From the NCBI RefSeq assembly GCF_015831355.1, contig NZ_JADWYR010000001.1, forward strand, positions 2,604,001 to 2,668,000: DNA of 64,000 nucleotides, in the 5' to 3' direction. The notes beneath the pieces are model-generated. The model was not told the origin of the DNA, did no database searches, and saw only the letters and a program-made list of their open reading frames with translations. Both the position numbers and the translations under genes were made by a program. Positions 1-64,000 of the stretch are shown piece by piece; the stretch's first letter is position 1; each line of letters begins with the position of its first letter. This DNA is from Panacibacter microcysteis (GTDB taxonomy: Bacteria > Bacteroidota > Bacteroidia > Chitinophagales > Chitinophagaceae).

Positions 1-16
1 TACAAAAAAATAACTG

Positions 17-1039
17 ATGAAATATAAACTACTTGGAAGAAGCGGGCTGAAAGTATCTGAATTATGCCTGGGCACCATGGGCTTTGGCACGGAAGCGGGA
101 TGGGGTGCAGATAAAGAGACAAGCTTCCGGATCATGGAAACCTTTGGCAACGCCGGGGGTAATTTTATGGATACCGCCAACATTTATAAACTTGGTACCA
201 GTGAAAGGATCATCGGGGAATTTATGAGCAGCAGGGACAGGGATTACTGGGTACTCGCAACAAAGTATTCGCTCAGGGATAATACAACAAATCCCAATGC
301 GAGTGGTAACAACCGCAAGAACATGATGCGCAGCGTGGAAGAGAGCCTGAAGCGGTTGAAGACAGCATTTATAGATATACTCTACCTGCATATCTGGGAT
401 GACCTTACGCCAATAGATGAAGTATTGCGCGGCCTTGATGATCTGATAAGACAGGGTAAAGTAAATTATGCTGCCATCAGCGATACGCCGGCATGGATCG
501 TATCAAAAGGTAATACAATGGCTGAACTGATGGGTTGGAGCCAGTTTGTTGCATTGCAGGTAGAGTACAGCCTGTTGCAGCGTACACCGGAAAGAGAGCT
601 GTTACCTATGGCAAAACATTTTGGTATGACGGTTACCCCATGGGCGCCCCTTGCCGGTGGCGCATTAACCGGTAAATACCTGCGTGGGGATAAGGGCCGC
701 ATTAAAGAAGGCAGCAACCGCTTAAATGAAAACAGCCAGCGCATCACAAAAGAAGTAATGGCTGTTGCAGATAAACTGGGTGTACAGCCCTCGCATGTAG
801 CGCTCAGATGGACGATGCAGCAAGGCGTTTCAGCTATACCAATTGTTGGCGCAACAAAAGCAGGTCAGCTTGAAGAAAATCTTCAAACAACAGCTCTGGT
901 GCTTTCAGCAGAAGATATGCAAAGGCTTGACGAAGCCAGCAAAATAGACCTCGGTTTTCCGGGTAATTTCTTCAAAGAAGATGGTGTAAGGCAAAACAAT
1001 TTTGGCGGTTTTTACGACAAAATTGAAAAGAGAAATTAG
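17..1039 (+). CDS. Aldo/keto reductase
   Basis: A 340-residue NAD(P)H-dependent aldo/keto reductase of usual family length, expected to be a cytosolic (beta/alpha)8-barrel oxidoreductase acting on an aldehyde or ketone. The N-terminal LGRSGLKVSELCLGTMGFG is the typical opening. The catalytic tetrad is visible as D52 and Y57 (FMDTANIY), K83 (ATKYS) and H125 (LYLHIWD). The C-terminal part carries the cofactor-binding region around AIPIVGATKAGQLEEN. The ATG at 17 is the only sensible start and lies near the window edge, so the promoter is not visible. A strong intrinsic terminator follows 22 nt after the stop, so the gene ends its own transcript. The physiological substrate cannot be told from sequence. 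Confidence 0.93.
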   Translation: MKYKLLGRSGLKVSELCLGTMGFGTEAGWGADKETSFRIMETFGNAGGNFMDTANIYKLGTSERIIGEFMSSRDRDYWVLATKYSLRDNTTNPNASGNNRKNMMRSVEESLKRLKTAFIDILYLHIWDDLTPIDEVLRGLDDLIRQGKVNYAAISDTPAWIVSKGNTMAELMGWSQFVALQVEYSLLQRTPERELLPMAKHFGMTVTPWAPLAGGALTGKYLRGDKGRIKEGSNRLNENSQRITKEVMAVADKLGVQPSHVALRWTMQQGVSAIPIVGATKAGQLEENLQTTALVLSAEDMQRLDEASKIDLGFPGNFFKEDGVRQNNFGGFYDKIEKRN

Positions 1040-1061
1040 CTCCTGTTCTTCAGGCATATAC

Positions 1062-1093
1062 ATGGCGCAGCCGAAGGCTGCGCCATTTTTTTT
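1062..1093 (+). terminator. Intrinsic terminator after the aldo/keto reductase gene
   Basis: A GC-rich perfect stem ATGGCGCAGCC / GGCTGCGCCAT with a 3-nt GAA loop is followed by eight T. It lies 22 nt after the stop codon. Confidence 0.9.
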
Positions 1094-1151
1094 GATTATT
1101 GTCAAATAATACATCACAATAAACAACTAACTTAACTGTAAATAAAGCAGC

Positions 1152-1931
1152 TTGCACTTTCCAGTTGACATAGCTATAGGCCCCGCAAAGATCTTACTGC
1201 ATAACATAACCGAGTTCCTTGGCTTCTTTATTGGCTTTCGTTATTTTCTTTACCTGCGTAAGAAGCAGGGAGATATTATCGGGCAGCCTAATCGGGTGTC
1301 TATACTTATTGCTGCCATCTTCGGCGCCTTTATCGGGAGCCGCCTGGTTGGCGGGCTGGAAGACCCGGTGAAAATGATTGCCGCTGACAATGTTTTTGTT
1401 TATTTCTACCAGCAGAAAACCGTATTGGGTGGGTTTTTAGGTGGCCTGCTCAGCGTAGAACTTGTAAAAAAGATTATCGGGGAACGTACTGCTTCCGGCG
1501 ACCTTTTTACCTATCCCATCATCCTTGCATTAATCATTGGCCGCATTGGCTGTTTCAGTATGGGTGTGTATGAAGAAACGTATGGATTGCCCACCACTTT
1601 GCCATGGGGCATAAAACTGGGCGATGCGTTCTACCGTCACCCTGTTGCTTTATACGAGGTGTTGTTCCTGGTTTTATTATGGTTTACTTTATTGCAACTG
1701 GAAGTGAGGTATGCATTGCAGAATGGAGCCCGTTTCAAGTTATTTATGATAGCCTACTGCCTGTTCAGGTTTATGCTCGATTTTGTAAAACCGCATTACA
1801 CATTCGGCTTTGGTTTATCAACTATACAGGTTACGGCCCTGCTGGGCCTGCTCTATTATTACCGTTATATGGTACAGCCTGCAAGCCTTATCGTGCAAAA
1901 ACGGCAAATGGTGCAGCAGGCTATCCGATAA
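1152..1931 (+). CDS. Degenerate prolipoprotein diacylglyceryl transferase (Lgt)-like membrane protein
   Basis: A 259-residue polytopic inner-membrane protein with the Lgt fold. It keeps GRIG (R131), RHPVALYE (163-169) and the late FRF...D helix. The residues regarded as essential in E. coli Lgt are changed: the Asn of GRxGNF is C134, the His of FHGGL is L96, and the Glu after the NG motif is V139. It is therefore unlikely to be the housekeeping Lgt and may act on another lipid or lipoprotein substrate. The start is a TTG, chosen because no in-frame ATG precedes the conserved N-terminus. A radical SAM gene of the tetraether-synthase type follows 163 nt downstream, with two small membrane proteins after it, suggesting one membrane-lipid operon. 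Family placement is firm; function is inference. Confidence 0.85.
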   Translation: MHFPVDIAIGPAKILLHNITEFLGFFIGFRYFLYLRKKQGDIIGQPNRVSILIAAIFGAFIGSRLVGGLEDPVKMIAADNVFVYFYQQKTVLGGFLGGLLSVELVKKIIGERTASGDLFTYPIILALIIGRIGCFSMGVYEETYGLPTTLPWGIKLGDAFYRHPVALYEVLFLVLLWFTLLQLEVRYALQNGARFKLFMIAYCLFRFMLDFVKPHYTFGFGLSTIQVTALLGLLYYYRYMVQPASLIVQKRQMVQQAIR

Positions 1932-2094
1932 GCATCACGTATTGTGTTGTAAGAACCGCAGACGGCGATATGCTTAAGTATACATTTTGCGAAGAAGGAA
2001 AACTTACACAGCCCGTTGCAGGATTTTGTGAAGTAGTGATGATGATTGATTTCAGTAAGAGGATTGTTCATTACACCATTATATACTTTATACC

Positions 2095-3489
2095 ATGCCC
2101 GAACGGCCATATACCTACTACGATTTTACTGTCAGCCTATGCCCTGAATGTTTTAGAAGGATAGATGCAAAGATTGTATTTGAAGACAACAATGTCTTTA
2201 TGCTCAAAAGCTGCCCGGATCATGGCTTTCACAAAGTGCTGATTGCTACCGACCGGGAATACTATAAGAATATCCGGAATTACAACAAGCCCAGTGAGAT
2301 GCCTTTAAAATTCAATACGCAAACGCATTATGGCTGCCCGTACGATTGTGGTTTGTGTGCCGATCATGAACAGCATAGTTGCTTAACCGTGCTGGAAATT
2401 ACAGACCGCTGTAATCTTACCTGCCCCACCTGCTATGCCATGAGTTCTCCGCATTATGGAAGACACAGAACTTTGGAAGAAGTAGAGCGTATGCTGGATG
2501 TAATCGTTGCAAATGAAGGCACGCCTGATGTAGTACAGATCAGTGGGGGAGAGCCCACTGTGCATCCGCAGTTTTTTGAGATACTTGATATTGCCAGGAC
2601 AAAACCCATCAGGCACCTGATGGTCAATACGAATGGCATACGCATAGCAAAAGACAAAGTATTTGTTGAAAAGCTCGCTTCCTATATGCCCGATTTTGAA
2701 ATTTACCTGCAGTTTGATTCTTTCAGGCCCGAAGTACTGAAAACGCTGCGCGGGGAAGATCTTACAACGGTACGAAAGAAAGCGCTGGAAAACCTCAATG
2801 CTTACAATGTATCAACCACGCTGGTGGTTACCTTGCAGAAAGGCCTAAATGATGATGAAATAGGCCATATCATAGATTACGCGGTTCAGCAACCGTGTGT
2901 GCGTGGCGTAACTTTTCAGCCTACGCAGGTAGCAGGAAGGTTGCAGGATTTTAACCCGGCAACCGATCGTATTACGTTAACGGATGTACGGCAGAAAATC
3001 CTGGAACAAACCAATGTGTTCCAGCCAAACGATCTCATTCCTGTGCCTTGTAACCCCGATGCACTGGTGATGGGTTATGCGCTAAAACTGGCCGGCCAGG
3101 TTTTCCCGATGACACGTTACATAGACCCCGCTCACCTGCTGAATAACAGCCGCAACACCATCGTGTATGAACAGGATGAACAATTGCATGCGCACATGAT
3201 CAAAATTTTCAGCACCGGTATTTCTGTTGACAGGGTAGAAGACAATTTTAAAGAATTACTTTGTTGCCTGCCACAGGTACATGCACCGGGCCTTACGTAC
3301 AATAATTTATTCCGGATCGTCATTATGCGCTTTATAGATGCATGGGATTTTGATGTACGTGCCATTAAACGAAGCTGTGTGCACATTGTAAGCAAAGACA
3401 ACCGCATTATTCCTTTTGAAACAATGAATATGTTTTACCGCGATGATAAGGAGCATATTGTAAAAAAATACCAGCAGCAAAATGCGTAA
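2095..3489 (+). CDS. Radical SAM protein of the COG1964 / tetraether lipid synthase-like family
   Basis: A 464-residue radical SAM enzyme. The 4Fe-4S/SAM motif is C106-x3-C110-x2-C113 (DRCNLTCPTCYA). Upstream are extra cysteines C16, C19, C40, C81, C85, C88 and C96, the pattern of extra metal sites in the MJ0619/Tes family. Other hallmarks are ISGGEPTVHP, VNTNGIRIA, YLQFD, KGLNDDEIG, RGVTFQPTQVAGR and a late IPVPCNP. Archaeal Tes joins lipid chains through C-C bonds; bacterial homologues of this subfamily are mostly uncharacterised. The ATG at 2095 starts a conserved CPECF N-terminus. Its stop overlaps the start of a 26-codon membrane ORF. The pairing with an Lgt-like protein points to lipid or lipoprotein acyl chains as substrate, which is inference. 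Confidence 0.9.
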   Translation: MPERPYTYYDFTVSLCPECFRRIDAKIVFEDNNVFMLKSCPDHGFHKVLIATDREYYKNIRNYNKPSEMPLKFNTQTHYGCPYDCGLCADHEQHSCLTVLEITDRCNLTCPTCYAMSSPHYGRHRTLEEVERMLDVIVANEGTPDVVQISGGEPTVHPQFFEILDIARTKPIRHLMVNTNGIRIAKDKVFVEKLASYMPDFEIYLQFDSFRPEVLKTLRGEDLTTVRKKALENLNAYNVSTTLVVTLQKGLNDDEIGHIIDYAVQQPCVRGVTFQPTQVAGRLQDFNPATDRITLTDVRQKILEQTNVFQPNDLIPVPCNPDALVMGYALKLAGQVFPMTRYIDPAHLLNNSRNTIVYEQDEQLHAHMIKIFSTGISVDRVEDNFKELLCCLPQVHAPGLTYNNLFRIVIMRFIDAWDFDVRAIKRSCVHIVSKDNRIIPFETMNMFYRDDKEHIVKKYQQQNA

Positions 3490-3562
3490 TAGAATTGGTA
3501 GGGTGATACATGCAGGTACGGCTTTGCTGATTGGTTTTGCCCTTTTGTACCTTATAATATAA
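3482..3562 (+). CDS. 26-residue single-pass membrane miniprotein (candidate)
   Basis: An ATG at 3482 overlaps the last codons of the radical SAM gene and opens 26 codons ending TAA at 3562. The product has a short basic N-terminus (MRNRIGRVIH) followed by one hydrophobic helix (AGTALLIGFALLYLII). The overlap with the upstream stop suggests translational coupling, and a second small membrane protein starts 16 nt downstream. It matches no family I recognise and may be chance, but position and composition fit an operon-encoded small membrane partner. Confidence 0.45.
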   Translation: MRNRIGRVIHAGTALLIGFALLYLII

Positions 3563-3578
3563 ACCACAAACTACCTAT

Positions 3579-3857
3579 ATGGGACTATCTTCCAAATTTC
3601 TGCTGATCAATATTGCCATTGCAATCGTGATCACTGTTATCATCATGTTTGCCAATGGTGCAAACTTCTCCAATGCGGCAGATTTCGCTATAAGCTTTGG
3701 TATCATCTGCCTTATACTGGGCATACTGAATTTACTGGCCGGCATCCTGTTCCTGTTATCCGGTAATCGTGTATGGCGCAGTGTTTTTTTGATCAACGCG
3801 GCCATCCTGCTTGTCCTCAGTGGTATATCGTGTGGTGGCGGAGGCGTTTTGGGGTAA
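3579..3857 (+). CDS. Small integral membrane protein
   Basis: A 92-residue hydrophobic protein with about three membrane helices (roughly 7-26, 33-60 and 68-85), ending in a Gly-rich tail. No catalytic motif is visible and I do not recognise the family. It is the last gene of the Lgt-like / radical SAM group and ends 12 nt before the convergent deaminase gene. The shared orientation and short spacing suggest cotranscription, so a role with the membrane enzymes upstream is plausible but unproven. Confidence 0.7.
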   Translation: MGLSSKFLLINIAIAIVITVIIMFANGANFSNAADFAISFGIICLILGILNLLAGILFLLSGNRVWRSVFLINAAILLVLSGISCGGGGVLG

Positions 3858-3869
3858 ACAGGTGTATCA

Positions 3870-4592
3870 TTAGATGGTTGCGGCCGCTGCTTCGTCCAAC
3901 ATCAGTATGCTGTTGGTATGCATACGCATGATCGTTGCAGGAAAAGAAGTACTTATTTCATCATGCACTGCACGTTTAATAACGGGTGCTTTTTTTGCCC
4001 CGTTGGCAATCATGATTACCTGCCTGGCTTCAAGCAGATTTTGTAAGCCTAAGGTTATGCCTTTATCAATGGTTACAGGCCCGTTAAAATATTTTTGTCC
4101 TACTGTCTGCGTAAGTTCATCCAGTACTATTACGTGTGCGTGATTGTCTATTGAAACACCTGGTTCATTAAATCCAATATGGCCATTCATACCCACACCT
4201 ACCATCATCAGGTCTATGCCGCCTTTTGCTGCAATATGTGCATTCATCAGGTCGCATTGCTGTTGCAGGTCGCCGGCCATTGCATCGAAGAGGTAGTATT
4301 GCGAAGCAGGTAATTGTAGTGGGTTAAACAGGTAAGTATGGAAGAAATTACTGCAGCTTCCTGCGTTTTCCGGCGGTATACCCACCCATTCATCCAGCCC
4401 TATAAAACTGCATTGAGAGATGTCGATACCGGTTGATTGTATTTTTTCTGCCAGCAAGGTACACATGCGTTTAGGTGTATCGCCTGATGCAAGACAAATA
4501 ACGGCATCGGGTTGACGTTTTATACATTCTGCTACTGCATTGGCGGCACGTAACGACATCGCTTCATAATCTTTATCAATCAATATTTCCAT
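3870..4592 (-). CDS. nagB: Glucosamine-6-phosphate deaminase/isomerase family protein
   Basis: A 240-residue NagB/6-phosphogluconolactonase-fold enzyme, of normal NagB length. Motifs are CLASGDTPKRM (phosphate site), FIGLDEWVG with the general-base Asp, and VGVGMNGHIGFNEPG with the ring-opening His. The expected reaction is conversion of glucosamine-6-phosphate (or a related amino-sugar phosphate) to fructose-6-phosphate and ammonia. It begins 3 nt after the stop of a PfkB-type kinase, so the two are almost certainly cotranscribed: kinase makes the sugar phosphate, NagB-like enzyme converts it. The exact amino sugar is not determined. Confidence 0.85.
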   Translation of the reverse strand: MEILIDKDYEAMSLRAANAVAECIKRQPDAVICLASGDTPKRMCTLLAEKIQSTGIDISQCSFIGLDEWVGIPPENAGSCSNFFHTYLFNPLQLPASQYYLFDAMAGDLQQQCDLMNAHIAAKGGIDLMMVGVGMNGHIGFNEPGVSIDNHAHVIVLDELTQTVGQKYFNGPVTIDKGITLGLQNLLEARQVIMIANGAKKAPVIKRAVHDEISTSFPATIMRMHTNSILMLDEAAAATI

Positions 4593-4595
4593 AGA

Positions 4596-5699
4596 TCAGT
4601 TTATTTGATCAGTTAAAAATGCGGTTATTTCCTGCAGCGTTGCACTAAAGCCTTTTTGCATATACAACGAGGCTGTTGCGTTGGCAAACACAAGGCACTC
4701 TGCTAACGAAAGCCCGTATAAAGTTGCTGCCATAAAGCCGGCATTAAAGTTATCGCCTGCACCCGTTAACAATGCCGGCTGTTCTATAAAAAAAGTAGTG
4801 GCCTTATAAGCACTGGCCGTAGTATAGCCAATGGAAAATGCGGCTGTATGCAGTATAAGTGTAGTTATTTGAAGCTTTGCCTGTATAGGTGTACCTATAT
4901 CTTCAATATAACCATTCCACGGTTCGTGGTATAGCACTTCATAAATGCGCCGGCTCTCATTTTTATTCAGGCTCAGCACCACGTTGCAGTATTTTGAAAA
5001 CTGTTGCAGCAAGGAAAGCATTTCATATACATCATTATCAGCGCGTGTGGAACAATCGCAAAGATCAAAGAATGCAGTCTTCCCTTCTCCTGTACAATGC
5101 GGTAATACATCTTCCAGCAAGCCCTTCCAGATACCTGTAGCTGCCGCTAATTCACTCCAGTTAAGCAGTGCATAAACATCGCTTGTTTCATAAATGCTGA
5201 TGAGTGTTTCAATGCCAATGATCTCTTTTATCGCCTTCCATTGCAGGTGATTGAGTTGTTTCATTTGAGACAGGATGATTTTTCCATCATCAAATTCCAG
5301 CGCCGTTGCTGTGCCTGGTTCTGCCAGGCTGTAGCAGCGGCAATTATCCACCAGCTCTTTAAACAGTGGGTGTATTGATGGATAGCCAAGCGCGCCGATA
5401 CAATTTACCTGAACGCCAACATTGTATAGCGCCTTTGCAGTTATCGGCATATTACCCCCGATCTTTTCCTGTAGCGGTTCCAGCTCCAAACCAAAGCTGC
5501 TGCCAGCTTTGGCTGTTATGTAGTTTCCCAATTCTCCTGTAGATGAAAAAAACGATGGTTGTTGCGCGTCGTCTTTTGTTTTTATGATGCGCACAATAGC
5601 ATCTATAAAACCATCGAAACCTGCAGCCACTTTTTTCTGTGGCAGTATAGTTTCTTTGTTTTGCAGTTGATGAATGAGTGCAGCAATACTATCTTTCAT
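4596..5699 (-). CDS. PfkB-family carbohydrate kinase
   Basis: A 367-residue ribokinase-fold sugar kinase, cytosolic and ATP dependent. The N-terminal AAGFDGFIDAIVRI is the substrate-side glycine motif. KIGGNMPITAKALYNVG follows near residue 80, and the C-terminal signature TGAGDNFNAGF carries the catalytic Asp and anion hole. It is the first gene of a two-gene operon with the NagB-like deaminase (3-nt gap). Together they suggest phosphorylation then deamination or isomerisation of an amino sugar. A possible -7 element lies about 20 nt upstream. The specific sugar cannot be told from sequence. Confidence 0.87.
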   Translation of the reverse strand: MKDSIAALIHQLQNKETILPQKKVAAGFDGFIDAIVRIIKTKDDAQQPSFFSSTGELGNYITAKAGSSFGLELEPLQEKIGGNMPITAKALYNVGVQVNCIGALGYPSIHPLFKELVDNCRCYSLAEPGTATALEFDDGKIILSQMKQLNHLQWKAIKEIIGIETLISIYETSDVYALLNWSELAAATGIWKGLLEDVLPHCTGEGKTAFFDLCDCSTRADNDVYEMLSLLQQFSKYCNVVLSLNKNESRRIYEVLYHEPWNGYIEDIGTPIQAKLQITTLILHTAAFSIGYTTASAYKATTFFIEQPALLTGAGDNFNAGFMAATLYGLSLAECLVFANATASLYMQKGFSATLQEITAFLTDQIN

Positions 5700-5718
5700 A
5701 CAGCTTTATACCAGATGC

Positions 5719-5747
5719 TAAATATAAACGTAGTCTTATAAATACAA
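5719..5747 (-). promoter_or_regulatory. Possible promoter of the kinase/deaminase operon
   Basis: On the minus strand TTG is followed after 18 nt by TATATTTA, one mismatch from the Bacteroidota -7 box TAnnTTTG, about 20 nt before the start codon. This is pattern matching only. Confidence 0.35.
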
Positions 5748-5762
5748 TGAATTTTTTTGTTG

Positions 5763-5829
5763 CCGGCTGCAGCGCTGCTATTAAGCGCCTGTTGTGTCAC
5801 TCACTTGTACTTTCCAGGCATTATTCAGC
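5763..5829 (+). repeat. SPR repeat copy R1 (type B core)
   Basis: The core GTTGTGTCACTCACTTGTAC is at 5791-5810. CCGGC lies 28 nt before the core and CAGC 15 nt after it. The copy points away from the PfkB kinase start. Confidence 0.85.
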
Positions 5830-5956
5830 AGGCAGCGCACGGTGCACAACACGCCTTGTATTATTGCACATGGTTATATGGAAAATAAAAAGTGAAGCAA
5901 TGTAACTGCAACAAGCTTGTAGAAACAGAACGCCACAGATGCCATAACAACAGAAC

Positions 5957-5976
5957 GCTGAAGGGAGTGACACAAC
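5957..5976 (-). repeat. SPR repeat copy R2 (divergent core)
   Basis: The minus-strand core GTTGTGTCACTCCCTTCAGC has the CTTCAGC ending shared with R10 and R24. No clear CNGGC arm is present. It lies 103 nt after the stop of the next glycosyltransferase, in sense. Confidence 0.7.
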
Positions 5977-6079
5977 AGGCGGTGCCATAAAAAACAACTG
6001 CCTGTTTCATAAAAAACAGATTGTATGCAGCGCCTGTAATGTGCTTCCTTATTGGCTTGCCGAAACCTGGTGCAAAAGT

Positions 6080-7249
6080 CTACGACTTCCGCTTTGCTTT
6101 TTCCCACGTAACTTTTTGTTCGGAGAAAATGTAGCGCCAGATCCCGGCAAGTACTGCGTAGTTCATTACGCAGAAATAATAAGGAATGAACAAAACCTTT
6201 ATGCGGATACTTCTCTGCTCAAGCAACCAGCCTGAAAAGGCCAGCAGGTAAAAGGAGAATTGTCCAGCTAAAAGTAGTTCATAAAAAAGGGCTTTGGTTT
6301 CAAAAACGATAATGATATTTAGTATAAACGCAAGTATCAAAAGGAATGGTGTAATGGTCCACCTCAATACGCGGTGGCTGATGTATTGAAACGACAACAC
6401 AAAATTTTCAAACGGGTTGAGTAAACTTTTGAGCCGCAACACAGACTGTATGCCGCCCGCTGCAATGCGTATCTTTCTTTTCAGTTCTTCTTTTATATTG
6501 GCCGATGGTGTTTCCAGCGCATAAGCTTCCGGCTCGTACACAATGCGGTAACCTTTTTCTGCAATGCGCAGCGATATCATAAAATCATCCAGCACTGTAT
6601 CCGGCGCTACAGGAATATACAGGTCTGTTCGTATGCTAAACAGTTCGCCGGCTGCACCTACAACAGAATACAACTCGGCATCCCACTTCTTCAGCGCAGA
6701 TTCATATTTCCAGTAAAACCCTTCCGCCGCCGTAGCATCTGCACTTTCATTGATCTGTACACGCTTCTCCCCGGCAACTGCACCAACAGAGCTGTCTGCA
6801 TAATGGCGTGCAATATTGATGAGCGCATCTTTGTTTAAAAATGTATTGGCATCCGTAAAAATGGTAATGTCTGTTGTTACCTGCTGCATGGCGCGGTGCA
6901 TGGCGTGTATCTTGCCTTTACGTTCCGGCGAGTGCAGCAGCTTTATTGTACTGTATTCATTAATGATCTGGGGCGAATGATCAGACGAGCCATCTGTAAC
7001 AAATACCACGGATAATTTTTTTTCAGGATAACTAAGTGCAAGTGTGTTGGATATTTTTTCTCTTAATATGTCTGCCTCGTTATACGATGCAATGATGAGT
7101 GTGCAGGTGGGCAGATCGTTGATGTCAGCATTATTTCTCCTGCGGCCAATAACCAGGCGGCGCAGTTTTACCAGCACGAATAATAAAATACCATAACCAA
7201 TAAATGTATAGAAAACAATTAGCAGTGATGCCCAAAAGAAGAATATCAT
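6080..7249 (-). CDS. Membrane glycosyltransferase, family 2
   Basis: A 389-residue processive-type GT2 enzyme. An N-terminal membrane helix (residues 3-28) precedes a GT-A domain with TLIIASYNEAD, FVTDGSSD and FTDANTFL for nucleotide-sugar and metal binding. The acceptor-site DDFMISLRIAEKGYRIVYEP follows, then KRKIRIAAGG in place of a QxxRW motif. About three helices close the protein. It should elongate a polysaccharide at the inner membrane. It is transcribed divergently from a second glycosyltransferase gene, at the left edge of the exopolysaccharide region. The sugar is unknown. Confidence 0.85.
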   Translation of the reverse strand: MIFFFWASLLIVFYTFIGYGILLFVLVKLRRLVIGRRRNNADINDLPTCTLIIASYNEADILREKISNTLALSYPEKKLSVVFVTDGSSDHSPQIINEYSTIKLLHSPERKGKIHAMHRAMQQVTTDITIFTDANTFLNKDALINIARHYADSSVGAVAGEKRVQINESADATAAEGFYWKYESALKKWDAELYSVVGAAGELFSIRTDLYIPVAPDTVLDDFMISLRIAEKGYRIVYEPEAYALETPSANIKEELKRKIRIAAGGIQSVLRLKSLLNPFENFVLSFQYISHRVLRWTITPFLLILAFILNIIIVFETKALFYELLLAGQFSFYLLAFSGWLLEQRSIRIKVLFIPYYFCVMNYAVLAGIWRYIFSEQKVTWEKAKRKS

Positions 7250-7289
7250 GGATATTGAATTAGCTGGTTGTGCAGTGATGTGCTGCGTG

Positions 7290-7323
7290 TTTGTATAACG
7301 CTGTGTGTGCCGAAATAATTTTG
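7290..7323 (+). promoter_or_regulatory. Predicted promoter of the plus-strand glycosyltransferase operon
   Basis: TTTG (7290-7293) and TAATTTTG (7316-7323), an exact TAnnTTTG -7 box, are separated by 22 nt. Transcription would begin near 7330, ahead of the glycosyltransferase start at 7421. Confidence 0.5.
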
Positions 7324-7420
7324 CGTGCTGCCGTAAAAAAACAAATAATTTTTTATAGAGTTTTTGTTGCAGGTAATATTATGGAAACTACGGCGTTATA
7401 TTTATAAAGACATAAATCCA

Positions 7421-8272
7421 ATGATCCATTTTTCTTTACCGGTTTGGGTTAAAGAAATATTAGAAAAGCCGTTACGTTTACAAAATAATGATCCCGCCTT
7501 TGTAAGCGAACTACAGCAAAAGCTTCAACGGTTTAATATTTCCAATCCATTAGTGAGTGTGGTTATTCCCGCGTGGAACGAAGAAGAAGGTATACTGCAT
7601 ACACTCATTTCGCTGGCAAACACTTCTACACAACTGCCCGTTGAGCTCATTGTTGTCGACAATAATTCAACTGATGGCACAGCCGCATTGCTGCAGAAAC
7701 TTGGTATAAAAACTTTACTCGAAACAAAGCAGGGTGTAGGCCATGCAAGAACAGCAGGGTTACATTATGCAAAAGGTAAATATATTCTTACCGGAGATAG
7801 TGACACGCTTTATCCGCCGGGGTGGATCACCAGCATGGTAAACCCTATGCTTGGCGATAGTAACGTGTACTGTGTGCATGGAAGTTATTCCTTTTTACCG
7901 GGTATACATACACCACGGTGGCAATATGGCTGTTACGAAATGCTGAGCAGTTATGTTATAAAGAAGAAAGAAAAAGAACAGCCATTTTTAAACGTGTTGG
8001 GCTACAACAGTGGCTTTATACGCCAGAAAGGTATTGATGTTAACGGTTACGATATTGCGGTGCAACGAACTTTTCGCGGTGTGGCCGGCGGCGATAGCAA
8101 TGCCTGCGAAGACGGTATGATGGCGCTCCGCTTACAGGAAGCCGGTGGAAAGATAGCCGCTGTATATAATGAAGCAGCAAAAGTGTGGACGAGCGACCGC
8201 CGTATAGAAATTGATGGTGGTTTAAGAAAAGCATTAACCCTGCGTGTAAAAAAGCACCTGCTAAAAATTTAA
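7421..8272 (+). CDS. Glycosyltransferase, family 2
   Basis: A 283-residue soluble-type GT2 enzyme from the ATG at 7421. An upstream in-frame TTG at 7364 would add 19 residues, but the ATG looks more natural. GT-A features are SVVIPAWNEEEG, IVVDNNSTDGT and the DxD-like LTGDSDTLYPPGW. The later GYDIAVQRTFRG...EDGMMALRLQEAG carries the likely acceptor-side acidic residues. It begins a four-gene plus-strand operon (GT2, hexapeptide acyltransferase, GT2, GT4) and probably adds a sugar to a lipid-linked repeat unit. The next gene starts 3 nt after its stop. Confidence 0.85.
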   Translation: MIHFSLPVWVKEILEKPLRLQNNDPAFVSELQQKLQRFNISNPLVSVVIPAWNEEEGILHTLISLANTSTQLPVELIVVDNNSTDGTAALLQKLGIKTLLETKQGVGHARTAGLHYAKGKYILTGDSDTLYPPGWITSMVNPMLGDSNVYCVHGSYSFLPGIHTPRWQYGCYEMLSSYVIKKKEKEQPFLNVLGYNSGFIRQKGIDVNGYDIAVQRTFRGVAGGDSNACEDGMMALRLQEAGGKIAAVYNEAAKVWTSDRRIEIDGGLRKALTLRVKKHLLKI

Positions 8273-8275
8273 GCC

Positions 8276-8902
8276 ATGTCAATTGTACACACCATCAAAT
8301 CCAACGACCGCTTAAAGAACTTTGTGCATTGGCTGCTTATACCCAAACACCAGGCAAGGCCACGCACATGGGTAAAGTTTTTTGTAAACCCCGTGTACCA
8401 CAAAAAGGGTAAAGGCGTTACCATCTGCAGGCGTACACGCATGGATGTGTTGCCTTTTAATCCCTTCAGTATCGGGCATTACAGCACAATTGAAGATTTT
8501 GCAACAGTGAACAATGGCGTGGGCCCCGTGCATATAGGAAGCAACACACGCATCGGTATCGGCAATGTGGTAATTGGCCCGGTAAATATTGGCAACGATG
8601 TTATTCTTGCACAGAATATCGTTATCAGCGGTCTCAATCATGGTTATAAAGATGTTAGTATACCTATTCACCAGCAGCCGGTTTCAACGGCACTCATTAC
8701 TATTGAAGATGAATGTTGGATAGGTGCAAATGCAGTCATTACTGCCGGCGTTACCATCGGTAAGCACAGTGTAATTGCAGCCGGCGCGGTTGTTACAAAA
8801 GATATACCTGCATACAGCGTAGCTGTTGGCAACCCTGCAAGAGTAATCAGGCGTTACAACCACCAGTTGAAAGACTGGGAAGCCGTTAGCAGCAAAAAGT
8901 AA
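8276..8902 (+). CDS. Left-handed beta-helix (hexapeptide) acyltransferase
   Basis: A 208-residue acetyltransferase of the WbbJ/LacA type. From about residue 60 there are repeated hexapeptide turns (IGSNTRIGIGNVVIGPVNIG and IEDECWIGANAVITAG). The catalytic His is likely in ISGLNHGYKD. The closing GAVVTKDIPAYSVAVGNPARVI is characteristic. It should transfer an acetyl group from acetyl-CoA to a hydroxyl of the exopolysaccharide repeat or a precursor sugar. It sits 3 nt after a glycosyltransferase gene. SPR copy R3 begins 12 nt after its stop. Confidence 0.88.
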   Translation: MSIVHTIKSNDRLKNFVHWLLIPKHQARPRTWVKFFVNPVYHKKGKGVTICRRTRMDVLPFNPFSIGHYSTIEDFATVNNGVGPVHIGSNTRIGIGNVVIGPVNIGNDVILAQNIVISGLNHGYKDVSIPIHQQPVSTALITIEDECWIGANAVITAGVTIGKHSVIAAGAVVTKDIPAYSVAVGNPARVIRRYNHQLKDWEAVSSKK

Positions 8903-8914
8903 AGGATGATGAAA

Positions 8915-8981
8915 CCGGCTGCAGTACAGGCATTGGGCTCCTGTTGTGTCACTCACTTGTACTGTTGAATCTTTGAGCAGC
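8915..8981 (+). repeat. SPR repeat copy R3 (type B core)
   Basis: The core is at 8943-8962. CCGGCTGCAG starts 28 nt before it and CAGC 15 nt after it. The unit begins 12 nt after the acetyltransferase stop, in sense. A further tail GCGAAGACCGAAGCAAAGC follows, nearly the same as the tail of R24. Confidence 0.9.
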
Positions 8982-9048
8982 AACTGCGAAGACCGAAGCA
9001 AAGCAATGATCTCTTAGTGTTGTAATAAATTTTTTTTTGACCAGACGA

Positions 9049-9954
9049 ATGAATCAGCAATATCCTAAAGTGTCCATCATTACAGTTAACTTCAACGGAA
9101 CTGAAGTAACAAGGGCATTATTACACTCGCTCGAAAAACTAACCTGGCCCAATTGGGAAGTAATTGTTGTAGACAATGGCTCCCGAACCCCCTGCAATAT
9201 TTTAGCACAAGAATTTAGCTGGATAAAATATGTTGAAACAGGTGCCAATCTTGGTTTTGCCGGTGGCAATAATAAAGGCATTGAAGTGGCAGAAGGCGAT
9301 TACCTGTTGTTATTAAACAACGATACAGAAGTAGCGCCGGATTTTTTAGCACCACTTGTTACGCGTATGCAACAGGATGAACGCATTGGCGTGGTGTGCC
9401 CCAAACTATTATATTTTGATCAGCCGGATGTTATACAATTTGCAGGGTTCTCGCCTATTAACCCGGTTACAGGCAGGGGCTTTACCATCGGTTATCTTGA
9501 GCAGGACAAAGGACAATACAATACCGCAAAAGAAACATCGAGGGCACACGGTGCAGCCATGATGTTCTCCCGACGGGCATTTAAAAAAGTTGGAATGATG
9601 GCCGAGCTTTTCTTTCTCTATTACGAAGAAATGGATTACTGCGAAAGATTTAAAAGAGCCGGTTATACGATCTGGTACGAACCGGCAAGCGTGGTGTGGC
9701 ATAAAGAATCCATCAGTACCGGCAAAGGCTCTGTACTTAAAACGTACTACTATAGCCGCAACAGGTTATTGTACCTGCGCAGGAACACATCTGGCTTAAA
9801 GAAGTTGTTGATGTACCTGTATTACTATGCGGTTGCTGTACCAAAAAATATGTTGCAGTTTGTAAGCAAAAGAGAATGGGACCATATGAATGTCTTCTGG
9901 AAAGGGTTTGTATGGAACTTCTCTCATGGTACAAAAGACGTGCATGATCAATAA
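9049..9954 (+). CDS. Glycosyltransferase, family 2 (rhamnosyltransferase-like)
   Basis: A 301-residue GT2 enzyme. The ATG at 9049 is preferred over an in-frame TTG at 9037. The hallmarks SIITVNFNGTEVT, VIVVDNGS, NLGFAGGNNKGI and LLLNNDTEV (the DxD region) are typical of the rhamnosyltransferase-like group. RAHGAAMMFSRRAF and FLYYEEMDYCERFKRAGY mark the acceptor site. The C-terminal hydrophobic stretch may bind the membrane surface. It is the third gene of the plus-strand polysaccharide operon; the sugar is not determined. Confidence 0.87.
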   Translation: MNQQYPKVSIITVNFNGTEVTRALLHSLEKLTWPNWEVIVVDNGSRTPCNILAQEFSWIKYVETGANLGFAGGNNKGIEVAEGDYLLLLNNDTEVAPDFLAPLVTRMQQDERIGVVCPKLLYFDQPDVIQFAGFSPINPVTGRGFTIGYLEQDKGQYNTAKETSRAHGAAMMFSRRAFKKVGMMAELFFLYYEEMDYCERFKRAGYTIWYEPASVVWHKESISTGKGSVLKTYYYSRNRLLYLRRNTSGLKKLLMYLYYYAVAVPKNMLQFVSKREWDHMNVFWKGFVWNFSHGTKDVHDQ

Positions 9955-10001
9955 TGTAATAGCAGGGCTTTTGGCGGCATGCCGGAAAGCAGCACGCTGC
10001 A

Positions 10002-10066
10002 GCTGCATACAGCGCTGCAGTACAAGTGAGTGACACAACCAAAGCTGCACAGCGGTATACAGCCCG
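10002..10066 (-). repeat. SPR repeat copy R4 (type B core)
   Basis: The minus-strand core is at 10020-10039. CGGGC lies 27 nt before it and CAGC 14 nt after it. It sits in antisense between two co-oriented glycosyltransferase genes. Confidence 0.87.
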
Positions 10067-10093
10067 TCTCATAATAAAAATAAAACGAACAGT

Positions 10094-11221
10094 ATGCGTA
10101 TAGGAATAGAGGCACAAAGAATTTTTCGTCCTAAAAAACACGGGATGGATATTGTGATTCTTGAAGTGTTGAAACAGTTGCAACACCTGCAATCGGCTGA
10201 TGAATTTTTTGTATATGCGCAACCAGACAGTGATACCAAAACTTTAACCAACGGCCATAACATCAACCTGCAAATGGCGGGGCCTGCATCGTACCCGGTG
10301 TGGGAGCAGAAAGTGCTGCCTGCATCTGTAAAAAAAGATAAGGTGAAGCTCCTGCATTGTACCAGCAATACCGCACCTGTTACAGTAAAAGTACCACTGG
10401 TGGTAACAATACATGATATTATTTACCTGGAAAAATGGATGATACGCGAAGGAAGCTGGTACCAGCGGTTTGGTAACCTGTACAGGAGATGGAATGTGCC
10501 GAAGATTGCCGACCGTGCTGAAATGATCATTACTGTAAGCGACTATGAAAGAGAACGTATTATAGACGGGCTGCATATAAAGCCCGAAAGAGTGCGAACA
10601 ATTTATAATGCTTGCGGCACGCACTTTACGCCTGAGCGCGATAGCGTAAAGCTGAAAGCGTTTAAGGAGAAAATGAAGTTGCCCGACAGGTTTATTTTAT
10701 TCCTCGGTAATACCGACCCCAAGAAAAATTTGCCGAATGTAATAAGGGCGCTGGGCATCATTCATAGTAAGGGCAAACTCGATTTTAAACTGGTAATGCC
10801 CGATTTTGGCCGCGATGGATTGCTGAATATCCTGAAGCAACAGCACAATGAACACCTGGTAGATCATATTATGCTTACGGGATATATTCCCAATAATGAA
10901 TTGCCCGATCTGTACCGGCTTGCAGAAATATTCCTCTATCCGTCATTGCGCGAAAGCTTTGGTATACCTATTCTTGAGGCGATGGCATGTGGCACGCCGG
11001 TTATAACCAGCAATACTTCTGCCATGCCCGAAGTAGCCGGTAAAGATGCATTGCTGGTAGACCCGCTGAAAGCAGAACAGATAGCAGAAACCATACTACA
11101 GTTGCTGAATAATGATACATTAAGAAAAAATACTGTTGCATACGGTATACAAAGAGCAGCTTCTTTTTCCTGGAGCAAAACAGCAAAAGAAGTGGTCGAT
11201 GTATACCACACACTCTCATAA
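10094..11221 (+). CDS. Glycosyltransferase, family 4 (GT-B)
   Basis: A 375-residue GT-B retaining glycosyltransferase. The N-terminal domain includes LLHCTSNTAPV and VVTIHDIIYLE. The C-terminal domain has FILFLGNTDPKKNLPNVIRA, LTGYIPNNELPDLYRLAEIFLYPSLRESFGIPILEAMACGTPVI (residues roughly 250-310) with the nucleotide-sugar-binding E-x7-E pattern, then TSNTSAMPEVAG. It should transfer a hexose to the growing repeat unit in the cytoplasm. It is the last gene of the plus-strand operon, separated from the GT2 gene by repeat R4. Confidence 0.9.
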   Translation: MRIGIEAQRIFRPKKHGMDIVILEVLKQLQHLQSADEFFVYAQPDSDTKTLTNGHNINLQMAGPASYPVWEQKVLPASVKKDKVKLLHCTSNTAPVTVKVPLVVTIHDIIYLEKWMIREGSWYQRFGNLYRRWNVPKIADRAEMIITVSDYERERIIDGLHIKPERVRTIYNACGTHFTPERDSVKLKAFKEKMKLPDRFILFLGNTDPKKNLPNVIRALGIIHSKGKLDFKLVMPDFGRDGLLNILKQQHNEHLVDHIMLTGYIPNNELPDLYRLAEIFLYPSLRESFGIPILEAMACGTPVITSNTSAMPEVAGKDALLVDPLKAEQIAETILQLLNNDTLRKNTVAYGIQRAASFSWSKTAKEVVDVYHTLS

Positions 11222-11317
11222 GCGTTACATCTTTATGGGAATTTAAGCGCTTGTAGTGGTTGCTACTACAGTCGCTGTGGCTTTACGCTTCTAATTTCGT
11301 AATAATAAATCCTTTAT

Positions 11318-13369
11318 ATGAAAAGACAATTACTGTGCGCCATGGCTTGTGTGGCACTTATGGCATCCTGCAAGAAGACTGATAATGCTCCGCAGGAGCC
11401 TGTCGACCCTGTTGAAACAAACCCCATTGCTCCCGACGGCTTCAACTTTACAACATCAAAAGAAGTAAGTGTAAACGTTGCACTTAAAACAAATGATGAT
11501 AAGCCACTAAGCGGAGTACTGGTAAACTTTTACAGTACAACAAATGTGAAGAGTGCGCTGTTTACCGCGTTGAGCGATGCCAATGGAAACATTGCAGCAA
11601 AGATCGTGGTACCTGCTTATATGGATACTGTATTGATCGATCCATCGTACATTGGCTTATTAAGAAATGCACTCGGTATCATCAATGGAAACAGTATCTC
11701 ATGCACGATTGGTGGCAGCGAAGGTTACAGCGGAGACATCAAAGCGAATGAAACCAACATCGGCGATCAGCTTGTAGCAAGTACTTTGTCATACGATCAT
11801 TCAGTTACCGGTAAAGAAAGTGGTATCACCTATAGCTACCTCGGCGGCTATGACAACAATGGCAGGCCGGATAACCGCGAAGCATCAGCTGCTATTTCTG
11901 CTGAACTATTGTCCTTCATCAATGCATCTTTACCTGAGCAAAAACCTGTTCCTACCTACCACCCGGATTTCTTAACTGAAAGCGCTGCAACCAACCTCAG
12001 CATCGAAAAGCTTTCAGATGTTTGGGTTACGTTTGTGCACGAAGGTGCAGGGTATTACAATTCACTCGGCTATTACACGTACAAAACGGCCAATCCGCCA
12101 AAATCTTTAAGTGATATCGATGCAATTAAGATCGCTATACCCAATGCATCGCTTTCCGGTTCGGGTGGTGCTATGCGTTCGGGCGATAAAATCAAAATCG
12201 GCAGATTCGATGCGGGTACATCTATTGGGTTTGTGTTGCTGCAAAATGCATGGAACAGCAGTACAAGAAAAGTAAACACAGATGCCACCAAGTTTTTTGG
12301 CGATGATTTGCTCAACAATGAAAAAGCAGGCTACAAAAGGCATACGGTGTTGTTGTACGATGATAAAAACAAACTGTTTTTACAGGGCTTCGAAGATCTT
12401 CAGCGCGACAATGGCAGTTCTGATAATGATTTTAACGATCTTATTTTTTATGCAACATCCAATCCTGTAGATGGTATTTCTGTAGATAAAGTAAATCCCA
12501 TCGATAAGCCGATCGATTCAGATGGCGACGGCGTTACAGATGTGTATGATAAATTTCCAAATGATGCTACCAAAGCATACATCCAGTATTTCCCTTCCAA
12601 AGATGTTTGGGGCACACTTGCATTTGAAGATCTGTGGCCTTCTACAGGAGATTATGATCTTAACGACCTCGTGGTTAATTACCAGTACACGTTTATCAAT
12701 AATGCACTGAACAAAACCGTACAGATAAATGCCGACTATACCATCAAAGGCCTTGGCGCAACAAAGAAAAATGGTTTCGCTGTGCAGTTCCCATTTACAC
12801 AGGATAAAGTAAAATCTGTTACAGGGCAGGTACTCAAAGCGGGTTACATTAAGCAAAATGTAAATGGTACAGAAGCAGGGCAGAAGAATGCAGTGATCGT
12901 TCCTTTTGATGATCCCAAATCAATGGTTTCAGATCTTTATGTAAACACTACCATTGGCGGGCCGTATGCCAAGAGCGATACAGCACATGTTGTTGTTACG
13001 CTTGCAAGCGCGCTTACTGCGGCCGAGCTTGGCAGCGGGCCTTTTAACCCTTTCATTATTCTTAGCCAGCAAAGAGGTTACGAAGTGCATTTGCCCGGTA
13101 AACTTCCAACAGATCTTGCAGATGCAAAATTGTTTGGTACAGGAGAAGACCGTACATCTGCTGCCAAAGCAAAATATTATCTCACGGCAAACAACTGGCC
13201 ATGGGCACTAAGTTTTGTAGAAGATTTCGAATATCCTTCAGAAGGTAACAACATTTCCAAAGTTTACAACTACTTTCTTAAGTGGGCAGAAACCGGCGGC
13301 ATGCAAAATGTAGATTGGTACAAAAATGTATCAGGCAACAGGAAGAACGATCTTATCTATAAACACTAA
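11318..13369 (+). CDS. LruC-domain lipoprotein
   Basis: A 683-residue lipoprotein with signal peptide and lipobox LMASC (C18). A carboxypeptidase-regulatory-like fold (about 50-110) is followed by a DUF4114-type segment, RDNGSSDNDFNDLIFYA. Next come a Ca-binding-like acidic stretch DSDGDGVTDVYDKFPNDA and the LruC/DUF4842 core, with WPSTGDYDLNDLVVNYQY. These acidic loops suggest calcium binding. Location is probably the outer membrane or cell surface. Standing between two blocks of exopolysaccharide genes, it may help retain polymer at the surface, but its role is unknown. An intrinsic terminator follows. Confidence 0.88.
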   Translation: MKRQLLCAMACVALMASCKKTDNAPQEPVDPVETNPIAPDGFNFTTSKEVSVNVALKTNDDKPLSGVLVNFYSTTNVKSALFTALSDANGNIAAKIVVPAYMDTVLIDPSYIGLLRNALGIINGNSISCTIGGSEGYSGDIKANETNIGDQLVASTLSYDHSVTGKESGITYSYLGGYDNNGRPDNREASAAISAELLSFINASLPEQKPVPTYHPDFLTESAATNLSIEKLSDVWVTFVHEGAGYYNSLGYYTYKTANPPKSLSDIDAIKIAIPNASLSGSGGAMRSGDKIKIGRFDAGTSIGFVLLQNAWNSSTRKVNTDATKFFGDDLLNNEKAGYKRHTVLLYDDKNKLFLQGFEDLQRDNGSSDNDFNDLIFYATSNPVDGISVDKVNPIDKPIDSDGDGVTDVYDKFPNDATKAYIQYFPSKDVWGTLAFEDLWPSTGDYDLNDLVVNYQYTFINNALNKTVQINADYTIKGLGATKKNGFAVQFPFTQDKVKSVTGQVLKAGYIKQNVNGTEAGQKNAVIVPFDDPKSMVSDLYVNTTIGGPYAKSDTAHVVVTLASALTAAELGSGPFNPFIILSQQRGYEVHLPGKLPTDLADAKLFGTGEDRTSAAKAKYYLTANNWPWALSFVEDFEYPSEGNNISKVYNYFLKWAETGGMQNVDWYKNVSGNRKNDLIYKH

Positions 13370-13389
13370 CCACTTATAACAACTCAGGA

Positions 13390-13416
13390 AGCCGCTTTTA
13401 ATGAGCGGCTTTTTTT
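13390..13416 (+). terminator. Intrinsic terminator after the LruC-domain gene
   Basis: The stem AGCCGC / GCGGCT with a 9-nt loop is followed by six T, 20 nt after the stop codon. Confidence 0.85.
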
Positions 13417-13430
13417 GTGTGTACCCAACA

Positions 13431-13490
13431 CCGGTTTGTTATGGCATCGTTCCTTGCGTCGCACTCTTGTACGGCATATCTTTATGCAGC
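13431..13490 (+). repeat. SPR repeat copy R5 (type A core)
   Basis: The core is at 13453-13472, with C instead of G at position 1. CAGC lies 14 nt after it. The left arm CCGG is only 22 nt away, shorter than usual. The copy is in sense, beyond the LruC gene terminator. Confidence 0.82.
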
Positions 13491-13588
13491 ACTTGCGGGT
13501 ACCGTCACGTTACAATTGGTTACACGTGGTAAAAAGAAGGTCATTAAAAAGATCATCCGCTGTTTTTATAGCTACATGAATACTGCAC

Positions 13589-14134
13589 ATGAGCAATGTA
13601 TTGTCTGTAAGAGAAATTACGCATAACGATGTGCCATTAATAACGAACTACTGGCTTACAGCTTCAGCTTCGCATCTGAATGCTATGGGAGTAGATGTAT
13701 ATAAAATGCCCTCCGCAGCAGAATGGAAGAAAATGTTGTATGACCAGTTAAACCAGCCTTACAAGCAAAAGAAAGCGTACTGCATCATCTGGCTTATAGA
13801 TGGTGTGCCTGTTGGTCATTCCAACATCAACAAAATACAATTTGGGAAAGAAGCGTATATGCACCTGCATCTGTGGAATGTTTCCACAAGGGCAAAAGGT
13901 AGTGGTGTGCGTTTTATACAAATGTCTTTGCCTTATTACTTTAAAAATTATCAGCTCGATACATTATACTGCGAGCCGTATGCTTTAAATCCTGCTCCCA
14001 ATAAAACATTACCCAAAGCAGGCTTTGATTTCGTAAAGCAATACCGTACTATACCTGGCTTTTTAAATGCTGAGCAGGAAGTAAATCTGTGGCAGTTAAC
14101 AAAAGAAGCATATGTAAGATTGTACAAACGCTAA
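13589..14134 (+). CDS. GNAT-family N-acetyltransferase
   Basis: A 181-residue protein with the GNAT fold. It opens SVREITHNDVPLITNYW; the central strand AYCIIWLIDGVPVGHSNINKI is the beta2-beta4 region; GSGVRFIQMSLPYYF sits where the acetyl-CoA pyrophosphate loop is expected. YALNPAPNKTLPKAGFDFVKQY resembles the NxxAxxxxxKxGF motif of RimJ/RimL-like enzymes. The substrate is unknown. Its stop lies 2 nt from the stop of the convergent acyltransferase gene. Confidence 0.75.
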   Translation: MSNVLSVREITHNDVPLITNYWLTASASHLNAMGVDVYKMPSAAEWKKMLYDQLNQPYKQKKAYCIIWLIDGVPVGHSNINKIQFGKEAYMHLHLWNVSTRAKGSGVRFIQMSLPYYFKNYQLDTLYCEPYALNPAPNKTLPKAGFDFVKQYRTIPGFLNAEQEVNLWQLTKEAYVRLYKR

Positions 14135-14136
14135 CG

Positions 14137-15186
14137 TTATGTTGTGGCAATATTCACCACTTTTAATACCGGCTCTTTTGTTTCCTTTACAATGCCCAGT
14201 AAATACCTGTTGGTGAAGCTCCATTTTTGTATCAGCCAAACTAAAGTAAGAATTGTAGCAAGCGTTAAAAGTCCTACACCAAAACCCTGCAGGTTGGTTG
14301 CGTGTTTTTTCTCAGGGTCACCAATTATTCTGTAGATAATAAAAATGATCATTGGGTGGTATAAGTAAATACCAAGCGATTGTTTATTGGTAAGCAATAT
14401 CAGCTTGTTTTGAAACCAGTTTTGTGGCGCCGCATAGATCAGCAGGAACAATACGAGGCTGCTATTGAATATCATGTAAGGTATTACAGTTGCTAAGTCT
14501 GGTACATGGCTGTAAACAAATACAACGATCGAAGTGAAAGCAATAACAATGGTGGCAAGCAAAAAAAGCGGGTGCGGGAAAAACTTTACCAGCTCATTTC
14601 TCAAACTAAAACCTGTAAGAAAGAAAAACAGGTAGGCATAAAGTCTTTTTTCTCCAAACCAATACAATGGTTGTTCAGAAACGGGCAACTGGTTATCCCT
14701 GTAAAAGATGTACCAGCAAATCGTAATACAACCGGTTAAAAATACTAAAGGCTTTACGGGTATTTTAAACCTCGTTACAACATAACATAGCATTGCGCCC
14801 ATAAAATATGCTGGTACATACCATAGATGAAAGAAAGGGTAAAGCAAATCTGTTGGGGTCAGTTCATATAAGGACCTGCCGCGTAAACTAAAAGGCAGGT
14901 ATAACAAAGATGCAATAAGCCATGGTATAAATAAGCGCTGCGTCAGCCTTTTCAGGTAACTGCGCAAACCATATTTAAAAGCAGATGCCTTAAGCAGGTA
15001 ACCGCTTACAGCCAGGAATACCGGCATGTGAAAAAAGTAATTGAAGTACAACAACATTCCATCCGGTAAAGAGTGCGTGAAGATCACCAGTAATATCAAT
15101 GTGCCCTTTGCAGCATTTAAGCCAGGGTATACTTTACCAATGCCGCTGCCTTGTACCGCATACAATTGCTTAATGTATTTATACAT
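14137..15186 (-). CDS. Acyltransferase-3 family membrane protein (OafA-like)
   Basis: A 349-residue integral membrane O-acyltransferase with about ten helices. It opens YPGLNAAKGTLILLVIFTHSLP, where the conserved family His is in FTH. PFFHLWYVPAYFMGAMLCY and the late SLGIYLYHPMIIFIIY also fit the family. The start at 15186 puts the first helix near the N-terminus and makes an 8-nt overlap (ATGTATAA) with the glycosyltransferase stop. A longer frame up to 15291 exists but would intrude 113 nt into that gene. It probably acetylates or acylates the polysaccharide repeat at the inner membrane. It is the last gene of the minus-strand assembly cluster. Confidence 0.85.
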   Translation of the reverse strand: MYKYIKQLYAVQGSGIGKVYPGLNAAKGTLILLVIFTHSLPDGMLLYFNYFFHMPVFLAVSGYLLKASAFKYGLRSYLKRLTQRLFIPWLIASLLYLPFSLRGRSLYELTPTDLLYPFFHLWYVPAYFMGAMLCYVVTRFKIPVKPLVFLTGCITICWYIFYRDNQLPVSEQPLYWFGEKRLYAYLFFFLTGFSLRNELVKFFPHPLFLLATIVIAFTSIVVFVYSHVPDLATVIPYMIFNSSLVLFLLIYAAPQNWFQNKLILLTNKQSLGIYLYHPMIIFIIYRIIGDPEKKHATNLQGFGVGLLTLATILTLVWLIQKWSFTNRYLLGIVKETKEPVLKVVNIATT

Positions 15187-16387
15187 GTAAGAGTTGTTTT
15201 TGTGTCTGGTAAATCTTCTCCACACAGGCCTGCCAGGTATGCGCCTTCGCAAAGCTGATTGCTTCAGAAGCGCCTGCAGCAGATTGCTCATTCAGTGCTG
15301 CTTCTATTGCTGATATATACCCGCTTACACCTTTCGCAAGGTGCACATGCGGCAAAAACATTTGCATGGCTGGTGTATCTGTAGCAACGGTCGGTTTACC
15401 CATCGCAAGATATTCATCTATTTTTCTTGGGTAATTGCCTACTGTTAAAGGATTAATAAGTTGCGGATTCAGGCATACATCCAGGTGTTGCATGTAAGCG
15501 GGCAGATCTTCGGGTTTTTTAGCGCCAAGAAAATGAACATTTTTCATGGCATGTAACCTGCTTTGCTGAAACATGATCTCTTCGGGACCTATGAACACGA
15601 AGTGCCATTCCGGCTTTTTCATTGCCAGCTCTTCGAGTAAAGCAATATCCAGTCTTTCGCCGGTAAGAAAACCAATGTAGCCAATCCTTGGATGTGGTAT
15701 GCTCTTATATTGATCAGGTAAAGTGTAATGTTTCTTTGCATCGTATATCTCCAGCTCACAACCCTGGCCTATATCAATGCTAAGGCTATGGTGTTTTCGT
15801 GCATATTCCGCCAGGTAAGAAGAGTTGGCGAAAACGGAATCTGCATGTTGTATTGTTTTTGGTTCAATCCTGCTGCCATGAAATTTAAAATAAGGATGCT
15901 CGATCAGGTTGTCCCGTATGTAGTAAAAGTTAAGCAACGGCTGTAAATATTCTTTTGTATATAATCCGGTAAACATCTGGCTATCGTTGAATACTACGCA
16001 TTTATTGGTTTGCCATCCCAGTTCATCTATTGCCTTTTTAAGACTTTTGAAAAATCTTTTTGCATTGCTTTTGTTCAGCATGTTATATAGTGTAACCTGC
16101 TTCAGCCAGTTGATGGAAATATTCACAGACGAAGGTGTATGCACCCAAAGGTTATCGGCCACCTGTATTGTGTTCGGGTACAAACCCAATGCAATGTGTA
16201 GCCGCTTTCTGCCTGCTGCAGTATTTACCGATAACAGTGACGTCTTAATGTCAATAGCCGGGTTAACATACATAACAGGCCTCGTTTTGCTGAATTCAAC
16301 AGCAAGGTTGCGTGCATTACTGCCCAGGTTTAGTTTCCATTCCTGTTGGGCAATTACAATGTATGGTTCAACTTCTTTTAAAAACAT
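15179..16387 (-). CDS. Glycosyltransferase, GT-B fold (family 1/4-like)
   Basis: A 402-residue GT-B protein. The N-terminal domain has LGSNARNLAVEFSKTRPVMYVNP, as in TuaH-like transferases. The C-terminal Rossmann domain has PRIGYIGFLTGERLDIALLEEL, FVFIGPEEIMF, VHFLGAKKPEDLPAYMQHLDVCLNP, and the donor-site region YPRKIDEYLAMGKPTVATDTP. It would add a sugar to the lipid-linked intermediate in the cytoplasm. Its 3' end overlaps the acyltransferase start, and a 34-codon membrane ORF overlaps its 5' end, so three reading frames are packed head to tail. Sugar specificity is unknown. Confidence 0.85.
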   Translation of the reverse strand: MFLKEVEPYIVIAQQEWKLNLGSNARNLAVEFSKTRPVMYVNPAIDIKTSLLSVNTAAGRKRLHIALGLYPNTIQVADNLWVHTPSSVNISINWLKQVTLYNMLNKSNAKRFFKSLKKAIDELGWQTNKCVVFNDSQMFTGLYTKEYLQPLLNFYYIRDNLIEHPYFKFHGSRIEPKTIQHADSVFANSSYLAEYARKHHSLSIDIGQGCELEIYDAKKHYTLPDQYKSIPHPRIGYIGFLTGERLDIALLEELAMKKPEWHFVFIGPEEIMFQQSRLHAMKNVHFLGAKKPEDLPAYMQHLDVCLNPQLINPLTVGNYPRKIDEYLAMGKPTVATDTPAMQMFLPHVHLAKGVSGYISAIEAALNEQSAAGASEAISFAKAHTWQACVEKIYQTQKQLLHV

Positions 16388-16472
16388 CGCTTCGTTTTTT
16401 TGTTTTTAAACCTTGTTTAAATCCCCATATAAGTGCTATAATGGCGGGTATTGCAATAATATTCCACGGCAT
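16368..16472 (-). CDS. 34-residue single-pass membrane miniprotein (candidate)
   Basis: An ATG at 16472 lies 3 nt after the upstream GT2 stop and opens 34 codons ending TGA at 16368, overlapping the next gene by 20 nt. The product has one helix (NIIAIPAIIALIWGF) followed by a basic tail (KQGLKTKKRSDVFKR), i.e. a cytoplasmic-tail-in topology. The tight spacing on both sides suggests real translational coupling. I know no family for it. It could be an assembly partner of the neighbouring membrane glycosyltransferase. Confidence 0.5.
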   Translation of the reverse strand: MPWNIIAIPAIIALIWGFKQGLKTKKRSDVFKRS

Positions 16473-16475
16473 TGT

Positions 16476-17651
16476 TTAGTGTTTTATTTCACCATGCGGT
16501 GTATGAATAAATTGTTTGCGTGCTTTGCCAATGTTCAACATTGCCTTTATCATAGAAAGCACTGCGCCTGGTATCTGCAGCAGCGCATTCACCAGTTCTT
16601 TATTGTACCACTTTGCAGGTATGCCGCACAGTAATGCTATTGTCAATGCCGCAAATAGCACCGCAGATACATAAAGCAATGGTTTTGCAAAGAATAATAC
16701 AAACAGCAGCCACAGACATGTTAATGCTACAAGCATTACACGTGGCAGCAGGAAAGTCTGCGTTACCTTATCAAAAAATCCTCTATTGCCTTTGAACAAT
16801 TGCTTCCAGCCTTCAACAAAGTATTTTTCAAAAAACTCCACCTGTGCACCAAGCCAGCGGCTGCGCTGCCTGGCAAACACGGCTGTGTTGGCAACCTTTT
16901 CATCATATACATAATGACCATCGAGGAAGGCAACTTTTTCTCTCCTGTGCGCAAGCCTGAATTCTATTTCCTTATCCTCACCTGCAGTCTCGCCAATGTT
17001 TTCCAGCAATGATGTAAACAAGCTGTATTTAAAAGCCATCCCACTACCGATCAATGCAGATGATAACCCAAGCGCTACATGCCCTCTTCTGAAAATGTGG
17101 TTATTGATCTCTTCTGTGCAGGCATCAAGAAAAGCAAAAGCAGTCTGCATGTTCTTTGCTGTTCTGTGGCCTTGTATAGCGTTGTAGCCTGCATTATATG
17201 CATCGTTTACTGCATGCAAAAAGCCCGGAGCCATGATGTTATCGGCATCCAGAATTACTATCAGGTCCTTCGGATCATCGGCGCAGGCTTCCAGTGCTTT
17301 GGTGAGCGCTTTGCCTTTGGTGCTTTTATCAAAACTTACTTCTACCAGTTTTAGCGGCAATGCAGTTAGCGCAGCAATTGTAGAAGGCGCAAATGAATCT
17401 GCAATCACCACTACTTCATACAAGTCTTTCGGATAGTCATGTGCAATTGCCGCCTTTGCAGTCGCTATAATCACACTGTCTTCTTTGTAACCTGGAATAA
17501 AGACCCGTATACTGTTAAGCTTACCTGTTGTTACTACTTTTTTTCTGGTTGCAATACTTCCTGCAATAGAAAAAATAAACAGGTAGCCAATTTGTATAAA
17601 CAGGTACACCAATATGGCATATTCAATAATTGATCCTGTTGCTGATAACAT
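16476..17651 (-). CDS. Membrane glycosyltransferase, family 2 (cellulose-synthase-like)
   Basis: A 391-residue processive GT2. An N-terminal helix (about 10-33) is followed by IRVFIPGYKEDSVI, VVIADSF, KGKALTKAL and IVILDADNIMAPGF (DxD). ETAGEDKEIEFRLAHR (TED-like) and ARQRSRWLGAQ (the QxxRW motif) follow, then two to three C-terminal helices. These are the motifs of polymerising or dolichyl-type membrane GT2 enzymes. It begins the GT2 / miniprotein / GT-B / acyltransferase group. The upstream gap carries the facing repeats R6 and R7. Confidence 0.88.
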   Translation of the reverse strand: MLSATGSIIEYAILVYLFIQIGYLFIFSIAGSIATRKKVVTTGKLNSIRVFIPGYKEDSVIIATAKAAIAHDYPKDLYEVVVIADSFAPSTIAALTALPLKLVEVSFDKSTKGKALTKALEACADDPKDLIVILDADNIMAPGFLHAVNDAYNAGYNAIQGHRTAKNMQTAFAFLDACTEEINNHIFRRGHVALGLSSALIGSGMAFKYSLFTSLLENIGETAGEDKEIEFRLAHRREKVAFLDGHYVYDEKVANTAVFARQRSRWLGAQVEFFEKYFVEGWKQLFKGNRGFFDKVTQTFLLPRVMLVALTCLWLLFVLFFAKPLLYVSAVLFAALTIALLCGIPAKWYNKELVNALLQIPGAVLSMIKAMLNIGKARKQFIHTPHGEIKH

Positions 17652-17685
17652 TACACGTTATTTTTTAAAAAGTTTTATGATGTAA

Positions 17686-17732
17686 CAGGCAGTGGAATAC
17701 ACATCAGCTCCTGTTGCGTCGCACTCTTGTGC
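17686..17732 (+). repeat. SPR repeat copy R6 (type A core)
   Basis: The core is at 17713-17732, ending GTGC instead of GTAC. CAGGC lies 27 nt before it. The right arm is not recognisable. It faces R7 50 nt away, so a single-stranded copy could form a 20-bp stem with one mismatch. Confidence 0.8.
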
Positions 17733-17764
17733 TGTATATTTTTAAGTGAGCAAGGTTGCACCGT

Positions 17765-17829
17765 GCTGCTACATGTACAACTGTACAAGAGTGCGACGCA
17801 ACGATGCCCAATAGTAGTAATACAGCCGG
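17765..17829 (-). repeat. SPR repeat copy R7 (type A core)
   Basis: The minus-strand core is at 17783-17802. CCGGC is 27 nt before it and CAGC 14 nt after it. The unit begins 14 nt after the O-antigen-ligase-like stop, in sense. Its left arm is nearly identical to that of R24. Confidence 0.9.
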
Positions 17830-17843
17830 GCTCCACACAATTA

Positions 17844-19286
17844 CTACTTTGCACCAGCAAGGGGCTTCTCATCCCACCGCGGGCTAAGCCATATTAATAC
17901 CCATGTTGTATACACAATTATTGATGATGGCATCTGGTTCATTACCTCGTTGCCGTAGCTGCAAAGCAATATACCTGCGCTACCGGCACATAATGCACTT
18001 AGTTTATTACGTAACGCTTTATCCCTTGTGTTCCATATAATACCAGCCGATTTACCCAATATATACAGCATAATGCCAAACCAGATGATAAAGCCAACAA
18101 TGCCATACATGGCCCATATTTTTACATACAAACTATCTGGCGGAATAGTAGAGATAAACTTCCCGGGGTTGTATTTTACACCCCACATACCAAGTGTTCC
18201 CACACCGGTGCCAAAAGGTTTATCCGCAAGATAACTTTGCAATACTTTCTGGTTGTTCAGGCGCGTCATTAAAGATGGATCATTGGGATCGAGTGATGTT
18301 CTTAGTCTTACAATCTGCGCGTTGGTATTACCGATGGTGGTATATTTTAAAATGCCAAGAAACCCAAGACCGAACAGCGTACCAATAAGAAGTATTTTAA
18401 TCTGTTTGCTCAAAACAAGAAATACAAAACCACCACCCACCAATGCGAACATGGCGCCACGTGTACCTGAAATTAGCATACCATAAAAGGTAAGCAATGC
18501 CGCAATGGCAAAGAATATGCGCTTTGCTTTTGTATGAGGGCCAAATGCCAGTATGCCGCATATAACGGCCAGCATTGCCTGTGATGCACCAAACTGTGCG
18601 GCTTCTGTGTAATAAGAAAATACACGTAGTTTACCAAATAGTAAATGTGTCTTTTTTGCGCCAGATTCCATCCACCGGTTTTCTGATGCATCGAGCCCGA
18701 TATATAATTGTTTCATTCCCCAGAACGAGCCGATGACAGACAATATGATGATGATATAGATAAAAAGGTCCAGATCTTTTTTCTTATTGAATACAAGAAA
18801 TCCCAGCGGTACAGACAACACCCAGTAAAGCGTTGCAGAACGCATTTCATAAAACCAGCCGAGAATGCTGGGTCTTTCGGGGTTGCCTATTTCGAGTACT
18901 GTAATAATGAACCACACTACACTTAACCATACAAGATCATTATTCAAATGCCTGTAACGAAATTTGCCGCTTCTGTGAAAAATTACACCAAGCCATGTAA
19001 GTAACAGCAACCCATCCTGCCCCAAACCAAATTGCGGCCCCTCTATGTGCCTGCCGAGGCCCGGTACCAAAAAACAATAAGCGATAAGAAAGATGTAACC
19101 GAAGCGTGGATAATAAAAAACGATGGTGAGAAAGCCTGCAGCAAAAGGTATGGCAACAAGCATCAGGCTAATGGTCATTCCTTTTCCTGCTATAAGCCAG
19201 CCAAAGAAAACCGCAAGCAGTAATGCCGGCAGTAACCACTTTTTGTAGTCTTTGTTAACGCTTGTATAGAAAAGATTTTCCTGCAT
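17844..19286 (-). CDS. O-antigen ligase / polymerase-like membrane protein
   Basis: A 480-residue polytopic protein with about 11-12 helices and one large periplasmic loop (roughly 315-390), the Wzy_C/WaaL layout. The ISGTRGAMFALVGG and LADKPFGTGVGTLGM segments are typical of the O-antigen ligase domain. It would polymerise repeat units, or ligate polymer, on the periplasmic face. It lies 3 nt after the flippase gene, consistent with a Wzx/Wzy pair. Ligase versus polymerase cannot be settled by sequence; context favours a polymerase. Confidence 0.82.
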   Translation of the reverse strand: MQENLFYTSVNKDYKKWLLPALLLAVFFGWLIAGKGMTISLMLVAIPFAAGFLTIVFYYPRFGYIFLIAYCFLVPGLGRHIEGPQFGLGQDGLLLLTWLGVIFHRSGKFRYRHLNNDLVWLSVVWFIITVLEIGNPERPSILGWFYEMRSATLYWVLSVPLGFLVFNKKKDLDLFIYIIIILSVIGSFWGMKQLYIGLDASENRWMESGAKKTHLLFGKLRVFSYYTEAAQFGASQAMLAVICGILAFGPHTKAKRIFFAIAALLTFYGMLISGTRGAMFALVGGGFVFLVLSKQIKILLIGTLFGLGFLGILKYTTIGNTNAQIVRLRTSLDPNDPSLMTRLNNQKVLQSYLADKPFGTGVGTLGMWGVKYNPGKFISTIPPDSLYVKIWAMYGIVGFIIWFGIMLYILGKSAGIIWNTRDKALRNKLSALCAGSAGILLCSYGNEVMNQMPSSIIVYTTWVLIWLSPRWDEKPLAGAK

Positions 19287-19289
19287 TTG

Positions 19290-20615
19290 TTACAATGTTC
19301 CTTTTACATGTTGCCAGCTTTTTTTCATAAACCCAAAGCTGTATGCCCACATTTCCGTATATAGTTTTTTTGATTGTATGATGTGTAGCTTATTCAGCAT
19401 CCACAGGCCAAAGAAAGCACCGGTGGCTGCATTCAGTACAGATGCAAATGCAATCCACTCAAGTTTTCCGCTGAATTGTATGGCCATTATGTCGCCAAGT
19501 ATATTGATCACTGCCATCATCAGCACTTTTACAAAATTGAGTTTGGGCTTTTGTAGTGCATCGAGCGATATGCCGGTAAGCCTGTCAGCAGGCAGCAACA
19601 GGCCGTATAAAATAAACACACGAAAAACAGGAGCCGTAAAAGCATAGTCATGACCACCGATAAATGTTACCAGGAAAGGTGCAAGGATAAATGCTGCTAT
19701 AAGTGCGGGTATATACAGCATGTAAGCCCATGAAATATATTGTGTAAAAAGATTATTGAAACCTGCTTTGTCATTACCGTTGTTTTTTGCAGCAAGTTGT
19801 GGAAATGCAGTGGTGCTAAGGCTTCTAAGCGGTATCTCGAATAGTTCAGTAAGTTTAAGCGGCACAGCATAGGCGGCCACAAGTTTGGGTCCTAAGAAAC
19901 TGCCTATCAAAAATGTGTCTGCACTTTTTAAAAGGTTTGTTGTGGCAAGGGTAGCCAGTGTGTATCGGATAAGTGCAAACAGTTCCTTTACTTCTGCTCT
20001 TGCTTTGCGTAAAATAAAGAGCGGATTTGTTTTGCCTGAAAGCAACACAACCAGCAATAATATTGCATTAAAGCAAAGATGTATGGTTGCAAACGCTTCA
20101 AGCGAACCTTTGAAGAAGAAAGCATACACAGCAATACTGAATGCGTTTAAACTTTGTAATATGCGTAACCACAGCAGGAATCTGATGTCCTGTTTTGCAA
20201 CCGCAGAAGCCTCTGCAATATGTAGCGGAAGTGTGATGATGCCCACACATGCGTACCAGCCGCAAAACACCTGTATGCCCGGGTTTGATTTAAATACATT
20301 GGTAAAATACAACACTGCAAGCACCAATGATATGCCGCCTGCAAGTAAAGCGCCAAGCCAATATGCACTTCCCATTATCGTGCGCTCTTCTTCTTCTTTT
20401 GCGCCTGCCAAACGCATTACCAGCGCAGATTGTAAACCACCAGATTTGATCATTTCAAACAAAACCACTGCGGCCATATAAATCAGGTATTCGCCCAATA
20501 CTTCTTGTGGTATGTTTCTTACGAGCAACATAAAAGACAATACGCCAATTATTGCGGGCAGTAACTGGCTTGCAAATGCCTGTGCCTGTAATAATGCATT
20601 TTTTTTGTTGCTCAT
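19290..20615 (-). CDS. Polysaccharide flippase (Wzx/MATE-like)
   Basis: A 441-residue protein with about 12 membrane helices and no nucleotide-binding motif. The opening QAFASQLLPAIIGVLSFMLLVRNIPQEVLGEYLIYMA is the usual N-terminal signature of polysaccharide-transport proteins. It should flip undecaprenyl-linked repeat units across the inner membrane. It is followed 3 nt later by the ligase/polymerase-like gene. It is separated from the chain-length gene by 176 nt containing repeat R8, so it may have its own promoter or be read through. Confidence 0.87.
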   Translation of the reverse strand: MSNKKNALLQAQAFASQLLPAIIGVLSFMLLVRNIPQEVLGEYLIYMAAVVLFEMIKSGGLQSALVMRLAGAKEEEERTIMGSAYWLGALLAGGISLVLAVLYFTNVFKSNPGIQVFCGWYACVGIITLPLHIAEASAVAKQDIRFLLWLRILQSLNAFSIAVYAFFFKGSLEAFATIHLCFNAILLLVVLLSGKTNPLFILRKARAEVKELFALIRYTLATLATTNLLKSADTFLIGSFLGPKLVAAYAVPLKLTELFEIPLRSLSTTAFPQLAAKNNGNDKAGFNNLFTQYISWAYMLYIPALIAAFILAPFLVTFIGGHDYAFTAPVFRVFILYGLLLPADRLTGISLDALQKPKLNFVKVLMMAVINILGDIMAIQFSGKLEWIAFASVLNAATGAFFGLWMLNKLHIIQSKKLYTEMWAYSFGFMKKSWQHVKGTL

Positions 20616-20695
20616 AGATATTGAATGTTTGCTGTGTAGTTATTACAGCACTTTTTTACACGTTTAATAAATTGCCGGTGTATAAATTTTTGTGG

Positions 20696-20761
20696 CCGGC
20701 ATTTGTACGCTGTGGCATCGTTCCTTGTGTCACTCACTTGTACTGTAAATCAATTGGCAGC
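20696..20761 (+). repeat. SPR repeat copy R8 (type B core)
   Basis: The core is at 20724-20743, with C at position 1. CCGGC is 28 nt before it and CAGC 14 nt after it. It is antisense between two minus-strand polysaccharide genes. Confidence 0.88.
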
Positions 20762-20791
20762 TATGGCTCAACGTCATACAGCGCATACTGT

Positions 20792-22888
20792 TTAGAAACC
20801 TGTTCTCATTTTTGTTTTAACCAGATATTTCTTGTTGCCAAACTCAAACTTCATCAGTCTTTTAAGCAACGATCTTATCACTGTTCTTTTCTTCGGTGCT
20901 TCGCCGATATAATCTTCAGCAAAATCAAGTTCCACACCATTCAATATGATGGTTGCTTTTATGCCACATGCTTTTGAAAAGTTATTCAATAATTCGTGGT
21001 CAACTTTTGTCCAGATGCGGTTTGCACGGCAAACAATAAAAAGATTGTCGAGTTTCGGCAGTGTCCCGGCAGTATATATGTAACTGTCAAGTGCAGGCAA
21101 CTCAATCATATTTATTCGCGCTGATCCTGCATAGTTTTCAGCAGGCCATTGAACAATTTCATTGCTGGTATTGATCTGTTTAAAACCTGCATTGAGTATG
21201 TTTATAATAGTGCTTTTACCTTCTTTGTTTTCAATAGAAATAAAACCTATGTTGATGTGTTGCCTGGAAGTATCAGTAACAGATAATGTTTGTTGTAGTA
21301 AACGCAAGGCCGCTTTTTGCAATACATCATTTTGTTCTTTCAATAATGGATAAATACCGAGTAGTTTAAGACCTGTAATCTTCGAAGCCCTTGCTGGTTC
21401 TTTCAGACTTTTGTCAATTAAAAATCTTGTAAGCAATAAAGAAAGAATAACGATAAAGCCCGCCATGAAACCGCCTGCCACCATTACAGTTCTTGTAGAA
21501 GGATTTGCTTTTAGCGGCAGGTATGGCGGATCAATTACGGTAAGTTTGGATGTAAGCTCATTGTTTTGTTGGGTAAGCCTTGCAAGATTCAATCCATGCA
21601 CCATTTCAAGATATTCCTGCTCTGCAACAGATATCTGGCGTTCGATTTTTTGCAGCATTGCCCCAAGCGGTGCAAATTTGCTGTACTCTTCATCAAATTC
21701 TTTTTTGCGTTTGTCCATTACAGTAAGCCTTGCCTTGCTTTGCTCATAAGAAATAGTAGTTTTTATCCACTCTTCCAGCATGTCTTTGGATGGAATGCCG
21801 CCCGGTGTTGTAGTTTGTACATACAGGTCATCTACCGCACTGCGAAGGTTATTTTCTACGGAAGAGGCTACACTCTTCAGGCTATCAATAATTTTTTTGT
21901 TTGAAGGATCCGTTTGGCTGAATGTTTCAAACACGGCGATCTTACCATATATATCAGAAAGCTGGTTTCTTTGTGTGATCACTTTACTGCCGTACATAGA
22001 CTGTTTGGCACGGTCTCTTAGCTCATTATCAATTTTTCCCAATGCATCCTGGTTTGCCATACGGTCCATCTCGAGTGTATGATTGAGCGCAAATAAGTCT
22101 TCTCTTGCACCGGCCACTGCTTTGGTTTGTTCGTAGTAATTGATGATGTCATTGTTCCTGTTAAAATCAAGGAACATTTGTTCTGCGGAATCTAATCTGG
22201 CAAAAGATTTTTTTGTTTCATTTTCGAAATAGGTAATTACTGTTTCTGTTTGCCCTTCCCTCAATGCTTTATGCTTACGCATAAAAGTTTCTTCCAGCAG
22301 CTCCAGTGTTCTTTTACAAACTGATGCATCCTGCGTGGAGTAAGAGATTTTAATAAGGTCACTTGAATTGAGACGGGAGGCTTTAATACTTCTCAGCGCA
22401 TTGATAGAATACAATGCATGATCAGAATTGATGATGTTGTAGATAACATTTCCTTCTGTTGTTTGCATAAACTTTTCCAGTGCTGCAAAAGTTGAATCCA
22501 CATTGTCTTTTACCAGCATGCTTCTTATACTGTCAGGAACAATTTTATGCAAGTCATCGAAAGAGCCCCATTGCATTATTGCAGGATCATGTTTTTTTAA
22601 ACTGAGGTGTTCGGCCAGCAGTTTAAGGGCAACTTCCTGTTTTGTTTCTCTCGAATCTATGATGTTTAAGAGGTTATCAAAAGCATTACTTGTTTCAAAA
22701 TAATCTGCTTTGTTGCTGCCATTCAGTGTGTATCCCGAAGCAATACCTGTGTACACAACTGTTTCAGAAGAGAATGTTTTCTTTTCATTCCTGGTGAAAT
22801 AGTAAATAGAAATTGCCATGGCCATTGGTACCAGCAATAGCAGCTTCCAGTTTTTTAACAGTAATCGTATGAAATGAATTAAACTCAT
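20792..22888 (-). CDS. Wzz/Wzc-like polysaccharide chain-length protein with degenerate kinase domain
   Basis: A 698-residue polysaccharide co-polymerase. Helix 1 is near residues 15-30, followed by a long periplasmic coiled-coil region to about 460 and helix 2 (VMVAGGFMAGFIVILSLLL). The cytoplasmic C-terminal domain resembles a BY-kinase, but its P-loop reads ISIENKEGKSTI, lacking the first Gly. No Tyr-rich tail is present; it ends VKTKMRTGF. It may bind nucleotide poorly or act only structurally. Its start overlaps the TolC-like stop by 4 nt. It likely sets polymer length and couples polymerase to the export channel. Confidence 0.85.
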   Translation of the reverse strand: MSLIHFIRLLLKNWKLLLLVPMAMAISIYYFTRNEKKTFSSETVVYTGIASGYTLNGSNKADYFETSNAFDNLLNIIDSRETKQEVALKLLAEHLSLKKHDPAIMQWGSFDDLHKIVPDSIRSMLVKDNVDSTFAALEKFMQTTEGNVIYNIINSDHALYSINALRSIKASRLNSSDLIKISYSTQDASVCKRTLELLEETFMRKHKALREGQTETVITYFENETKKSFARLDSAEQMFLDFNRNNDIINYYEQTKAVAGAREDLFALNHTLEMDRMANQDALGKIDNELRDRAKQSMYGSKVITQRNQLSDIYGKIAVFETFSQTDPSNKKIIDSLKSVASSVENNLRSAVDDLYVQTTTPGGIPSKDMLEEWIKTTISYEQSKARLTVMDKRKKEFDEEYSKFAPLGAMLQKIERQISVAEQEYLEMVHGLNLARLTQQNNELTSKLTVIDPPYLPLKANPSTRTVMVAGGFMAGFIVILSLLLTRFLIDKSLKEPARASKITGLKLLGIYPLLKEQNDVLQKAALRLLQQTLSVTDTSRQHINIGFISIENKEGKSTIINILNAGFKQINTSNEIVQWPAENYAGSARINMIELPALDSYIYTAGTLPKLDNLFIVCRANRIWTKVDHELLNNFSKACGIKATIILNGVELDFAEDYIGEAPKKRTVIRSLLKRLMKFEFGNKKYLVKTKMRTGF

Positions 22889-23622
22889 CTGATGGATGCA
22901 ATAATTGTTGATAGGTGAACGCCTGTGTAAGATTCAAGCTGCAGGTATGCTGTTTGAAACCTGTTGAGATCTGTCTCATATTCAATGGAAGCCTTGGAAT
23001 AGATGTCCTGTATTCTTGATAACTCTGTTAGTGGTATGTCGTTGTTCAAATATTGTTTCTGGCACATCTGGTAATTGACCAGCGCTGTCTGCTTACTGTC
23101 TGTAGCCACTTTTACCAGGTTAAGCGCAAGCCTTAGTTCCTGGTAGACCCGTATTACTTCCTGTGTAATGTACTTTGCTGCGCCTTCTTTTTCAGCTTCA
23201 GCCATTTTTACCTGGTACTCGCTTGCTTTGATGGCATTTTTGCGGGATACCACGTGTGTCAGCGGCAACTGAAAATAAACACCCACATTGTAAAAGTTTG
23301 ATTGTACCAGGCTTACATTGCTTACCGTGCCCGAAATAACATTGGCATTGTTGCCATGGTTGTAAGAAGAGAACAAAGACACAGCGCTGTAAATGTTTTT
23401 CTTTGTAAGCGCCAGGTTTTCTCTGGCAAACCCAATACTGTTGTCAACCCTGTTTACTTCAGGATTGTTTTTGATAGCTGAGTCGATGAGCATAGGCAGC
23501 AGCCTGCCTGATTCAATAGCCCTGACAAGCAGTGAATCGGTTTGCTGGGCTTTTAGGGATATGCTGCTCAACAGGACGAGCAGCATTACGATCGGTTTTC
23601 TTTTTGATAACATATTCATCAC
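22885..23622 (-). CDS. Half-length TolC-like outer-membrane protein
   Basis: A 245-residue protein with a signal peptide (MLLVLLSSISLKAQ) and one TolC-like repeat. It has NPEVNRVDNSIGFARENLALTKKNIYSAVSLFSSYNHG, a strand-rich middle ending in GVYFQLPL, and long helices with coiled-coil character to the C-terminus. Classical TolC proteins are about twice as long with two repeats. The stop overlaps the next start (ATGA-type, 4 nt) and its own start overlaps the previous stop, so the short length is not an obvious truncation. It occupies the place where a Wza-type export gene would be expected and may be the outer-membrane channel. Confidence 0.78.
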   Translation of the reverse strand: MMNMLSKRKPIVMLLVLLSSISLKAQQTDSLLVRAIESGRLLPMLIDSAIKNNPEVNRVDNSIGFARENLALTKKNIYSAVSLFSSYNHGNNANVISGTVSNVSLVQSNFYNVGVYFQLPLTHVVSRKNAIKASEYQVKMAEAEKEGAAKYITQEVIRVYQELRLALNLVKVATDSKQTALVNYQMCQKQYLNNDIPLTELSRIQDIYSKASIEYETDLNRFQTAYLQLESYTGVHLSTIIASIR

Positions 23623-24800
23623 ACATTCTCTTTTTGAAACAGTGCCGGTATGGTTCGGAAAATAAGCCGGAAGTCATTTAAGAGGCTGTGATTTTCCGCG
23701 TATGTATTGTCCAGCATCAGGCGTTCTTCCTCAGACATTTCTGCAGACTTGCCGCGTTTCTCCACCTGCCACAAACCTGTAATGCCTGCAGGTGCGATAA
23801 AGCGTTGTGCGTATTTGTCTGTAGTAAGTTTTTCCGCTTCGTATAAAGGCAATGGCCGGTTGCCTACAATACTCATATCTCCAATGAGCACGTTAACAAG
23901 CTGCGGCAGTTCGTCCATACTTGTATTACGTAAAATTTTTCCCACACGGGTTATGCGCGGGTCGTCTTTTATTTTAATGAACGCTGCACCAGCACTTGCT
24001 TTCCTGGTAAGCGCATATTGTTTTTCGCACCACGAATGTTTATCTGCATACAATGATGCCTGGCATGATGTGCCCATTTGTTTGCAATCATCGCAGCGGA
24101 AGCCTGCAGTATCAACTTTTTCGGTCTCTGCAGCAGCGCCGTACTGGTTGAGGTGTTTCAGATCTTTCAAACGTGCATCTGCATTTACATACATGGAGCG
24201 GAACTTGAAAAATTTGAAGATTTTATAACCTGTACCCACGCGCAGGGAATAATAAAATACCGGGCCTTTTGATTCCAGCCTTACTGCCAGTGCTGTAATG
24301 AGTAAGACAGGGGAAAGTAACAGCAGCGCCAGCGAAGAAAAAACAACGTCAAAAATTCTTTTTTCGAGCGGTATTTTGTAAGCTGACTGGCCAGATACGG
24401 CGTTGTTTGTTTTAATATGATGCCAGTTGCTGATGATAAAAGGCAGGCGTTTTTGCAGGTTGTACTGCAACTGTTGTTTATGAAAAATATCTGCAATGCC
24501 TTCTTTTAGCGCGATAGCTTTGAGGTGATCGTTTACATGATCGGAAATAATAAAGAACGGAACGTCTGCAAATTTCCTGGCCTGTAATGCATGTTTTAGT
24601 GAGATGCCATTTGGGCCAATAATTTCGGAGCGGGAAAGAATAGCAACGATATTCAACTTCTTTTTTGACCAGTTATTACTCAGGTCTATACCATTTTCAA
24701 ATTGCAGTATAGTACACCCCGGTATATTCAGCTTACCTGCTGCCTGTATGAGTAATTCATCTGCAGCAATAAGTGCAACAGTTGAAGATTGGTTTTCCAT
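23619..24800 (-). CDS. Initiating sugar transferase with N-terminal pseudo-receiver domain
   Basis: A 393-residue polyprenyl-phosphate glycosyl-1-phosphate transferase. Residues 1-130 resemble a response-regulator receiver (VALIAADELLIQ, LNIVAILSRSEIIGPNG, VPFFIISDHVND, GIADIFHKQQL) with the phospho-accepting Asp position apparently Ser. From about 150 the bacterial sugar transferase domain begins: KRIFDVVFSSLALLLLSP (membrane-embedded helix), SKGPVFYYSLRVG, FKFRSM, RNTSMDELPQLVNVLIGDMSIVGNRP, and GITGLWQV. It starts repeat-unit synthesis by moving a sugar phosphate to undecaprenyl phosphate. It follows the CheY-like gene by 6 nt and overlaps the TolC-like gene by 4 nt. Confidence 0.9.
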   Translation of the reverse strand: MENQSSTVALIAADELLIQAAGKLNIPGCTILQFENGIDLSNNWSKKKLNIVAILSRSEIIGPNGISLKHALQARKFADVPFFIISDHVNDHLKAIALKEGIADIFHKQQLQYNLQKRLPFIISNWHHIKTNNAVSGQSAYKIPLEKRIFDVVFSSLALLLLSPVLLITALAVRLESKGPVFYYSLRVGTGYKIFKFFKFRSMYVNADARLKDLKHLNQYGAAAETEKVDTAGFRCDDCKQMGTSCQASLYADKHSWCEKQYALTRKASAGAAFIKIKDDPRITRVGKILRNTSMDELPQLVNVLIGDMSIVGNRPLPLYEAEKLTTDKYAQRFIAPAGITGLWQVEKRGKSAEMSEEERLMLDNTYAENHSLLNDFRLIFRTIPALFQKENV

Positions 24801-24806
24801 GTTGGT

Positions 24807-25211
24807 TTAGTTTAAAACGAGTTTACCGGCTCTTTTTAAAATGATTTTTAAACGCGCTTCGAGTTCGCGGGGATTAAAGGGTTTGACAATGAAATCGTCT
24901 GCACCAGCTTCAAGACATTTGATCCTTGTATCTGTATTATCAACACCCGAAAGCATAATAAATGGAATGGCGCTGAAGAAGCCGCTTGTTCTCACCTGCT
25001 CAAGAAACTGTATACCATTGAGCACAGGTGTGTTGAGGTCTGAAATAATAATGTCGGGGATATTGCCTTGCTGCAGGTAGCTGAATGCTTCCATTCCGTT
25101 TTGGAAAACTACCGGTGCAAAAGGCCCGCTTAAACATTGAGAGAGTATTCCCTGCATGTAAAGATCATCTTCAACAATAACGACAACAGGTAAATTTTCT
25201 GGAGCTTGCAT
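24807..25211 (-). CDS. Stand-alone CheY-like response regulator
   Basis: A 134-residue single receiver domain without output domain. The acidic pocket is E14-D15-D16 (VIVEDDLYM), the phospho-acceptor D58 (IIISDLNTPVLNG), the switch S88 (IMLSGV) and K110 (DFIVKPFNP). It is the first gene of the exopolysaccharide assembly operon and lies 6 nt before the sugar transferase, whose N-terminus is itself receiver-like. The natural partner is the hybrid kinase with Hpt domain encoded just upstream. It probably controls polysaccharide output by protein contact rather than by DNA binding. Confidence 0.92.
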   Translation of the reverse strand: MQAPENLPVVVIVEDDLYMQGILSQCLSGPFAPVVFQNGMEAFSYLQQGNIPDIIISDLNTPVLNGIQFLEQVRTSGFFSAIPFIMLSGVDNTDTRIKCLEAGADDFIVKPFNPRELEARLKIILKRAGKLVLN

Positions 25212-25266
25212 GATATTGGATTTTACTATGACGTTTTGCAGTAGTTCACAAGTAGGTATACTCTAA

Positions 25267-25336
25267 GCTGCCGAATAGTATTGTTGCAGTACAAGAGTGC
25301 GACGCAACGAAGCTTAATAGTTATTCCAATGCCTGG
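25267..25336 (-). repeat. SPR repeat copy R9 (type A core)
   Basis: The minus-strand core is at 25289-25308. CCAGG lies 28 nt before it. A CAGC lies 18 nt after it, slightly long. It is in sense between the hybrid kinase stop and the CheY-like gene. Confidence 0.87.
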
Positions 25337-25429
25337 TTCAATAAATATTCCAGCGGCCTGTATACACTTGATGGTTCTGTAAAAACTTTCTTGTTTATAT
25401 AATAACGTAATGTTTTACACGCTATTGTA

Positions 25430-28400
25430 TTAATAATTTTTAGATATAATTACTTCGTTTATTTGCTCTATCACATCTGTTAGTACATTTTCTACTTTAT
25501 TGATCATTTCCGGGAGCTGCGACAGTTTTTCTCCTGCCAGTTCAAACACTTCGAGATCGAGAATTTCCTGCCTGATAGCATTTACCGCCATATTGGTAAG
25601 CGATGGTTTTATGCGATGGGCGGTAGACCTTATTTTATCGATATTGCTGCTCTCTTCTGCCAAACGGATCTCCTGCAATGCAAGCTTTACTTCTTTGACA
25701 AAAATGGTCAGCATTTTTTCAATGAATTCTTTATTGCCACGGCTTATGTTTTTGAGGTTTTCTATGCTGAACAGCGGTTCTGAAACAAGCGATGCACTGC
25801 CGGCCTGGTTATTTGTCTGCTCGTACAGGCTATTGATGCCTAACCACTTTGCCAGCATTTGTACCAGCTCTTCTTCTTCGAATGGTTTTACAAGAAAATC
25901 ATTCATGCCAGACTCAAGGCATTTCTGTTTTTCGCCTGTGATAGCATTTGCGGTAAGGGCAATAATGGGTATGGTTTTAGAAATTTCCTGCCTGATGACC
26001 TGTGTAGCTTCTATACCGTCCATTACAGGCATACGCATATCCATTAATACAAGATCGTATTCATTGGTCTTGAGAGCGGCAATGGCTTCTTCACCATTGA
26101 TGGCTTCGTCTATAATTGCACTGTATTGTTTGAGGATAATAGTAGCAAGCACACGGTTCATCTCATTGTCTTCTACCAGCAATATCCTTTTATTGCGCAG
26201 TGTATTTGAACTGATCTTTTTGGCTTCTGTTTGTGCAAGGTCTTCTTTTATGCCTTTGTTGAATGGTATGTTTACACTAACGATGGTGCCAATATTCTTT
26301 TTGCTTTGCACCGTGATATTGCCGTGCATGAGTTCTATGAGTTCTTTCACAATGCTCATGCCCAGGCCTGTGCCGCTGTACCGTTTGCCGTTGTTGTCGT
26401 CTTCCTGCTCAAACTTGTTGAACAATGAATGCTGGAAATCATCACTCATGCCAATGCCTGAATCTACCACTTCTATGTTGATGAGCTGGCTCGATTCCCT
26501 TTCAGCAGATACGCTGCAGTAAATACTGATACTTCCCTTTTCTGTAAATTTTACAGAGTTACCCAAGAGGTTGATGAGGATCTGGTTTATGCGGTATGGA
26601 TCGCCGATAAGAACAGGCGCAATGGTAGTATCTATTTTTGAGTACAGCGCAAGACCTTTTTCTTCGGCCTTGTGTACAATAACCTGCAAAGCCTTTCCCA
26701 CCACTGCTTCCAGCTCAAATGCTGTGCTTTCCAATGTCATCTTACCCGCTTCTATCTTAGAAAAGTCGAGGATATCATTGATGATAACGAGCAGGTTGGA
26801 TGCAGCATTATTAATGGCGTTCAAATAGAATTGCTGCTGGCCATCCATCACGGTTCTTTCCAACTGTTTGGCCATGCCGAGAATTGCATTCATCGGCGTT
26901 CTTATTTCATGGCTCATGTTTGCAAGAAACAGGTCTTTGGCCTTGGAAGATTGCTCAGCCAGTTGTTTGGCCTTTCGCAGTTCCTGCTCCAGTATTTTCT
27001 GGTTGGTTATATCCAGGCAGATAAGGAGTGAACCCTTGAACTCACCCGTATGCAGGTGCAGCGGCGAGCCACTTACCAGCCACCAGCGTGGCTCACCGGC
27101 TTTATTGCGTGTAACAAATTCATATACTTCAGAAACACCTTCTTTTTTCAGGTACATTTTCTGTTTAATGAAAAGCCTGCTTTCGCCTTCTGAAAAAACG
27201 TTGTATAATTTTTTACCAATGAGTTCCGGCATATCGTAGCCACTCATACGGCAGAGGTTTTCATTGGCAAAAAGTATGGTGGAATCTGCGTCCAGCTCTA
27301 CCATTCCAAGGTTCATGTTTTCGATGATGCTCCTGTATTTTTCTTCGCCGTTGCGTATAGCTTCTTCTATTTTTTTTCTTTCTGTAATATCCTGCGAGAA
27401 GCCTATTACGTAAGGCTCTTTACCGGGTTCTTCTACTTTGTAATTCTGGTACAGGAGGTAATTCTTTTTGCCGCTTTTACTTACCGCACAAAAGACGCCC
27501 TTGTGGCTGCCACCATGAGAAAAAGCATCGAGGTATTTTTCTTTGAATAATACCAGGTCTTCCCGCGGAATAAAGCTATACAACTTGTGGCCAATCATTT
27601 CTGCTTCACTATAACCTAGTAGCCTGCATGTAGCCGGGTTAATTGTGAGTATCGTGCCATGCATATCATGCGTGCAAATGAGTGCCTGGCTGAAATTGAA
27701 CAGATCCCGGTATCTTTTTTCACTAAGGCTCAGGTCATCTTCAAACTGCTTGCGGTCTGTAATATCTATGCCATAACCAATCATGAATTTCACCCTGCCA
27801 TTGTCATCTATAACGGGGTAGAGCTTGCGCAGGTAATGCAGTGCCTTACCATCCCTGGTAATATTTTTCTCTTCCCATTCCAGTTGTTTTCCGGATTCGA
27901 TTACCTGTTCAAATAATTGTTTTCGTCTAAGGGCAATATCAAGTGGTTTATTGCGCTGAAGGCAAAAGTCCTCGTCTTTTTTGCCCACAAGCCACCTGCG
28001 CAGTTCATCGTCTTTTACTGCGTAGGGATTTACATAGAGGTATTCACGTTTTTCATTCAGCACTGCAACATCTGCAGGTATCTCATTCAAAACATCTTCA
28101 TAAAATTTCTTTTGGGCTTCAAGTTTTTTATCGGCGTTAATGCGGTCAGTAACATCTGAGAACTTCCACAGTATGCCCTTGAACTCATTATCTATGAAAA
28201 CAGGTGTATGGGCTATCTCATAAATGTTCCCGTTGAAAAGTTCAATGATCAGCCCTGTTACTTTACTGCGTTGCTGTACCAGGTTCTTTACCAGGTCTGT
28301 AAACAGTGCCGCACTTTTAGCAGATTTGCCACAGTGATTGATCACTTCAGCAGCGCCAAGTGCACTCAGCGCCTGCGGTGTAAACGAGATATTGAACATG

Positions 28401-29224
28401 GTGCAGAACTGCTGGTTGCTTAGTATTACATTCCTGTATTCATCTTCTACCAGTATACCATCATTCAAATTTTCCGATAACGAATTAAAGCGCTGTTCAC
28501 TCTGCCGTAAGGCACTTTCTGCCTGTTTAATGCTGGTAATATCTGTATGTGTACCGGCTGTTATTAGCGGTTTACCAGCGGCATTTTTCTTTACGACCAC
28601 GCCTTTATCAAGCACCCATTTTATAGAACCGTCTTTGCAAAGCAGCCGGTATTCAAGACAATGATGGTCAATTGTACCCTCTTTATACCGGGCATCTATT
28701 GCTTCCAGCACAGGGCGGTCGCTCGGGTGAATACTGTTCCACCACAGTGTTACATTATCGTCTTCAATACCCGCATTCAGTAGTTCTGATTGTTTTTTTG
28801 AAAACCTGGTAATACCGGTGGTAAAGTTGTGCTCCCAGATATTGTCTGCAACCTGTTCAATGTTTTCCGTAAAATTGTTATTGGTAAAATCATGCTCAAT
28901 TACAAAAAGATAGCCTGCCGGTTGCATACATTCAAACCGGCATTTCATGAAAATGCCTGTGCCTGCCAGTGTTATAACGTTGCCGCAGTGGAGCAACAAT
29001 GTTTCTGTATCAGCAATTACAGATGTGCCTGCACTAATGGTAAAAAAATCAAATAGTAAAAGGCCTGCAAGGCTGCCGAAGTGTTCTGATACCGTATTGC
29101 TGTGCCTGCAAATAACAAAGTCTTTGCCGGCGAGAATATAGCTGGCGAACAGGCGGTCTAACTGCGATGGTTCAATTTGCAAAGCACTGGCAGTTTCGTC
29201 AAAATTTTGTTGCATCCGCACCAT
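25430..29224 (-). CDS. Multi-PAS hybrid histidine kinase with receiver and Hpt domains
   Basis: A 1264-residue sensor kinase with no obvious membrane helix. About five PAS/PAC modules fill residues 130-755 (repeats of DITxxKxxE-type PAC ends). The HisKA H-box FLANMSHEIRTPMNAILGM follows (H772). The ATPase has VVDSGIGM and GTGLGMSIVKELI. The receiver has VEDNEMNR and phospho-Asp D1062 (LMDMRMPVMDG). A C-terminal Hpt has H1203 (STAHRIKPSL). This gives a full His-Asp-His relay whose next step needs a separate receiver, and the CheY-like protein 218 nt downstream is the obvious candidate. Ligands of the PAS domains are unknown; cytosolic or redox cues are possible. Confidence 0.93.
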   Translation of the reverse strand: MVRMQQNFDETASALQIEPSQLDRLFASYILAGKDFVICRHSNTVSEHFGSLAGLLLFDFFTISAGTSVIADTETLLLHCGNVITLAGTGIFMKCRFECMQPAGYLFVIEHDFTNNNFTENIEQVADNIWEHNFTTGITRFSKKQSELLNAGIEDDNVTLWWNSIHPSDRPVLEAIDARYKEGTIDHHCLEYRLLCKDGSIKWVLDKGVVVKKNAAGKPLITAGTHTDITSIKQAESALRQSEQRFNSLSENLNDGILVEDEYRNVILSNQQFCTMFNISFTPQALSALGAAEVINHCGKSAKSAALFTDLVKNLVQQRSKVTGLIIELFNGNIYEIAHTPVFIDNEFKGILWKFSDVTDRINADKKLEAQKKFYEDVLNEIPADVAVLNEKREYLYVNPYAVKDDELRRWLVGKKDEDFCLQRNKPLDIALRRKQLFEQVIESGKQLEWEEKNITRDGKALHYLRKLYPVIDDNGRVKFMIGYGIDITDRKQFEDDLSLSEKRYRDLFNFSQALICTHDMHGTILTINPATCRLLGYSEAEMIGHKLYSFIPREDLVLFKEKYLDAFSHGGSHKGVFCAVSKSGKKNYLLYQNYKVEEPGKEPYVIGFSQDITERKKIEEAIRNGEEKYRSIIENMNLGMVELDADSTILFANENLCRMSGYDMPELIGKKLYNVFSEGESRLFIKQKMYLKKEGVSEVYEFVTRNKAGEPRWWLVSGSPLHLHTGEFKGSLLICLDITNQKILEQELRKAKQLAEQSSKAKDLFLANMSHEIRTPMNAILGMAKQLERTVMDGQQQFYLNAINNAASNLLVIINDILDFSKIEAGKMTLESTAFELEAVVGKALQVIVHKAEEKGLALYSKIDTTIAPVLIGDPYRINQILINLLGNSVKFTEKGSISIYCSVSAERESSQLINIEVVDSGIGMSDDFQHSLFNKFEQEDDNNGKRYSGTGLGMSIVKELIELMHGNITVQSKKNIGTIVSVNIPFNKGIKEDLAQTEAKKISSNTLRNKRILLVEDNEMNRVLATIILKQYSAIIDEAINGEEAIAALKTNEYDLVLMDMRMPVMDGIEATQVIRQEISKTIPIIALTANAITGEKQKCLESGMNDFLVKPFEEEELVQMLAKWLGINSLYEQTNNQAGSASLVSEPLFSIENLKNISRGNKEFIEKMLTIFVKEVKLALQEIRLAEESSNIDKIRSTAHRIKPSLTNMAVNAIRQEILDLEVFELAGEKLSQLPEMINKVENVLTDVIEQINEVIISKNY

Positions 29225-29895
29225 AGTAACTGCGTTGCTTTCATTTTTTGGGGTATGGATAACTACACGTAATACATTTACCGGCCAGCAGTCTGTGTTT
29301 ACAGCAAATGCTTTCCTTTAACCAGGCGCATAACAAATGGCGGTAATAGTAATAATGAATAATGGTGTGTGTAGTAAAGCACTTAAAGGTTTTTCCTGAT
29401 TTTTTTAATAGATCCAAAACACGGATAGCAAATGATCAGATCTTTTTTCTTTACACTTTGGCCAGGGACTGTAGTCTTACATGCCACAAACTGATGAATG
29501 AAAAGAAAATCGCGGAGAAGCTACAGCACCTGTAATTGTTCTATCAAAACAGCTCTTGTGTGAAACAATGATGAGATTGCGGCTTTCCATGTATTGGATT
29601 TATACAAAATTTCATTGTTTTTAGACTATGCAGAAATAAACAGTATTAAATTAAACTTAGAAATTAGTTTTTGGGGTTCTCAAAAGCTTAAGTATTCATC
29701 TTATTGCTTATGTAAGCACAACACATGCATCCTATTTCATATGCAAACCGGCATTATGTAAATTTTTTTAGAATATGTATAAACGCGGTAGTGTAAATAA
29801 AAAAGAAAGAAATATTGTTAGCCGGCAACAGTATTTCAATGGGGCACCTGTTGTGTCACTCACTTCAGCGTTCAGCACTTTTTTGGGCAACGATG
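29225..29895. other. 671-bp gene-free region
   Basis: AT-rich sequence between the hybrid kinase start and the D-TA-family stop. I see no gene, RNA or hairpin terminator I can support. The only clear structure is SPR copy R10 at 29822-29876. The promoter of the kinase should lie here, but no exact TAnnTTTG box was obvious. Confidence 0.6.
29822..29876 (+). repeat. SPR repeat copy R10 (CTTCAGC-type core)
   Basis: The core GTTGTGTCACTCACTTCAGC is at 29850-29869, with CCGGC 28 nt before it. It is antisense, ending 19 nt from the stop of the D-TA-family gene. Confidence 0.85.
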
Positions 29896-30996
29896 CTAAA
29901 CAGAGATCGACCTGTCTCTTGCCACTACGCGCCAGGCTGTGGTAATTATTTTGTCTTCCACCACTTTTACAGTATCGTAGAGTGCAACGGTAGGGCATAT
30001 GTGCACAGGTACGCCGTACAATACATCTCCTACAGTAAACAGTGATGTGTCTGGTACGCGCAGTATCAGGTGTTCTTCACTCTGGCCTATTGGCTCTGCG
30101 CCCGGCAGGTTAAGAAAATGCACCCGTGGAAAAGGATTTTCGGCAGCCACAGATTTATGGCCCAGGTCGGTACAGATGGTATCTGCGTCTGTTATAGAAA
30201 TAATGCGGGTAACAACAAGTGCGGCAAATAAGAAAGGTTCGTCTGGCATTATTTGCTGGTAACCCCAATCCCAGAATATAAATGTGCCGGGGCTGCATTC
30301 CACACCTTCGCGGTGAGCATGTATGGGAAAGGTAGGAGTGCCGCCTGCTACAATTGCAAGCTCTTTGTGCATTGTATTCTTTAATGATTCTGCCAAAGAA
30401 GTAACCTGGAGAAATGCACGGTCGCAATTGAATTTACGGGCCGAATAATCTTTATCTCTTATATGTCCGTCGTAAGCATGCAGGCCAATAATGTTAATGC
30501 CGCCAAGCGATCTGAACAATTCGATTAGCTGTACAGCATGAAATGGCCTGATGCCCGTTCTGTTCATGCCTGTATTAAGATCGAGGTAAACGTCTATTAC
30601 TTTGCCTGCTTCCAGGAAAATGTCGGAAAGGTTGCTGGCAGCGCCAATATCATCTATAATGCAGGAAAAATGGGTGCCCGGGAAGGCTTCCACCAGTTTT
30701 AATAACCGCAATGCTTTGGGGCCTACCGGCTGGTAGGCCAGCAGCACATCTTTTGCCTGTATGGTACCGAGCATTTCTGCTTCTGCAATGGTAGCGCATT
30801 TAAATTTTTGTATGTCGTGCGCCATCATCATCTGGCACACTTCAGCAATTTTATTTGTTTTTACGTGCGGCCTGAGCAAGCTTACATCTTTTACCATGCT
30901 TTTTACCAGCCTGATATTTTCCTCTACGCGTTCTTTATAAATAACCAACGCAGGAGAATCAGTTGTGTCAATGTTTTCTATCTCAAACCAACTCAT
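29896..30996 (-). CDS. DSD1/D-threonine aldolase family PLP enzyme, probable D-serine dehydratase
   Basis: A 366-residue fold-type III PLP protein (alanine-racemase-like barrel plus beta domain). The PLP lysine is K46 in LRPHVKTNK. LNTGMNRTGI and VAGGTPTF are family motifs. The C-terminal metal site is H332-x-C334 (VPVHICPTVA). As I recall the family, eukaryotic-type D-serine dehydratases use His-x-Cys for zinc, whereas D-threonine aldolases have His-x-Asp; this favours D-serine dehydratase. The neighbours, a RidA protein and a GntP-type permease in the same direction, fit import of D-serine and clearance of 2-aminoacrylate. A 293-nt gap with repeat R11 separates it from ridA. Confidence 0.82.
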   Translation of the reverse strand: MSWFEIENIDTTDSPALVIYKERVEENIRLVKSMVKDVSLLRPHVKTNKIAEVCQMMMAHDIQKFKCATIAEAEMLGTIQAKDVLLAYQPVGPKALRLLKLVEAFPGTHFSCIIDDIGAASNLSDIFLEAGKVIDVYLDLNTGMNRTGIRPFHAVQLIELFRSLGGINIIGLHAYDGHIRDKDYSARKFNCDRAFLQVTSLAESLKNTMHKELAIVAGGTPTFPIHAHREGVECSPGTFIFWDWGYQQIMPDEPFLFAALVVTRIISITDADTICTDLGHKSVAAENPFPRVHFLNLPGAEPIGQSEEHLILRVPDTSLFTVGDVLYGVPVHICPTVALYDTVKVVEDKIITTAWRVVARDRSISV

Positions 30997-31207
30997 ACAT
31001 AGTGTTTTGTTGAAGTATATTTTATGATGGTGTATTTGGGTACGGTTATTACATGCAGGAGTGCTGTAACGGGCAACGGCATTGGTTTGAAAGCAGGCTT
31101 TTATAAACGTTCATCACCGGTTTCCGGATATATTAAAAACAGGCGTTTGTTACTGATATAAATACAAGGTTGAGTATTGTCAACCAGCTTGTTTACTGAT
31201 CGCTGCA

Positions 31208-31273
31208 GCTGAATACTGCTTTGCAGTACAAGAGTGCGACGCAACGACAGCGTAATAGTAGCGCTACTGCCGG
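31208..31273 (-). repeat. SPR repeat copy R11 (type A core)
   Basis: The minus-strand core is at 31226-31245. CCGGC is 28 nt before it and CAGC 14 nt after it. The unit begins 16 nt after the RidA stop, in sense. Confidence 0.9.
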
Positions 31274-31289
31274 GTTCAAAAAAATAAAA

Positions 31290-31751
31290 TTAGCTTAATT
31301 CAAAAAGTGCTTCGATTTCTACAGGGATATTGCCGGGCAATGTACCCATACCAACTGCACTTCTTACACCAATACCATCTTCTTCTCCCCACACTTTTGC
31401 AAATAATTCACTGCAGCCGTTGATTACGTACGGGTGTTTTTCAAAATCTGCTGTGCAGTTTACCATGCCCAGCACTTTGATCACTCTTTTGATTTTATTA
31501 AGCGAACCGAGATTGGTTCTTAGTGTAGATAATATGGTAAGACCCACCTGCTGCGCAGCCAGCCTGGCCTGCTCTATATCAAGGTCTTTGCCCACACGGC
31601 CAACGATCAGTGTCTGGTCGTTTTGTACCGGTCCATGGCCTGAAACATAGCAATGATTACCGTTTACAAGGCAAGGTTTATAAACACCCATTGGTGCCGG
31701 GGCCGGCGGAAGTTGAAGACCAAGTGCAGCAAAATTTTCTTCGGGAGTCAT
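31290..31751 (-). CDS. ridA: RidA/YjgF-family enamine/imine deaminase
   Basis: A 153-residue RidA-family protein, slightly longer than the 130-residue archetype, which forms cytosolic trimers. CYVSGHGPVQND and the C-terminal GVRSAVGMGTLPGNIPVEIEALFE contain the Arg that binds the substrate carboxylate. The expected reaction is hydrolysis of reactive 2-aminoacrylate or other enamines to keto acids. It starts 10 nt after the permease stop and precedes the PLP enzyme that could produce such enamines, so the operon is self-consistent. Confidence 0.88.
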   Translation of the reverse strand: MTPEENFAALGLQLPPAPAPMGVYKPCLVNGNHCYVSGHGPVQNDQTLIVGRVGKDLDIEQARLAAQQVGLTILSTLRTNLGSLNKIKRVIKVLGMVNCTADFEKHPYVINGCSELFAKVWGEEDGIGVRSAVGMGTLPGNIPVEIEALFELS

Positions 31752-31761
31752 TGTGTCGTGT

Positions 31762-33078
31762 TTAGTGAATGATATAATTCAGTAAAAGCACTGCAATAAT
31801 ACCAACAACTGAAACAATTGTTTCCATAATACTCCATGTTTTCATGGTTTGCTTGATGGAGAGGTTGAAATATTCTTTAAAGAGCCAGAAGCCCGAATCA
31901 TTAACATGAGAGAAGAATAAACTGCCTGCGCCCGTGGCCAATACCATCAGGTTTGGGTCTGCACCGGTAGAGGCAATTAATGGCGCCACTATACCCGCAG
32001 TAGTAAGGCCGGCAACAGTTGCAGAGCCTATTGCCACACGAATGATTGCGCTGATGCTCCATGCAGCCAGCAAAGGATTGATGTGCAGGTTTTGTAAAGA
32101 AGCTGCGATTTCATTGCTGATGCCGGTATCTGTCAGCACCTGTTTTAACGAGCCTGCGCCACCAACAATAAACAGGATCACAGCAATGTCTTTTGCGGCA
32201 TCATTCAGTGAATTACCGATCTGCGACATCTTTCTGCCCTGCCTGATACCCAACGTATAAATTGCAAACAACACTGTAATGAGCATGGCAATAGCCGGTT
32301 CGCCTACTGCTGTGGCAATTTTACCAAAGGTGCCTGCTGTATTGAAAAACATTTTGGTAAGTGTGGCAGCAGAAATAAGGATAACGGGCATAAATGCGGT
32401 AAGTATACTGATGAACATACCCGGCAATGATGCTTCATCTTTTGGCGGAGCTATAAAAGATTCGAGCGGCCTGTTGTTGTATTTTTTGAGTGTTTTTGCA
32501 AATACCGGCCCGGCCAGAATGATACATGGTGCGGAGACGATAAAACCATACAGCATGGTTAACCCGAGATCTGCATGGAATTGCTGCACCAGCGCTGTAG
32601 GTGAGGGGTGCGGCGGTAAATATCCATGTGTAACAGATAAGGCAGATACGGCCGGCAATGCAAGATAAACAGGTGGTATTTTGTACCTGGTGGCAATACT
32701 GATAGCCAACGGCAGTATGAGCACAAAACCAACATTATAAAAAAGCGGTATGCCAATAATAAAGGCAGTAATGAGCAATGCCCACACAAGGTTTTTCTTT
32801 CCTGAAAATTTTATAAGACCAGCCGCTATACGCTCTGCTGCGCCACTTTCTGCTACCAGTTTACCCAGCATTGCACCAAGACCGATAATAATGATCAAAG
32901 TGCCCAGCAGATCTCCCATGCCTTTCTGCACCGCATTGGAAATGGCAATTACGTCCATCCCATTACAAAGGCCAACAAAAAGACATACAATGATGAATGA
33001 TAAAAAAGCATTCAGTTTTGCCAATGTTATCAGTAAGATCAGGAGAAGTATGCCCAGCGCCAGTATTAGGAAAGACAT
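31762..33078 (-). CDS. GntP-family permease (gluconate or D-serine type)
   Basis: A 438-residue GntP-family H+ symporter with about 12 helices. Family signatures include GLGAMLGKLVAESGAAERIA, GIPLFYNVGFVLILPL, THGYLPPHPSPTALV and SHVNDSGFWLFKEYF near the C-terminus. The family imports gluconate and relatives, and includes the D-serine carrier DsdX. Because ridA follows by 10 nt and a DSD1-type PLP enzyme after that, D-serine (or D-threonine) is the favoured substrate. Sequence alone cannot exclude gluconate or another hydroxy acid. Confidence 0.87.
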   Translation of the reverse strand: MSFLILALGILLLILLITLAKLNAFLSFIIVCLFVGLCNGMDVIAISNAVQKGMGDLLGTLIIIIGLGAMLGKLVAESGAAERIAAGLIKFSGKKNLVWALLITAFIIGIPLFYNVGFVLILPLAISIATRYKIPPVYLALPAVSALSVTHGYLPPHPSPTALVQQFHADLGLTMLYGFIVSAPCIILAGPVFAKTLKKYNNRPLESFIAPPKDEASLPGMFISILTAFMPVILISAATLTKMFFNTAGTFGKIATAVGEPAIAMLITVLFAIYTLGIRQGRKMSQIGNSLNDAAKDIAVILFIVGGAGSLKQVLTDTGISNEIAASLQNLHINPLLAAWSISAIIRVAIGSATVAGLTTAGIVAPLIASTGADPNLMVLATGAGSLFFSHVNDSGFWLFKEYFNLSIKQTMKTWSIMETIVSVVGIIAVLLLNYIIH

Positions 33079-33153
33079 CGGCTAACAAGCAATTTGATGA
33101 GCTGGTAAGATACAAACTGAAACGTTATGCCTGTTATTATACGGTTACTTTTT

Positions 33154-33969
33154 CTATTGCCCGTTTAGCAGGCTGTCTATTTTCTTTGGTACAACAGGAA
33201 AATTATACAGGTCGTTATGGCCACCGCCTTCTATCGTGATCACTTCATCTGCCGGCTTTAAGAGGGGCTGTAGTTTCCCGGTGTTGCTGTAAGGTATGGT
33301 GCCATCGTCGGTGCCGTGAAAGATAGTAACAGGCGCAACTACCTTCGTAATAAAATCGTGTGTGGGAATGGTAAACTCGCTCATCCACTCTACCGGGTAC
33401 ATAAATGCATAATGTTTTGCAATCTGTGGTATGCTGTAATACGGCGATTCAAGTATCAGCCGTTTGCAATTCTTTACAGAGGCCAGTTGCGTGGCAATAC
33501 CTGTTCCCAGGGATTTGCCATAAATAATGATGCTGTCAGCCGCAAAGCCAGCGGCGCGGCATAGTTTATACAATTGGTCAGAAAGCGTGTAAAACATTGC
33601 TTCTGTTCTTTCACCGGTAGATTTACCATACCCGGGGTAATCTATCATCCAGACTTCGTAGCCGTTCTTCGTAAAGTATGGTGCAAAATGGGCATAGTAT
33701 TCAATATTGTTCATGTTGCCATGAAAGTAGAGTACGGCACCTTTGCGCAGTGCGTCATTGCCGGTCCTGAACCGCACTACATCAAACATGGTGCTGCTGT
33801 CGTAGTAAATTTTTTTCTCTTCAAAAGGCTGGCTGAAAGAAAAAGTATGATCCTGCGGTAAAGGCTCCGGGTGAAAAAGCAACACCGGCTGCAGAAAGTA
33901 CAAAGCTATGCCACATACCACGTAGATGATCACAATAATACCAATCCAGTTCCTGATCTTCTTTTTCAT
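33154..33969 (-). CDS. Alpha/beta hydrolase with N-terminal membrane anchor
   Basis: A 271-residue ABHD/BEM46-like hydrolase. A membrane helix (about 8-27) is followed by the oxyanion region AVLYFHGNMNNIEYY. The nucleophile elbow is YGKSLGTG, the acid Asp is in IFHGTDDGTIPY, and the His is in EGGGHNDL. It should be a serine esterase, lipase or thioesterase at the inner membrane. It lies 9 nt after a paralogous gene of the same length and layout, so the pair arose by tandem duplication and is probably cotranscribed. Substrate unknown. Confidence 0.87.
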   Translation of the reverse strand: MKKKIRNWIGIIVIIYVVCGIALYFLQPVLLFHPEPLPQDHTFSFSQPFEEKKIYYDSSTMFDVVRFRTGNDALRKGAVLYFHGNMNNIEYYAHFAPYFTKNGYEVWMIDYPGYGKSTGERTEAMFYTLSDQLYKLCRAAGFAADSIIIYGKSLGTGIATQLASVKNCKRLILESPYYSIPQIAKHYAFMYPVEWMSEFTIPTHDFITKVVAPVTIFHGTDDGTIPYSNTGKLQPLLKPADEVITIEGGGHNDLYNFPVVPKKIDSLLNGQ

Positions 33970-33978
33970 CGTGCAGGT

Positions 33979-34794
33979 TTAATAGCGCAATATATCGCGG
34001 ATAAAATTATGGTATTCGGGGAATGAAGGAAGATTGTTATGCCCGCCACCATGTATCGTAATAAGCGTAATCTTGTTCGGGTTAAGTGCCCGCAGTCTTT
34101 CGCTGTGGCTTATGGGTATAAGCCAGTCTTTTGTACCGTGAATAATATACGTGTGGCAGTTAACCCTTGTAATCCATTTATCTGTACGCAAATGATACCG
34201 CAACACATATTGATGTGGTAGAAATGGCAGGAACCTTTCCGCAACTTTTTTAAAGCTGAAATAAGGAGAATCGATAATGAGGTAACGTGGTTTGTTATCT
34301 GCAGCAAGCTTCGTAGCAAAGCCACTGCCAAGGCTCCGCCCATATACAAGAATATGGTGTTCGTGGTATTGTACTGCCAGTGTATCGTACACAAACTGCA
34401 GGTCTTGTTTAATGTCCCGCTCACTGCGTTTGCCCGTGCTTTTGCCAAAACCGCGGTAATCAACCATCACCACATCGTAGTTGTACCGGTAAAAATCCCT
34501 GGCATATTTTGCCCAGCCTTTAATACTGCGGGTATTGCCATGCAGGTATAGTATAAGCCCATGTGGCTTTTTGCAGTAAAAGTGAAGCCCGTTGATGGTA
34601 ACACCTGTGGCCACATCAAAGAAAAGTTCTTTAAAAGGCACATCATATTTGTATACAAAATCTTTGGGAAGTTTTTCCGGTTTAAAAATGAACCTCTCCT
34701 GTAAAAAGTATAGCAACAACAGAAGAGCAATATAGCCTGCAGCAATGTAGAAAACCACATTGTTAATGGTAAGCAGTGCATACAACAGTTCCAT
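33979..34794 (-). CDS. Alpha/beta hydrolase with N-terminal membrane anchor (tandem paralogue)
   Basis: A 271-residue paralogue of the next gene. A membrane helix (about 9-30) is followed by the motifs LILYLHGNTRSIKGWA, VYGRSLGSG (Ser nucleophile), YIIHGTKDWLIPISHSER (Asp) and IHGGGHNNL (His). It is the first of the two tandem hydrolase genes, separated by 9 nt. Both keep a complete triad, so both are probably active, perhaps with different acyl or lipid substrates. Repeat R12 lies in its upstream region. Confidence 0.87.
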   Translation of the reverse strand: MELLYALLTINNVVFYIAAGYIALLLLLYFLQERFIFKPEKLPKDFVYKYDVPFKELFFDVATGVTINGLHFYCKKPHGLILYLHGNTRSIKGWAKYARDFYRYNYDVVMVDYRGFGKSTGKRSERDIKQDLQFVYDTLAVQYHEHHILVYGRSLGSGFATKLAADNKPRYLIIDSPYFSFKKVAERFLPFLPHQYVLRYHLRTDKWITRVNCHTYIIHGTKDWLIPISHSERLRALNPNKITLITIHGGGHNNLPSFPEYHNFIRDILRY

Positions 34795-34828
34795 GCTTAA
34801 AAATACTCAAATAAATCTTTTTATGAGG

Positions 34829-34896
34829 CCGGCAGATGTACGTTGTGGCATCGCCTGTTGCTACGCTCAGTTCAGGGTTCCGTTTTTCATGGCAGC
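34829..34896 (+). repeat. SPR repeat copy R12 (most divergent core)
   Basis: The core GTTGCTACGCTCAGTTCAGG is at 34857-34876. CCGGC is 28 nt before it and CAGC 16 nt after it. The copy is antisense and ends 4 nt from the phosphoribosyltransferase stop. The arms identify it; the core alone would be missed. Confidence 0.75.
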
Positions 34897-34900
34897 TGCT

Positions 34901-35401
34901 TTATTCGATGTACGCACCTGCTACTTCACCTTCACTAACTACCACGTGAATATGATCCTGCATGGTGGTGGCCATAGAAAGCCCAACGTAGTCAGGTTTT
35001 ATAGGAAACAGTTTATGCATGCGTTCTATAAGCACCAGTGTTTGTATACGGCGCGGGTAAAAGTTTAGCAAAGGTTTACATGCATACAGCAGTGTTTTGC
35101 CGGAGTTGGATACGTCATCAATAATGATAACATTCTTATCGTTGAAATCTACTTCTTTGCTCATCACTATTTCCTTAGGCACATGTTTATCAAAAGAAGC
35201 AGAGATGATCTCCATAGGGGTGGAGATATATGGTTTAAGAAATGTACCGATCTTCTCAGCTACCACCATACCACTGTTTCTTATACCAATCAGTATCAGG
35301 GGAGCATCATCACCACTCAAAGTTTCAGCAACCTCAAGTGCCAGGCGGTGAAGTTTTTGTTCTGCTATTGCTTTGCTCAAAAAATTTTTTGTCTGCTCCA
35401 T
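34901..35401 (-). CDS. PyrR-like phosphoribosyltransferase
   Basis: A 166-residue type I phosphoribosyltransferase. The ATG at 35401 (MEQTKNFLSKAIAEQ) is preferred over the longer frame to 35506, whose extra residues look non-coding. The PRPP loop is VIIIDDVSNSGKTLLYA. ILIGIRNSGMVVAEKI forms the first strand and turn, and the C-terminal HIHVVVSEGEVAGAYIE closes the hood. It resembles PyrR, which has uracil phosphoribosyltransferase activity and in some bacteria regulates pyr mRNA; no pyr gene is nearby. An exact -7 box lies 25 nt upstream. Confidence 0.82.
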   Translation of the reverse strand: MEQTKNFLSKAIAEQKLHRLALEVAETLSGDDAPLILIGIRNSGMVVAEKIGTFLKPYISTPMEIISASFDKHVPKEIVMSKEVDFNDKNVIIIDDVSNSGKTLLYACKPLLNFYPRRIQTLVLIERMHKLFPIKPDYVGLSMATTMQDHIHVVVSEGEVAGAYIE

Positions 35402-35426
35402 AATATCGTTGGTGTAAAAATGAAAC

Positions 35427-35434
35427 CAAAAGTA
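35427..35434 (-). promoter_or_regulatory. Candidate -7 box of the phosphoribosyltransferase gene
   Basis: On the minus strand TACTTTTG exactly fits TAnnTTTG, about 25 nt before the ATG. This supports the shorter start at 35401. No convincing -33 TTG was seen. Confidence 0.4.
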
Positions 35435-35510
35435 ATGACTGAATACATAACATGTAAATATTTCTGCTGTGTACACCTGCACTGCATGGTGCACGCAAAC
35501 ACGCATCGTT

Positions 35511-35576
35511 GCTGCACATTGCTGTGCAGTACAAGAGTGCGACGCAACAAAAGCTCCACGCTGTTGCTGCAGCCGG
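35511..35576 (-). repeat. SPR repeat copy R13 (type A core)
   Basis: The minus-strand core is at 35529-35548. CCGGC is 28 nt before it and CAGC 14 nt after it. It lies between two divergent genes, so it is not in any obvious 3' UTR. Confidence 0.9.
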
Positions 35577-35651
35577 GTTCATCATTCCTGCTTACTCAAA
35601 AACACGCCGCATATAAACAAAGCTCTATCTTAGCAGTATAAGCTTGATTTT

Positions 35652-36974
35652 ATGGAAATAATTTTTCAGGTAGCTTTTATTTTACTGGCAGGTGCCGCCA
35701 CATGGCTCTTCAGTAAAAATATTTTACAGATACGCAGGAATATTTTGCTTGGCCGGGATGAGGATCTTACAGATCAGCCCGCCGTGCGGTGGAACAATGT
35801 GCTGCTGCTGGCATTAGGGCAAAAGAAAATGTTTAAAAACCCGCTGGTGGCCATCATGCATTTTATCATTTATGCCGGCTTTATCATCATCAACCTGGAA
35901 GTACTTGAAATTGTGCTGGATGGTATATTGGGCAAGCACCGTTTGTTTACCGCTGTATTGCCTGCGGGCTTGTACCGTTTTCTTATCAATGCATTTGAAT
36001 TACTGGCTGTTGGTGTGCTTGTTGTGTGTGTTGTATTTCTTGCAAGAAGGAACCTGCTTAAGCTGAAAAGGTTTATGAGTAAAGACCTTAACGGCTGGCC
36101 AAGGAGTGATGCAAATTATATTCTTATAACCGAGATATTGCTTATGGGCCTGTTCCTTACCATGAATGCCTGCGATACATTGTTGCAGCAGCGCGGTGCA
36201 GAACATTATGCGGCTTCGGCAACAGGAAATTTTGCTTTTTCTTCTTTTCTGCATCCGTTGCTCGGTGGTTTGTCTGCAGACGCCTTAACTCTTATCGAAA
36301 GAACGTGCTGGTGGCTGCACATTGCCGGTATTTTGGCGTTTCTCAATTACCTGCCTTATTCAAAACACCTGCATATACTGTTTGCTTTTCCCAACGCTTA
36401 TTACACGCGTTTACAACCACAGGGCAAAATGGAAAATATGCCCGACATACAAAAGGAAGTGTTGTATGCCATGCAGCCTGAACTGATACCCGCCGAAGCG
36501 GCGGAGAACCATAAAAAGTTCGGCGCAAAAGATGTGTTCGATCTAAGCTGGAAGAACCTGCTGGATGCATATAGCTGTACAGAATGTGGCAGGTGCAGTG
36601 CGGCCTGCCCCGCAAACATGACCGGCAAAAAACTAAGCCCACGCCTGATTATGATGAAGACGCGTGACAGGGCAGAGGAGGTTGGCAAGAATATTACGGC
36701 AAACAAATCTTTTGTTGACGATGGCAAAACGCTGTTGCACGATTACATTACCGCTGAAGAGTTACGTGCATGTACCACCTGCAATGCCTGCGTGGAAGCC
36801 TGCCCTGTAAGCATCAACCCGCTCGATATTATTTTACAGCAGCGCCGTTTTCTCGTAATGGAAGAAAGCAGTGCGCCGCAGGAATGGAATGGTATGTTCA
36901 GCAATACAGAAAACAATTTTGCACCGTGGAAGTTCTCACCCGATGATCGTGACAGCTGGGTAAGTGAAGTGTAA
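35652..36974 (+). CDS. Membrane Fe-S oxidoreductase (HdrC/E-like)
   Basis: A 440-residue protein. The N-terminal half has about five to six helices (residues 5-260), as in nitrate-reductase-gamma/HdrE-type membrane subunits. The C-terminal half has two 4Fe-4S clusters, CTECGRCSAACP and CTTCNACVEACPV. It likely passes electrons between the quinone pool and a cytosolic partner. In Bacteroidota as I know them, such genes are usually followed by a second protein with CCG cysteine domains; here the next gene is a convergent epimerase, so the partner is missing or elsewhere. SPR copy R14 begins 14 nt after the stop. Confidence 0.85.
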   Translation: MEIIFQVAFILLAGAATWLFSKNILQIRRNILLGRDEDLTDQPAVRWNNVLLLALGQKKMFKNPLVAIMHFIIYAGFIIINLEVLEIVLDGILGKHRLFTAVLPAGLYRFLINAFELLAVGVLVVCVVFLARRNLLKLKRFMSKDLNGWPRSDANYILITEILLMGLFLTMNACDTLLQQRGAEHYAASATGNFAFSSFLHPLLGGLSADALTLIERTCWWLHIAGILAFLNYLPYSKHLHILFAFPNAYYTRLQPQGKMENMPDIQKEVLYAMQPELIPAEAAENHKKFGAKDVFDLSWKNLLDAYSCTECGRCSAACPANMTGKKLSPRLIMMKTRDRAEEVGKNITANKSFVDDGKTLLHDYITAEELRACTTCNACVEACPVSINPLDIILQQRRFLVMEESSAPQEWNGMFSNTENNFAPWKFSPDDRDSWVSEV

Positions 36975-36988
36975 GAAGATTGGGTGTT

Positions 36989-37055
36989 CGGGCATTGGGA
37001 ATTCTGTTAAGCTGCGGTTGTGTCACTCACTTGTACGTTCGGTTTGTATGGCGGC
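36989..37055 (+). repeat. SPR repeat copy R14 (type B core)
   Basis: The core is at 37017-37036. CGGGC is 28 nt before it and CGGC (of GGCGGCTGCAGC) 15 nt after it. The unit begins 14 nt after the Fe-S protein stop, in sense. Confidence 0.88.
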
Positions 37056-37126
37056 TGCAGCGTTGTGTTTCGGCTGCATGGGTTGAAAATACGATCTGTG
37101 GAATGACAGGTAATTTATATACGCGT

Positions 37127-38143
37127 TTACTGTTTCATTTTTATTCCAAGTCCCGGCCCGTTTGAAACCTGTACTTTACCAAAATCGTAGCTGATACCGG
37201 TTGCAACATCCTGCGCCAATAGTAAAGGTCCGTCCATATCTACAAAATCGAGCTGTGGTAAAAAATGTGCTACAGCAGCGCTGCCTACTGTACATTCATT
37301 CATACAGCCCATCATTATTTGCATGTTCATTTTTTTTGCTGTTGCAATCATGCGTATGGCTGGTGTAATACCGCTGCATTTGGTGAGCTTAATGTTAATA
37401 CCATGAAAGTGGTTATGACATTTCTCTACATCGTGCTCTGCCACGCAGCTTTCATCTGCAAACAGCGGCAGCGGAGATTCCCTGAATAGTATTTTCATAC
37501 CATCCCAATCGTCTTTGGCAAGTGGTTGTTCCACAAGTTCAACACCAAGTTCTTTCAGCAGTGGAATTTTATGCATGGCTTCTTCCGTCGTCCAGCCGGC
37601 ATTTGCATCTACACGAAACACGGCATCAGTATGCTTTCGTAATGCTTCGATTGTTTGAATATCATTTGCTGTGCCTGCTTTTATTTTGTAAACCGGCCAT
37701 GGTTTTGCTTTCATTTTATGCACCATTTTTTCAACGGCATCAATGCCAATGGTGTAGTCGGTAACCGGTGTTTGTTCAAATGTTGTGCGCCAGAGTTTAT
37801 ATAGTGGCTGCCCTTTCAGTTTGCCATAAAGATCCCAGCCTGCCATATCCAGCGCAGCAACAAGAAATGGATTGTTGGGTATAAGATGGTGCAAATAATG
37901 CCAGTAACGTTCCGGTTCTGTGAAAGCAAACTTTTCAATCATCTTTTTCTTCTGCTCAATATCTGCAATCATTTGCTCAACCGTAATGTTGTAATAGGTA
38001 ATTGCAGGCGCTTCCCCGTAACCAACCAGGTTGCCCAATTGTAATGCCACAAGTAAAGATGGCTGGTGTGTTTTTGTTCTGCCACCGGAAATGGTAAACG
38101 GGTATTCAAAAGGAAGATTAAGCTGATGATAATAAAGCTTCAT
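37127..38143 (-). CDS. Dipeptide epimerase (enolase superfamily, L-Ala-D/L-Glu type)
   Basis: A 338-residue enolase-superfamily protein of the muconate-lactonizing/dipeptide epimerase branch. YKIKAG supplies the catalytic lysine of the KxK motif. Metal ligands are FRVDANAGW (Asp), ELVEQPL (Glu) and FADESC (Asp). NIKLTKCSG is the second-base lysine strand, and the C-terminal FVDMDGP is the DxD that binds the dipeptide amino group. It should interconvert L-Ala-D-Glu and L-Ala-L-Glu during murein peptide recycling. It stands alone between repeats and converges with the Fe-S gene. Exact dipeptide specificity is uncertain. Confidence 0.87.
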   Translation of the reverse strand: MKLYYHQLNLPFEYPFTISGGRTKTHQPSLLVALQLGNLVGYGEAPAITYYNITVEQMIADIEQKKKMIEKFAFTEPERYWHYLHHLIPNNPFLVAALDMAGWDLYGKLKGQPLYKLWRTTFEQTPVTDYTIGIDAVEKMVHKMKAKPWPVYKIKAGTANDIQTIEALRKHTDAVFRVDANAGWTTEEAMHKIPLLKELGVELVEQPLAKDDWDGMKILFRESPLPLFADESCVAEHDVEKCHNHFHGINIKLTKCSGITPAIRMIATAKKMNMQIMMGCMNECTVGSAAVAHFLPQLDFVDMDGPLLLAQDVATGISYDFGKVQVSNGPGLGIKMKQ

Positions 38144-38250
38144 GGGATGGTTTTTACACTGCCCGGTTGTAAAGCGGGAAAAAGCATTTGAATGTGGGTG
38201 TTGTCGCTTGCTGGTTTATGCAAAAAGGATGAACCTTTAGCATAGCTGCA

Positions 38251-38317
38251 GCCGCCAGGCGTTGTGCAGTACAAGAGTGCGACGCAACGAAAGCTTAATG
38301 CTTACCCTGCTGCCTGG
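38251..38317 (-). repeat. SPR repeat copy R15 (type A core)
   Basis: The minus-strand core is at 38269-38288. CCAGG is 29 nt before it and CGGC (of GGCGGCTGCAGC) 14 nt after it. It is in sense, 74 nt from glucanotransferase stop to core. Confidence 0.88.
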
Positions 38318-38362
38318 TACATAAACCTGCGCAGCCGGGTAAGCAAACCTGTATATGCACTG

Positions 38363-41300
38363 TTACGCTCTGCCGCTTTCTTTAACCATAGATGAAAACT
38401 CACTGTTGAACGCCGAAGCTTTCAGCAGGTCTTCGAGGGTTAAATGCATGCGGTAGCGCCAGTAATGTTTGGAATCTGCGGGCACATTGATGCGTTCCTC
38501 GTGCGGGTTGGGCCTGCGTATCTGCCTGTTGCAACCCAGTATATCCTGCAACTGGAAAATACTCCACATGGCGGGTGAGTACAGGTGTTGCACCACGATG
38601 GCTTTGTTTACCCATGCATCGCAGAAATAAGGCGCCAGTCCCCACTGCCCCAACTCATCGTTAAAGAATTGCTGGGATAAGTTGCGGTCTTCTTCCCACC
38701 AGCCACGAATAGTGCTTATATCGTGCGAAGATGGTGTAACCACGCTGAGGTATGGTGCATCTGCAGGATGAAAGAATTGCTTATTGGGATCTTTGGGCAT
38801 GCGCTGAATTTCGAGGCTGAGCAAACCTAGCTGCCGCATGACCTCTGGAACGCTGCGCGGCACAAGACCGAGGTCTTCTCCACATACAAGCATATTGGTA
38901 GCACGTTTTAATGCCGGTAATTTTTGCATGGCTTTTTTCATCCAGAAATCATCCTGCCGCTCAAAGAAATAATTTACGTACAGCTGTTTTAGCTGGTATT
39001 GCAAATGCGGATCAAGGTCTTTAAACGACGGGGTTTCTTCTATGCCAAAACGGAAGTGAAACTGCTGCCCCTGCGAGCCTTCTACCTCGAATAACAACAC
39101 ATTGGAGAGATAGCTGAACAATTGTTTTTTAAGCCAGCGGTTATGCTCACTATCCTGCTGCCACGAAAAATAGTTTTCCACTTTTGCCTGCGTGGAAAAT
39201 TCAGGTTTTAGCTGGTATTTTTCGAAGCCATCATAATTAAGGAATGTATATTTTACGTGTTCCTTCTGATCGCCCAATGTATCGTTCAATAACCTTTCTG
39301 TAATATATGGTTTGCAATAGCGGGCATAATCAAACCACATATTACGCTCGTAAAATTCATTGATATGTACGGGTATGGCCGGTTCAAAATGGCCCATGAT
39401 GCCTTCAACGGAATCTATAGGGATGCTCCATATGCGAAAGAAACCCAGAATGTGGTCTATGCGAAATGCGTCGAAATAATAACTCATCTGTTCAAAGCGC
39501 TGCTTCCACCAGGTAAAGTCATCTTCCTGCATTTTCTCCCAGTTATACGTAGGAAAGCCCCAGTTCTGGCCGGTTTTTGCAAAGTCATCTGGCGGTGCGC
39601 CGGCCTGCATTTCCATGTGGTACAGCTCGGGGTTTTGCCATGCATCCACACCAAAACGGTAAATACCGATTGGTATATCTCCTTTAACGATCACACCATG
39701 CTGATGCGCGTATTCGGCAGCTTCTTTCAACTGAAGATGCAACAGGTATTGTACATATATATGAATGGCCACGTCGTTGAATGTGCCGGCACCGGTTTCC
39801 AGCAATGCGGCAGCTTCTGCGGCATCGTAGGTTTTATGTGTCTGCCAGGTATTGAAATCGGCACTGTTGTATTTATCCCTGAAATAGCAGAATGTAGCAT
39901 AGGGAACCAGCCAGTGTTTATTGAGTTCAAAATATTCTTTGTAACCGGCAGAGGAGAAAATCTCCTCTTGCTGCAGTGGGTAAAGTTGCTTAATTACGCG
40001 CCATTTGAGATTGTTTACCCCTTCATAATCTACCGCGTCCAGCTTATTCAGGCGTTGTCTTTCTGCTTCAACGTCTTTTACCAGTTGTGCATGCTTTTCG
40101 CCTGCAGCTTTTGCAAGGTTGAGATACATGGGGTGCAATGCAAATGCTGATATGGCTGCATAGGGATAGCTGTCCGTCCAGGTATGTGTGGCAGTGGTAT
40201 CATTTACAGGCAGTATTTGTACCAGCTTAAGGCCAACAGATTTTGCCCAGTCTACGAGTAGCTTTATGTCGCTGAATTCTCCTACGCCACAACTCTGTTC
40301 TGCACGCAAACTAAAAACAGGTATTGCTACACCTGCACCTTTCCAACTGGTGGAGGGCAGTACCGCGAAACCATCATTTACAATCGTTTTTTTGTTTTTT
40401 ACAAATGCATCGTACAGTACGCGGTTATTGCCATCTTCATAGCGTACAATGCGGCCGGCAGAAGTATCAAAAACACAGTATTTGTAAACCACCGGGAAAT
40501 GCGCCCTGGACAGGTCAGCACGCACCGAGTAAAAGCTGTCACCGTCATTACGCTCCATCAGCAATGCTGCTGCTTCGTTCCAGTTTCCGAGTTTTTCATC
40601 GTTGCCAATTAAACAGATTGTTTCATCTTTTTTAAGCAGCGGCGCTTTTATCCTGAAAGTATGTGTGTATGTTTTGGGTGCCGGCACGGCAGGTTTATGA
40701 CGGTGTTTGAGTAACACGTTTTGAAAAGGTTCTGTGTAGAAAGCATTTTCAAAATACCCGGCAAAATTCCATGCGTCTATGATCAGTATTTCTTCTGAAG
40801 CCAGGTCTCCTGTTTTTAAAACCTTGTCGCTGCCCCAATCATAACTCACAGTACCATCTTCGTATTGTACCATATAATTGTAAACGATGCCTTCTTTGGG
40901 TAGTGCATTTTTGTCAACGTCAATTGTTAGCGTCCAGAGATCATTATTGAGGTATTGCATGCGTAATGCAGATGCTGCTGTTTCTCCGCCGAACAATGGG
41001 TGCTTGCCGGTTATAAATAATGACTGGCCATAGTTGGTATGAAACCTTACAACAAAAGTTACTTTTGAGATTGCGGGCAAAGCCTCCTTCACCGTAATCT
41101 TTTTTGCGGCAGCTTTCCTGGCTACTTTAGCAGCAGGCGCTGCTGCTCCAGGTATTACTGCTTTCGCCGGCGCATTCTTACCGGCACTTTTTTTCACCGC
41201 GGCTTTCTTTGCAGCAGCTTTTTTTACAGGCGTCACTTCTTTATTGGCTGCCGCTTCTGTAGTGGCAGGTTTTGGAGTTGCCGGAAGCACCGGGTTAATT

Positions 41301-41506
41301 GCCGGTTGTTCCGTTGCAGGTATGTCTGGAACTGCTTCTGTGTTTTCTTTTTTGGTACCGGCTTTTACTGCTTTTTTTGGCTGCGGGGCATCTTTTCTTG
41401 GTTCACTTTTTTTTGTTTCCTTCCCTGTTTCGCCTAAAGATGCAGCGCTCTTAATCTCAACTTTTTTTGCTTTGCTCATTTTATTGTTTTCAGATGCCAG
41501 GTTCAT
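38363..41506 (-). CDS. malQ: 4-alpha-glucanotransferase (GH77) with two CBM20-like domains and a histone-H1-like tail
   Basis: A 1047-residue protein. Residues 1-145 are Lys/Ala/Pro-rich low complexity with AAKKAAVKKSAGK-type repeats. Two CBM20-like starch-binding domains follow (about 148-250 and 285-380), then the GH77 barrel from about 395. Catalytic elements are AFRIDHILGFFRIW (nucleophile D684), VCGEDLGLVP (acid Glu) and SSHDISTIRGW (Asp). The layout matches plant DPE2-type disproportionating enzymes acting on maltose and branched glucans. Another in-frame Met lies at residue 10 (41479). The basic tail is unusual: DNA, RNA or anionic-surface binding is possible, or simply solubility. It is cytosolic, as no signal peptide is seen. 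Confidence 0.92.
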   Translation of the reverse strand: MNLASENNKMSKAKKVEIKSAASLGETGKETKKSEPRKDAPQPKKAVKAGTKKENTEAVPDIPATEQPAINPVLPATPKPATTEAAANKEVTPVKKAAAKKAAVKKSAGKNAPAKAVIPGAAAPAAKVARKAAAKKITVKEALPAISKVTFVVRFHTNYGQSLFITGKHPLFGGETAASALRMQYLNNDLWTLTIDVDKNALPKEGIVYNYMVQYEDGTVSYDWGSDKVLKTGDLASEEILIIDAWNFAGYFENAFYTEPFQNVLLKHRHKPAVPAPKTYTHTFRIKAPLLKKDETICLIGNDEKLGNWNEAAALLMERNDGDSFYSVRADLSRAHFPVVYKYCVFDTSAGRIVRYEDGNNRVLYDAFVKNKKTIVNDGFAVLPSTSWKGAGVAIPVFSLRAEQSCGVGEFSDIKLLVDWAKSVGLKLVQILPVNDTTATHTWTDSYPYAAISAFALHPMYLNLAKAAGEKHAQLVKDVEAERQRLNKLDAVDYEGVNNLKWRVIKQLYPLQQEEIFSSAGYKEYFELNKHWLVPYATFCYFRDKYNSADFNTWQTHKTYDAAEAAALLETGAGTFNDVAIHIYVQYLLHLQLKEAAEYAHQHGVIVKGDIPIGIYRFGVDAWQNPELYHMEMQAGAPPDDFAKTGQNWGFPTYNWEKMQEDDFTWWKQRFEQMSYYFDAFRIDHILGFFRIWSIPIDSVEGIMGHFEPAIPVHINEFYERNMWFDYARYCKPYITERLLNDTLGDQKEHVKYTFLNYDGFEKYQLKPEFSTQAKVENYFSWQQDSEHNRWLKKQLFSYLSNVLLFEVEGSQGQQFHFRFGIEETPSFKDLDPHLQYQLKQLYVNYFFERQDDFWMKKAMQKLPALKRATNMLVCGEDLGLVPRSVPEVMRQLGLLSLEIQRMPKDPNKQFFHPADAPYLSVVTPSSHDISTIRGWWEEDRNLSQQFFNDELGQWGLAPYFCDAWVNKAIVVQHLYSPAMWSIFQLQDILGCNRQIRRPNPHEERINVPADSKHYWRYRMHLTLEDLLKASAFNSEFSSMVKESGRA

Positions 41507-41603
41507 AATTTTTGGAGTTGCGAAATTAAGTAAGATGCAGCAGCCACAGGCATTACAACCATGTTATTTAAAAATGCTTTAATAACAGTTGTTATTTTGG
41601 TAG

Positions 41604-41676
41604 CCGGCATTGGTAATGCTCTTCAACTGCCGTTGCGTCGCACACTTGTACTGTAGTATCCTTTATGAACTTCAGC
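41604..41676 (+). repeat. SPR repeat copy R16 (type C core)
   Basis: The core GTTGCGTCGCACACTTGTAC is at 41632-41651. CCGGC is 28 nt before it. CAGC follows 21 nt after it, longer than usual. It is antisense upstream of the glucanotransferase gene. Confidence 0.85.
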
Positions 41677-41813
41677 GATCCGGACAAGACATCGTAAACA
41701 AGGCCAGGCAATCGTATATATTCATCAACGGCAGCTGAGATAATGTGGCTAAAATAAGTATTGTGTAATAAATACACAAATATTAATTGTAATGTTCAGG
41801 GTAGTTTACCGGC

Positions 41814-41839
41814 ACAAAAAAACCGGCAATTTGCCGGTT
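41814..41839 (-). terminator. Intrinsic terminator of the cytochrome c transcript
   Basis: On the minus strand the stem AACCGGC / GCCGGTT has a 5-nt AAATT loop and is followed by a run of T. It lies about 145 nt after the cytochrome stop, beyond R17. The hairpin is symmetric and could work weakly on the plus strand. Confidence 0.75.
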
Positions 41840-41925
41840 TTGAGTTGCAATAATTTGTTTATTGGAGGCTACAGGTTTAAGCTGCACATTCAGGTTGCAG
41901 TATTGTTGTTGCCCCTTGTACTGCT

Positions 41926-41973
41926 GTACAAGAGTGCGACGCAACGGAAGCCTGATGCTTAGACTGCAGCCGG
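41926..41973 (-). repeat. SPR repeat copy R17 (type A core)
   Basis: The minus-strand core is at 41926-41945, with CCGGC 28 nt before it. The unit begins 11 nt after the cytochrome stop, in sense, before the terminator. After the core, AGCAGTACAAG makes a local inverted repeat with TTGTAC. Confidence 0.88.
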
Positions 41974-41984
41974 GCTCACAATAA

Positions 41985-42464
41985 TTAATTTTTTGGTGGC
42001 GGTGGTGGTGGCGGAGTTTTCATGCCGCCATTGGCCAGTTGTTCCGCAATACCCTTTTCATCAGGGTGTGGTATGCCTCTGTGGCAGGTATTGCAGGTTA
42101 CTACCCTGATTGTATCGGGCTTGGTAGAGTTTTCAAAATTAAAGTAGGTAGCATTTATGCCCATGGTCATACGCATCATGTGCCTGGCGATGTTCTTTTC
42201 CGGCTTGTCATCGCTGTCCATTTTCCATCCCTGCCTGAAATCTTCGCCTTCATGCACATGGCAAAAAATACATTTTACGCCCAGCGCATCATTAAAGCTG
42301 TGCATCACTTTATCAAGGTCATCTTTTGAAATGTCTTTTGGTAAAACCTGGAGGTTTTTAAAGCCCTCCTGTGGTTTATCCGGCGTATATGCAAAAATGC
42401 CCATGGAGGAGATGGCGCATAATGCCGCGATTACGGTTAATTTCTTTTTGTTGGTTGTGAACAT
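41985..42464 (-). CDS. Exported diheme cytochrome c of the photosynthetic-reaction-centre subunit family
   Basis: A 159-residue exported protein. The signal segment (KKLTVIAALCAISSMGIFA) precedes a first heme site CIFCH, with a preceding Met helix MHSFNDALGV. A second site CNTCHRG is preceded by HMMRMTMGINATYF, the repeat pattern of reaction-centre-type cytochrome c domains. It ends in a poly-Pro tail. No photosynthesis genes are near; such proteins are common in non-phototrophic Bacteroidota and are presumed periplasmic electron carriers. An AGGAG sequence lies 13 nt before the ATG. The expected terminator is present beyond repeat R17. Confidence 0.88.
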   Translation of the reverse strand: MFTTNKKKLTVIAALCAISSMGIFAYTPDKPQEGFKNLQVLPKDISKDDLDKVMHSFNDALGVKCIFCHVHEGEDFRQGWKMDSDDKPEKNIARHMMRMTMGINATYFNFENSTKPDTIRVVTCNTCHRGIPHPDEKGIAEQLANGGMKTPPPPPPPKN

Positions 42465-42743
42465 GGGAAAAATATTTCTCCTAATATAGTAAATCCTTCA
42501 TTAGTCGTAAAATTAATAGACCAAAAACACAAATATTGCGACGTATGTGCACTATGGTGTCCTGGTTCATTTGCTTACTTATGGTGTTGTAACATTTTTA
42601 TGTTTTACACGTACCACCATGTTTTCAGGCATGTATGATTGTTAATTCGTAATTCTTTTAACAATACATATTTAATTGGTGCCGTTTTTTTGCGTTGATA
42701 TGGCACAGGAATTGGCTGACAAACATTTTAAAACAAACAAGCT

Positions 42744-43319
42744 ATGAAAAGGACCTTATTATCAATTGCGGTTATTTTAGGATTTACCGTTGCTGCAAGT
42801 GCACAGGGTTTTCATGTTGGTGCAAAAGTTGGTGCTAACTTTTCAAAGATCGACGGACAAACGTTCAAAGACGGCTTTGAACTTGGCTACCACGCCGGTG
42901 GTTTTGCGGAGATCGATTTTAATGAGCACATCGGTATTCAGCCCGAGGTATTATTTAACCAGACCAACACAAAGGTTACCGACGATCCGAACGACGTATT
43001 TTCCCCTGGTAAAAAAATTAAACTTAACTACCTGAGCATTCCGGTATTGTTGAGAATTAATGCGGGTAAAATCCTGACTTTTAATGTAGGTCCTCAGTTT
43101 GGCATTTTGATGAACAACGAAGAAACTTTATTGCAAAATGGTAAAGATGCTTTCAAGAGCGGAGACTTCGGCATGGTTGCGGGTGCACAGGTAAATGTGG
43201 GCGCATTGAGAATTTATGGAAGATATAACGTTGGCCTGTCTAAAGTAAACGATGTTGTTGACCAGGAAAAATGGAAAAACCAGGCTATACAACTGGGTGT
43301 AGGGTTTAAAATTTTGTAA
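42744..43319 (+). CDS. Outer-membrane beta-barrel (porin-like) protein
   Basis: A 191-residue protein with signal peptide (MKRTLLSIAVILGFTVAASAQ) and an eight-stranded-barrel pattern: GFHVGAKVGANFSKIDG, GYHAGGFAEIDFNEHIGIQPEVLFNQ, LNYLSIPVLLRINAG, LTFNVGPQFGILMN, and a final strand ending VGFKIL with a hydrophobic C-terminus. These are hallmarks of the OMP_b-brl_2 family. It is monocistronic, with a strong terminator. The function is probably structural or adhesion in the outer membrane; no substrate can be assigned. Confidence 0.9.
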   Translation: MKRTLLSIAVILGFTVAASAQGFHVGAKVGANFSKIDGQTFKDGFELGYHAGGFAEIDFNEHIGIQPEVLFNQTNTKVTDDPNDVFSPGKKIKLNYLSIPVLLRINAGKILTFNVGPQFGILMNNEETLLQNGKDAFKSGDFGMVAGAQVNVGALRIYGRYNVGLSKVNDVVDQEKWKNQAIQLGVGFKIL

Positions 43320-43343
43320 TTGGATAAGTATAGAATGACCAGG

Positions 43344-43374
43344 GGCGCAAAGCAGCATGCTTTGCGCCTTTTTT
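43344..43374 (+). terminator. Intrinsic terminator after the beta-barrel gene
   Basis: A 10-bp perfect stem GGCGCAAAGC / GCTTTGCGCC with an AGCAT loop is followed by T6, 24 nt after the stop codon. Confidence 0.92.
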
Positions 43375-43448
43375 ACGTCAATTTGTTCGTAGTAGTTTAA
43401 TTCTTTTCCTTTGGCACTCAAATTGACCCATAGTACGCCCCCATGTAA

Positions 43449-43461
43449 ACGATAAAATCGT
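43449..43461. promoter_or_regulatory. Small inverted repeat upstream of lon
   Basis: ACGAT-AAA-ATCGT, 36 nt before the lon start. It is a possible operator or mRNA hairpin, but short enough to be chance; it is not a CIRCE element. Confidence 0.25.
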
Positions 43462-43497
43462 GTGGGTAAATGACAATTTGACTTTAAGCCAAATAAT

Positions 43498-45900
43498 ATG
43501 AAGAATAGAGGAATAAATTTTGGAACAGATGAGGACACCGATTTTTTGCCGATCATTCCAATCAACGAAAATGACAGCGAGCAGGATAAAAACCTTGTAA
43601 TACCAGATGTTTTACCACTGTTGCCATTAAGGAATACAGTGCTCTTCCCGGGCGTAGTTCTGCCAATAACTGTTGGCAGAGATAAAAGCATTAAAGCTGT
43701 GAATGATGCGTATAAAGACGATAAACTAATTGGCGTAGTTGCACAAAATGATGCAAACGTTGAAGACCCTGAACTGAAGGATTTGTGCGCAACAGGCACC
43801 GTAGCCAAAATCGTTAAACTGATCAAGATGCCCGATGGTGGTACAACGATCATTATACAGGGCAAAAAGCGTTTTCAAATGCTGTCGCTGGTGGAGGAGG
43901 AACCATATTTTAAAGCACGAATTCAATTATTGCAGGAAGATGAGTCTTTATCAGGCGATGATTTTGATGCATACACGGCTACAATAAAAGACCTCGCATC
44001 GCAGATCATTCAGTTATCACCCAACATGCCTACCGAAGCATCTATCATTTTAAAGAACATAGAAAATGCTTCTTTCCTGATCAATTTTGTAAGCAGCAAT
44101 ATAAATAGTGAACTGACCGAAAAACAGGCGTTGCTCGAAACCGACGATGTAAAGCTACGTGCCGAAAAACTCGTACACCTGTTGCAACGGGAACTGCAGT
44201 TTGCAGAACTGAAAAACAAGGTAACCACCAAGACCCGTACAGAAATAGACAAGCAGCAAAGAGAATATTTTCTGCAGCAGCAGATGAAGAGCATTAAAGA
44301 AGAGTTGGGTGGGGATAGTAATGAACGCGAGGTGGTGCAAATGAAGAAAAAGGCAGAAGCAAAAAAATGGCCTGATGCCGCGAAAAGCATGTTTAAATCC
44401 GGTATTGAAAAACTGGAGCGTATGCACCCCAGCACGCCGGATTATTCTGTAGTATACAATCACCTCGATCTTATGCTTGACCTGCCATGGCAGGATTATA
44501 CCACAGACAATTACGATCTTAAGCATGCCGGCAAAGTGCTCGATCATGACCATTATGGCATGAAAAAAATTAAAGAACGTATTCTCGAATACCTGGCCGT
44601 GCTTAAACTGAAGGGGGATATGAAAAGCCCGATACTTTGTTTTGTCGGCCCTCCGGGAATCGGCAAAACTTCACTCGGTAAAAGTATTGCACATGCTGTA
44701 GGGCGCAAATACGTAAGGGTTAGCCTGGGTGGCCTGCACGATGAGAGTGAAATTCGTGGTCACCGTAAAACATACATCGGCGCAATGCCCGGCAGAATAT
44801 TGCAAAACATCCGTAAGGTCAAATCTTCCAATCCTGTAATGATCCTTGACGAGATTGACAAAATTGGTAATGATTTTCGCGGAGATCCTTCTTCTGCTTT
44901 GCTCGAGGTGCTGGACCCGGAACAGAATAACAGCTTTTATGATAATTACCTGGAGCTGGAATATGACCTGAGTAAAGTATTGTTTATCGCTACTGCCAAC
45001 AACCTGCAGAATATTCAGCCGGCGCTGAGAGACAGGCTCGAAATCATTGACCTTAGCGGCTATGCTGTTGAAGAAAAAATTGAAATTGCCAGGCGGCATC
45101 TGGTGCCCAAACAAAAAGAGGCGCATGGCCTGGAAAAAATCAATTTCAGGATCAACGATAAAGTACTGGAAAAGATCATTGAAAATTACACCAGGGAAAG
45201 TGGTGTGCGTGAGCTGGACAGGCAACTGGCAAGCATCATGCGGTTTGAAGCGAAAGAATACGCCACAAAGAATAAGATAAAACCCGCCCTCACACTGCAG
45301 GATGTAGAAAAAATTCTCGGCTCTCCAAGATACAGTAACGAGATCTATAAAACGGCCAATATGCCGGGTGTTACTGTGGGGCTTGCATGGACATACGTTG
45401 GCGGAGACATATTGTTTATAGAAACAGTTTTAAGCGAAGGCAAAGGTGAGCTGCTGCTTACCGGAAACCTGGGCAATGTAATGAAGGAAAGTGCAACAAC
45501 TGCCTACACCTACCTGCAGGCAAACGCCAAAAAACTCAACATAGACCCCACCATGTTTGGTAAAAAAAATCCACACATACATGTGCCCGAAGGCGCAGTG
45601 CCCAAAGATGGCCCTAGTGCAGGTGTAACAATGTTAACCTCGCTTGCCTCTGCGTTTACGGGCAGAAGAGTAAAGCCATATTTGGCTATGACCGGAGAGA
45701 TTACTTTGCGCGGGCAGGTACTGCCTGTAGGTGGTATAAAGGAAAAAGTACTGGCAGCTAAGCGTGCAGGCCTTAAAGAAATACTGATGTGTGCACAAAA
45801 TGAGAAAGACGTTAGAGAAATCGACGGTGATTTTATAAAAGGATTACAATTTCATTATGTAAAAACAATGCAACAGGTTTTAGAAATTGCGCTGGTATAA
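43498..45900 (+). CDS. lon: ATP-dependent protease La (Lon)
   Basis: An 800-residue LonA protease, usual length, cytosolic hexamer degrading misfolded and regulatory proteins. The N-terminal substrate-binding domain (VLPLLPLRNTVLFPGVVLPI) is followed by the AAA+ module with Walker A GPPGIGKTSLGKS and Walker B MILDEIDKIG, and sensor/arginine regions. The C-terminal protease domain has the Ser-Lys dyad S707 (PKDGPSAGVT) and K750 (GGIKEKVLAAK). The ATG at 43498 gives a longer N-terminus than E. coli Lon, as in other Bacteroidota. Two hairpins follow the stop. An inverted repeat 36 nt upstream may be regulatory. Confidence 0.97.
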   Translation: MKNRGINFGTDEDTDFLPIIPINENDSEQDKNLVIPDVLPLLPLRNTVLFPGVVLPITVGRDKSIKAVNDAYKDDKLIGVVAQNDANVEDPELKDLCATGTVAKIVKLIKMPDGGTTIIIQGKKRFQMLSLVEEEPYFKARIQLLQEDESLSGDDFDAYTATIKDLASQIIQLSPNMPTEASIILKNIENASFLINFVSSNINSELTEKQALLETDDVKLRAEKLVHLLQRELQFAELKNKVTTKTRTEIDKQQREYFLQQQMKSIKEELGGDSNEREVVQMKKKAEAKKWPDAAKSMFKSGIEKLERMHPSTPDYSVVYNHLDLMLDLPWQDYTTDNYDLKHAGKVLDHDHYGMKKIKERILEYLAVLKLKGDMKSPILCFVGPPGIGKTSLGKSIAHAVGRKYVRVSLGGLHDESEIRGHRKTYIGAMPGRILQNIRKVKSSNPVMILDEIDKIGNDFRGDPSSALLEVLDPEQNNSFYDNYLELEYDLSKVLFIATANNLQNIQPALRDRLEIIDLSGYAVEEKIEIARRHLVPKQKEAHGLEKINFRINDKVLEKIIENYTRESGVRELDRQLASIMRFEAKEYATKNKIKPALTLQDVEKILGSPRYSNEIYKTANMPGVTVGLAWTYVGGDILFIETVLSEGKGELLLTGNLGNVMKESATTAYTYLQANAKKLNIDPTMFGKKNPHIHVPEGAVPKDGPSAGVTMLTSLASAFTGRRVKPYLAMTGEITLRGQVLPVGGIKEKVLAAKRAGLKEILMCAQNEKDVREIDGDFIKGLQFHYVKTMQQVLEIALV

Positions 45901-45911
45901 TTATTAATAAT

Positions 45912-45940
45912 GCCACAAAACAATTGTGGCTTTGTTCTTG
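45912..45940 (+). terminator. Weak intrinsic terminator after lon
   Basis: The stem GCCACAA / TTGTGGC is followed by a T-rich but interrupted tract, 11 nt after the stop. Confidence 0.6.
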
Positions 45941-45990
45941 TTATATTATCGTTGAATTATTTTTCATGTTGGTTGTTTTAAGGGTTAATG

Positions 45991-46018
45991 ATCCCTCATT
46001 TCTATGGGGGATTTTTTT
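45991..46018 (+). terminator. Second terminator after lon
   Basis: The stem ATCCCTC / GGGGGAT (one G-U pair) is followed by T7, about 90 nt after the lon stop. Confidence 0.65.
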
Positions 46019-46052
46019 ATGCACCCAACTGTAGAACATGCATGAGGCTGCT

Positions 46053-46090
46053 GTTGCGTCGCACACTTGTACGGCAAAACTTTAGTCAGC
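46053..46090 (+). repeat. SPR repeat copy R18 (type C core)
   Basis: The core is at 46053-46072, with CAGC 14 nt after it. The left arm is not recognisable. It is in sense to lon but beyond both terminators. Confidence 0.82.
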
Positions 46091-46185
46091 ACTCCGGGCA
46101 CAATGTTGCTTCTTCAAAACGAACATGATCACTCCGCAAAGACAAATTAATCACTGATCATATTATACAGCTACAGTTATTAAAT

Positions 46186-46214
46186 AACAATGGCGACCGC
46201 AGGCCGCCATTGTT
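46186..46214 (-). terminator. Hairpin after the small exported protein gene, possible terminator
   Basis: A 10-bp perfect stem AACAATGGCG / CGCCATTGTT lies 20 nt after the stop. The minus-strand downstream tract is AT-rich rather than a clean T run, so termination efficiency is uncertain. Confidence 0.5.
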
Positions 46215-46234
46215 GTGTTTCATGGTTGCTTGTT

Positions 46235-46678
46235 TTAAATATTGATATCAAGTTTTTCTGTACTTATGCCTTTTGACATTACCGTTCCACTTTGCATTTC
46301 GAGCTGGCTGCCTTTTGTATCGTAAGTAAGCACATATTTTACCTCTAGATGTTCTTTCCTGTCGTTGATGCCAGGCACAATAATTCTTTCGATTATTGGC
46401 TGGTCTGCTGTAGGGTATTGTTTAAGCAGCTTTGCATCCAGTGTTTTCTCAAATACGATAGAGCGGCCACGTTTGCTTACTTTTTCTACAATTACATGTA
46501 CCCGTGCAGATGTTTGGTTGTAGATATCTCCATTATATGTGTTTGCCCTGTAAACGTTTAGCGCAATGCTTTTTTCAACGGGCTTTTCTGTCAAAACATT
46601 CATAACTGGTTTGTAAGCGATGCTGCCTAAAGCGATAACTACAGTAACCAGGCCGGCGATGATTAAGTTCTTTTTCAT
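46235..46678 (-). CDS. Small membrane-anchored exported protein of unknown function
   Basis: A 147-residue protein with an N-terminal helix (LIIAGLVTVVIALGSIAY, residues 5-22). The rest is a beta-rich extracytoplasmic domain containing ARVHVIVEKVSKRGRSIVFEKTLDAKLL and HLEVKYVLTYDTKG. I do not recognise the family. It has the clearest regulated promoter in the window: an exact -7 box, a 9-5-9 inverted repeat over the spacer, and an unusually strong Shine-Dalgarno AGGAGGT a few nt before the ATG. That suggests bursts of high expression under control of a dedicated repressor or activator. Confidence 0.75.
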   Translation of the reverse strand: MKKNLIIAGLVTVVIALGSIAYKPVMNVLTEKPVEKSIALNVYRANTYNGDIYNQTSARVHVIVEKVSKRGRSIVFEKTLDAKLLKQYPTADQPIIERIIVPGINDRKEHLEVKYVLTYDTKGSQLEMQSGTVMSKGISTEKLDINI

Positions 46679-46723
46679 AGTAACCTCCTATATTTTTAGT
46701 ACTTTATTTTGATTATTACAGTT

Positions 46724-46731
46724 CAAAGATA
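46724..46731 (-). promoter_or_regulatory. -7 box for the small exported protein gene
   Basis: Minus-strand TATCTTTG is an exact TAnnTTTG match 45 nt before the ATG, directly adjoining the palindromic operator. Confidence 0.55.
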
Positions 46732-46754
46732 GGTACTATGTAACGCATAGTACC
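46732..46754. promoter_or_regulatory. Palindromic operator, 9-5-9 inverted repeat
   Basis: GGTACTATG (N5) CATAGTACC is a perfect inverted repeat abutting the -7 box, so it fills the -33/-7 spacer. A dimeric regulator bound here would block or remodel the promoter. PadR-type operators have related ATG(T)...(A)CAT half-sites, but the class is a guess and no regulator gene is adjacent. Confidence 0.65.
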
Positions 46755-46805
46755 ATGTTTTGAGTCGAACGGTAATTAGGAGGGATGAATGGCGGTTGTG
46801 CACAA

Positions 46806-46869
46806 GCCGGGCTTTAGGAAGGCGTACAAGTGAGTGACACAACGATGTTGATGCATGCACTATAGCCTG
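46806..46869 (-). repeat. SPR repeat copy R19 (type B core)
   Basis: The minus-strand core is at 46824-46843. CAGGC is 26 nt before it and CGGC 14 nt after it. It is in sense to the glycosidase-like gene, beyond its terminator. Confidence 0.85.
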
Positions 46870-46879
46870 CAAACACCAT

Positions 46880-46908
46880 AAAAAAACCCCGTTAACTGGT
46901 AACGGGGT
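46880..46908 (-). terminator. Intrinsic terminator after the glycosidase-like lipoprotein gene
   Basis: On the minus strand, CCCCGTTA and TAACGGGG arms with a short loop are followed by T7, 23 nt after the stop. Confidence 0.92.
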
Positions 46909-46931
46909 CGTTTCAAAAACAAGCGGTTCGT

Positions 46932-48968
46932 TTATCTCAACACTTCAATGGAGTTGAAGATTGTATTATCTCCCGACAGGTATTTGATAGATAGATCGCA
47001 CTGGTGTTCAAGCTTTTGAGCAAACACTGCGCTTACCGGAACACTTTTAATGATCCAGCGGCCGGTATTACCACAGGTAACTTTATAGGCTTCTTTTTTA
47101 GCTGTTCCGTCGCTATAATTAAGCGACCATGTGCCGGTGCCTTTATCCAGGTATATTATCCTGATCGTAGCATTCTGTTTGGCAGAACTGCCTTTGTAAA
47201 AATCTTTGTCAAGTGTGAAGAACATCTCTGTCATACCGTTTTTCGCATCGAAACCACGTGCAAACCGGCCGTATGGCTGGTCTGTTGGCCCGATACGCCA
47301 GTAACCACGACTGGTTGTATTGGGCGAATATTGGGAAAGATAACGGTAATAATTGCCCGGAATAAGGTTTACACCAATATCGTTCACAACCATGTTTGCC
47401 TCGCGTTTTTTCTGGTAACTCGTAGATTGGTCTTTGCCACCGCCTTTGCGTTGTATCTGCGCCATTTTTTGCTGCCTTTTGGGATTGATCGGCTTGCCTT
47501 TTTTATTGGTTGTCCTTACATCCTCTTCTGCGGCACCGGCTTCATTGTTATCACCTCCGTCGCTCAAAAAGTCGCCGCGTTTTGCACCGTATGGCGCATA
47601 TTCCTGCAAGATTCGCTGTATGCGCTGGTCTGAAAGATTGTTGTTTTTTGCATTGGATTCAATGGCACCCTGGTCTTCACCGTCATTATCTTCATCTTCG
47701 GCCTCGCCCGTTCTGATGGCTTTCATTTTTTTGCGTTCCAGTTCACGTGCATAAGTAGACTGTTTGGAAGGGTCTACTACAGGTCCGTATTTTGATTCAG
47801 GGAAACGCCGGGTATCGGCGGCATCCAATGCATCTTTGAAAACACAGAATGCGCCTGGCGATTCGGACGGTACTTTTTGGCCGGCATAAAAATTAAAGAA
47901 GTTGAAGGTGGATGTATCGCCGGGGTTTTGCAGGTACTTCGGTGCGGCGTTAAATATATCAAGCCCAAAATGAAGAGATGATGTAAGCAGGGCATACATA
48001 TTCCAGCTTTCGTTCTGGTTAAACCAGGTGCCTTGTACTGTTATTTCGCCCCGTAGCCTGCTGGCACTCAGGTCTTGTTGGGTCCTGGCCTCCAGCTTTT
48101 TCATCCTGTCGTAAAAATCCAGTTCGCCATTGAATTGATAGGTGTGCGAAATGTCGCCCGCTTTCATCCAGACACCGGGCAGGTTATTCACCAGCCAGTT
48201 AAAGTATTTCCCGTCGTTGGCCTGGTTTACGAGCAGGTGAACATTAGGGTTTTCCTTTTTGTTCAGGTTATACATGTGTGTCCACACATCTTTTTTAAAG
48301 TCGAACCATTGCTGTTCAGAAATGGTATACCTGGAATCATTCAGTAATCCTTTATAAGGCTGAGGGTCTCCGGTACTTCCTTCTGCGGCCATCCACATTA
48401 CAATCTGGTCACGCATTTTGGGAGGCATTTTTTTGATATGATCAGATACTTTGTCTATCATATTATAATACCTGTCTTTGTATGTCTTATCCAGGTAATA
48501 AGGAAACTCGCCAGATCTTTTAACGGTCTGGGAAGTTACTTTCGGCACCCCGTTATTGTATATCCACTCCGGGCTATGGGGGCCTACCCAAATCATAAAG
48601 CCGATAGCGAGATTATGGTCTGCTGCAAACTTTACCTGGCTGTCGAAATAGTTCCAGTCGAAATTATCTTTTTGAGGTTCCAGTTTTTTCCACTGGTAAA
48701 CAATATACCAGCCTTTTAAAAATTTGTATTGCGATACCTGGTCAGAGGTGAGTTCACCACCTCCCCATACACCCCAGATGCTTTTATACTTGTCATCGTT
48801 ATTATATACTATATTATTTCCGCCTTCGTTATTAGTGGCAGAATTGTTTTGATTTTCTGTGTTGGTTTTTTTTTCGGTCTGATCAGTTTGACCGTTCTTT
48901 GCGGGGGTAGAACAAAACGACGTGAGAAACATACATAGAACACCGAAAAAAATCTTGTTAGGTAACAT
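46932..48968 (-). CDS. Lipoprotein with GH42-like TIM-barrel domain
   Basis: A 678-residue lipoprotein with lipobox LTSFC (C19) and a Thr/Asn-rich linker to about 60. A beta-galactosidase-like barrel follows: YIVYQWKKLEPQKDNFDWNYFD, IGFMIWVGPHSPEWIYNNG, and WMAAEGSTGD with likely acid E196; E308 (RGEITVQGTW) may be the nucleophile. Residues 405-525 are a highly charged, low-complexity insert rich in Glu/Asp then Lys/Arg. A beta-rich C-terminal domain (530-678) may bind carbohydrate. It is divergent from an MBOAT/SGNH acetylation pair, so it may act on the same polymer. The substrate is unknown and catalysis unproven. Confidence 0.72.
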   Translation of the reverse strand: MLPNKIFFGVLCMFLTSFCSTPAKNGQTDQTEKKTNTENQNNSATNNEGGNNIVYNNDDKYKSIWGVWGGGELTSDQVSQYKFLKGWYIVYQWKKLEPQKDNFDWNYFDSQVKFAADHNLAIGFMIWVGPHSPEWIYNNGVPKVTSQTVKRSGEFPYYLDKTYKDRYYNMIDKVSDHIKKMPPKMRDQIVMWMAAEGSTGDPQPYKGLLNDSRYTISEQQWFDFKKDVWTHMYNLNKKENPNVHLLVNQANDGKYFNWLVNNLPGVWMKAGDISHTYQFNGELDFYDRMKKLEARTQQDLSASRLRGEITVQGTWFNQNESWNMYALLTSSLHFGLDIFNAAPKYLQNPGDTSTFNFFNFYAGQKVPSESPGAFCVFKDALDAADTRRFPESKYGPVVDPSKQSTYARELERKKMKAIRTGEAEDEDNDGEDQGAIESNAKNNNLSDQRIQRILQEYAPYGAKRGDFLSDGGDNNEAGAAEEDVRTTNKKGKPINPKRQQKMAQIQRKGGGKDQSTSYQKKREANMVVNDIGVNLIPGNYYRYLSQYSPNTTSRGYWRIGPTDQPYGRFARGFDAKNGMTEMFFTLDKDFYKGSSAKQNATIRIIYLDKGTGTWSLNYSDGTAKKEAYKVTCGNTGRWIIKSVPVSAVFAQKLEHQCDLSIKYLSGDNTIFNSIEVLR

Positions 48969-49133
48969 ACGGTATTGATTTTTGAGTTTTTTGTTTTAAA
49001 GGCAGCAGTTTCAACACTAACCTATTATCGTGCCGAAGTGATATTATAATTATTTTTTATTTATTCAATTCATATGATGGAATAAGCATGGTGTTTCAAA
49101 TTAAATAACACCTTCAAGTGCCTGAAAAGCCCG

Positions 49134-49160
49134 TTGGCGTTGATTTTTTCAGTATCATTG
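49134..49160 (+). promoter_or_regulatory. Possible promoter of the MBOAT/SGNH pair
   Basis: TTG (49134-49136) and TATCATTG (49153-49160, one mismatch from TAnnTTTG) are 16 nt apart, 33 nt before the ATG. Confidence 0.3.
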
Positions 49161-49192
49161 TGCCTTAATTCCTATCCAAAACTAAACGTTTA

Positions 49193-50614
49193 ATGGTATT
49201 CAATTCATTAATCTTTGTTGCTTTCTTTATTATTGTAACCACCCTTTTTTTCGTACTGCCCCATAAGTATAGATGGTTTTTACTACTTATAGCAAGTTGT
49301 TACTTCTATATGTATTTTTTGCCAATATATATACTCATACTTGGCTTTACCATTGTTGTTGATTATTTCGCAGGACTATATATAGCGAAAAGCGAAGGCA
49401 AAAAAAGAAAACTCTGGCTTATCTGCAGTCTTATTGCCAACATTGGTGTGCTGGCATTCTTCAAATATTACAATTTCTTAAACTTTAATATATCTCAGGT
49501 GATGGGAGAATTTGGTTATAAGAACCCAATTCCACACCTCGACATTTTACTGCCTGTTGGTTTATCGTTCCACACTTTCCAGGCAATGAGTTACACCATA
49601 GAAGTGTATCGCGGTCATCAAAAACCGGAAAAACATTTTGGTATTTACGCACTATATGTAATGTTTTACCCGCAGTTGGTTGCAGGCCCCATAGAAAGGC
49701 CACAAAATGTTATTCACCAGTTTTATGAAAAAAAATATTTCGACTACGACAGGGTGGTAAGCGGCTTACGACTGATGTTGTGGGGTTTTATAAAAAAACT
49801 GGTGGTAGCAGACAGGCTGGGTATATATGTAGATGCGGTGTACAATAATGCCGAGCACCATAGCGGCCTTAGTATGATGGTAGCCACGGCGTTTTTTGGC
49901 TTCCAGATCTATTGCGATTTCTCCGGGTATTCAGATATAGCGATTGGTGCAGCAAGGGTGATGGGCTTCGACCTGATGACCAACTTCAGAAGACCGATAC
50001 TTATCTCCAAAAGCATTGGCGAATTGTGGCAACGCTGGCATATCTCCCTCACTACATGGTTTAGAGATTACCTGTATTTTCCACTGGGCGGCAACCGCAA
50101 AGGCGCACTTATAAGTTCAAGAAACGTACTGATCGTTTTTGCACTAAGCGGTCTTTGGCATGGTGCAAACTGGACGTTTGTTATATGGGGCCTTATCAAC
50201 GGGTTACTTATCTCAATAGAAAGGATCATTAACCCGGTACTGCGTAAAATTCATAAGCTACTGGGTGTTACCGCTAACTTTTTCCGTTGTATTACGGTGT
50301 ACATTTTTGTAACCATCTCTGCAGTATGGTTCCGGTCATTAACCGTTGAGCAGGGCTGGTATATTACAAAGTCTATGTTCACATTGAAACCAGGCGGCTT
50401 TTTTAAAGGTGAACCACCAACCAACTTTTACTATTACCTGTTTGCAGTGGCCATGCTCGTTATTACAGAACATGTGCAGGAGTATTATCCCAATTTCCAG
50501 CTTATTGGTAACAGCAATGTAGTGGTACGCTATACCGGCTATGTGCTCATTCTTACCATGATCTTAATGGTAGGGGTATTCAATGGCGGACAATTCATCT
50601 ACTTCCAATTCTAA
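49193..50614 (+). CDS. MBOAT-family O-acyltransferase (AlgI-like)
   Basis: A 473-residue polytopic membrane protein with about ten helices. LPVGLSFHTFQAMSYTIEVYRG, FYPQLVAGPIERPQN, WQRWHISLTTWFRDYLYFPLGGN and the catalytic-His motif LSGLWHGANWTFVIWG are diagnostic of the AlgI/DltB type. It passes an acetyl group across the inner membrane to a periplasmic transferase. The next gene overlaps it or follows closely and encodes an SGNH-like protein, the expected partner, as in alginate or wall-polymer O-acetylation. The acceptor polymer is not indicated, though a glycosidase-like lipoprotein gene is divergent. Confidence 0.92.
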   Translation: MVFNSLIFVAFFIIVTTLFFVLPHKYRWFLLLIASCYFYMYFLPIYILILGFTIVVDYFAGLYIAKSEGKKRKLWLICSLIANIGVLAFFKYYNFLNFNISQVMGEFGYKNPIPHLDILLPVGLSFHTFQAMSYTIEVYRGHQKPEKHFGIYALYVMFYPQLVAGPIERPQNVIHQFYEKKYFDYDRVVSGLRLMLWGFIKKLVVADRLGIYVDAVYNNAEHHSGLSMMVATAFFGFQIYCDFSGYSDIAIGAARVMGFDLMTNFRRPILISKSIGELWQRWHISLTTWFRDYLYFPLGGNRKGALISSRNVLIVFALSGLWHGANWTFVIWGLINGLLISIERIINPVLRKIHKLLGVTANFFRCITVYIFVTISAVWFRSLTVEQGWYITKSMFTLKPGGFFKGEPPTNFYYYLFAVAMLVITEHVQEYYPNFQLIGNSNVVVRYTGYVLILTMILMVGVFNGGQFIYFQF

Positions 50615-51569
50615 ACTCAAACATTCTACTGCTATGCATAAAGGATACAAAAAATTTATTCTGAAAGGCTTACTACTCCTTGCAATCATGTTTGCAGTCG
50701 ACAGGATTGTGGGCGGTATCGTTGAATATTATTACCTGCACGAGCCAATGGGTGATGTAGCCTCTTTCTCTCATGCCATTAATGATCCCAAAGAAGACAT
50801 GCTTATTTATGGCAGTTCAAGAGCGGTGCATACATACGATCCAAGAATCTTCAAAGATTCGCTTGGTATCTCGGCATTCAATTGCGGCCGTAATGCAACC
50901 AATGTGATTTATTCTTCTGCTATTCTTCCTGCAGCAATAAATGGCGATCATAAACCGAAAGTGATTTTGATGGACATGGTAGCCAAAGAGATTTCATGGC
51001 GTTCAGACCAGTATGGTGGCGATATTCTTGCCGGCATGCTGCTGCCCTACGTACTTACCAATGACAACTTTGCTGCCCTGGCAAAAGATCTTTTCCCCAA
51101 AGAATATTACAAGGCAAAAGTTTCCAAACTGTACGCATACAATTCACATATCATTTCCATCATCAGGAATTACTCACGCAGCCACAACGACAATATCAAC
51201 GGTTACCAGCCTTTAAAGGGCAGCAAGGTGGCCAATGAACCCGAAGAATACACAGCAGGCGTTGATAAGATCGATGAGTACAGCAGGGAGAAACTGGAAT
51301 TTTTTATCAAGTCTGTGACCGATAAAAAGATCCCGCTGGTAATCGTTATCTCACCCATGTACGTAAAAGATTTTGAAGAAAATGATGCAATGACCGAAAG
51401 CAAAAAAATTGCTGCCAGGTATAATGTGCCTGTTTGGGATTATTCGTTGGATCCACGTTTTGTTAAGAGCGAATACTTCTACGATATGAATCACCTGAAT
51501 ACCGAAGGTGCAGAGCTTTTTTCCAGGGAGATAGCTTCCCGGTTAAAGAAAGAAGGCATTGTAAGGTAG
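50583..51569 (+). CDS. SGNH-like O-acetyltransferase partner protein
   Basis: A 328-residue protein with one N-terminal helix (about 25-43) and a periplasmic SGNH-hydrolase-like domain. The nucleophile-like block is MLIYGSSRAVHTYDPR, an Asn block is AFNCGRNATN, and the Asp-His pair is YDMNHLNTEGAELF near the C-terminus. Start 50583 overlaps the MBOAT gene by 32 nt; an ATG at 50634 would remove 17 polar residues and leave a 19-nt gap, and is equally possible. It would take acetyl from the MBOAT protein and place it on a polysaccharide. SPR copy R20 begins 9 nt after the stop. Confidence 0.82.
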   Translation: MADNSSTSNSKLKHSTAMHKGYKKFILKGLLLLAIMFAVDRIVGGIVEYYYLHEPMGDVASFSHAINDPKEDMLIYGSSRAVHTYDPRIFKDSLGISAFNCGRNATNVIYSSAILPAAINGDHKPKVILMDMVAKEISWRSDQYGGDILAGMLLPYVLTNDNFAALAKDLFPKEYYKAKVSKLYAYNSHIISIIRNYSRSHNDNINGYQPLKGSKVANEPEEYTAGVDKIDEYSREKLEFFIKSVTDKKIPLVIVISPMYVKDFEENDAMTESKKIAARYNVPVWDYSLDPRFVKSEYFYDMNHLNTEGAELFSREIASRLKKEGIVR

Positions 51570-51578
51570 GTTTGTGAG

Positions 51579-51645
51579 CCGGCTGCAGTATTTCATGGCA
51601 TCACCTGTTGTGTCACTCACTTGTACGTTCCCGTTTTATGGCGGC
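51579..51645 (+). repeat. SPR repeat copy R20 (type B core)
   Basis: The core is at 51607-51626. CCGGCTGCAG starts 28 nt before it and CGGC (of GGCGGCTGCAGC) 15 nt after it. It begins 9 nt after the SGNH-like stop, in sense. The outer GCCGGCTGCAG and CTGCAGCGGC form near-perfect terminal inverted repeats. Confidence 0.92.
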
Positions 51646-51758
51646 TGCAGCGGCCAGATTTGTACATCAAAAGCATCCTAAATTTCTCGCATAGCACAAC
51701 AAATAAAGATTGCTGTTGCATTGGCTCTGTTTGCAATGCGCTGCTAAAATGTAAAATA

Positions 51759-52232
51759 TTATGCTTTGGTCTCAAACTGATGTTTGTGCTTCCTCACCAG
51801 AATGTATGTCCATATAATGTGTGTAAACAATACCGCAAACACAGCCAGTAGAAAATAACCTGTCTTTATAATCATATCTTCCGTTACTGCTACGCCTTCC
51901 GGCATTTGGGTAAATTTTTCAAGAAAATCTTTTGGTTGTGTTATCATCACCCATGCTCCGATTATGCCCATAACAGAAAATACAAAAGCAACAATAGCAT
52001 TTACCTGCAACCAGTCTTTTTGTTTTTTGGTCATTACACCTTTTAATAAAACTACCTGTGCAAAAAATTTATTGGCATACCAGCTATATAAAACCACACT
52101 TACCAGCAGGAAACACTGAAACAAAACCGACGGATTTGATACTGCCATAAAGAGCCCCACGATAGCAGTAATGGCTACAAAAGACGAGAATATGGTAACA
52201 ATAAAACCCAGTATCCGGTAAATGATCATCAT
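51759..52232 (-). CDS. Four-helix membrane protein of unknown function
   Basis: A 157-residue hydrophobic protein with four predicted helices (about 5-28, 37-60, 75-97 and 122-147) and a short cytoplasmic basic tail (RKHKHQFETKA). No enzymatic motif is visible and I do not recognise the family. It is monocistronic between repeat-bearing gaps. Conserved-looking features are the KKQKDWLQVN loop between helices 2 and 3 and the periplasmic loop with FLEKFTQMPEGVAV. Confidence 0.7.
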   Translation of the reverse strand: MMIIYRILGFIVTIFSSFVAITAIVGLFMAVSNPSVLFQCFLLVSVVLYSWYANKFFAQVVLLKGVMTKKQKDWLQVNAIVAFVFSVMGIIGAWVMITQPKDFLEKFTQMPEGVAVTEDMIIKTGYFLLAVFAVLFTHIIWTYILVRKHKHQFETKA

Positions 52233-52389
52233 ACACTTTTAATTGAAGGCACAAAGAAAGTTATAATTGTTCTTTTGCAGTTACTTAAAATATGTTTTTA
52301 CATTACCGGTTGGCACAACTGGCTGTAGCTGTGCTGATTGATTTGGCAGCAGGTTAGCACCGGAGACTGAAGTTGCTTTATTTGTTGCA

Positions 52390-52436
52390 GTACAAGAGTG
52401 CGACGCAACAGGTGCTGCACAAAGAACTGATGCCGG
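52390..52436 (-). repeat. SPR repeat copy R21 (type A core)
   Basis: The minus-strand core is at 52390-52409, with CCGGC 27 nt before it. It begins 10 nt after the transglutaminase-family stop, in sense. Its left arm is very close to that of R22. Confidence 0.9.
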
Positions 52437-52446
52437 GTACCAAAAT

Positions 52447-53394
52447 TTATTGTTGCTGCTGACCTGCAATGGTATGATCCGTTACTTCCACTTTGGGGTT
52501 TGCCGGTGACACTTCCATCTTTACATTATTGATTTCTTCAAAGATGTGACCATCTTCATAGCCTACCGAAACATACACAGAAAGTTTTTGTTTGGCAGGT
52601 CCTTTAAAAGTGCCGCGTATGGGGCTGCAATCGTTGAAATGCCGGCCTACAGCCAGTTTTATGTGGTTGTTGCTAACCCAGATGTTATTGGTAGGGTCTA
52701 TACCGGCCCATCCATAACCGGGTACATATACATCTACCCAGGCATGGGTTGCACCCGCTCCGCGAAGCCCGCTTTTATTGGGGCAGATGTAACCGCTTAC
52801 ATACCGTGCCGGAATGTGGAGTGTATTTAATATCTGCAGCATAAGGTGTGCAAAATCCTGGCAAACACCACCTTTATGCGCAAGAATTTCATCGACTGTA
52901 GTCTCAATATTGGTTATGCCTTTTGTGTATGCAAAGTGGTGGAAAATATATGCGGCACATTTTTCTGCTATGCCGGCAATACTGTTTGTGTTTTGTGTAA
53001 TGGCTGCACAAATAGCTTCTATAGCGGCCTGGTTTTGTATGGCGTCTGACTGTGAAAGTTCGATTAAGCGTATATTGTGTTGTTTGTCTTTTTGCAGTTC
53101 CGTAAAACCGGTATTATAGGGCATTTGCCTGGCAGGATTGTCCTGTGTACTTACAACCAGCCTGCTTTCAATAACAAGGTCGGCATGCAATGGCAACACA
53201 TTGAATACACCGGTAAGGTTGCCCCAGTAATCTGTAAAATATTCGATGTCGGGATTTGTTGAAACAGTTACCTGCTGCGATCTTGTTTCCTGCTCATCAC
53301 ACCGGTATGGAAAAATTTTTATTTCATTTATGCTTTCCCTTACCTGCCTGTCGTATTCGTACCTGGTAATGTGATGAATTTTGAAAACCGGCAT
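52447..53394 (-). CDS. Transglutaminase-family protein
   Basis: A 315-residue protein with a bacterial transglutaminase N-terminal beta domain (FKIHHITRYEYDRQVRESIN) and a papain-like transglutaminase core. The catalytic Cys is in GGVCQDFAHLM, the His in GATHAWVDVYVPGYGW and the Asp in GIDPTNN. It is the third gene of the ATP-grasp / alpha-E / transglutaminase trio, known in many bacteria and proposed to make or cut a peptide or amide tag. It starts 9 nt after the alpha-E stop. No signal peptide is seen, so it is probably cytosolic. Confidence 0.9.
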   Translation of the reverse strand: MPVFKIHHITRYEYDRQVRESINEIKIFPYRCDEQETRSQQVTVSTNPDIEYFTDYWGNLTGVFNVLPLHADLVIESRLVVSTQDNPARQMPYNTGFTELQKDKQHNIRLIELSQSDAIQNQAAIEAICAAITQNTNSIAGIAEKCAAYIFHHFAYTKGITNIETTVDEILAHKGGVCQDFAHLMLQILNTLHIPARYVSGYICPNKSGLRGAGATHAWVDVYVPGYGWAGIDPTNNIWVSNNHIKLAVGRHFNDCSPIRGTFKGPAKQKLSVYVSVGYEDGHIFEEINNVKMEVSPANPKVEVTDHTIAGQQQQ

Positions 53395-53403
53395 GATTGC
53401 TTG

Positions 53404-54342
53404 TTATGTGTACGAGAAATATAATTGTGCAAGACGGCTGCTGAATTCTAACATATCATCTCTTACATCCTGCAAAAAGTGCTGCAAGGTAATGCCGTTG
53501 AGTGTATCGAAATCCACATATTTTACACGGCTGTGTAAGCGGCCGTAAAACTTCGATAATGCATCATTGCCGTCGAGTTTGTTTTCAAGCATCACATCAT
53601 GCAGGTATTTTTCGATCCTGTTAAGTGTATACAATACAGAGCGCGTAAAGTCGCTGTTGATTAATACCTGGTGTAATACTTCTTTACTGGTGCTGCTGGT
53701 GTGGTATGTTTTTAAGTGTAGCTCGTAGCCCGATAAAGACAACAATAAATAGCGCCAGAAAATAATGTCGCTGGATTTGTTTAATTCGTAGTCTATTGAG
53801 GCAAACTGCTTATCTGTTATTTCTATTGTCTGGGTGCAACGCTCAATAAGACGGCCGAGATTCATAAAGCTCCAGCCAAGGCCACGTGGCATGGTTGTGT
53901 CTGTAACACCGATAAACAACAGGCTGTTTCTCGAAAAATTTTCAATTGTTTCCACTGCTTCGTAACCCAGCAATTTTTGATGCAGGTCGTGGTTTACGAG
54001 GTGGTACATATGGTTTACCTGCTCCCACACTTCTTTTGTAATATGGTCCTGCACGCCCCTGGCATTTTCTCGTGCCCGTGTAAGTATTACTTTCAGCGAG
54101 TTGGGGTTGGATGTATCTGTTATCAGCAACTTTAATACTGCATCTGTATCATTTTCAATGGTGGCAATCTCCTCCTCTGTTAAGTAAGTAAAGATTTCAA
54201 GCAGCGGTTTCCAGGTAAGATTGTTGTTTACACCCTTATCCAGCGAAAGAATATAATTGGTATAAGTTACACGCAACAAACCATCTGCACGTTCCATGTA
54301 ACGGTTGAGCCAGAATAATGAATCTGCAATACGACTTAGCAT
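53404..54342 (-). CDS. Alpha-E domain protein (DUF403)
   Basis: A 312-residue, almost fully alpha-helical protein opening with the diagnostic MLSRIADSLFWLNRYMERADGLLRV. It also has LGWSFMNLGRLIERC and RGVQDHITKEVWEQVNHMY. The domain has no assigned chemistry but is nearly always encoded beside a circularly permuted ATP-grasp protein and a transglutaminase, as here. The ATP-grasp stop lies 154 nt upstream; the transglutaminase begins 9 nt downstream. Confidence 0.92.
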   Translation of the reverse strand: MLSRIADSLFWLNRYMERADGLLRVTYTNYILSLDKGVNNNLTWKPLLEIFTYLTEEEIATIENDTDAVLKLLITDTSNPNSLKVILTRARENARGVQDHITKEVWEQVNHMYHLVNHDLHQKLLGYEAVETIENFSRNSLLFIGVTDTTMPRGLGWSFMNLGRLIERCTQTIEITDKQFASIDYELNKSSDIIFWRYLLLSLSGYELHLKTYHTSSTSKEVLHQVLINSDFTRSVLYTLNRIEKYLHDVMLENKLDGNDALSKFYGRLHSRVKYVDFDTLNGITLQHFLQDVRDDMLEFSSRLAQLYFSYT

Positions 54343-54496
54343 GTAGTAAATATGTAATGATGAAAATGATGGGCCAGCTTCACAGCGCGTTTTTGTTGTG
54401 AATGCCTGGCTGTGCTACCGTTGTTTGCGTACTGCCGTTTGAACAGTGCATTGTACCGTACAAACCTGTTACAGGCAACAACAGCAGCAATATATG

Positions 54497-55945
54497 TTAA
54501 TCGATGATCCATGTGTCTTTACTGCCGCCACCCTGCGATGAATTTACCACCAGCGAGCCTTCTCGCAGGGCTACACGGGTAAGACCGCCTGGTACTATTT
54601 TTACACCACCGGGCCCGCAAAGTGCGTAAGGTCTTAAATCTACATGGCGCGGCCTGAATTTTCCGTCAATGAAACAGGGCACTGTTGATAACTGGATAAT
54701 CGGCTGTGCAATAAAACTTCTGGTATCTGCTTCAATAACGGTTTTTGCTTTCTGCCATTCTTCTTCTTCAATCGAATGACCCATGATCATACCATAACCG
54801 CCGCTTTGGTTGGTACGTTTAATAACCATTTTACCGATGTTGTTAAATACATATTCCCGTTGTTCGTCATCGCTCAGCTGGTAAGTGGGAACATTGGGCA
54901 ATATGGGTTCTTCATTTAAATAATATCTGATCATGGCGGGTACATAAGCGTACACGGCTTTATCGTCTGCAACGCCGTTGCCTACAGCATTTGCTATGGC
55001 CACGTTACCTTTTCGGTAAGCGTTCATAATGCCTGGCACACCCAGTACGCTGTCTTGCCTGAACATAAGCGGATCGAGAAATTCATCATCTATGCGTCGG
55101 TAAATAACATGTACCTGCTCGAGGCCGCTGGTTGTTTTCATGAACACTTTGTGGTTATCTACTACCAGGTCTCTGCCCTCTACAAGCGAAATACCCATTT
55201 GCCTTGCCAGGAAGGTATGTTCATAATAAGCTGAATTGTAAATACCCGGTGTTAGCAATACAACGGTAGGGTTAGAAATCTGCTGCGGCGCCATAGACAA
55301 CAATATCTGGTGCAGCAAAACCGGGTAGTTGTTGATCATGCGTACTTTGTTAGACGCAATCATGTCCGGGAAAATACGTTTGGTCACTTCCCTGTTTTCG
55401 AGCATGTAACTTACGCCTGATGGCGTACGAAGATTATCTTCCAGTATGTAAAATGTGCCATCATCTCCGCGGATAAGATCAATACCGGAAATGTGAACAT
55501 ATATATCATGCGGTACTTTTATGCCATGCACCTCGCGCAGGTAATGCGGGCAGGATGCAATAAGCGCTGCAGGAATTACACCCTCTTTTACAATCTGCTG
55601 CTCACTGTAAATATCTTTCAGGAAAAGATTAAGTGCTTTCAGCCTTTGCTGTATACCTTTTTCAATGTGGTCCCACTCTTTGCCGGTTATAATGCGGGGA
55701 ATAATATCAAACGGGAAGATCCTTTCGATGCCTGCATTATCGCTGTATACCGTGAATGTAATGCCCTGGTTCATGAACAGCTCACCTGCAAGCCTGTCTT
55801 TCAGGTGAAGATCATTCACCTGCAGGTTCTGCAGTGCACTAAACACTTTATTGTATGGTTCCCGCACTGCTTTCTTATGGCACATTTCATCCCATATTCC
55901 ATCGGCGCAATTGTAATCCTGCAAAAAGTTTTCAATCATAAGCAC
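54497..55945 (-). CDS. Circularly permuted ATP-grasp type 2 protein (DUF404/DUF407)
   Basis: A 482-residue protein. Early GITFTVYSDNAGIERIFPFDIIPRII and GIDLIRGDDGTFYILEDNLRTPSGVSYMLENR give the metal and ATP-binding Glu/Asn residues. MVIKRTNQSGGYGMIMG is the ATP-binding Lys/Gly loop, placed late because of the permutation. It should ligate a carboxylate to an amine using ATP, probably making an isopeptide or small peptide. It leads the trio with the alpha-E and transglutaminase proteins. The start could be the Met at residue 3; this does not alter any domain. Confidence 0.92.
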   Translation of the reverse strand: MLMIENFLQDYNCADGIWDEMCHKKAVREPYNKVFSALQNLQVNDLHLKDRLAGELFMNQGITFTVYSDNAGIERIFPFDIIPRIITGKEWDHIEKGIQQRLKALNLFLKDIYSEQQIVKEGVIPAALIASCPHYLREVHGIKVPHDIYVHISGIDLIRGDDGTFYILEDNLRTPSGVSYMLENREVTKRIFPDMIASNKVRMINNYPVLLHQILLSMAPQQISNPTVVLLTPGIYNSAYYEHTFLARQMGISLVEGRDLVVDNHKVFMKTTSGLEQVHVIYRRIDDEFLDPLMFRQDSVLGVPGIMNAYRKGNVAIANAVGNGVADDKAVYAYVPAMIRYYLNEEPILPNVPTYQLSDDEQREYVFNNIGKMVIKRTNQSGGYGMIMGHSIEEEEWQKAKTVIEADTRSFIAQPIIQLSTVPCFIDGKFRPRHVDLRPYALCGPGGVKIVPGGLTRVALREGSLVVNSSQGGGSKDTWIID

Positions 55946-56141
55946 TGTTTAAAAAGCAAAAGGGTTACACTCCATAAAACATGGCAGGCAACCCTTTACC
56001 TGCTCAATATAAGAATAAATGATAATAGTTTAATTTTTAGGTAACGCTGTGTATCTATTTTTTTTAGATACAATAATCGCGACGCAGTGAAAGTAACAGG
56101 CAGGTAAGGGAGGATCGCTGTAGTTCAGTAAAGTTTCTACA

Positions 56142-56188
56142 GTACAAGTGAGTGACACAACAGGTGCTGAACAAAGTGCTGCTGCCGG
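56142..56188 (-). repeat. SPR repeat copy R22 (type B core)
   Basis: The minus-strand core is at 56142-56161, with CCGGC 27 nt before it. It begins 10 nt after the galactokinase stop, in sense. Its left arm (CCGGCAGCAG...TTGTTCAGCACCT) resembles R21 although its core is type B and R21 is type A. Confidence 0.9.
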
Positions 56189-56198
56189 TAACCAAATA

Positions 56199-57383
56199 TT
56201 ATTTTATGATACCTGTACCAGCGCCTATTTGTGCTATATAAATTTTTAGTTCTTTGCGCATGGCTGCTTCATAGGCCGGTTTAAGCTGGGCCGTAAGTGT
56301 CTCGATTGCTTCGCTGGCAATGATGTTAATAGTGCAGCCGCCAAAGCCGCCACCCATCATTCTTGCTCCGGGTACGGCGTCGTTGTCTTTTACAAAATCT
56401 ACCAGGAAATCGAGCTCTGCGCAGCTTACTTCATACATGGTGCTGAGGCCTTCATGAGTTTCGAACATTTTTGCACCAAAGGCTTTGATGTCGTTGTTTT
56501 CAAGATCAAGGCATGCCTGTTGCAGCCGTTCTGTTTCTTCTACCACGTAAAGGCAACGGCGGTACACTTCCTCATCAAACCGTTGTACATACTGCTGCAG
56601 CATGCTTTTGGTTACGTCGCGCAGGCTGTGCACAAAAGGTATGTGTTGTTGTATGAGTGCCACGCCCATTTCGCACTGTTGTCTTCTTACATTGTACTGC
56701 GATGAGGCAAGTGTATGTTTAACATTCGTGTCGAACAGTACAATTTTATAACCGTCCAGCTTAAAGGGCTCATATTTATACTCCAGTGTTCTGCAGTCGA
56801 GTTTGATTACATGGTCGGCAGTCCCAAATACACTGGCAAACATATCCATAATGCCACATTGCAAACCCACGTAATCATTCTCTGCTTTCTGCGCTATTTT
56901 AACGAGTTCAATTTTTCCGAGGCCACATTGCAGCCATTCATTCAGGGCAAATGCTACGGCGCATTCTATGGCGGCTGAAGAAGAGAGACCTGCACCGATA
57001 GGTATATCGGCTGTAAGCGCCGCATCGAAACCGCTTACTGCAATACCGTTCTTTTGAAACTGGTCAACCACGCCCAGTATATAATCGTACCAGGCATGTT
57101 TCTGAGAAGGTATAAGACGTGTGGTAGTTGTATGGCAGGTTTCATCCAGGTCTATAGAAGTAAGGTTAATCTCATTATCTGTCCTTGGCGTAAGTGCAAT
57201 CCAGGCTGCTTTATCTATGGCTGCAGGCAATACAAAGCCGTTATTATAATCTGTATGTTCACCAATCAGGTTGATGCGGCCGGGAGACCTCGTAACAATG
57301 CTATGCTCGTATATAAATTTTTCCAGCATTGCCGGAATGGCGTGTTGGGCTGCTACACTGTAGCGCTGGCCTGCATTACTCAT
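56199..57383 (-). CDS. galK: Galactokinase
   Basis: A 394-residue GHMP kinase. RSPGRINLIGEHTDYNNGFVLP is the galactokinase signature, IGAGLSSSAAIECA the ATP-binding motif, and GARMMGGGFGGCTIN the third GHMP motif. It phosphorylates galactose to galactose-1-phosphate in the Leloir pathway. The start at 57383 (MSNAGQRYS) is chosen over a longer frame to 57494, because that frame would cross the predicted promoter and operator. A LacI/GalR-type palindrome sits 32-51 nt upstream, so galactose-responsive repression is likely. No other gal gene is adjacent. Confidence 0.95.
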   Translation of the reverse strand: MSNAGQRYSVAAQHAIPAMLEKFIYEHSIVTRSPGRINLIGEHTDYNNGFVLPAAIDKAAWIALTPRTDNEINLTSIDLDETCHTTTTRLIPSQKHAWYDYILGVVDQFQKNGIAVSGFDAALTADIPIGAGLSSSAAIECAVAFALNEWLQCGLGKIELVKIAQKAENDYVGLQCGIMDMFASVFGTADHVIKLDCRTLEYKYEPFKLDGYKIVLFDTNVKHTLASSQYNVRRQQCEMGVALIQQHIPFVHSLRDVTKSMLQQYVQRFDEEVYRRCLYVVEETERLQQACLDLENNDIKAFGAKMFETHEGLSTMYEVSCAELDFLVDFVKDNDAVPGARMMGGGFGGCTINIIASEAIETLTAQLKPAYEAAMRKELKIYIAQIGAGTGIIK

Positions 57384-57414
57384 AAATAGGCTATAAAAAT
57401 GATTGCGCGAAAAA

Positions 57415-57434
57415 CTGCGTAAACGTTTACGCAG
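57415..57434. promoter_or_regulatory. LacI/GalR-type palindromic operator of galK
   Basis: CTGCGTAAACGTTTACGCAG is a perfect 20-bp palindrome with the central AACGTT typical of LacI-family sites. It lies immediately downstream of the -7 box, covering the expected transcription start, which implies repression by steric block. Confidence 0.85.
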
Positions 57435-57439
57435 GTGTA

Positions 57440-57447
57440 CAAATGTA
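57440..57447 (-). promoter_or_regulatory. -7 box of the galK promoter
   Basis: Minus-strand TACATTTG is an exact TAnnTTTG match, 57 nt before the chosen galK start and 5 nt upstream of the operator. A clear -33 TTG is not seen. Confidence 0.5.
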
Positions 57448-57474
57448 TTGATTCGTGTAAATATTACATAAAAA

Positions 57475-58074
57475 CTAGTCAAGTTTGGCCGCAAGCGCGG
57501 CTTTAACCTCGGTCTGCCATTCTTCTTTTAGCATGCTCAATACAATAGAATCACGCCGGCCACCTGCTCTTTTGGGCATATTGGCTCTTAAAATGCCGTC
57601 TACTTTGCACCCTATACTTTTCATGGCTGCAATACTGGTGGCATTGTCATTGTCTGCCCTGAATTCCACCCGCTCAAGCCCAAGATCTTCAAAAGCAAAT
57701 TGCAGTAACAGGTATTTACAGTGTTTGTTAAGACCAGTGCCCCTGAACCGTTCTCCATACCAGGTGTAACCTAGCTGCAGCGTTTTGAAAGGCAGGTTAA
57801 TATCATAAAATCTTGTTGAACCGGCATATTCGTTTGTCCTTTTATCAAACACAATAAAAGGGTATTCTGTACCGCGTTCCCTGGCTGCCAGTGCTGTTTG
57901 TATGTATGTGGCAAGCCCTTCGCTACCCGCGGCAGATACAAGCGAATATTGCCATGTATCGGGTTCGTGCAGTGCAAAAGGCAGCAAAAAAGTATGGTCA
58001 TCCTGTTGCAGTGGTCTCAGTAATACACGTTCGTTTTCGAGCAGGTAATCATGGTTACCGTTAAATAGTATCAT
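57475..58074 (-). CDS. GNAT-family acetyltransferase (RimJ/RimL-like)
   Basis: A 199-residue acetyltransferase. The N-terminal ENERVLLRPLQQDD opening and central LQLGYTWYGERFRGTGLNKHCKYLLLQFAFE (acetyl-CoA pyrophosphate loop) fit the family, as does VEFRADNDNATSIAAMKSIGCKVDGILR, the NxxSxxxxxxxGF-type motif of ribosomal-protein or aminoglycoside-like acetyltransferases. The substrate is unknown. It is upstream of galK but separated from it by the galK promoter and operator, so the two are probably independently transcribed. Confidence 0.85.
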   Translation of the reverse strand: MILFNGNHDYLLENERVLLRPLQQDDHTFLLPFALHEPDTWQYSLVSAAGSEGLATYIQTALAARERGTEYPFIVFDKRTNEYAGSTRFYDINLPFKTLQLGYTWYGERFRGTGLNKHCKYLLLQFAFEDLGLERVEFRADNDNATSIAAMKSIGCKVDGILRANMPKRAGGRRDSIVLSMLKEEWQTEVKAALAAKLD

Positions 58075-58113
58075 AAACTGGTTTTATTATCGCCCGTTAT
58101 AATGGTTGTGTTA

Positions 58114-58180
58114 CCGGCACCTGTAATGCTGTTAAACTTTTGTTGCGTCGCACACTTGTACTGTAGTAGCAATATTCAGC
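58114..58180 (+). repeat. SPR repeat copy R23 (type C core)
   Basis: The core is at 58142-58161. CCGGC is 28 nt before it and CAGC 15 nt after it. It lies between two divergent genes, so it cannot be a simple 3' UTR element. Confidence 0.9.
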
Positions 58181-58292
58181 ACGCCGGTGCTATTCCGTTA
58201 ATATTTTTTCGCGCCTGCTGCGGGTAAAAGTTGTTGAAACCGGTAAAACAAATAAAATTCAGGAAATTTGCCGCAATTTAAACATTTAGCTT

Positions 58293-60128
58293 ATGTGTGG
58301 AATTGTAGGATACACAGGTAAAAGACAGGCCTACCCGGTAGTAATAAAAGGACTAAAAAGACTGGAATATCGTGGTTACGATAGCGCAGGCGTTGCACTG
58401 ATCAATGAAGGGCTTAAAGTATATAAAAAGAAAGGCCGGGTTACAGACCTTGAAGAAGCGGCAATGGGTGAGAACCTTAGTGGTCATATAGGTATTGGTC
58501 ATACACGGTGGGCCACACACGGAGAACCCAGCGACCGAAATGCACATCCGCATGTTTCTCAAAGCGGCAATATTGCTATGATTCACAACGGCATTATCGA
58601 AAACTACGACAAGCTGAAAAAAGATTTGCTCGCAAAAGGTTACAAATTCAAAAGTGATACCGACACAGAAGTACTACTCAATTTTATTGATGACATTCAG
58701 CAAAACAATGATTGTACGCTGGAAGAAGCACTGCGTATTGCTTTAAGAAGGGTAGTGGGTGCATATTGTTTGTTACTAATACACAAAGACGACCCCGAAA
58801 CGATCATCGCAGCCCGCAAAGGCAGCCCGCTGGTCATTGGTATTGGTAAAGATGAACATTTCCTGGCCAGCGATGCTTCTCCCATCATCGAGTACACAAA
58901 AGAAGTGGTATACGTAAATGACTATGAAATAGCAATCGTAAGACCAGATGAACTGATTTTGAAAAACCTTGGTAATGAAAAACAGACACCTTTCATAACC
59001 AGGCTCGATATGGAGCTGGCAGCAATTGAAAAAGGCGGGTACGATCATTTTATGCTCAAAGAAATTTTCGAGCAGCCACAGACCATCTACGATTGTTTAA
59101 GAGGCCGGTTAGATGCGGGCAAAGGAAAAGTTATCTTAAGCGGTATAGATCAATATGCTCAGCAGATCATGAATGCGCAGCGCATCATTATCCTGGCTTG
59201 CGGTACCAGCTGGCATGCGGGCCTGGTAGCTGAGTACATTATTGAAGAGTTGTGCCGCATACCGGTAGAAGTGGAATATGCATCTGAGTTCAGGTACAGA
59301 AACCCTATTATACACAAAGGCGACGTTATTGTAGCCATATCGCAGAGTGGCGAGACAGCAGATACATTGGTGGCAATAGAAAATGCAAAAGAGCAGGGCG
59401 CCATTATCCTCGGTATCGTAAACGTAGTGGGGTCATCTATTTCGCGAAAATCACATGCCGGGGCTTATACGCATGCCGGTCCTGAAATTGGTGTGGCGAG
59501 TACCAAAGCATTCACTGCACAGCTCACGGTTCTTACCATGGTTGCACTTAAAATAGCGCATGATAAAGGTTCTGTAAGTACTGAAAGGTATATGCACCTT
59601 TGCCAGGAACTGGCTGCCATACCGGAAAAGGTAGAGCTGGTCTTAGAGAAAGCAGACGAGGTAAAAGCGCTTGCAGAAAAGTACAAAGACGCATCAGACG
59701 CACTATACCTTGGTCGCGGCTACAACTTCCCGATTGCACTGGAAGGCGCACTAAAGCTGAAAGAAATTTCATATATACATGCAGAAGGTTATCCTGCTGC
59801 AGAAATGAAACACGGTCCTATCGCACTTGTTACTGAAACGCTACCGGTTGTATTTGTGGCCACTAAGGATTCTTACCACGAAAAAGTTGTAAGCAACATG
59901 CAGGAGATCAAGGCACGAAAAGGAAAAGTCATTGCACTGATCACTGAAGGAGATACTGTTTCTGCCGCTATTGCTGATGATATATTCGAATTGCCACAGG
60001 CAGATGAGATCGTTGCTCCGATCATAAGTACAATACCATTGCAATTGCTGGCCTATTACATCGGCGTTGCAAAAGGCTACGATGTAGATAAGCCAAGAAA
60101 CCTGGCAAAAAGTGTAACGGTTGAGTAG
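58293..60128 (+). CDS. glmS: Glutamine--fructose-6-phosphate aminotransferase (isomerizing)
   Basis: A 611-residue GlmS of standard length. The N-terminal glutaminase begins MCGIVGYTGKR with nucleophile C2, followed by LEYRGYDSAG and GHTRWATHGEP. Two SIS isomerase domains follow, with ACGTSWHAGLVAEY and ISQSGETADTLVA, and YLGRGYNFPIALEGALKLKEISYIHAEGY. The end DKPRNLAKSVTVE is invariant. It makes glucosamine-6-phosphate for peptidoglycan and LPS, opposing the NagB-like enzyme encoded at the other end of the window. I see no glmS ribozyme-like leader. A terminator follows the stop. Confidence 0.98.
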   Translation: MCGIVGYTGKRQAYPVVIKGLKRLEYRGYDSAGVALINEGLKVYKKKGRVTDLEEAAMGENLSGHIGIGHTRWATHGEPSDRNAHPHVSQSGNIAMIHNGIIENYDKLKKDLLAKGYKFKSDTDTEVLLNFIDDIQQNNDCTLEEALRIALRRVVGAYCLLLIHKDDPETIIAARKGSPLVIGIGKDEHFLASDASPIIEYTKEVVYVNDYEIAIVRPDELILKNLGNEKQTPFITRLDMELAAIEKGGYDHFMLKEIFEQPQTIYDCLRGRLDAGKGKVILSGIDQYAQQIMNAQRIIILACGTSWHAGLVAEYIIEELCRIPVEVEYASEFRYRNPIIHKGDVIVAISQSGETADTLVAIENAKEQGAIILGIVNVVGSSISRKSHAGAYTHAGPEIGVASTKAFTAQLTVLTMVALKIAHDKGSVSTERYMHLCQELAAIPEKVELVLEKADEVKALAEKYKDASDALYLGRGYNFPIALEGALKLKEISYIHAEGYPAAEMKHGPIALVTETLPVVFVATKDSYHEKVVSNMQEIKARKGKVIALITEGDTVSAAIADDIFELPQADEIVAPIISTIPLQLLAYYIGVAKGYDVDKPRNLAKSVTVE

Positions 60129-60620
60129 TGTTCACCGGTGTTTTCCAATTGAAACAAGTGTTTCCTGCATAAGGCAGCACTTGTTTTAACATCCTTCTGT
60201 TTTTTGTGGTATATTTACAGGATTACCTGCCGCCTCCTTCCCGAACCTTTTTAATTTATGTGCATATGGTTTAAACGCTTGCCCGCGGTTGAGCCTGCTA
60301 ACCGGCACTTTATGTAAAACAATGCTGCAACGTTTTGCTTGTTTCAGAAGATAGTTTTATATCCAAACGGAATGATTGAATATTTCGTACATATAGCCAG
60401 TTATTGCATTTCCACTAATTGCAACATACGAACTGTTGTTAGCAGCGAAGGAAAGGCTTTAGCGTTAGACTATACGGGAAAGACATATAATGATTGCTGA
60501 AATTTTTTTTCCCAATACATATCCGTGTTTAAAAGTTATTGTCAAAAAAATGGAATGATTATGGCTAAATGTATCACGAGCCGCTGGCTGCATTTAATCC
60601 AAAGATAAAAGCCCTTCATT
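60129..60620. other. 492-bp gene-poor region
   Basis: It holds the glmS terminator and otherwise AT-rich sequence. A 42-codon frame at 60372-60500 has no convincing composition or ribosome site and I do not call it. No SPR copy is present, which is unusual for a gap this long here. Confidence 0.55.
60152..60187 (+). terminator. Intrinsic terminator after glmS
   Basis: The stem AAACAAGTG / CACTTGTTT has an inner CTGC / GCAG stem and is followed by a short T run, 23 nt after the stop. Confidence 0.8.
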
Positions 60621-62603
60621 ATGAGAAAATCGAAACAGGTTCTGGTGCTGATCATCATTACCGCTGCTATTCTTACCACAACTGCCTGGAACAGAACAGG
60701 AAAAAGTAAACCATCGTATAATCCTGCTGCTTTCAACGAAGCTGTAAACAACATCATGCAAAATGAAAGCATGTTGGCTGCAATGCTTGCAGATGAAAGT
60801 GACTTTACCGCCGGTGTAGACAAAGCGCCGCCTGCACAGGATGTTTTGGTGCAAAAAATTCCCGGCGATAACCAGCATTTGCTGATTATGGCTGTTTACT
60901 CATTTGCAGACTACAGCGGGCAGGCTATCAAGGTAGATTATGGTGGCAACTATGTAGTGCTGAAAGACGATGGCACCAATGACGATAAGGTTGCCGGAGA
61001 TGGAATCTTTACTGCCAGGATCAGTACGGATGTGAGCCTTTTCAGGAAAGAAGCCCTGCGCCTCGACAAAGAAATGCGCCAGGATAAATACCAGGTGCAG
61101 TTTACAGGCAGGGAAATGAAAAAAAGAGAAGATTGCCTGGTGGAGCCCTTTGAAACGCAAAAGCTCGACGCCAATCAACCTGTTTCCATTGCTAACCTGA
61201 TAGGTGGTACAAACAACCTCATCGATTCTGTACGCGCAAATTGTATATTCATAACAGACCTGTCGGTAGTAGAAGATCCCGCCAGGACGTGGAATTACTG
61301 CACGCAAACCGGGAATGTAAATGGCGCCTGGACTTTCAAAACCATTATGAAAAACCTGGCTAAGACAAAGTCAACTACAGATCCTACAGATGCAGAACTT
61401 TCTACCTTTGTAAGAAACTGGCTGAATAGCTGGACAGTTAGAAAAATCATCAACGGAGATACTGTACCTGCAAGGGCACTAATCACACAAAAGATCATTA
61501 ACCCATGGCTTACCAAAAGCAGCAATGCAGGTGCGCCACAAGGCCAGCTAGATATGCGTTTTGCTCCGTTTAAGTTAACATCCATCGTTAACCGTTTTGA
61601 TATTAGGGAGCGTGCAGCAGGCATTCCTGCCGGCGAGGGCAGATTTACTTTCTGTGCCATCGCAAGCGACTGTTCCCGCCCGCTCGAAATGACTTTCGTC
61701 GTAGAATACGGCATTCCCAAACCAAATGATTGCGACAGTTTGCAAAACTGGGCGCTGCAGTGGTTTAACCTGAAGAACTTTACACTGGGCAGTAGCCAGT
61801 ACAATGCTGCACTGCAGGCCATTACAGACCAGTTTGCTTTATGGGGAACCGGTAACCGCGCCGGTAATACCAGCCTCAATTCAATCAGGACAAATGAGCG
61901 GGAATTTGCACCCACCAATGCACCAAGACGTTGGGAGTTCAGGGAGTTTGGCCTTATCGGTTCGCCCCGTTCATTAACGCAAAGAAAAGTAGCACAGATA
62001 CCGCAGGATAAATACAATGCCCAGGTTGATAACCCTGACGTAAGGGCAATGGTAGATTGGGTAAACGCAAATAAAGCAGGCATCAATAAGGATAACTATA
62101 CAGTGCCGGATACATTAACGGGCGGTAAATTTTTCCTTGGTGGTCACAACCAGATTCTTGATACACCTGTTGGCGTTCCCATCCAGCCATATCACTGGGA
62201 TGGTGTACAGGAAACCGGGCCGGCGCGTATTACAAACACTACCACACGGCACGTATTCTCGCTCAATACCTGCACGGGTTGTCATGCAGGTGAGGTACAA
62301 ACGTTCTTTACCCATGTAGATCCGGTAATGTTTGGCACCAAAGCAACGCTTTCGGGTTTCCTTGCCGGTACGGCAGGCCGTGGCGGTGCAGTAGATTTCG
62401 ACAATAACCCGTCTAATGACAGCATGATGATTAAAGATGCGGCCAACAGAGGTGGAGCAGCAAATTCTGTAAGAATGTTCAACGACATTTTAAGAAGGGC
62501 AAAAGACCTGAAAGACTTTGCATTGTCCCCGCCATGTGCAGCATTAAGTGTGTTTGCAATAAGAAATGAGCTTATGTTTAAACCGGTACACGCAGTGCAT
62601 TAA
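60621..62603 (+). CDS. Secreted choice-of-anchor-X-like protein with one c-type heme motif
   Basis: A 660-residue exported protein with a signal segment (VLVLIIITAAILTTTAW). Residues about 75-165 contain VKVDYGGNYVVLKDDGTNDDKVAGDGIFTARI, the Asp-rich motif of choice-of-anchor X domains. The long central part is unfamiliar but has paired cysteines (FCAIASDC). Near the C-terminus, FSLNTCTGCHAGEVQTFFTHV carries a single CxxCH heme site (about residue 550). It may be a surface or periplasmic redox or peroxidase-like protein. Similar layouts occur in myxobacteria, as I recall. Function is unknown. It is monocistronic, with a strong terminator. Confidence 0.78.
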   Translation: MRKSKQVLVLIIITAAILTTTAWNRTGKSKPSYNPAAFNEAVNNIMQNESMLAAMLADESDFTAGVDKAPPAQDVLVQKIPGDNQHLLIMAVYSFADYSGQAIKVDYGGNYVVLKDDGTNDDKVAGDGIFTARISTDVSLFRKEALRLDKEMRQDKYQVQFTGREMKKREDCLVEPFETQKLDANQPVSIANLIGGTNNLIDSVRANCIFITDLSVVEDPARTWNYCTQTGNVNGAWTFKTIMKNLAKTKSTTDPTDAELSTFVRNWLNSWTVRKIINGDTVPARALITQKIINPWLTKSSNAGAPQGQLDMRFAPFKLTSIVNRFDIRERAAGIPAGEGRFTFCAIASDCSRPLEMTFVVEYGIPKPNDCDSLQNWALQWFNLKNFTLGSSQYNAALQAITDQFALWGTGNRAGNTSLNSIRTNEREFAPTNAPRRWEFREFGLIGSPRSLTQRKVAQIPQDKYNAQVDNPDVRAMVDWVNANKAGINKDNYTVPDTLTGGKFFLGGHNQILDTPVGVPIQPYHWDGVQETGPARITNTTTRHVFSLNTCTGCHAGEVQTFFTHVDPVMFGTKATLSGFLAGTAGRGGAVDFDNNPSNDSMMIKDAANRGGAANSVRMFNDILRRAKDLKDFALSPPCAALSVFAIRNELMFKPVHAVH

Positions 62604-62627
62604 CAGCATTTGATAAATTATAGAGAG

Positions 62628-62652
62628 CCGGCCATTAATGGCCGGTTTTTTT
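62628..62652 (+). terminator. Intrinsic terminator after the heme-motif protein gene
   Basis: The perfect palindrome CCGGCCATTAATGGCCGG is followed by T7, 24 nt after the stop. Confidence 0.92.
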
Positions 62653-62662
62653 ATATGTGTAG

Positions 62663-62710
62663 CCAGCTGTATTACTACTATTGAACACCGGTTGTGTCAC
62701 TCACTTCAGC
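62663..62710 (+). repeat. SPR repeat copy R24 (CTTCAGC-type core)
   Basis: The core is at 62691-62710. CCAGC is 28 nt before it. It is in sense beyond the terminator. A tail GCGAAGATCGAAGCGAAAGC (to about 62753) matches that of R3, so some copies extend further on the right. Confidence 0.85.
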
Positions 62711-62843
62711 GGCAACAACACGGGTGAGCAAACGCGAAGATCGAAGCGAAAGCTTTTAACATGGTGTGCCATACGAACCTCCGGAACTACAGGAAATATC
62801 GGTATGTTAAATCCGCAGACTGCAGTTGCTCAATGTTGCCTGC

Positions 62844-62891
62844 GTACAAGTGTGCGACGCAACGGAAGATGCATGATGTTGATTAGCCCGG
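62844..62891 (-). repeat. SPR repeat copy R25 (type C core)
   Basis: The minus-strand core is at 62844-62863, with CCGGG 28 nt before it. It begins 13 nt after the ABC transporter stop, in sense, and faces R24. Confidence 0.85.
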
Positions 62892-62904
62892 CTCCAAAAG
62901 AAAG

Positions 62905-64000
62905 CTACCTGTAGCCTTTGGCCTGTAAATGAAAAAGCTCCGCATACCGCCCATTCAAAGCAAGCAATTCTTCGTGGCTGCCGATTTCCAGTAGCTGGCC
63001 TTTTTCCAGCACCAGAATGCGGTCTGCCATGCGTACCGTGGAAAAGCGGTGGGAGATAAGCACTGCGCTTTTGCCTTTGGTAAGCTCGGCAAAGCGCTGA
63101 AAAACTTCATATTCTGCACGTGCATCCAGTGCGCTGGTGGGCTCATCAAGAATCAGCAATTGTGCGTCTTTCATGTAGGCACGTGCAAGCGCAACCTTTT
63201 GCCACTCACCGCCGCTAAGTTCTACGCCGTTGTTAAATCTTCGGCCAAGTGCCTGGTCGTATTTATTGGGTAGTTTTGCTGCAAGTAAGCTCGCAAGACT
63301 TTTGGCGGCACTTTGTTCAATGAGTGCCCGGTTATCCATTTCATCAATGTTGCCCACCGCAATGTTTTGAGAAAAACTCATCTGGTACCGCAGGTAATCC
63401 TGGAATATAACGCCTATGCCTTTGCGTAACTCAAAAAGATCATAGTCGCGCAGGTCTATACCATCCAGTAATATGCGCCCTTCTGAAGGGTCATATAATC
63501 TTGCCAGCAATTTTACCAGTGTTGTTTTACCTGCACCGTTTTCACCTACAAGGGCTAGTTTTTCTCCTGCATGCAAAGTAAAATTCAGGTGCCTGTTTGC
63601 CCAGTTGGTACTGTTATGGTATTTAAAACCGACATTTTCAAAAACAAAGCCTTGTTGAATTGTTGCAGGAAAAGGCACCGGCTTTTTTGGCGTAAATATC
63701 CTGGGCTTTATTTCGAAAAACTCAAAAAAATCTCTCAGGTAAATGGCACCCTGGGATACGCTGGTAAAGCGGCTGAGAATATTTTCGAGCAAGCTTCTTA
63801 GTTGCCTGAATGAGCCTGCCAGAAAAGTAAGTGTACCAATACTTATACTTCCTTTTATCGTTTGTGCAATAATGGCCATGTATGCAGCATAATAACCCGC
63901 GCTGCCAATAAATGCAAGAAAAGTTCCCCAGCCTGCTCTTTTGGTAGATAATTTTTTATTGTCTGTGTAGAATTTTGTGCTGAGCGTTTTGAAACGGTTT
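62905..64000 (-). CDS. ABC transporter, fused permease/ATPase (5' part beyond the window)
   Basis: The frame stays open to the window edge, so only the C-terminal 365 or so residues are seen: the end of an exporter-type membrane domain and the full nucleotide-binding domain. Motifs are Walker A GENGAGKTTLVK, Q-loop VIFQDYLRYQ, signature LSGGEWQKV, Walker B LLILDEPTSAL and switch LISHRFSTV. It resembles MsbA/multidrug-type half transporters that act as homodimers or heterodimers. An internal Met at 63879 is not the true start. The substrate is unknown. SPR copy R25 begins 13 nt after the stop. Confidence 0.9.
   Translation of the reverse strand, partial: NRFKTLSTKFYTDNKKLSTKRAGWGTFLAFIGSAGYYAAYMAIIAQTIKGSISIGTLTFLAGSFRQLRSLLENILSRFTSVSQGAIYLRDFFEFFEIKPRIFTPKKPVPFPATIQQGFVFENVGFKYHNSTNWANRHLNFTLHAGEKLALVGENGAGKTTLVKLLARLYDPSEGRILLDGIDLRDYDLFELRKGIGVIFQDYLRYQMSFSQNIAVGNIDEMDNRALIEQSAAKSLASLLAAKLPNKYDQALGRRFNNGVELSGGEWQKVALARAYMKDAQLLILDEPTSALDARAEYEVFQRFAELTKGKSAVLISHRFSTVRMADRILVLEKGQLLEIGSHEELLALNGRYAELFHLQAKGYR

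Follow-up and report, generated by a model that had tools for sequence, protein, structure and literature searches.

Genes for an Lgt-like membrane protein and for a radical SAM enzyme with the fold of archaeal Tes form a near-obligate pair that is kept across about ten bacterial phyla, and this conclusion is strongly upheld by the genome surveys described below. Together with a small membrane protein encoded downstream, the pair appears to constitute a so far undescribed system for the modification of lipids or lipoproteins, the novelty being provisional. In the window (the whole stretch of 64,000 nucleotides that was analysed) the following features were recognised, with the evidence for each given in brackets.

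1152..1931, + strand: Lgt-like integral membrane protein of 259 aa with a TTG start (PF01790 match, AlphaFold2 model, residue mapping).
2095..3489, + strand: radical SAM enzyme of the Tes/TrsS superfamily, 464 aa, belonging to a third, Lgt-paired clade (NCBIfam, model, tree, residues).
3482..3562, + strand: hydrophobic ORF of 26 aa that overlaps the end of the radical SAM gene, a candidate only (position and sequence).
3579..3857, + strand: small membrane protein of 92 aa with a conserved C85, the putative acceptor (tail-Cys ORF counts, profile match, topology).

The two enzyme genes were confirmed where an initial annotation of this DNA had placed them (ORFs 1152-1931 and 2095-3489, both on the + strand). 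The TTG start of the Lgt-like ORF is supported by its relatives, whose N-termini (MHFPV or MQFPV) begin at the same place. The same annotation counted two small membrane proteins; 3579-3857 is solid, while 3482-3562, with its 26 aa, is doubtful. The slot of this short ORF holds a second small-protein copy of 86-90 aa in relatives, of which it is perhaps a remnant. No SAM methyltransferase gene lies beside the pair in the window. The genome of the window contains two further LGT genes, L001 and L002, the latter adjoining an apolipoprotein N-acyltransferase gene, and the Lgt-like gene is therefore an extra paralogue. An additional canonical Lgt was also present in 9 of 10 carrier genomes checked besides that of the window.

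Conservation of the pair in Bacteroidota, which the initial annotation had proposed as a check on its idea, was borne out. Within the family of the window's genome the radical SAM gene occurs in 19 of 119 genomes (70-100% identity) and is adjoined by the Lgt-like gene in 17 of them, the remaining two carriers (G056 and G064) having the Lgt-like gene elsewhere in the genome. Close relatives in the phylum have the pair adjacent in 24 of 26 cases, and in four distant phylum relatives (37-41% identity) the Lgt-like gene is a few genes away at most. In loci where other genes separate the two, these genes are apparently unrelated. A broad genome scan found adjacent pairs in 72 of 80 loci, most of the rest being at contig ends, and an overlap of about 8 bp between the two genes is common. 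These loci come from Bacillota, Pseudomonadota, Acidobacteriota, Cyanobacteriota, Planctomycetota, Chloroflexota, Armatimonadota, Elusimicrobiota, Actinomycetota, Kiritimatiellota and Bacteroidota, plus one archaeal MAG. The flanking neighbourhoods differ between carriers, and an aldo/keto reductase gene is found upstream in only four family loci. Since no other neighbour recurs, the module stands alone.

Co-occurrence was assessed in 395 Bacteroidota genomes with thresholds of E <= 1e-100 for the radical SAM gene and E <= 1e-20 for the Lgt-like gene. The former was present in 31 genomes, the latter in 32 and both in 31 (Fisher 2.8e-45, a significance that is overstated, as the test ignores relatedness), and the genomes with both include some (G056, G064, G149 and G382) in which the genes lie apart. 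Among 151 Paenibacillaceae the two genes occur in the same 24 genomes, side by side. It might be argued that the adjacency is without function and results from hitch-hiking or from vertical inheritance of a chance neighbourhood, all the more so as closely related genomes are not independent and the Fisher test is inflated by them. However, the pair is kept in about ten phyla while its neighbourhoods change, the genes co-occur even when unlinked, and their presence is patchy but matched in both the Bacteroidota and the Paenibacillaceae, so that we give this explanation, contradicted as it is by the co-occurrence counts, almost no credence.

The Lgt fold, as claimed in the initial annotation, is indeed kept. 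The protein is a member of PF01790 (76 bits, E 3.7e-21, gathering score 24.9), and the sole significant PDB match of its AlphaFold2 model, a confident one (pLDDT 96.3), is E. coli Lgt 5azb (E 3.4e-8, TM about 0.5). Its score for the TIGR00544 equivalog, 45.1 bits, is below the cut-off of 118.9. Residues were mapped on an alignment with 51 relatives and E. coli Lgt. Retained are R131, R206, Y202, E169 and G145, which correspond to R143, R239, Y235, E202 and G154, respectively, and there are conservative swaps of D210 for E243 and K213 for R246. In E. coli Lgt, R143 and R239 bind and activate phosphatidylglycerol, and R143, R239, Y235 and E202 bind and position it (PMC4728403). Both arginines, R131 and R206, are invariant across the 52 sequences of the Lgt-like subfamily.

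Three residues that are essential in E. coli are replaced in the Lgt-like protein, Y26 by H17, H103 by L92 and N146 by C134; H17 is nearly invariant in the subfamily and C134 is invariant in its 52 sequences. The replacement of Tyr26 had been missed earlier. The initial annotation was right on the change of Asn146 to C134 and on the absence of His103, although the site of His103 is L92 and not L96. As proof of a new function the lost residues were too strong a claim, because two of the changes are shared by the host's ordinary, canonical Lgts: L001 and L002 have Tyr at the H103 place and Cys at the N146 place. The loss of these two residues is thus less telling, and by this alignment their replacement is not a specific loss of function. 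In the literature, Y, W or F and C are described at the H103 and N146 places of other Lgts, and a second mycobacterial Lgt homologue with Y26H and N146C is presumed to be only weakly active as an Lgt (PMC13251419). The supposed exchange of Glu151 for V139 depends on the alignment. Glu151 aligns to a 3-residue insertion of the Lgt-like clade which contains a conserved acidic residue (E141, motif G-x-x-[ED]-x-T-x-G), and an acidic equivalent is probably kept.

The invariance of C134 in the 52 sequences could also be taken to mean that the Lgt-like fold has come to serve thiol/redox or metal-linked chemistry unrelated to lipids, with the small-protein Cys as redox partner, and the GCCYG motif of a distant clade of Lgt-like proteins, as well as the DUF4395 and ICMT-like neighbours in distant operons, would fit such a role. 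We regard it as quite improbable, given that the host's ordinary Lgts, like other distant Lgts, have Cys at the C134 place too and that the phosphatidylglycerol-binding arginines are kept.

The full Tes cysteine pattern that had been reported for the radical SAM protein is present, namely the rubredoxin-type residues C16/C19/C40/H43, the N-terminal cluster residues C81/C85/C88/H91 and the radical SAM cluster residues C106/C110/C113 (CX3CX2C). By sequence, the closest protein of solved structure is MjTes, an enzyme that joins lipid tails, and the model of the protein (pLDDT 85.8, with residues 369-399 poor) has MjTes 7tom as its best PDB match, over the whole length (E 4.5e-38, TMq 0.81), with weaker matches to the RiPP maturases SkfB and SuiB. 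Assignment of the protein to Tes itself was rejected, as cut-off, tree and diagnostic residues are all against it. It scores 288 bits with the NCBIfam Tes model NF045702 (cut-off 450) and 331 bits, over the full length, with the TrsS model NF045646 (cut-off 490), and is therefore below both. Eight Lgt-paired relatives score between 149 and 304 bits with the Tes model, and the unpaired L074 scores 494, which is over the cut-off. All 101 clade members examined have C96, C319 and C428, and 92 of them have Cys at the C390 place. The third C-terminal Cys of Tes (C470) is replaced by E or D in 91 members (E442 in the window protein), the labile Met439 of Tes is Met in 72 (M411 in the window protein), and Tyr459 is found in 0/101. 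In archaeal Tes enzymes Met439 and Tyr459 are described as completely conserved, and phosphatidic acid and archaetidylglycerol are ligands of MjTes (PMC9433317). We read the C-terminal cluster of the clade as retained but rebuilt.

In a 62-row tree, which was made by a quick method and has some long branches, the Lgt-paired radical SAM proteins come together, apart from the Tes-type L074, L075 and acidobacterial L204/L205 and also apart from the TrsS-like L206 and L201, which are adjoined by a methyltransferase gene. Where a member of the Lgt-paired clade has no Lgt-like neighbour, it lies at a contig end or the two genes are unlinked. The fork between L201 and the Lgt-paired clade is weakly supported, with the long-branched Lgt-paired L073 and L203 sitting beside it, and the TrsS side of the tree consists of TrsS-like genes only; no TrsS representative over the cut-off was found in the sampled Actinomycetota. 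Judged by its sequences, the Lgt-paired group is a clade of its own, neither Tes nor TrsS. Assignment to TrsS was rejected for a score below the cut-off, a separate place in the tree and residues that are against it.

The structural match to MjTes over the whole length favours a radical SAM enzyme that makes membrane-spanning or cross-linked lipids in bulk, as a bacterial synthase of tetraester or brGDGT type, with the Lgt-like protein as a lipid-handling or head-group-removing partner and the small protein as an accessory subunit. Many carriers (Bacteroidota, Bacillales) make iso-branched fatty acids, which counts for this explanation as well. A part in brGDGT synthesis has been suggested for Tes homologues of bacteria (PMC8941075). 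Yet cut-off and clade both set the protein apart from Tes, and the Lgt-paired clade has no Tyr459 (0/101), has E or D for the third C-terminal Cys in 91/101 and has the extra C96; moreover, two acidobacterial carriers have a separate Tes-type paralogue with no Lgt-like neighbour. The carriers include Pseudomonadota and Cyanobacteriota, which to our knowledge are not known for membrane-spanning lipids, and we know of no such lipids in commonly cultured carriers (Chitinophaga, Paenibacillus), both of which count against it. We consider bulk lipid synthesis unlikely on balance, if still a serious contender.

Conserved tail-Cys small proteins, as the likely acceptor, had not been seen in the earlier annotation. 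Directly downstream in most Bacteroidota and Bacillota loci there is a very divergent hydrophobic protein of 60-145 aa, the last helix of which contains a conserved Cys 2-13 residues before the C-terminus. The tail pattern is ...LLSxGIxLLIGFSTC(G/S)..., with ...GLLIGAGITFLLNAACFG... as the Bacillota version, and in the window protein the Cys is residue 85 (LSGISCGGGGVLG; ...LLVLSGISC, then GGGGVLG). The strict tail-Cys motif was found downstream in 41/113 loci vs 0/488 control windows and the relaxed motif in 65/113 vs 11/488, counts that are drawn from related sequences and do not represent independent events. Regular expressions found no tail-Cys ORF in about 40% of loci, mostly in Proteobacteria and Acidobacteria, and the module may not always include the small protein. 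Several loci have 2-5 tandem copies. In 20 rows read as three-helix, K+R counts were 53 for the N-terminus, 10 for loop 1-2, 42 for loop 2-3 and 5 for the C-terminus, which predicts a topology with the N-terminus inside and the tail Cys outside. A small-protein profile run on 14 genomes gave clear matches only where the module is present (4.3e-16 in the window's own genome), one weak match of 0.012 in a module-less genome and no match in the carrier G382. No Pfam or NCBIfam family was over its cut-off for the small proteins. The NCBIfam lipo-invert C-terminal anchoring domain (NF058595) was considered and rejected, its matches being sub-threshold only (E 0.08-1.1) and absent from most of the small proteins.

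Small ORFs that are divergent apart from a single conserved stretch in the tail, that occur in tandem copies and that adjoin a multi-cluster radical SAM gene resemble precursor/maturase pairs. The radical SAM enzyme might accordingly modify the small protein itself, for example through a thioether or a C-C linkage in its tail, with the Lgt-like protein as membrane chaperone, exporter or second modifier, and the weaker structural matches to SkfB and SuiB agree with this. We find it distinctly unlikely: the fold is Tes-like and not of SPASM/RRE type, the tail Cys is predicted to be outside, away from a cytoplasmic enzyme, and the tail-Cys ORF is absent from some loci.

Lgt works at the outer face of the membrane, where a thiol receives the diacylglyceryl group of phosphatidylglycerol, and Tes acts on the tails of phosphatidylglycerol-like lipids. 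The two folds are most naturally taken to indicate a role in modifying lipids or lipoproteins. We tentatively favour, as a possibility somewhat short of probable, a dedicated protein-lipidation (or lipid-tailoring) system in which the Lgt-like enzyme would lipidate the tail Cys and the radical SAM enzyme would alter the lipid tails. The cytoplasmic Tes-like enzyme would abstract hydrogen from the tails of phosphatidylglycerol-type lipids and then modify or join them, by C-C joining, a C-S bond or another alkyl modification. The membrane-embedded Lgt-like enzyme would hold the modified phosphatidylglycerol through its two retained arginines and move diacylglyceryl, at the outer face, onto the tail-Cys thiol of the neighbouring tiny membrane protein. 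The analysis establishes the pairing and co-occurrence, the folds, the retained residues and the tail Cys with its predicted outer-side position; the tail Cys as acceptor, phosphatidylglycerol as the lipid and the effect of the radical SAM enzyme on that lipid are all inferred. Points against lipidation are that the E. coli-essential Y26, H103 and N146 all differ in the Lgt-like protein, that the mycobacterial homologue with Y26H and N146C is presumed to be weakly active, that the active sites of the two enzymes are on opposite membrane faces, that many loci gave no tail-Cys ORF and that the tail sequence resembles a lipobox only loosely. A bolder form of the favoured reading is a new pathway, spread over many phyla, in which phosphatidylglycerol tailored or joined by the radical SAM enzyme, and possibly membrane-spanning, would pass through a dedicated Lgt paralogue to the tail Cys of a tiny membrane protein with several helices, without signal-peptide cleavage; taken as a whole, this is unlikely.

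Tes homologues in bacteria have been noted before (PMC8941075) and are proposed for brGDGTs without proof (PMC11868695). No published link between a Tes-like radical SAM enzyme and Lgt was found in the literature searched, where tetraethers and diacylglyceryl transferase were joined in one unrelated review. No description of the module or of its small proteins was found either, in a search that falls short of most subscription papers. Surveys count Tes homologues of bacteria as potential producers of the branched tetraether lipids that serve as climate proxies. Since most homologues reached here fall in the Lgt-paired, non-Tes clade, such survey counts may mislead; the clade is easily told from Tes by its Lgt neighbour, C96 and the lack of Tyr459. 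If the lipidation reading is true, bacteria would possess a non-canonical lipoprotein pathway in addition to the known one, using a lipid and tiny acceptors of its own.

Compared with known systems, the radical SAM (seleno)protein TrsS (NF045646) is the nearest NCBIfam model for the radical SAM protein (331 bits, full length), and C96 is common to TrsS-like proteins, but the protein is under the cut-off of 490, and the TrsS-like L206 and L201 have a SAM methyltransferase gene in place of an Lgt-like gene as neighbour. With the archaeal tetraether lipid synthase Tes, or GDGT-MAS (NF045702, 7TOL/7TOM), it shares the whole-length fold, the rubredoxin-type site, the N-terminal and radical SAM clusters, the Met439 equivalent (M411) and Cys residues for the C-terminal cluster; it differs in its 288 bits (cut-off 450), the lack of Tyr459, E442 for C470, the extra invariant C96 and the pairing with Lgt. 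Mss, the membrane-spanning lipid synthase, is a bacterial counterpart that is described as sharing the Tes catalytic architecture and joins fatty acyl chains; it is likened here by description only, and the accessible parts of its published accounts contain no link to Lgt that we could find (PMC13274423, PMC11868695). The predicted outer-side Cys of the small protein is like the lipobox Cys in position, although the tail-Cys sequence is only loosely lipobox-like. MSMEG_5408, the second mycobacterial Lgt homologue, has the same Y26H and N146C as the Lgt-like protein, a likeness drawn from its published description (PMC13251419). Lgt itself, the prolipoprotein diacylglyceryl transferase (PF01790, TIGR00544, 5azb), shares with the Lgt-like protein the fold, the GR-x-G core, the RHPxxLYE motif, both phosphatidylglycerol-binding arginines and the equivalents of Y235, E243 (as D) and R246 (as K). 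The Lgt-like protein differs from it in scoring 45 bits (equivalog 118.9), in H17, L92 and C134 and in the 3-residue insertion with E141, and its gene lies beside a radical SAM gene and is additional to canonical Lgt.

The window carries a short reading frame beside its radical SAM gene:

3482-3562: 26-aa hydrophobic ORF, overlapping the stop of the radical SAM gene

In a same-genus relative this place is occupied by an 86-aa tail-Cys protein, a small membrane protein with a conserved Cys at the predicted outer end of its last helix, and the ORF is possibly a decayed copy. Small membrane proteins also adjoin the pair in Pseudomonadota (loci L130, L148, L158 and L167), but these have a Cys close to where an early helix ends (e.g. 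LFSGGC) instead of one in the tail.

The host genome also encodes ordinary Lgt paralogues, both having Tyr and Cys at the positions of E. coli H103 and N146, respectively:

L001, 1456-2748: ordinary Lgt paralogue
L002, 1384-2412: ordinary Lgt paralogue

Among remote relatives of the pair, the operons listed below run from radical SAM through an ICMT-like methyltransferase and/or DUF4395 to an Lgt-like gene, whose product has a GCCYG motif, and then a small membrane protein.

L071, 7053-10617: distant-branch operon
L072, 3435-6941: distant-branch operon
L090: distant-branch operon
L092: distant-branch operon

The module was also present in a MAG labelled Candidatus Thalassarchaeaceae (L159, 3395-5703), which may reflect either transfer or contamination.

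Within the window's phylum, the product of L074 6864-8321 (genome G181) passes the NCBIfam model of the archaeal tetraether synthase Tes (494 bits; cut-off 450). Two acidobacterial genomes have, in addition to the Lgt-paired enzyme, a Tes-type gene without an Lgt-like neighbour:

L204, 5378-7711: separate long Tes-type radical SAM gene
L205, 4269-6455: separate long Tes-type radical SAM gene

For synthesis of branched tetraether lipids (brGDGTs), these unpaired genes are better candidates than the Lgt-paired enzyme.
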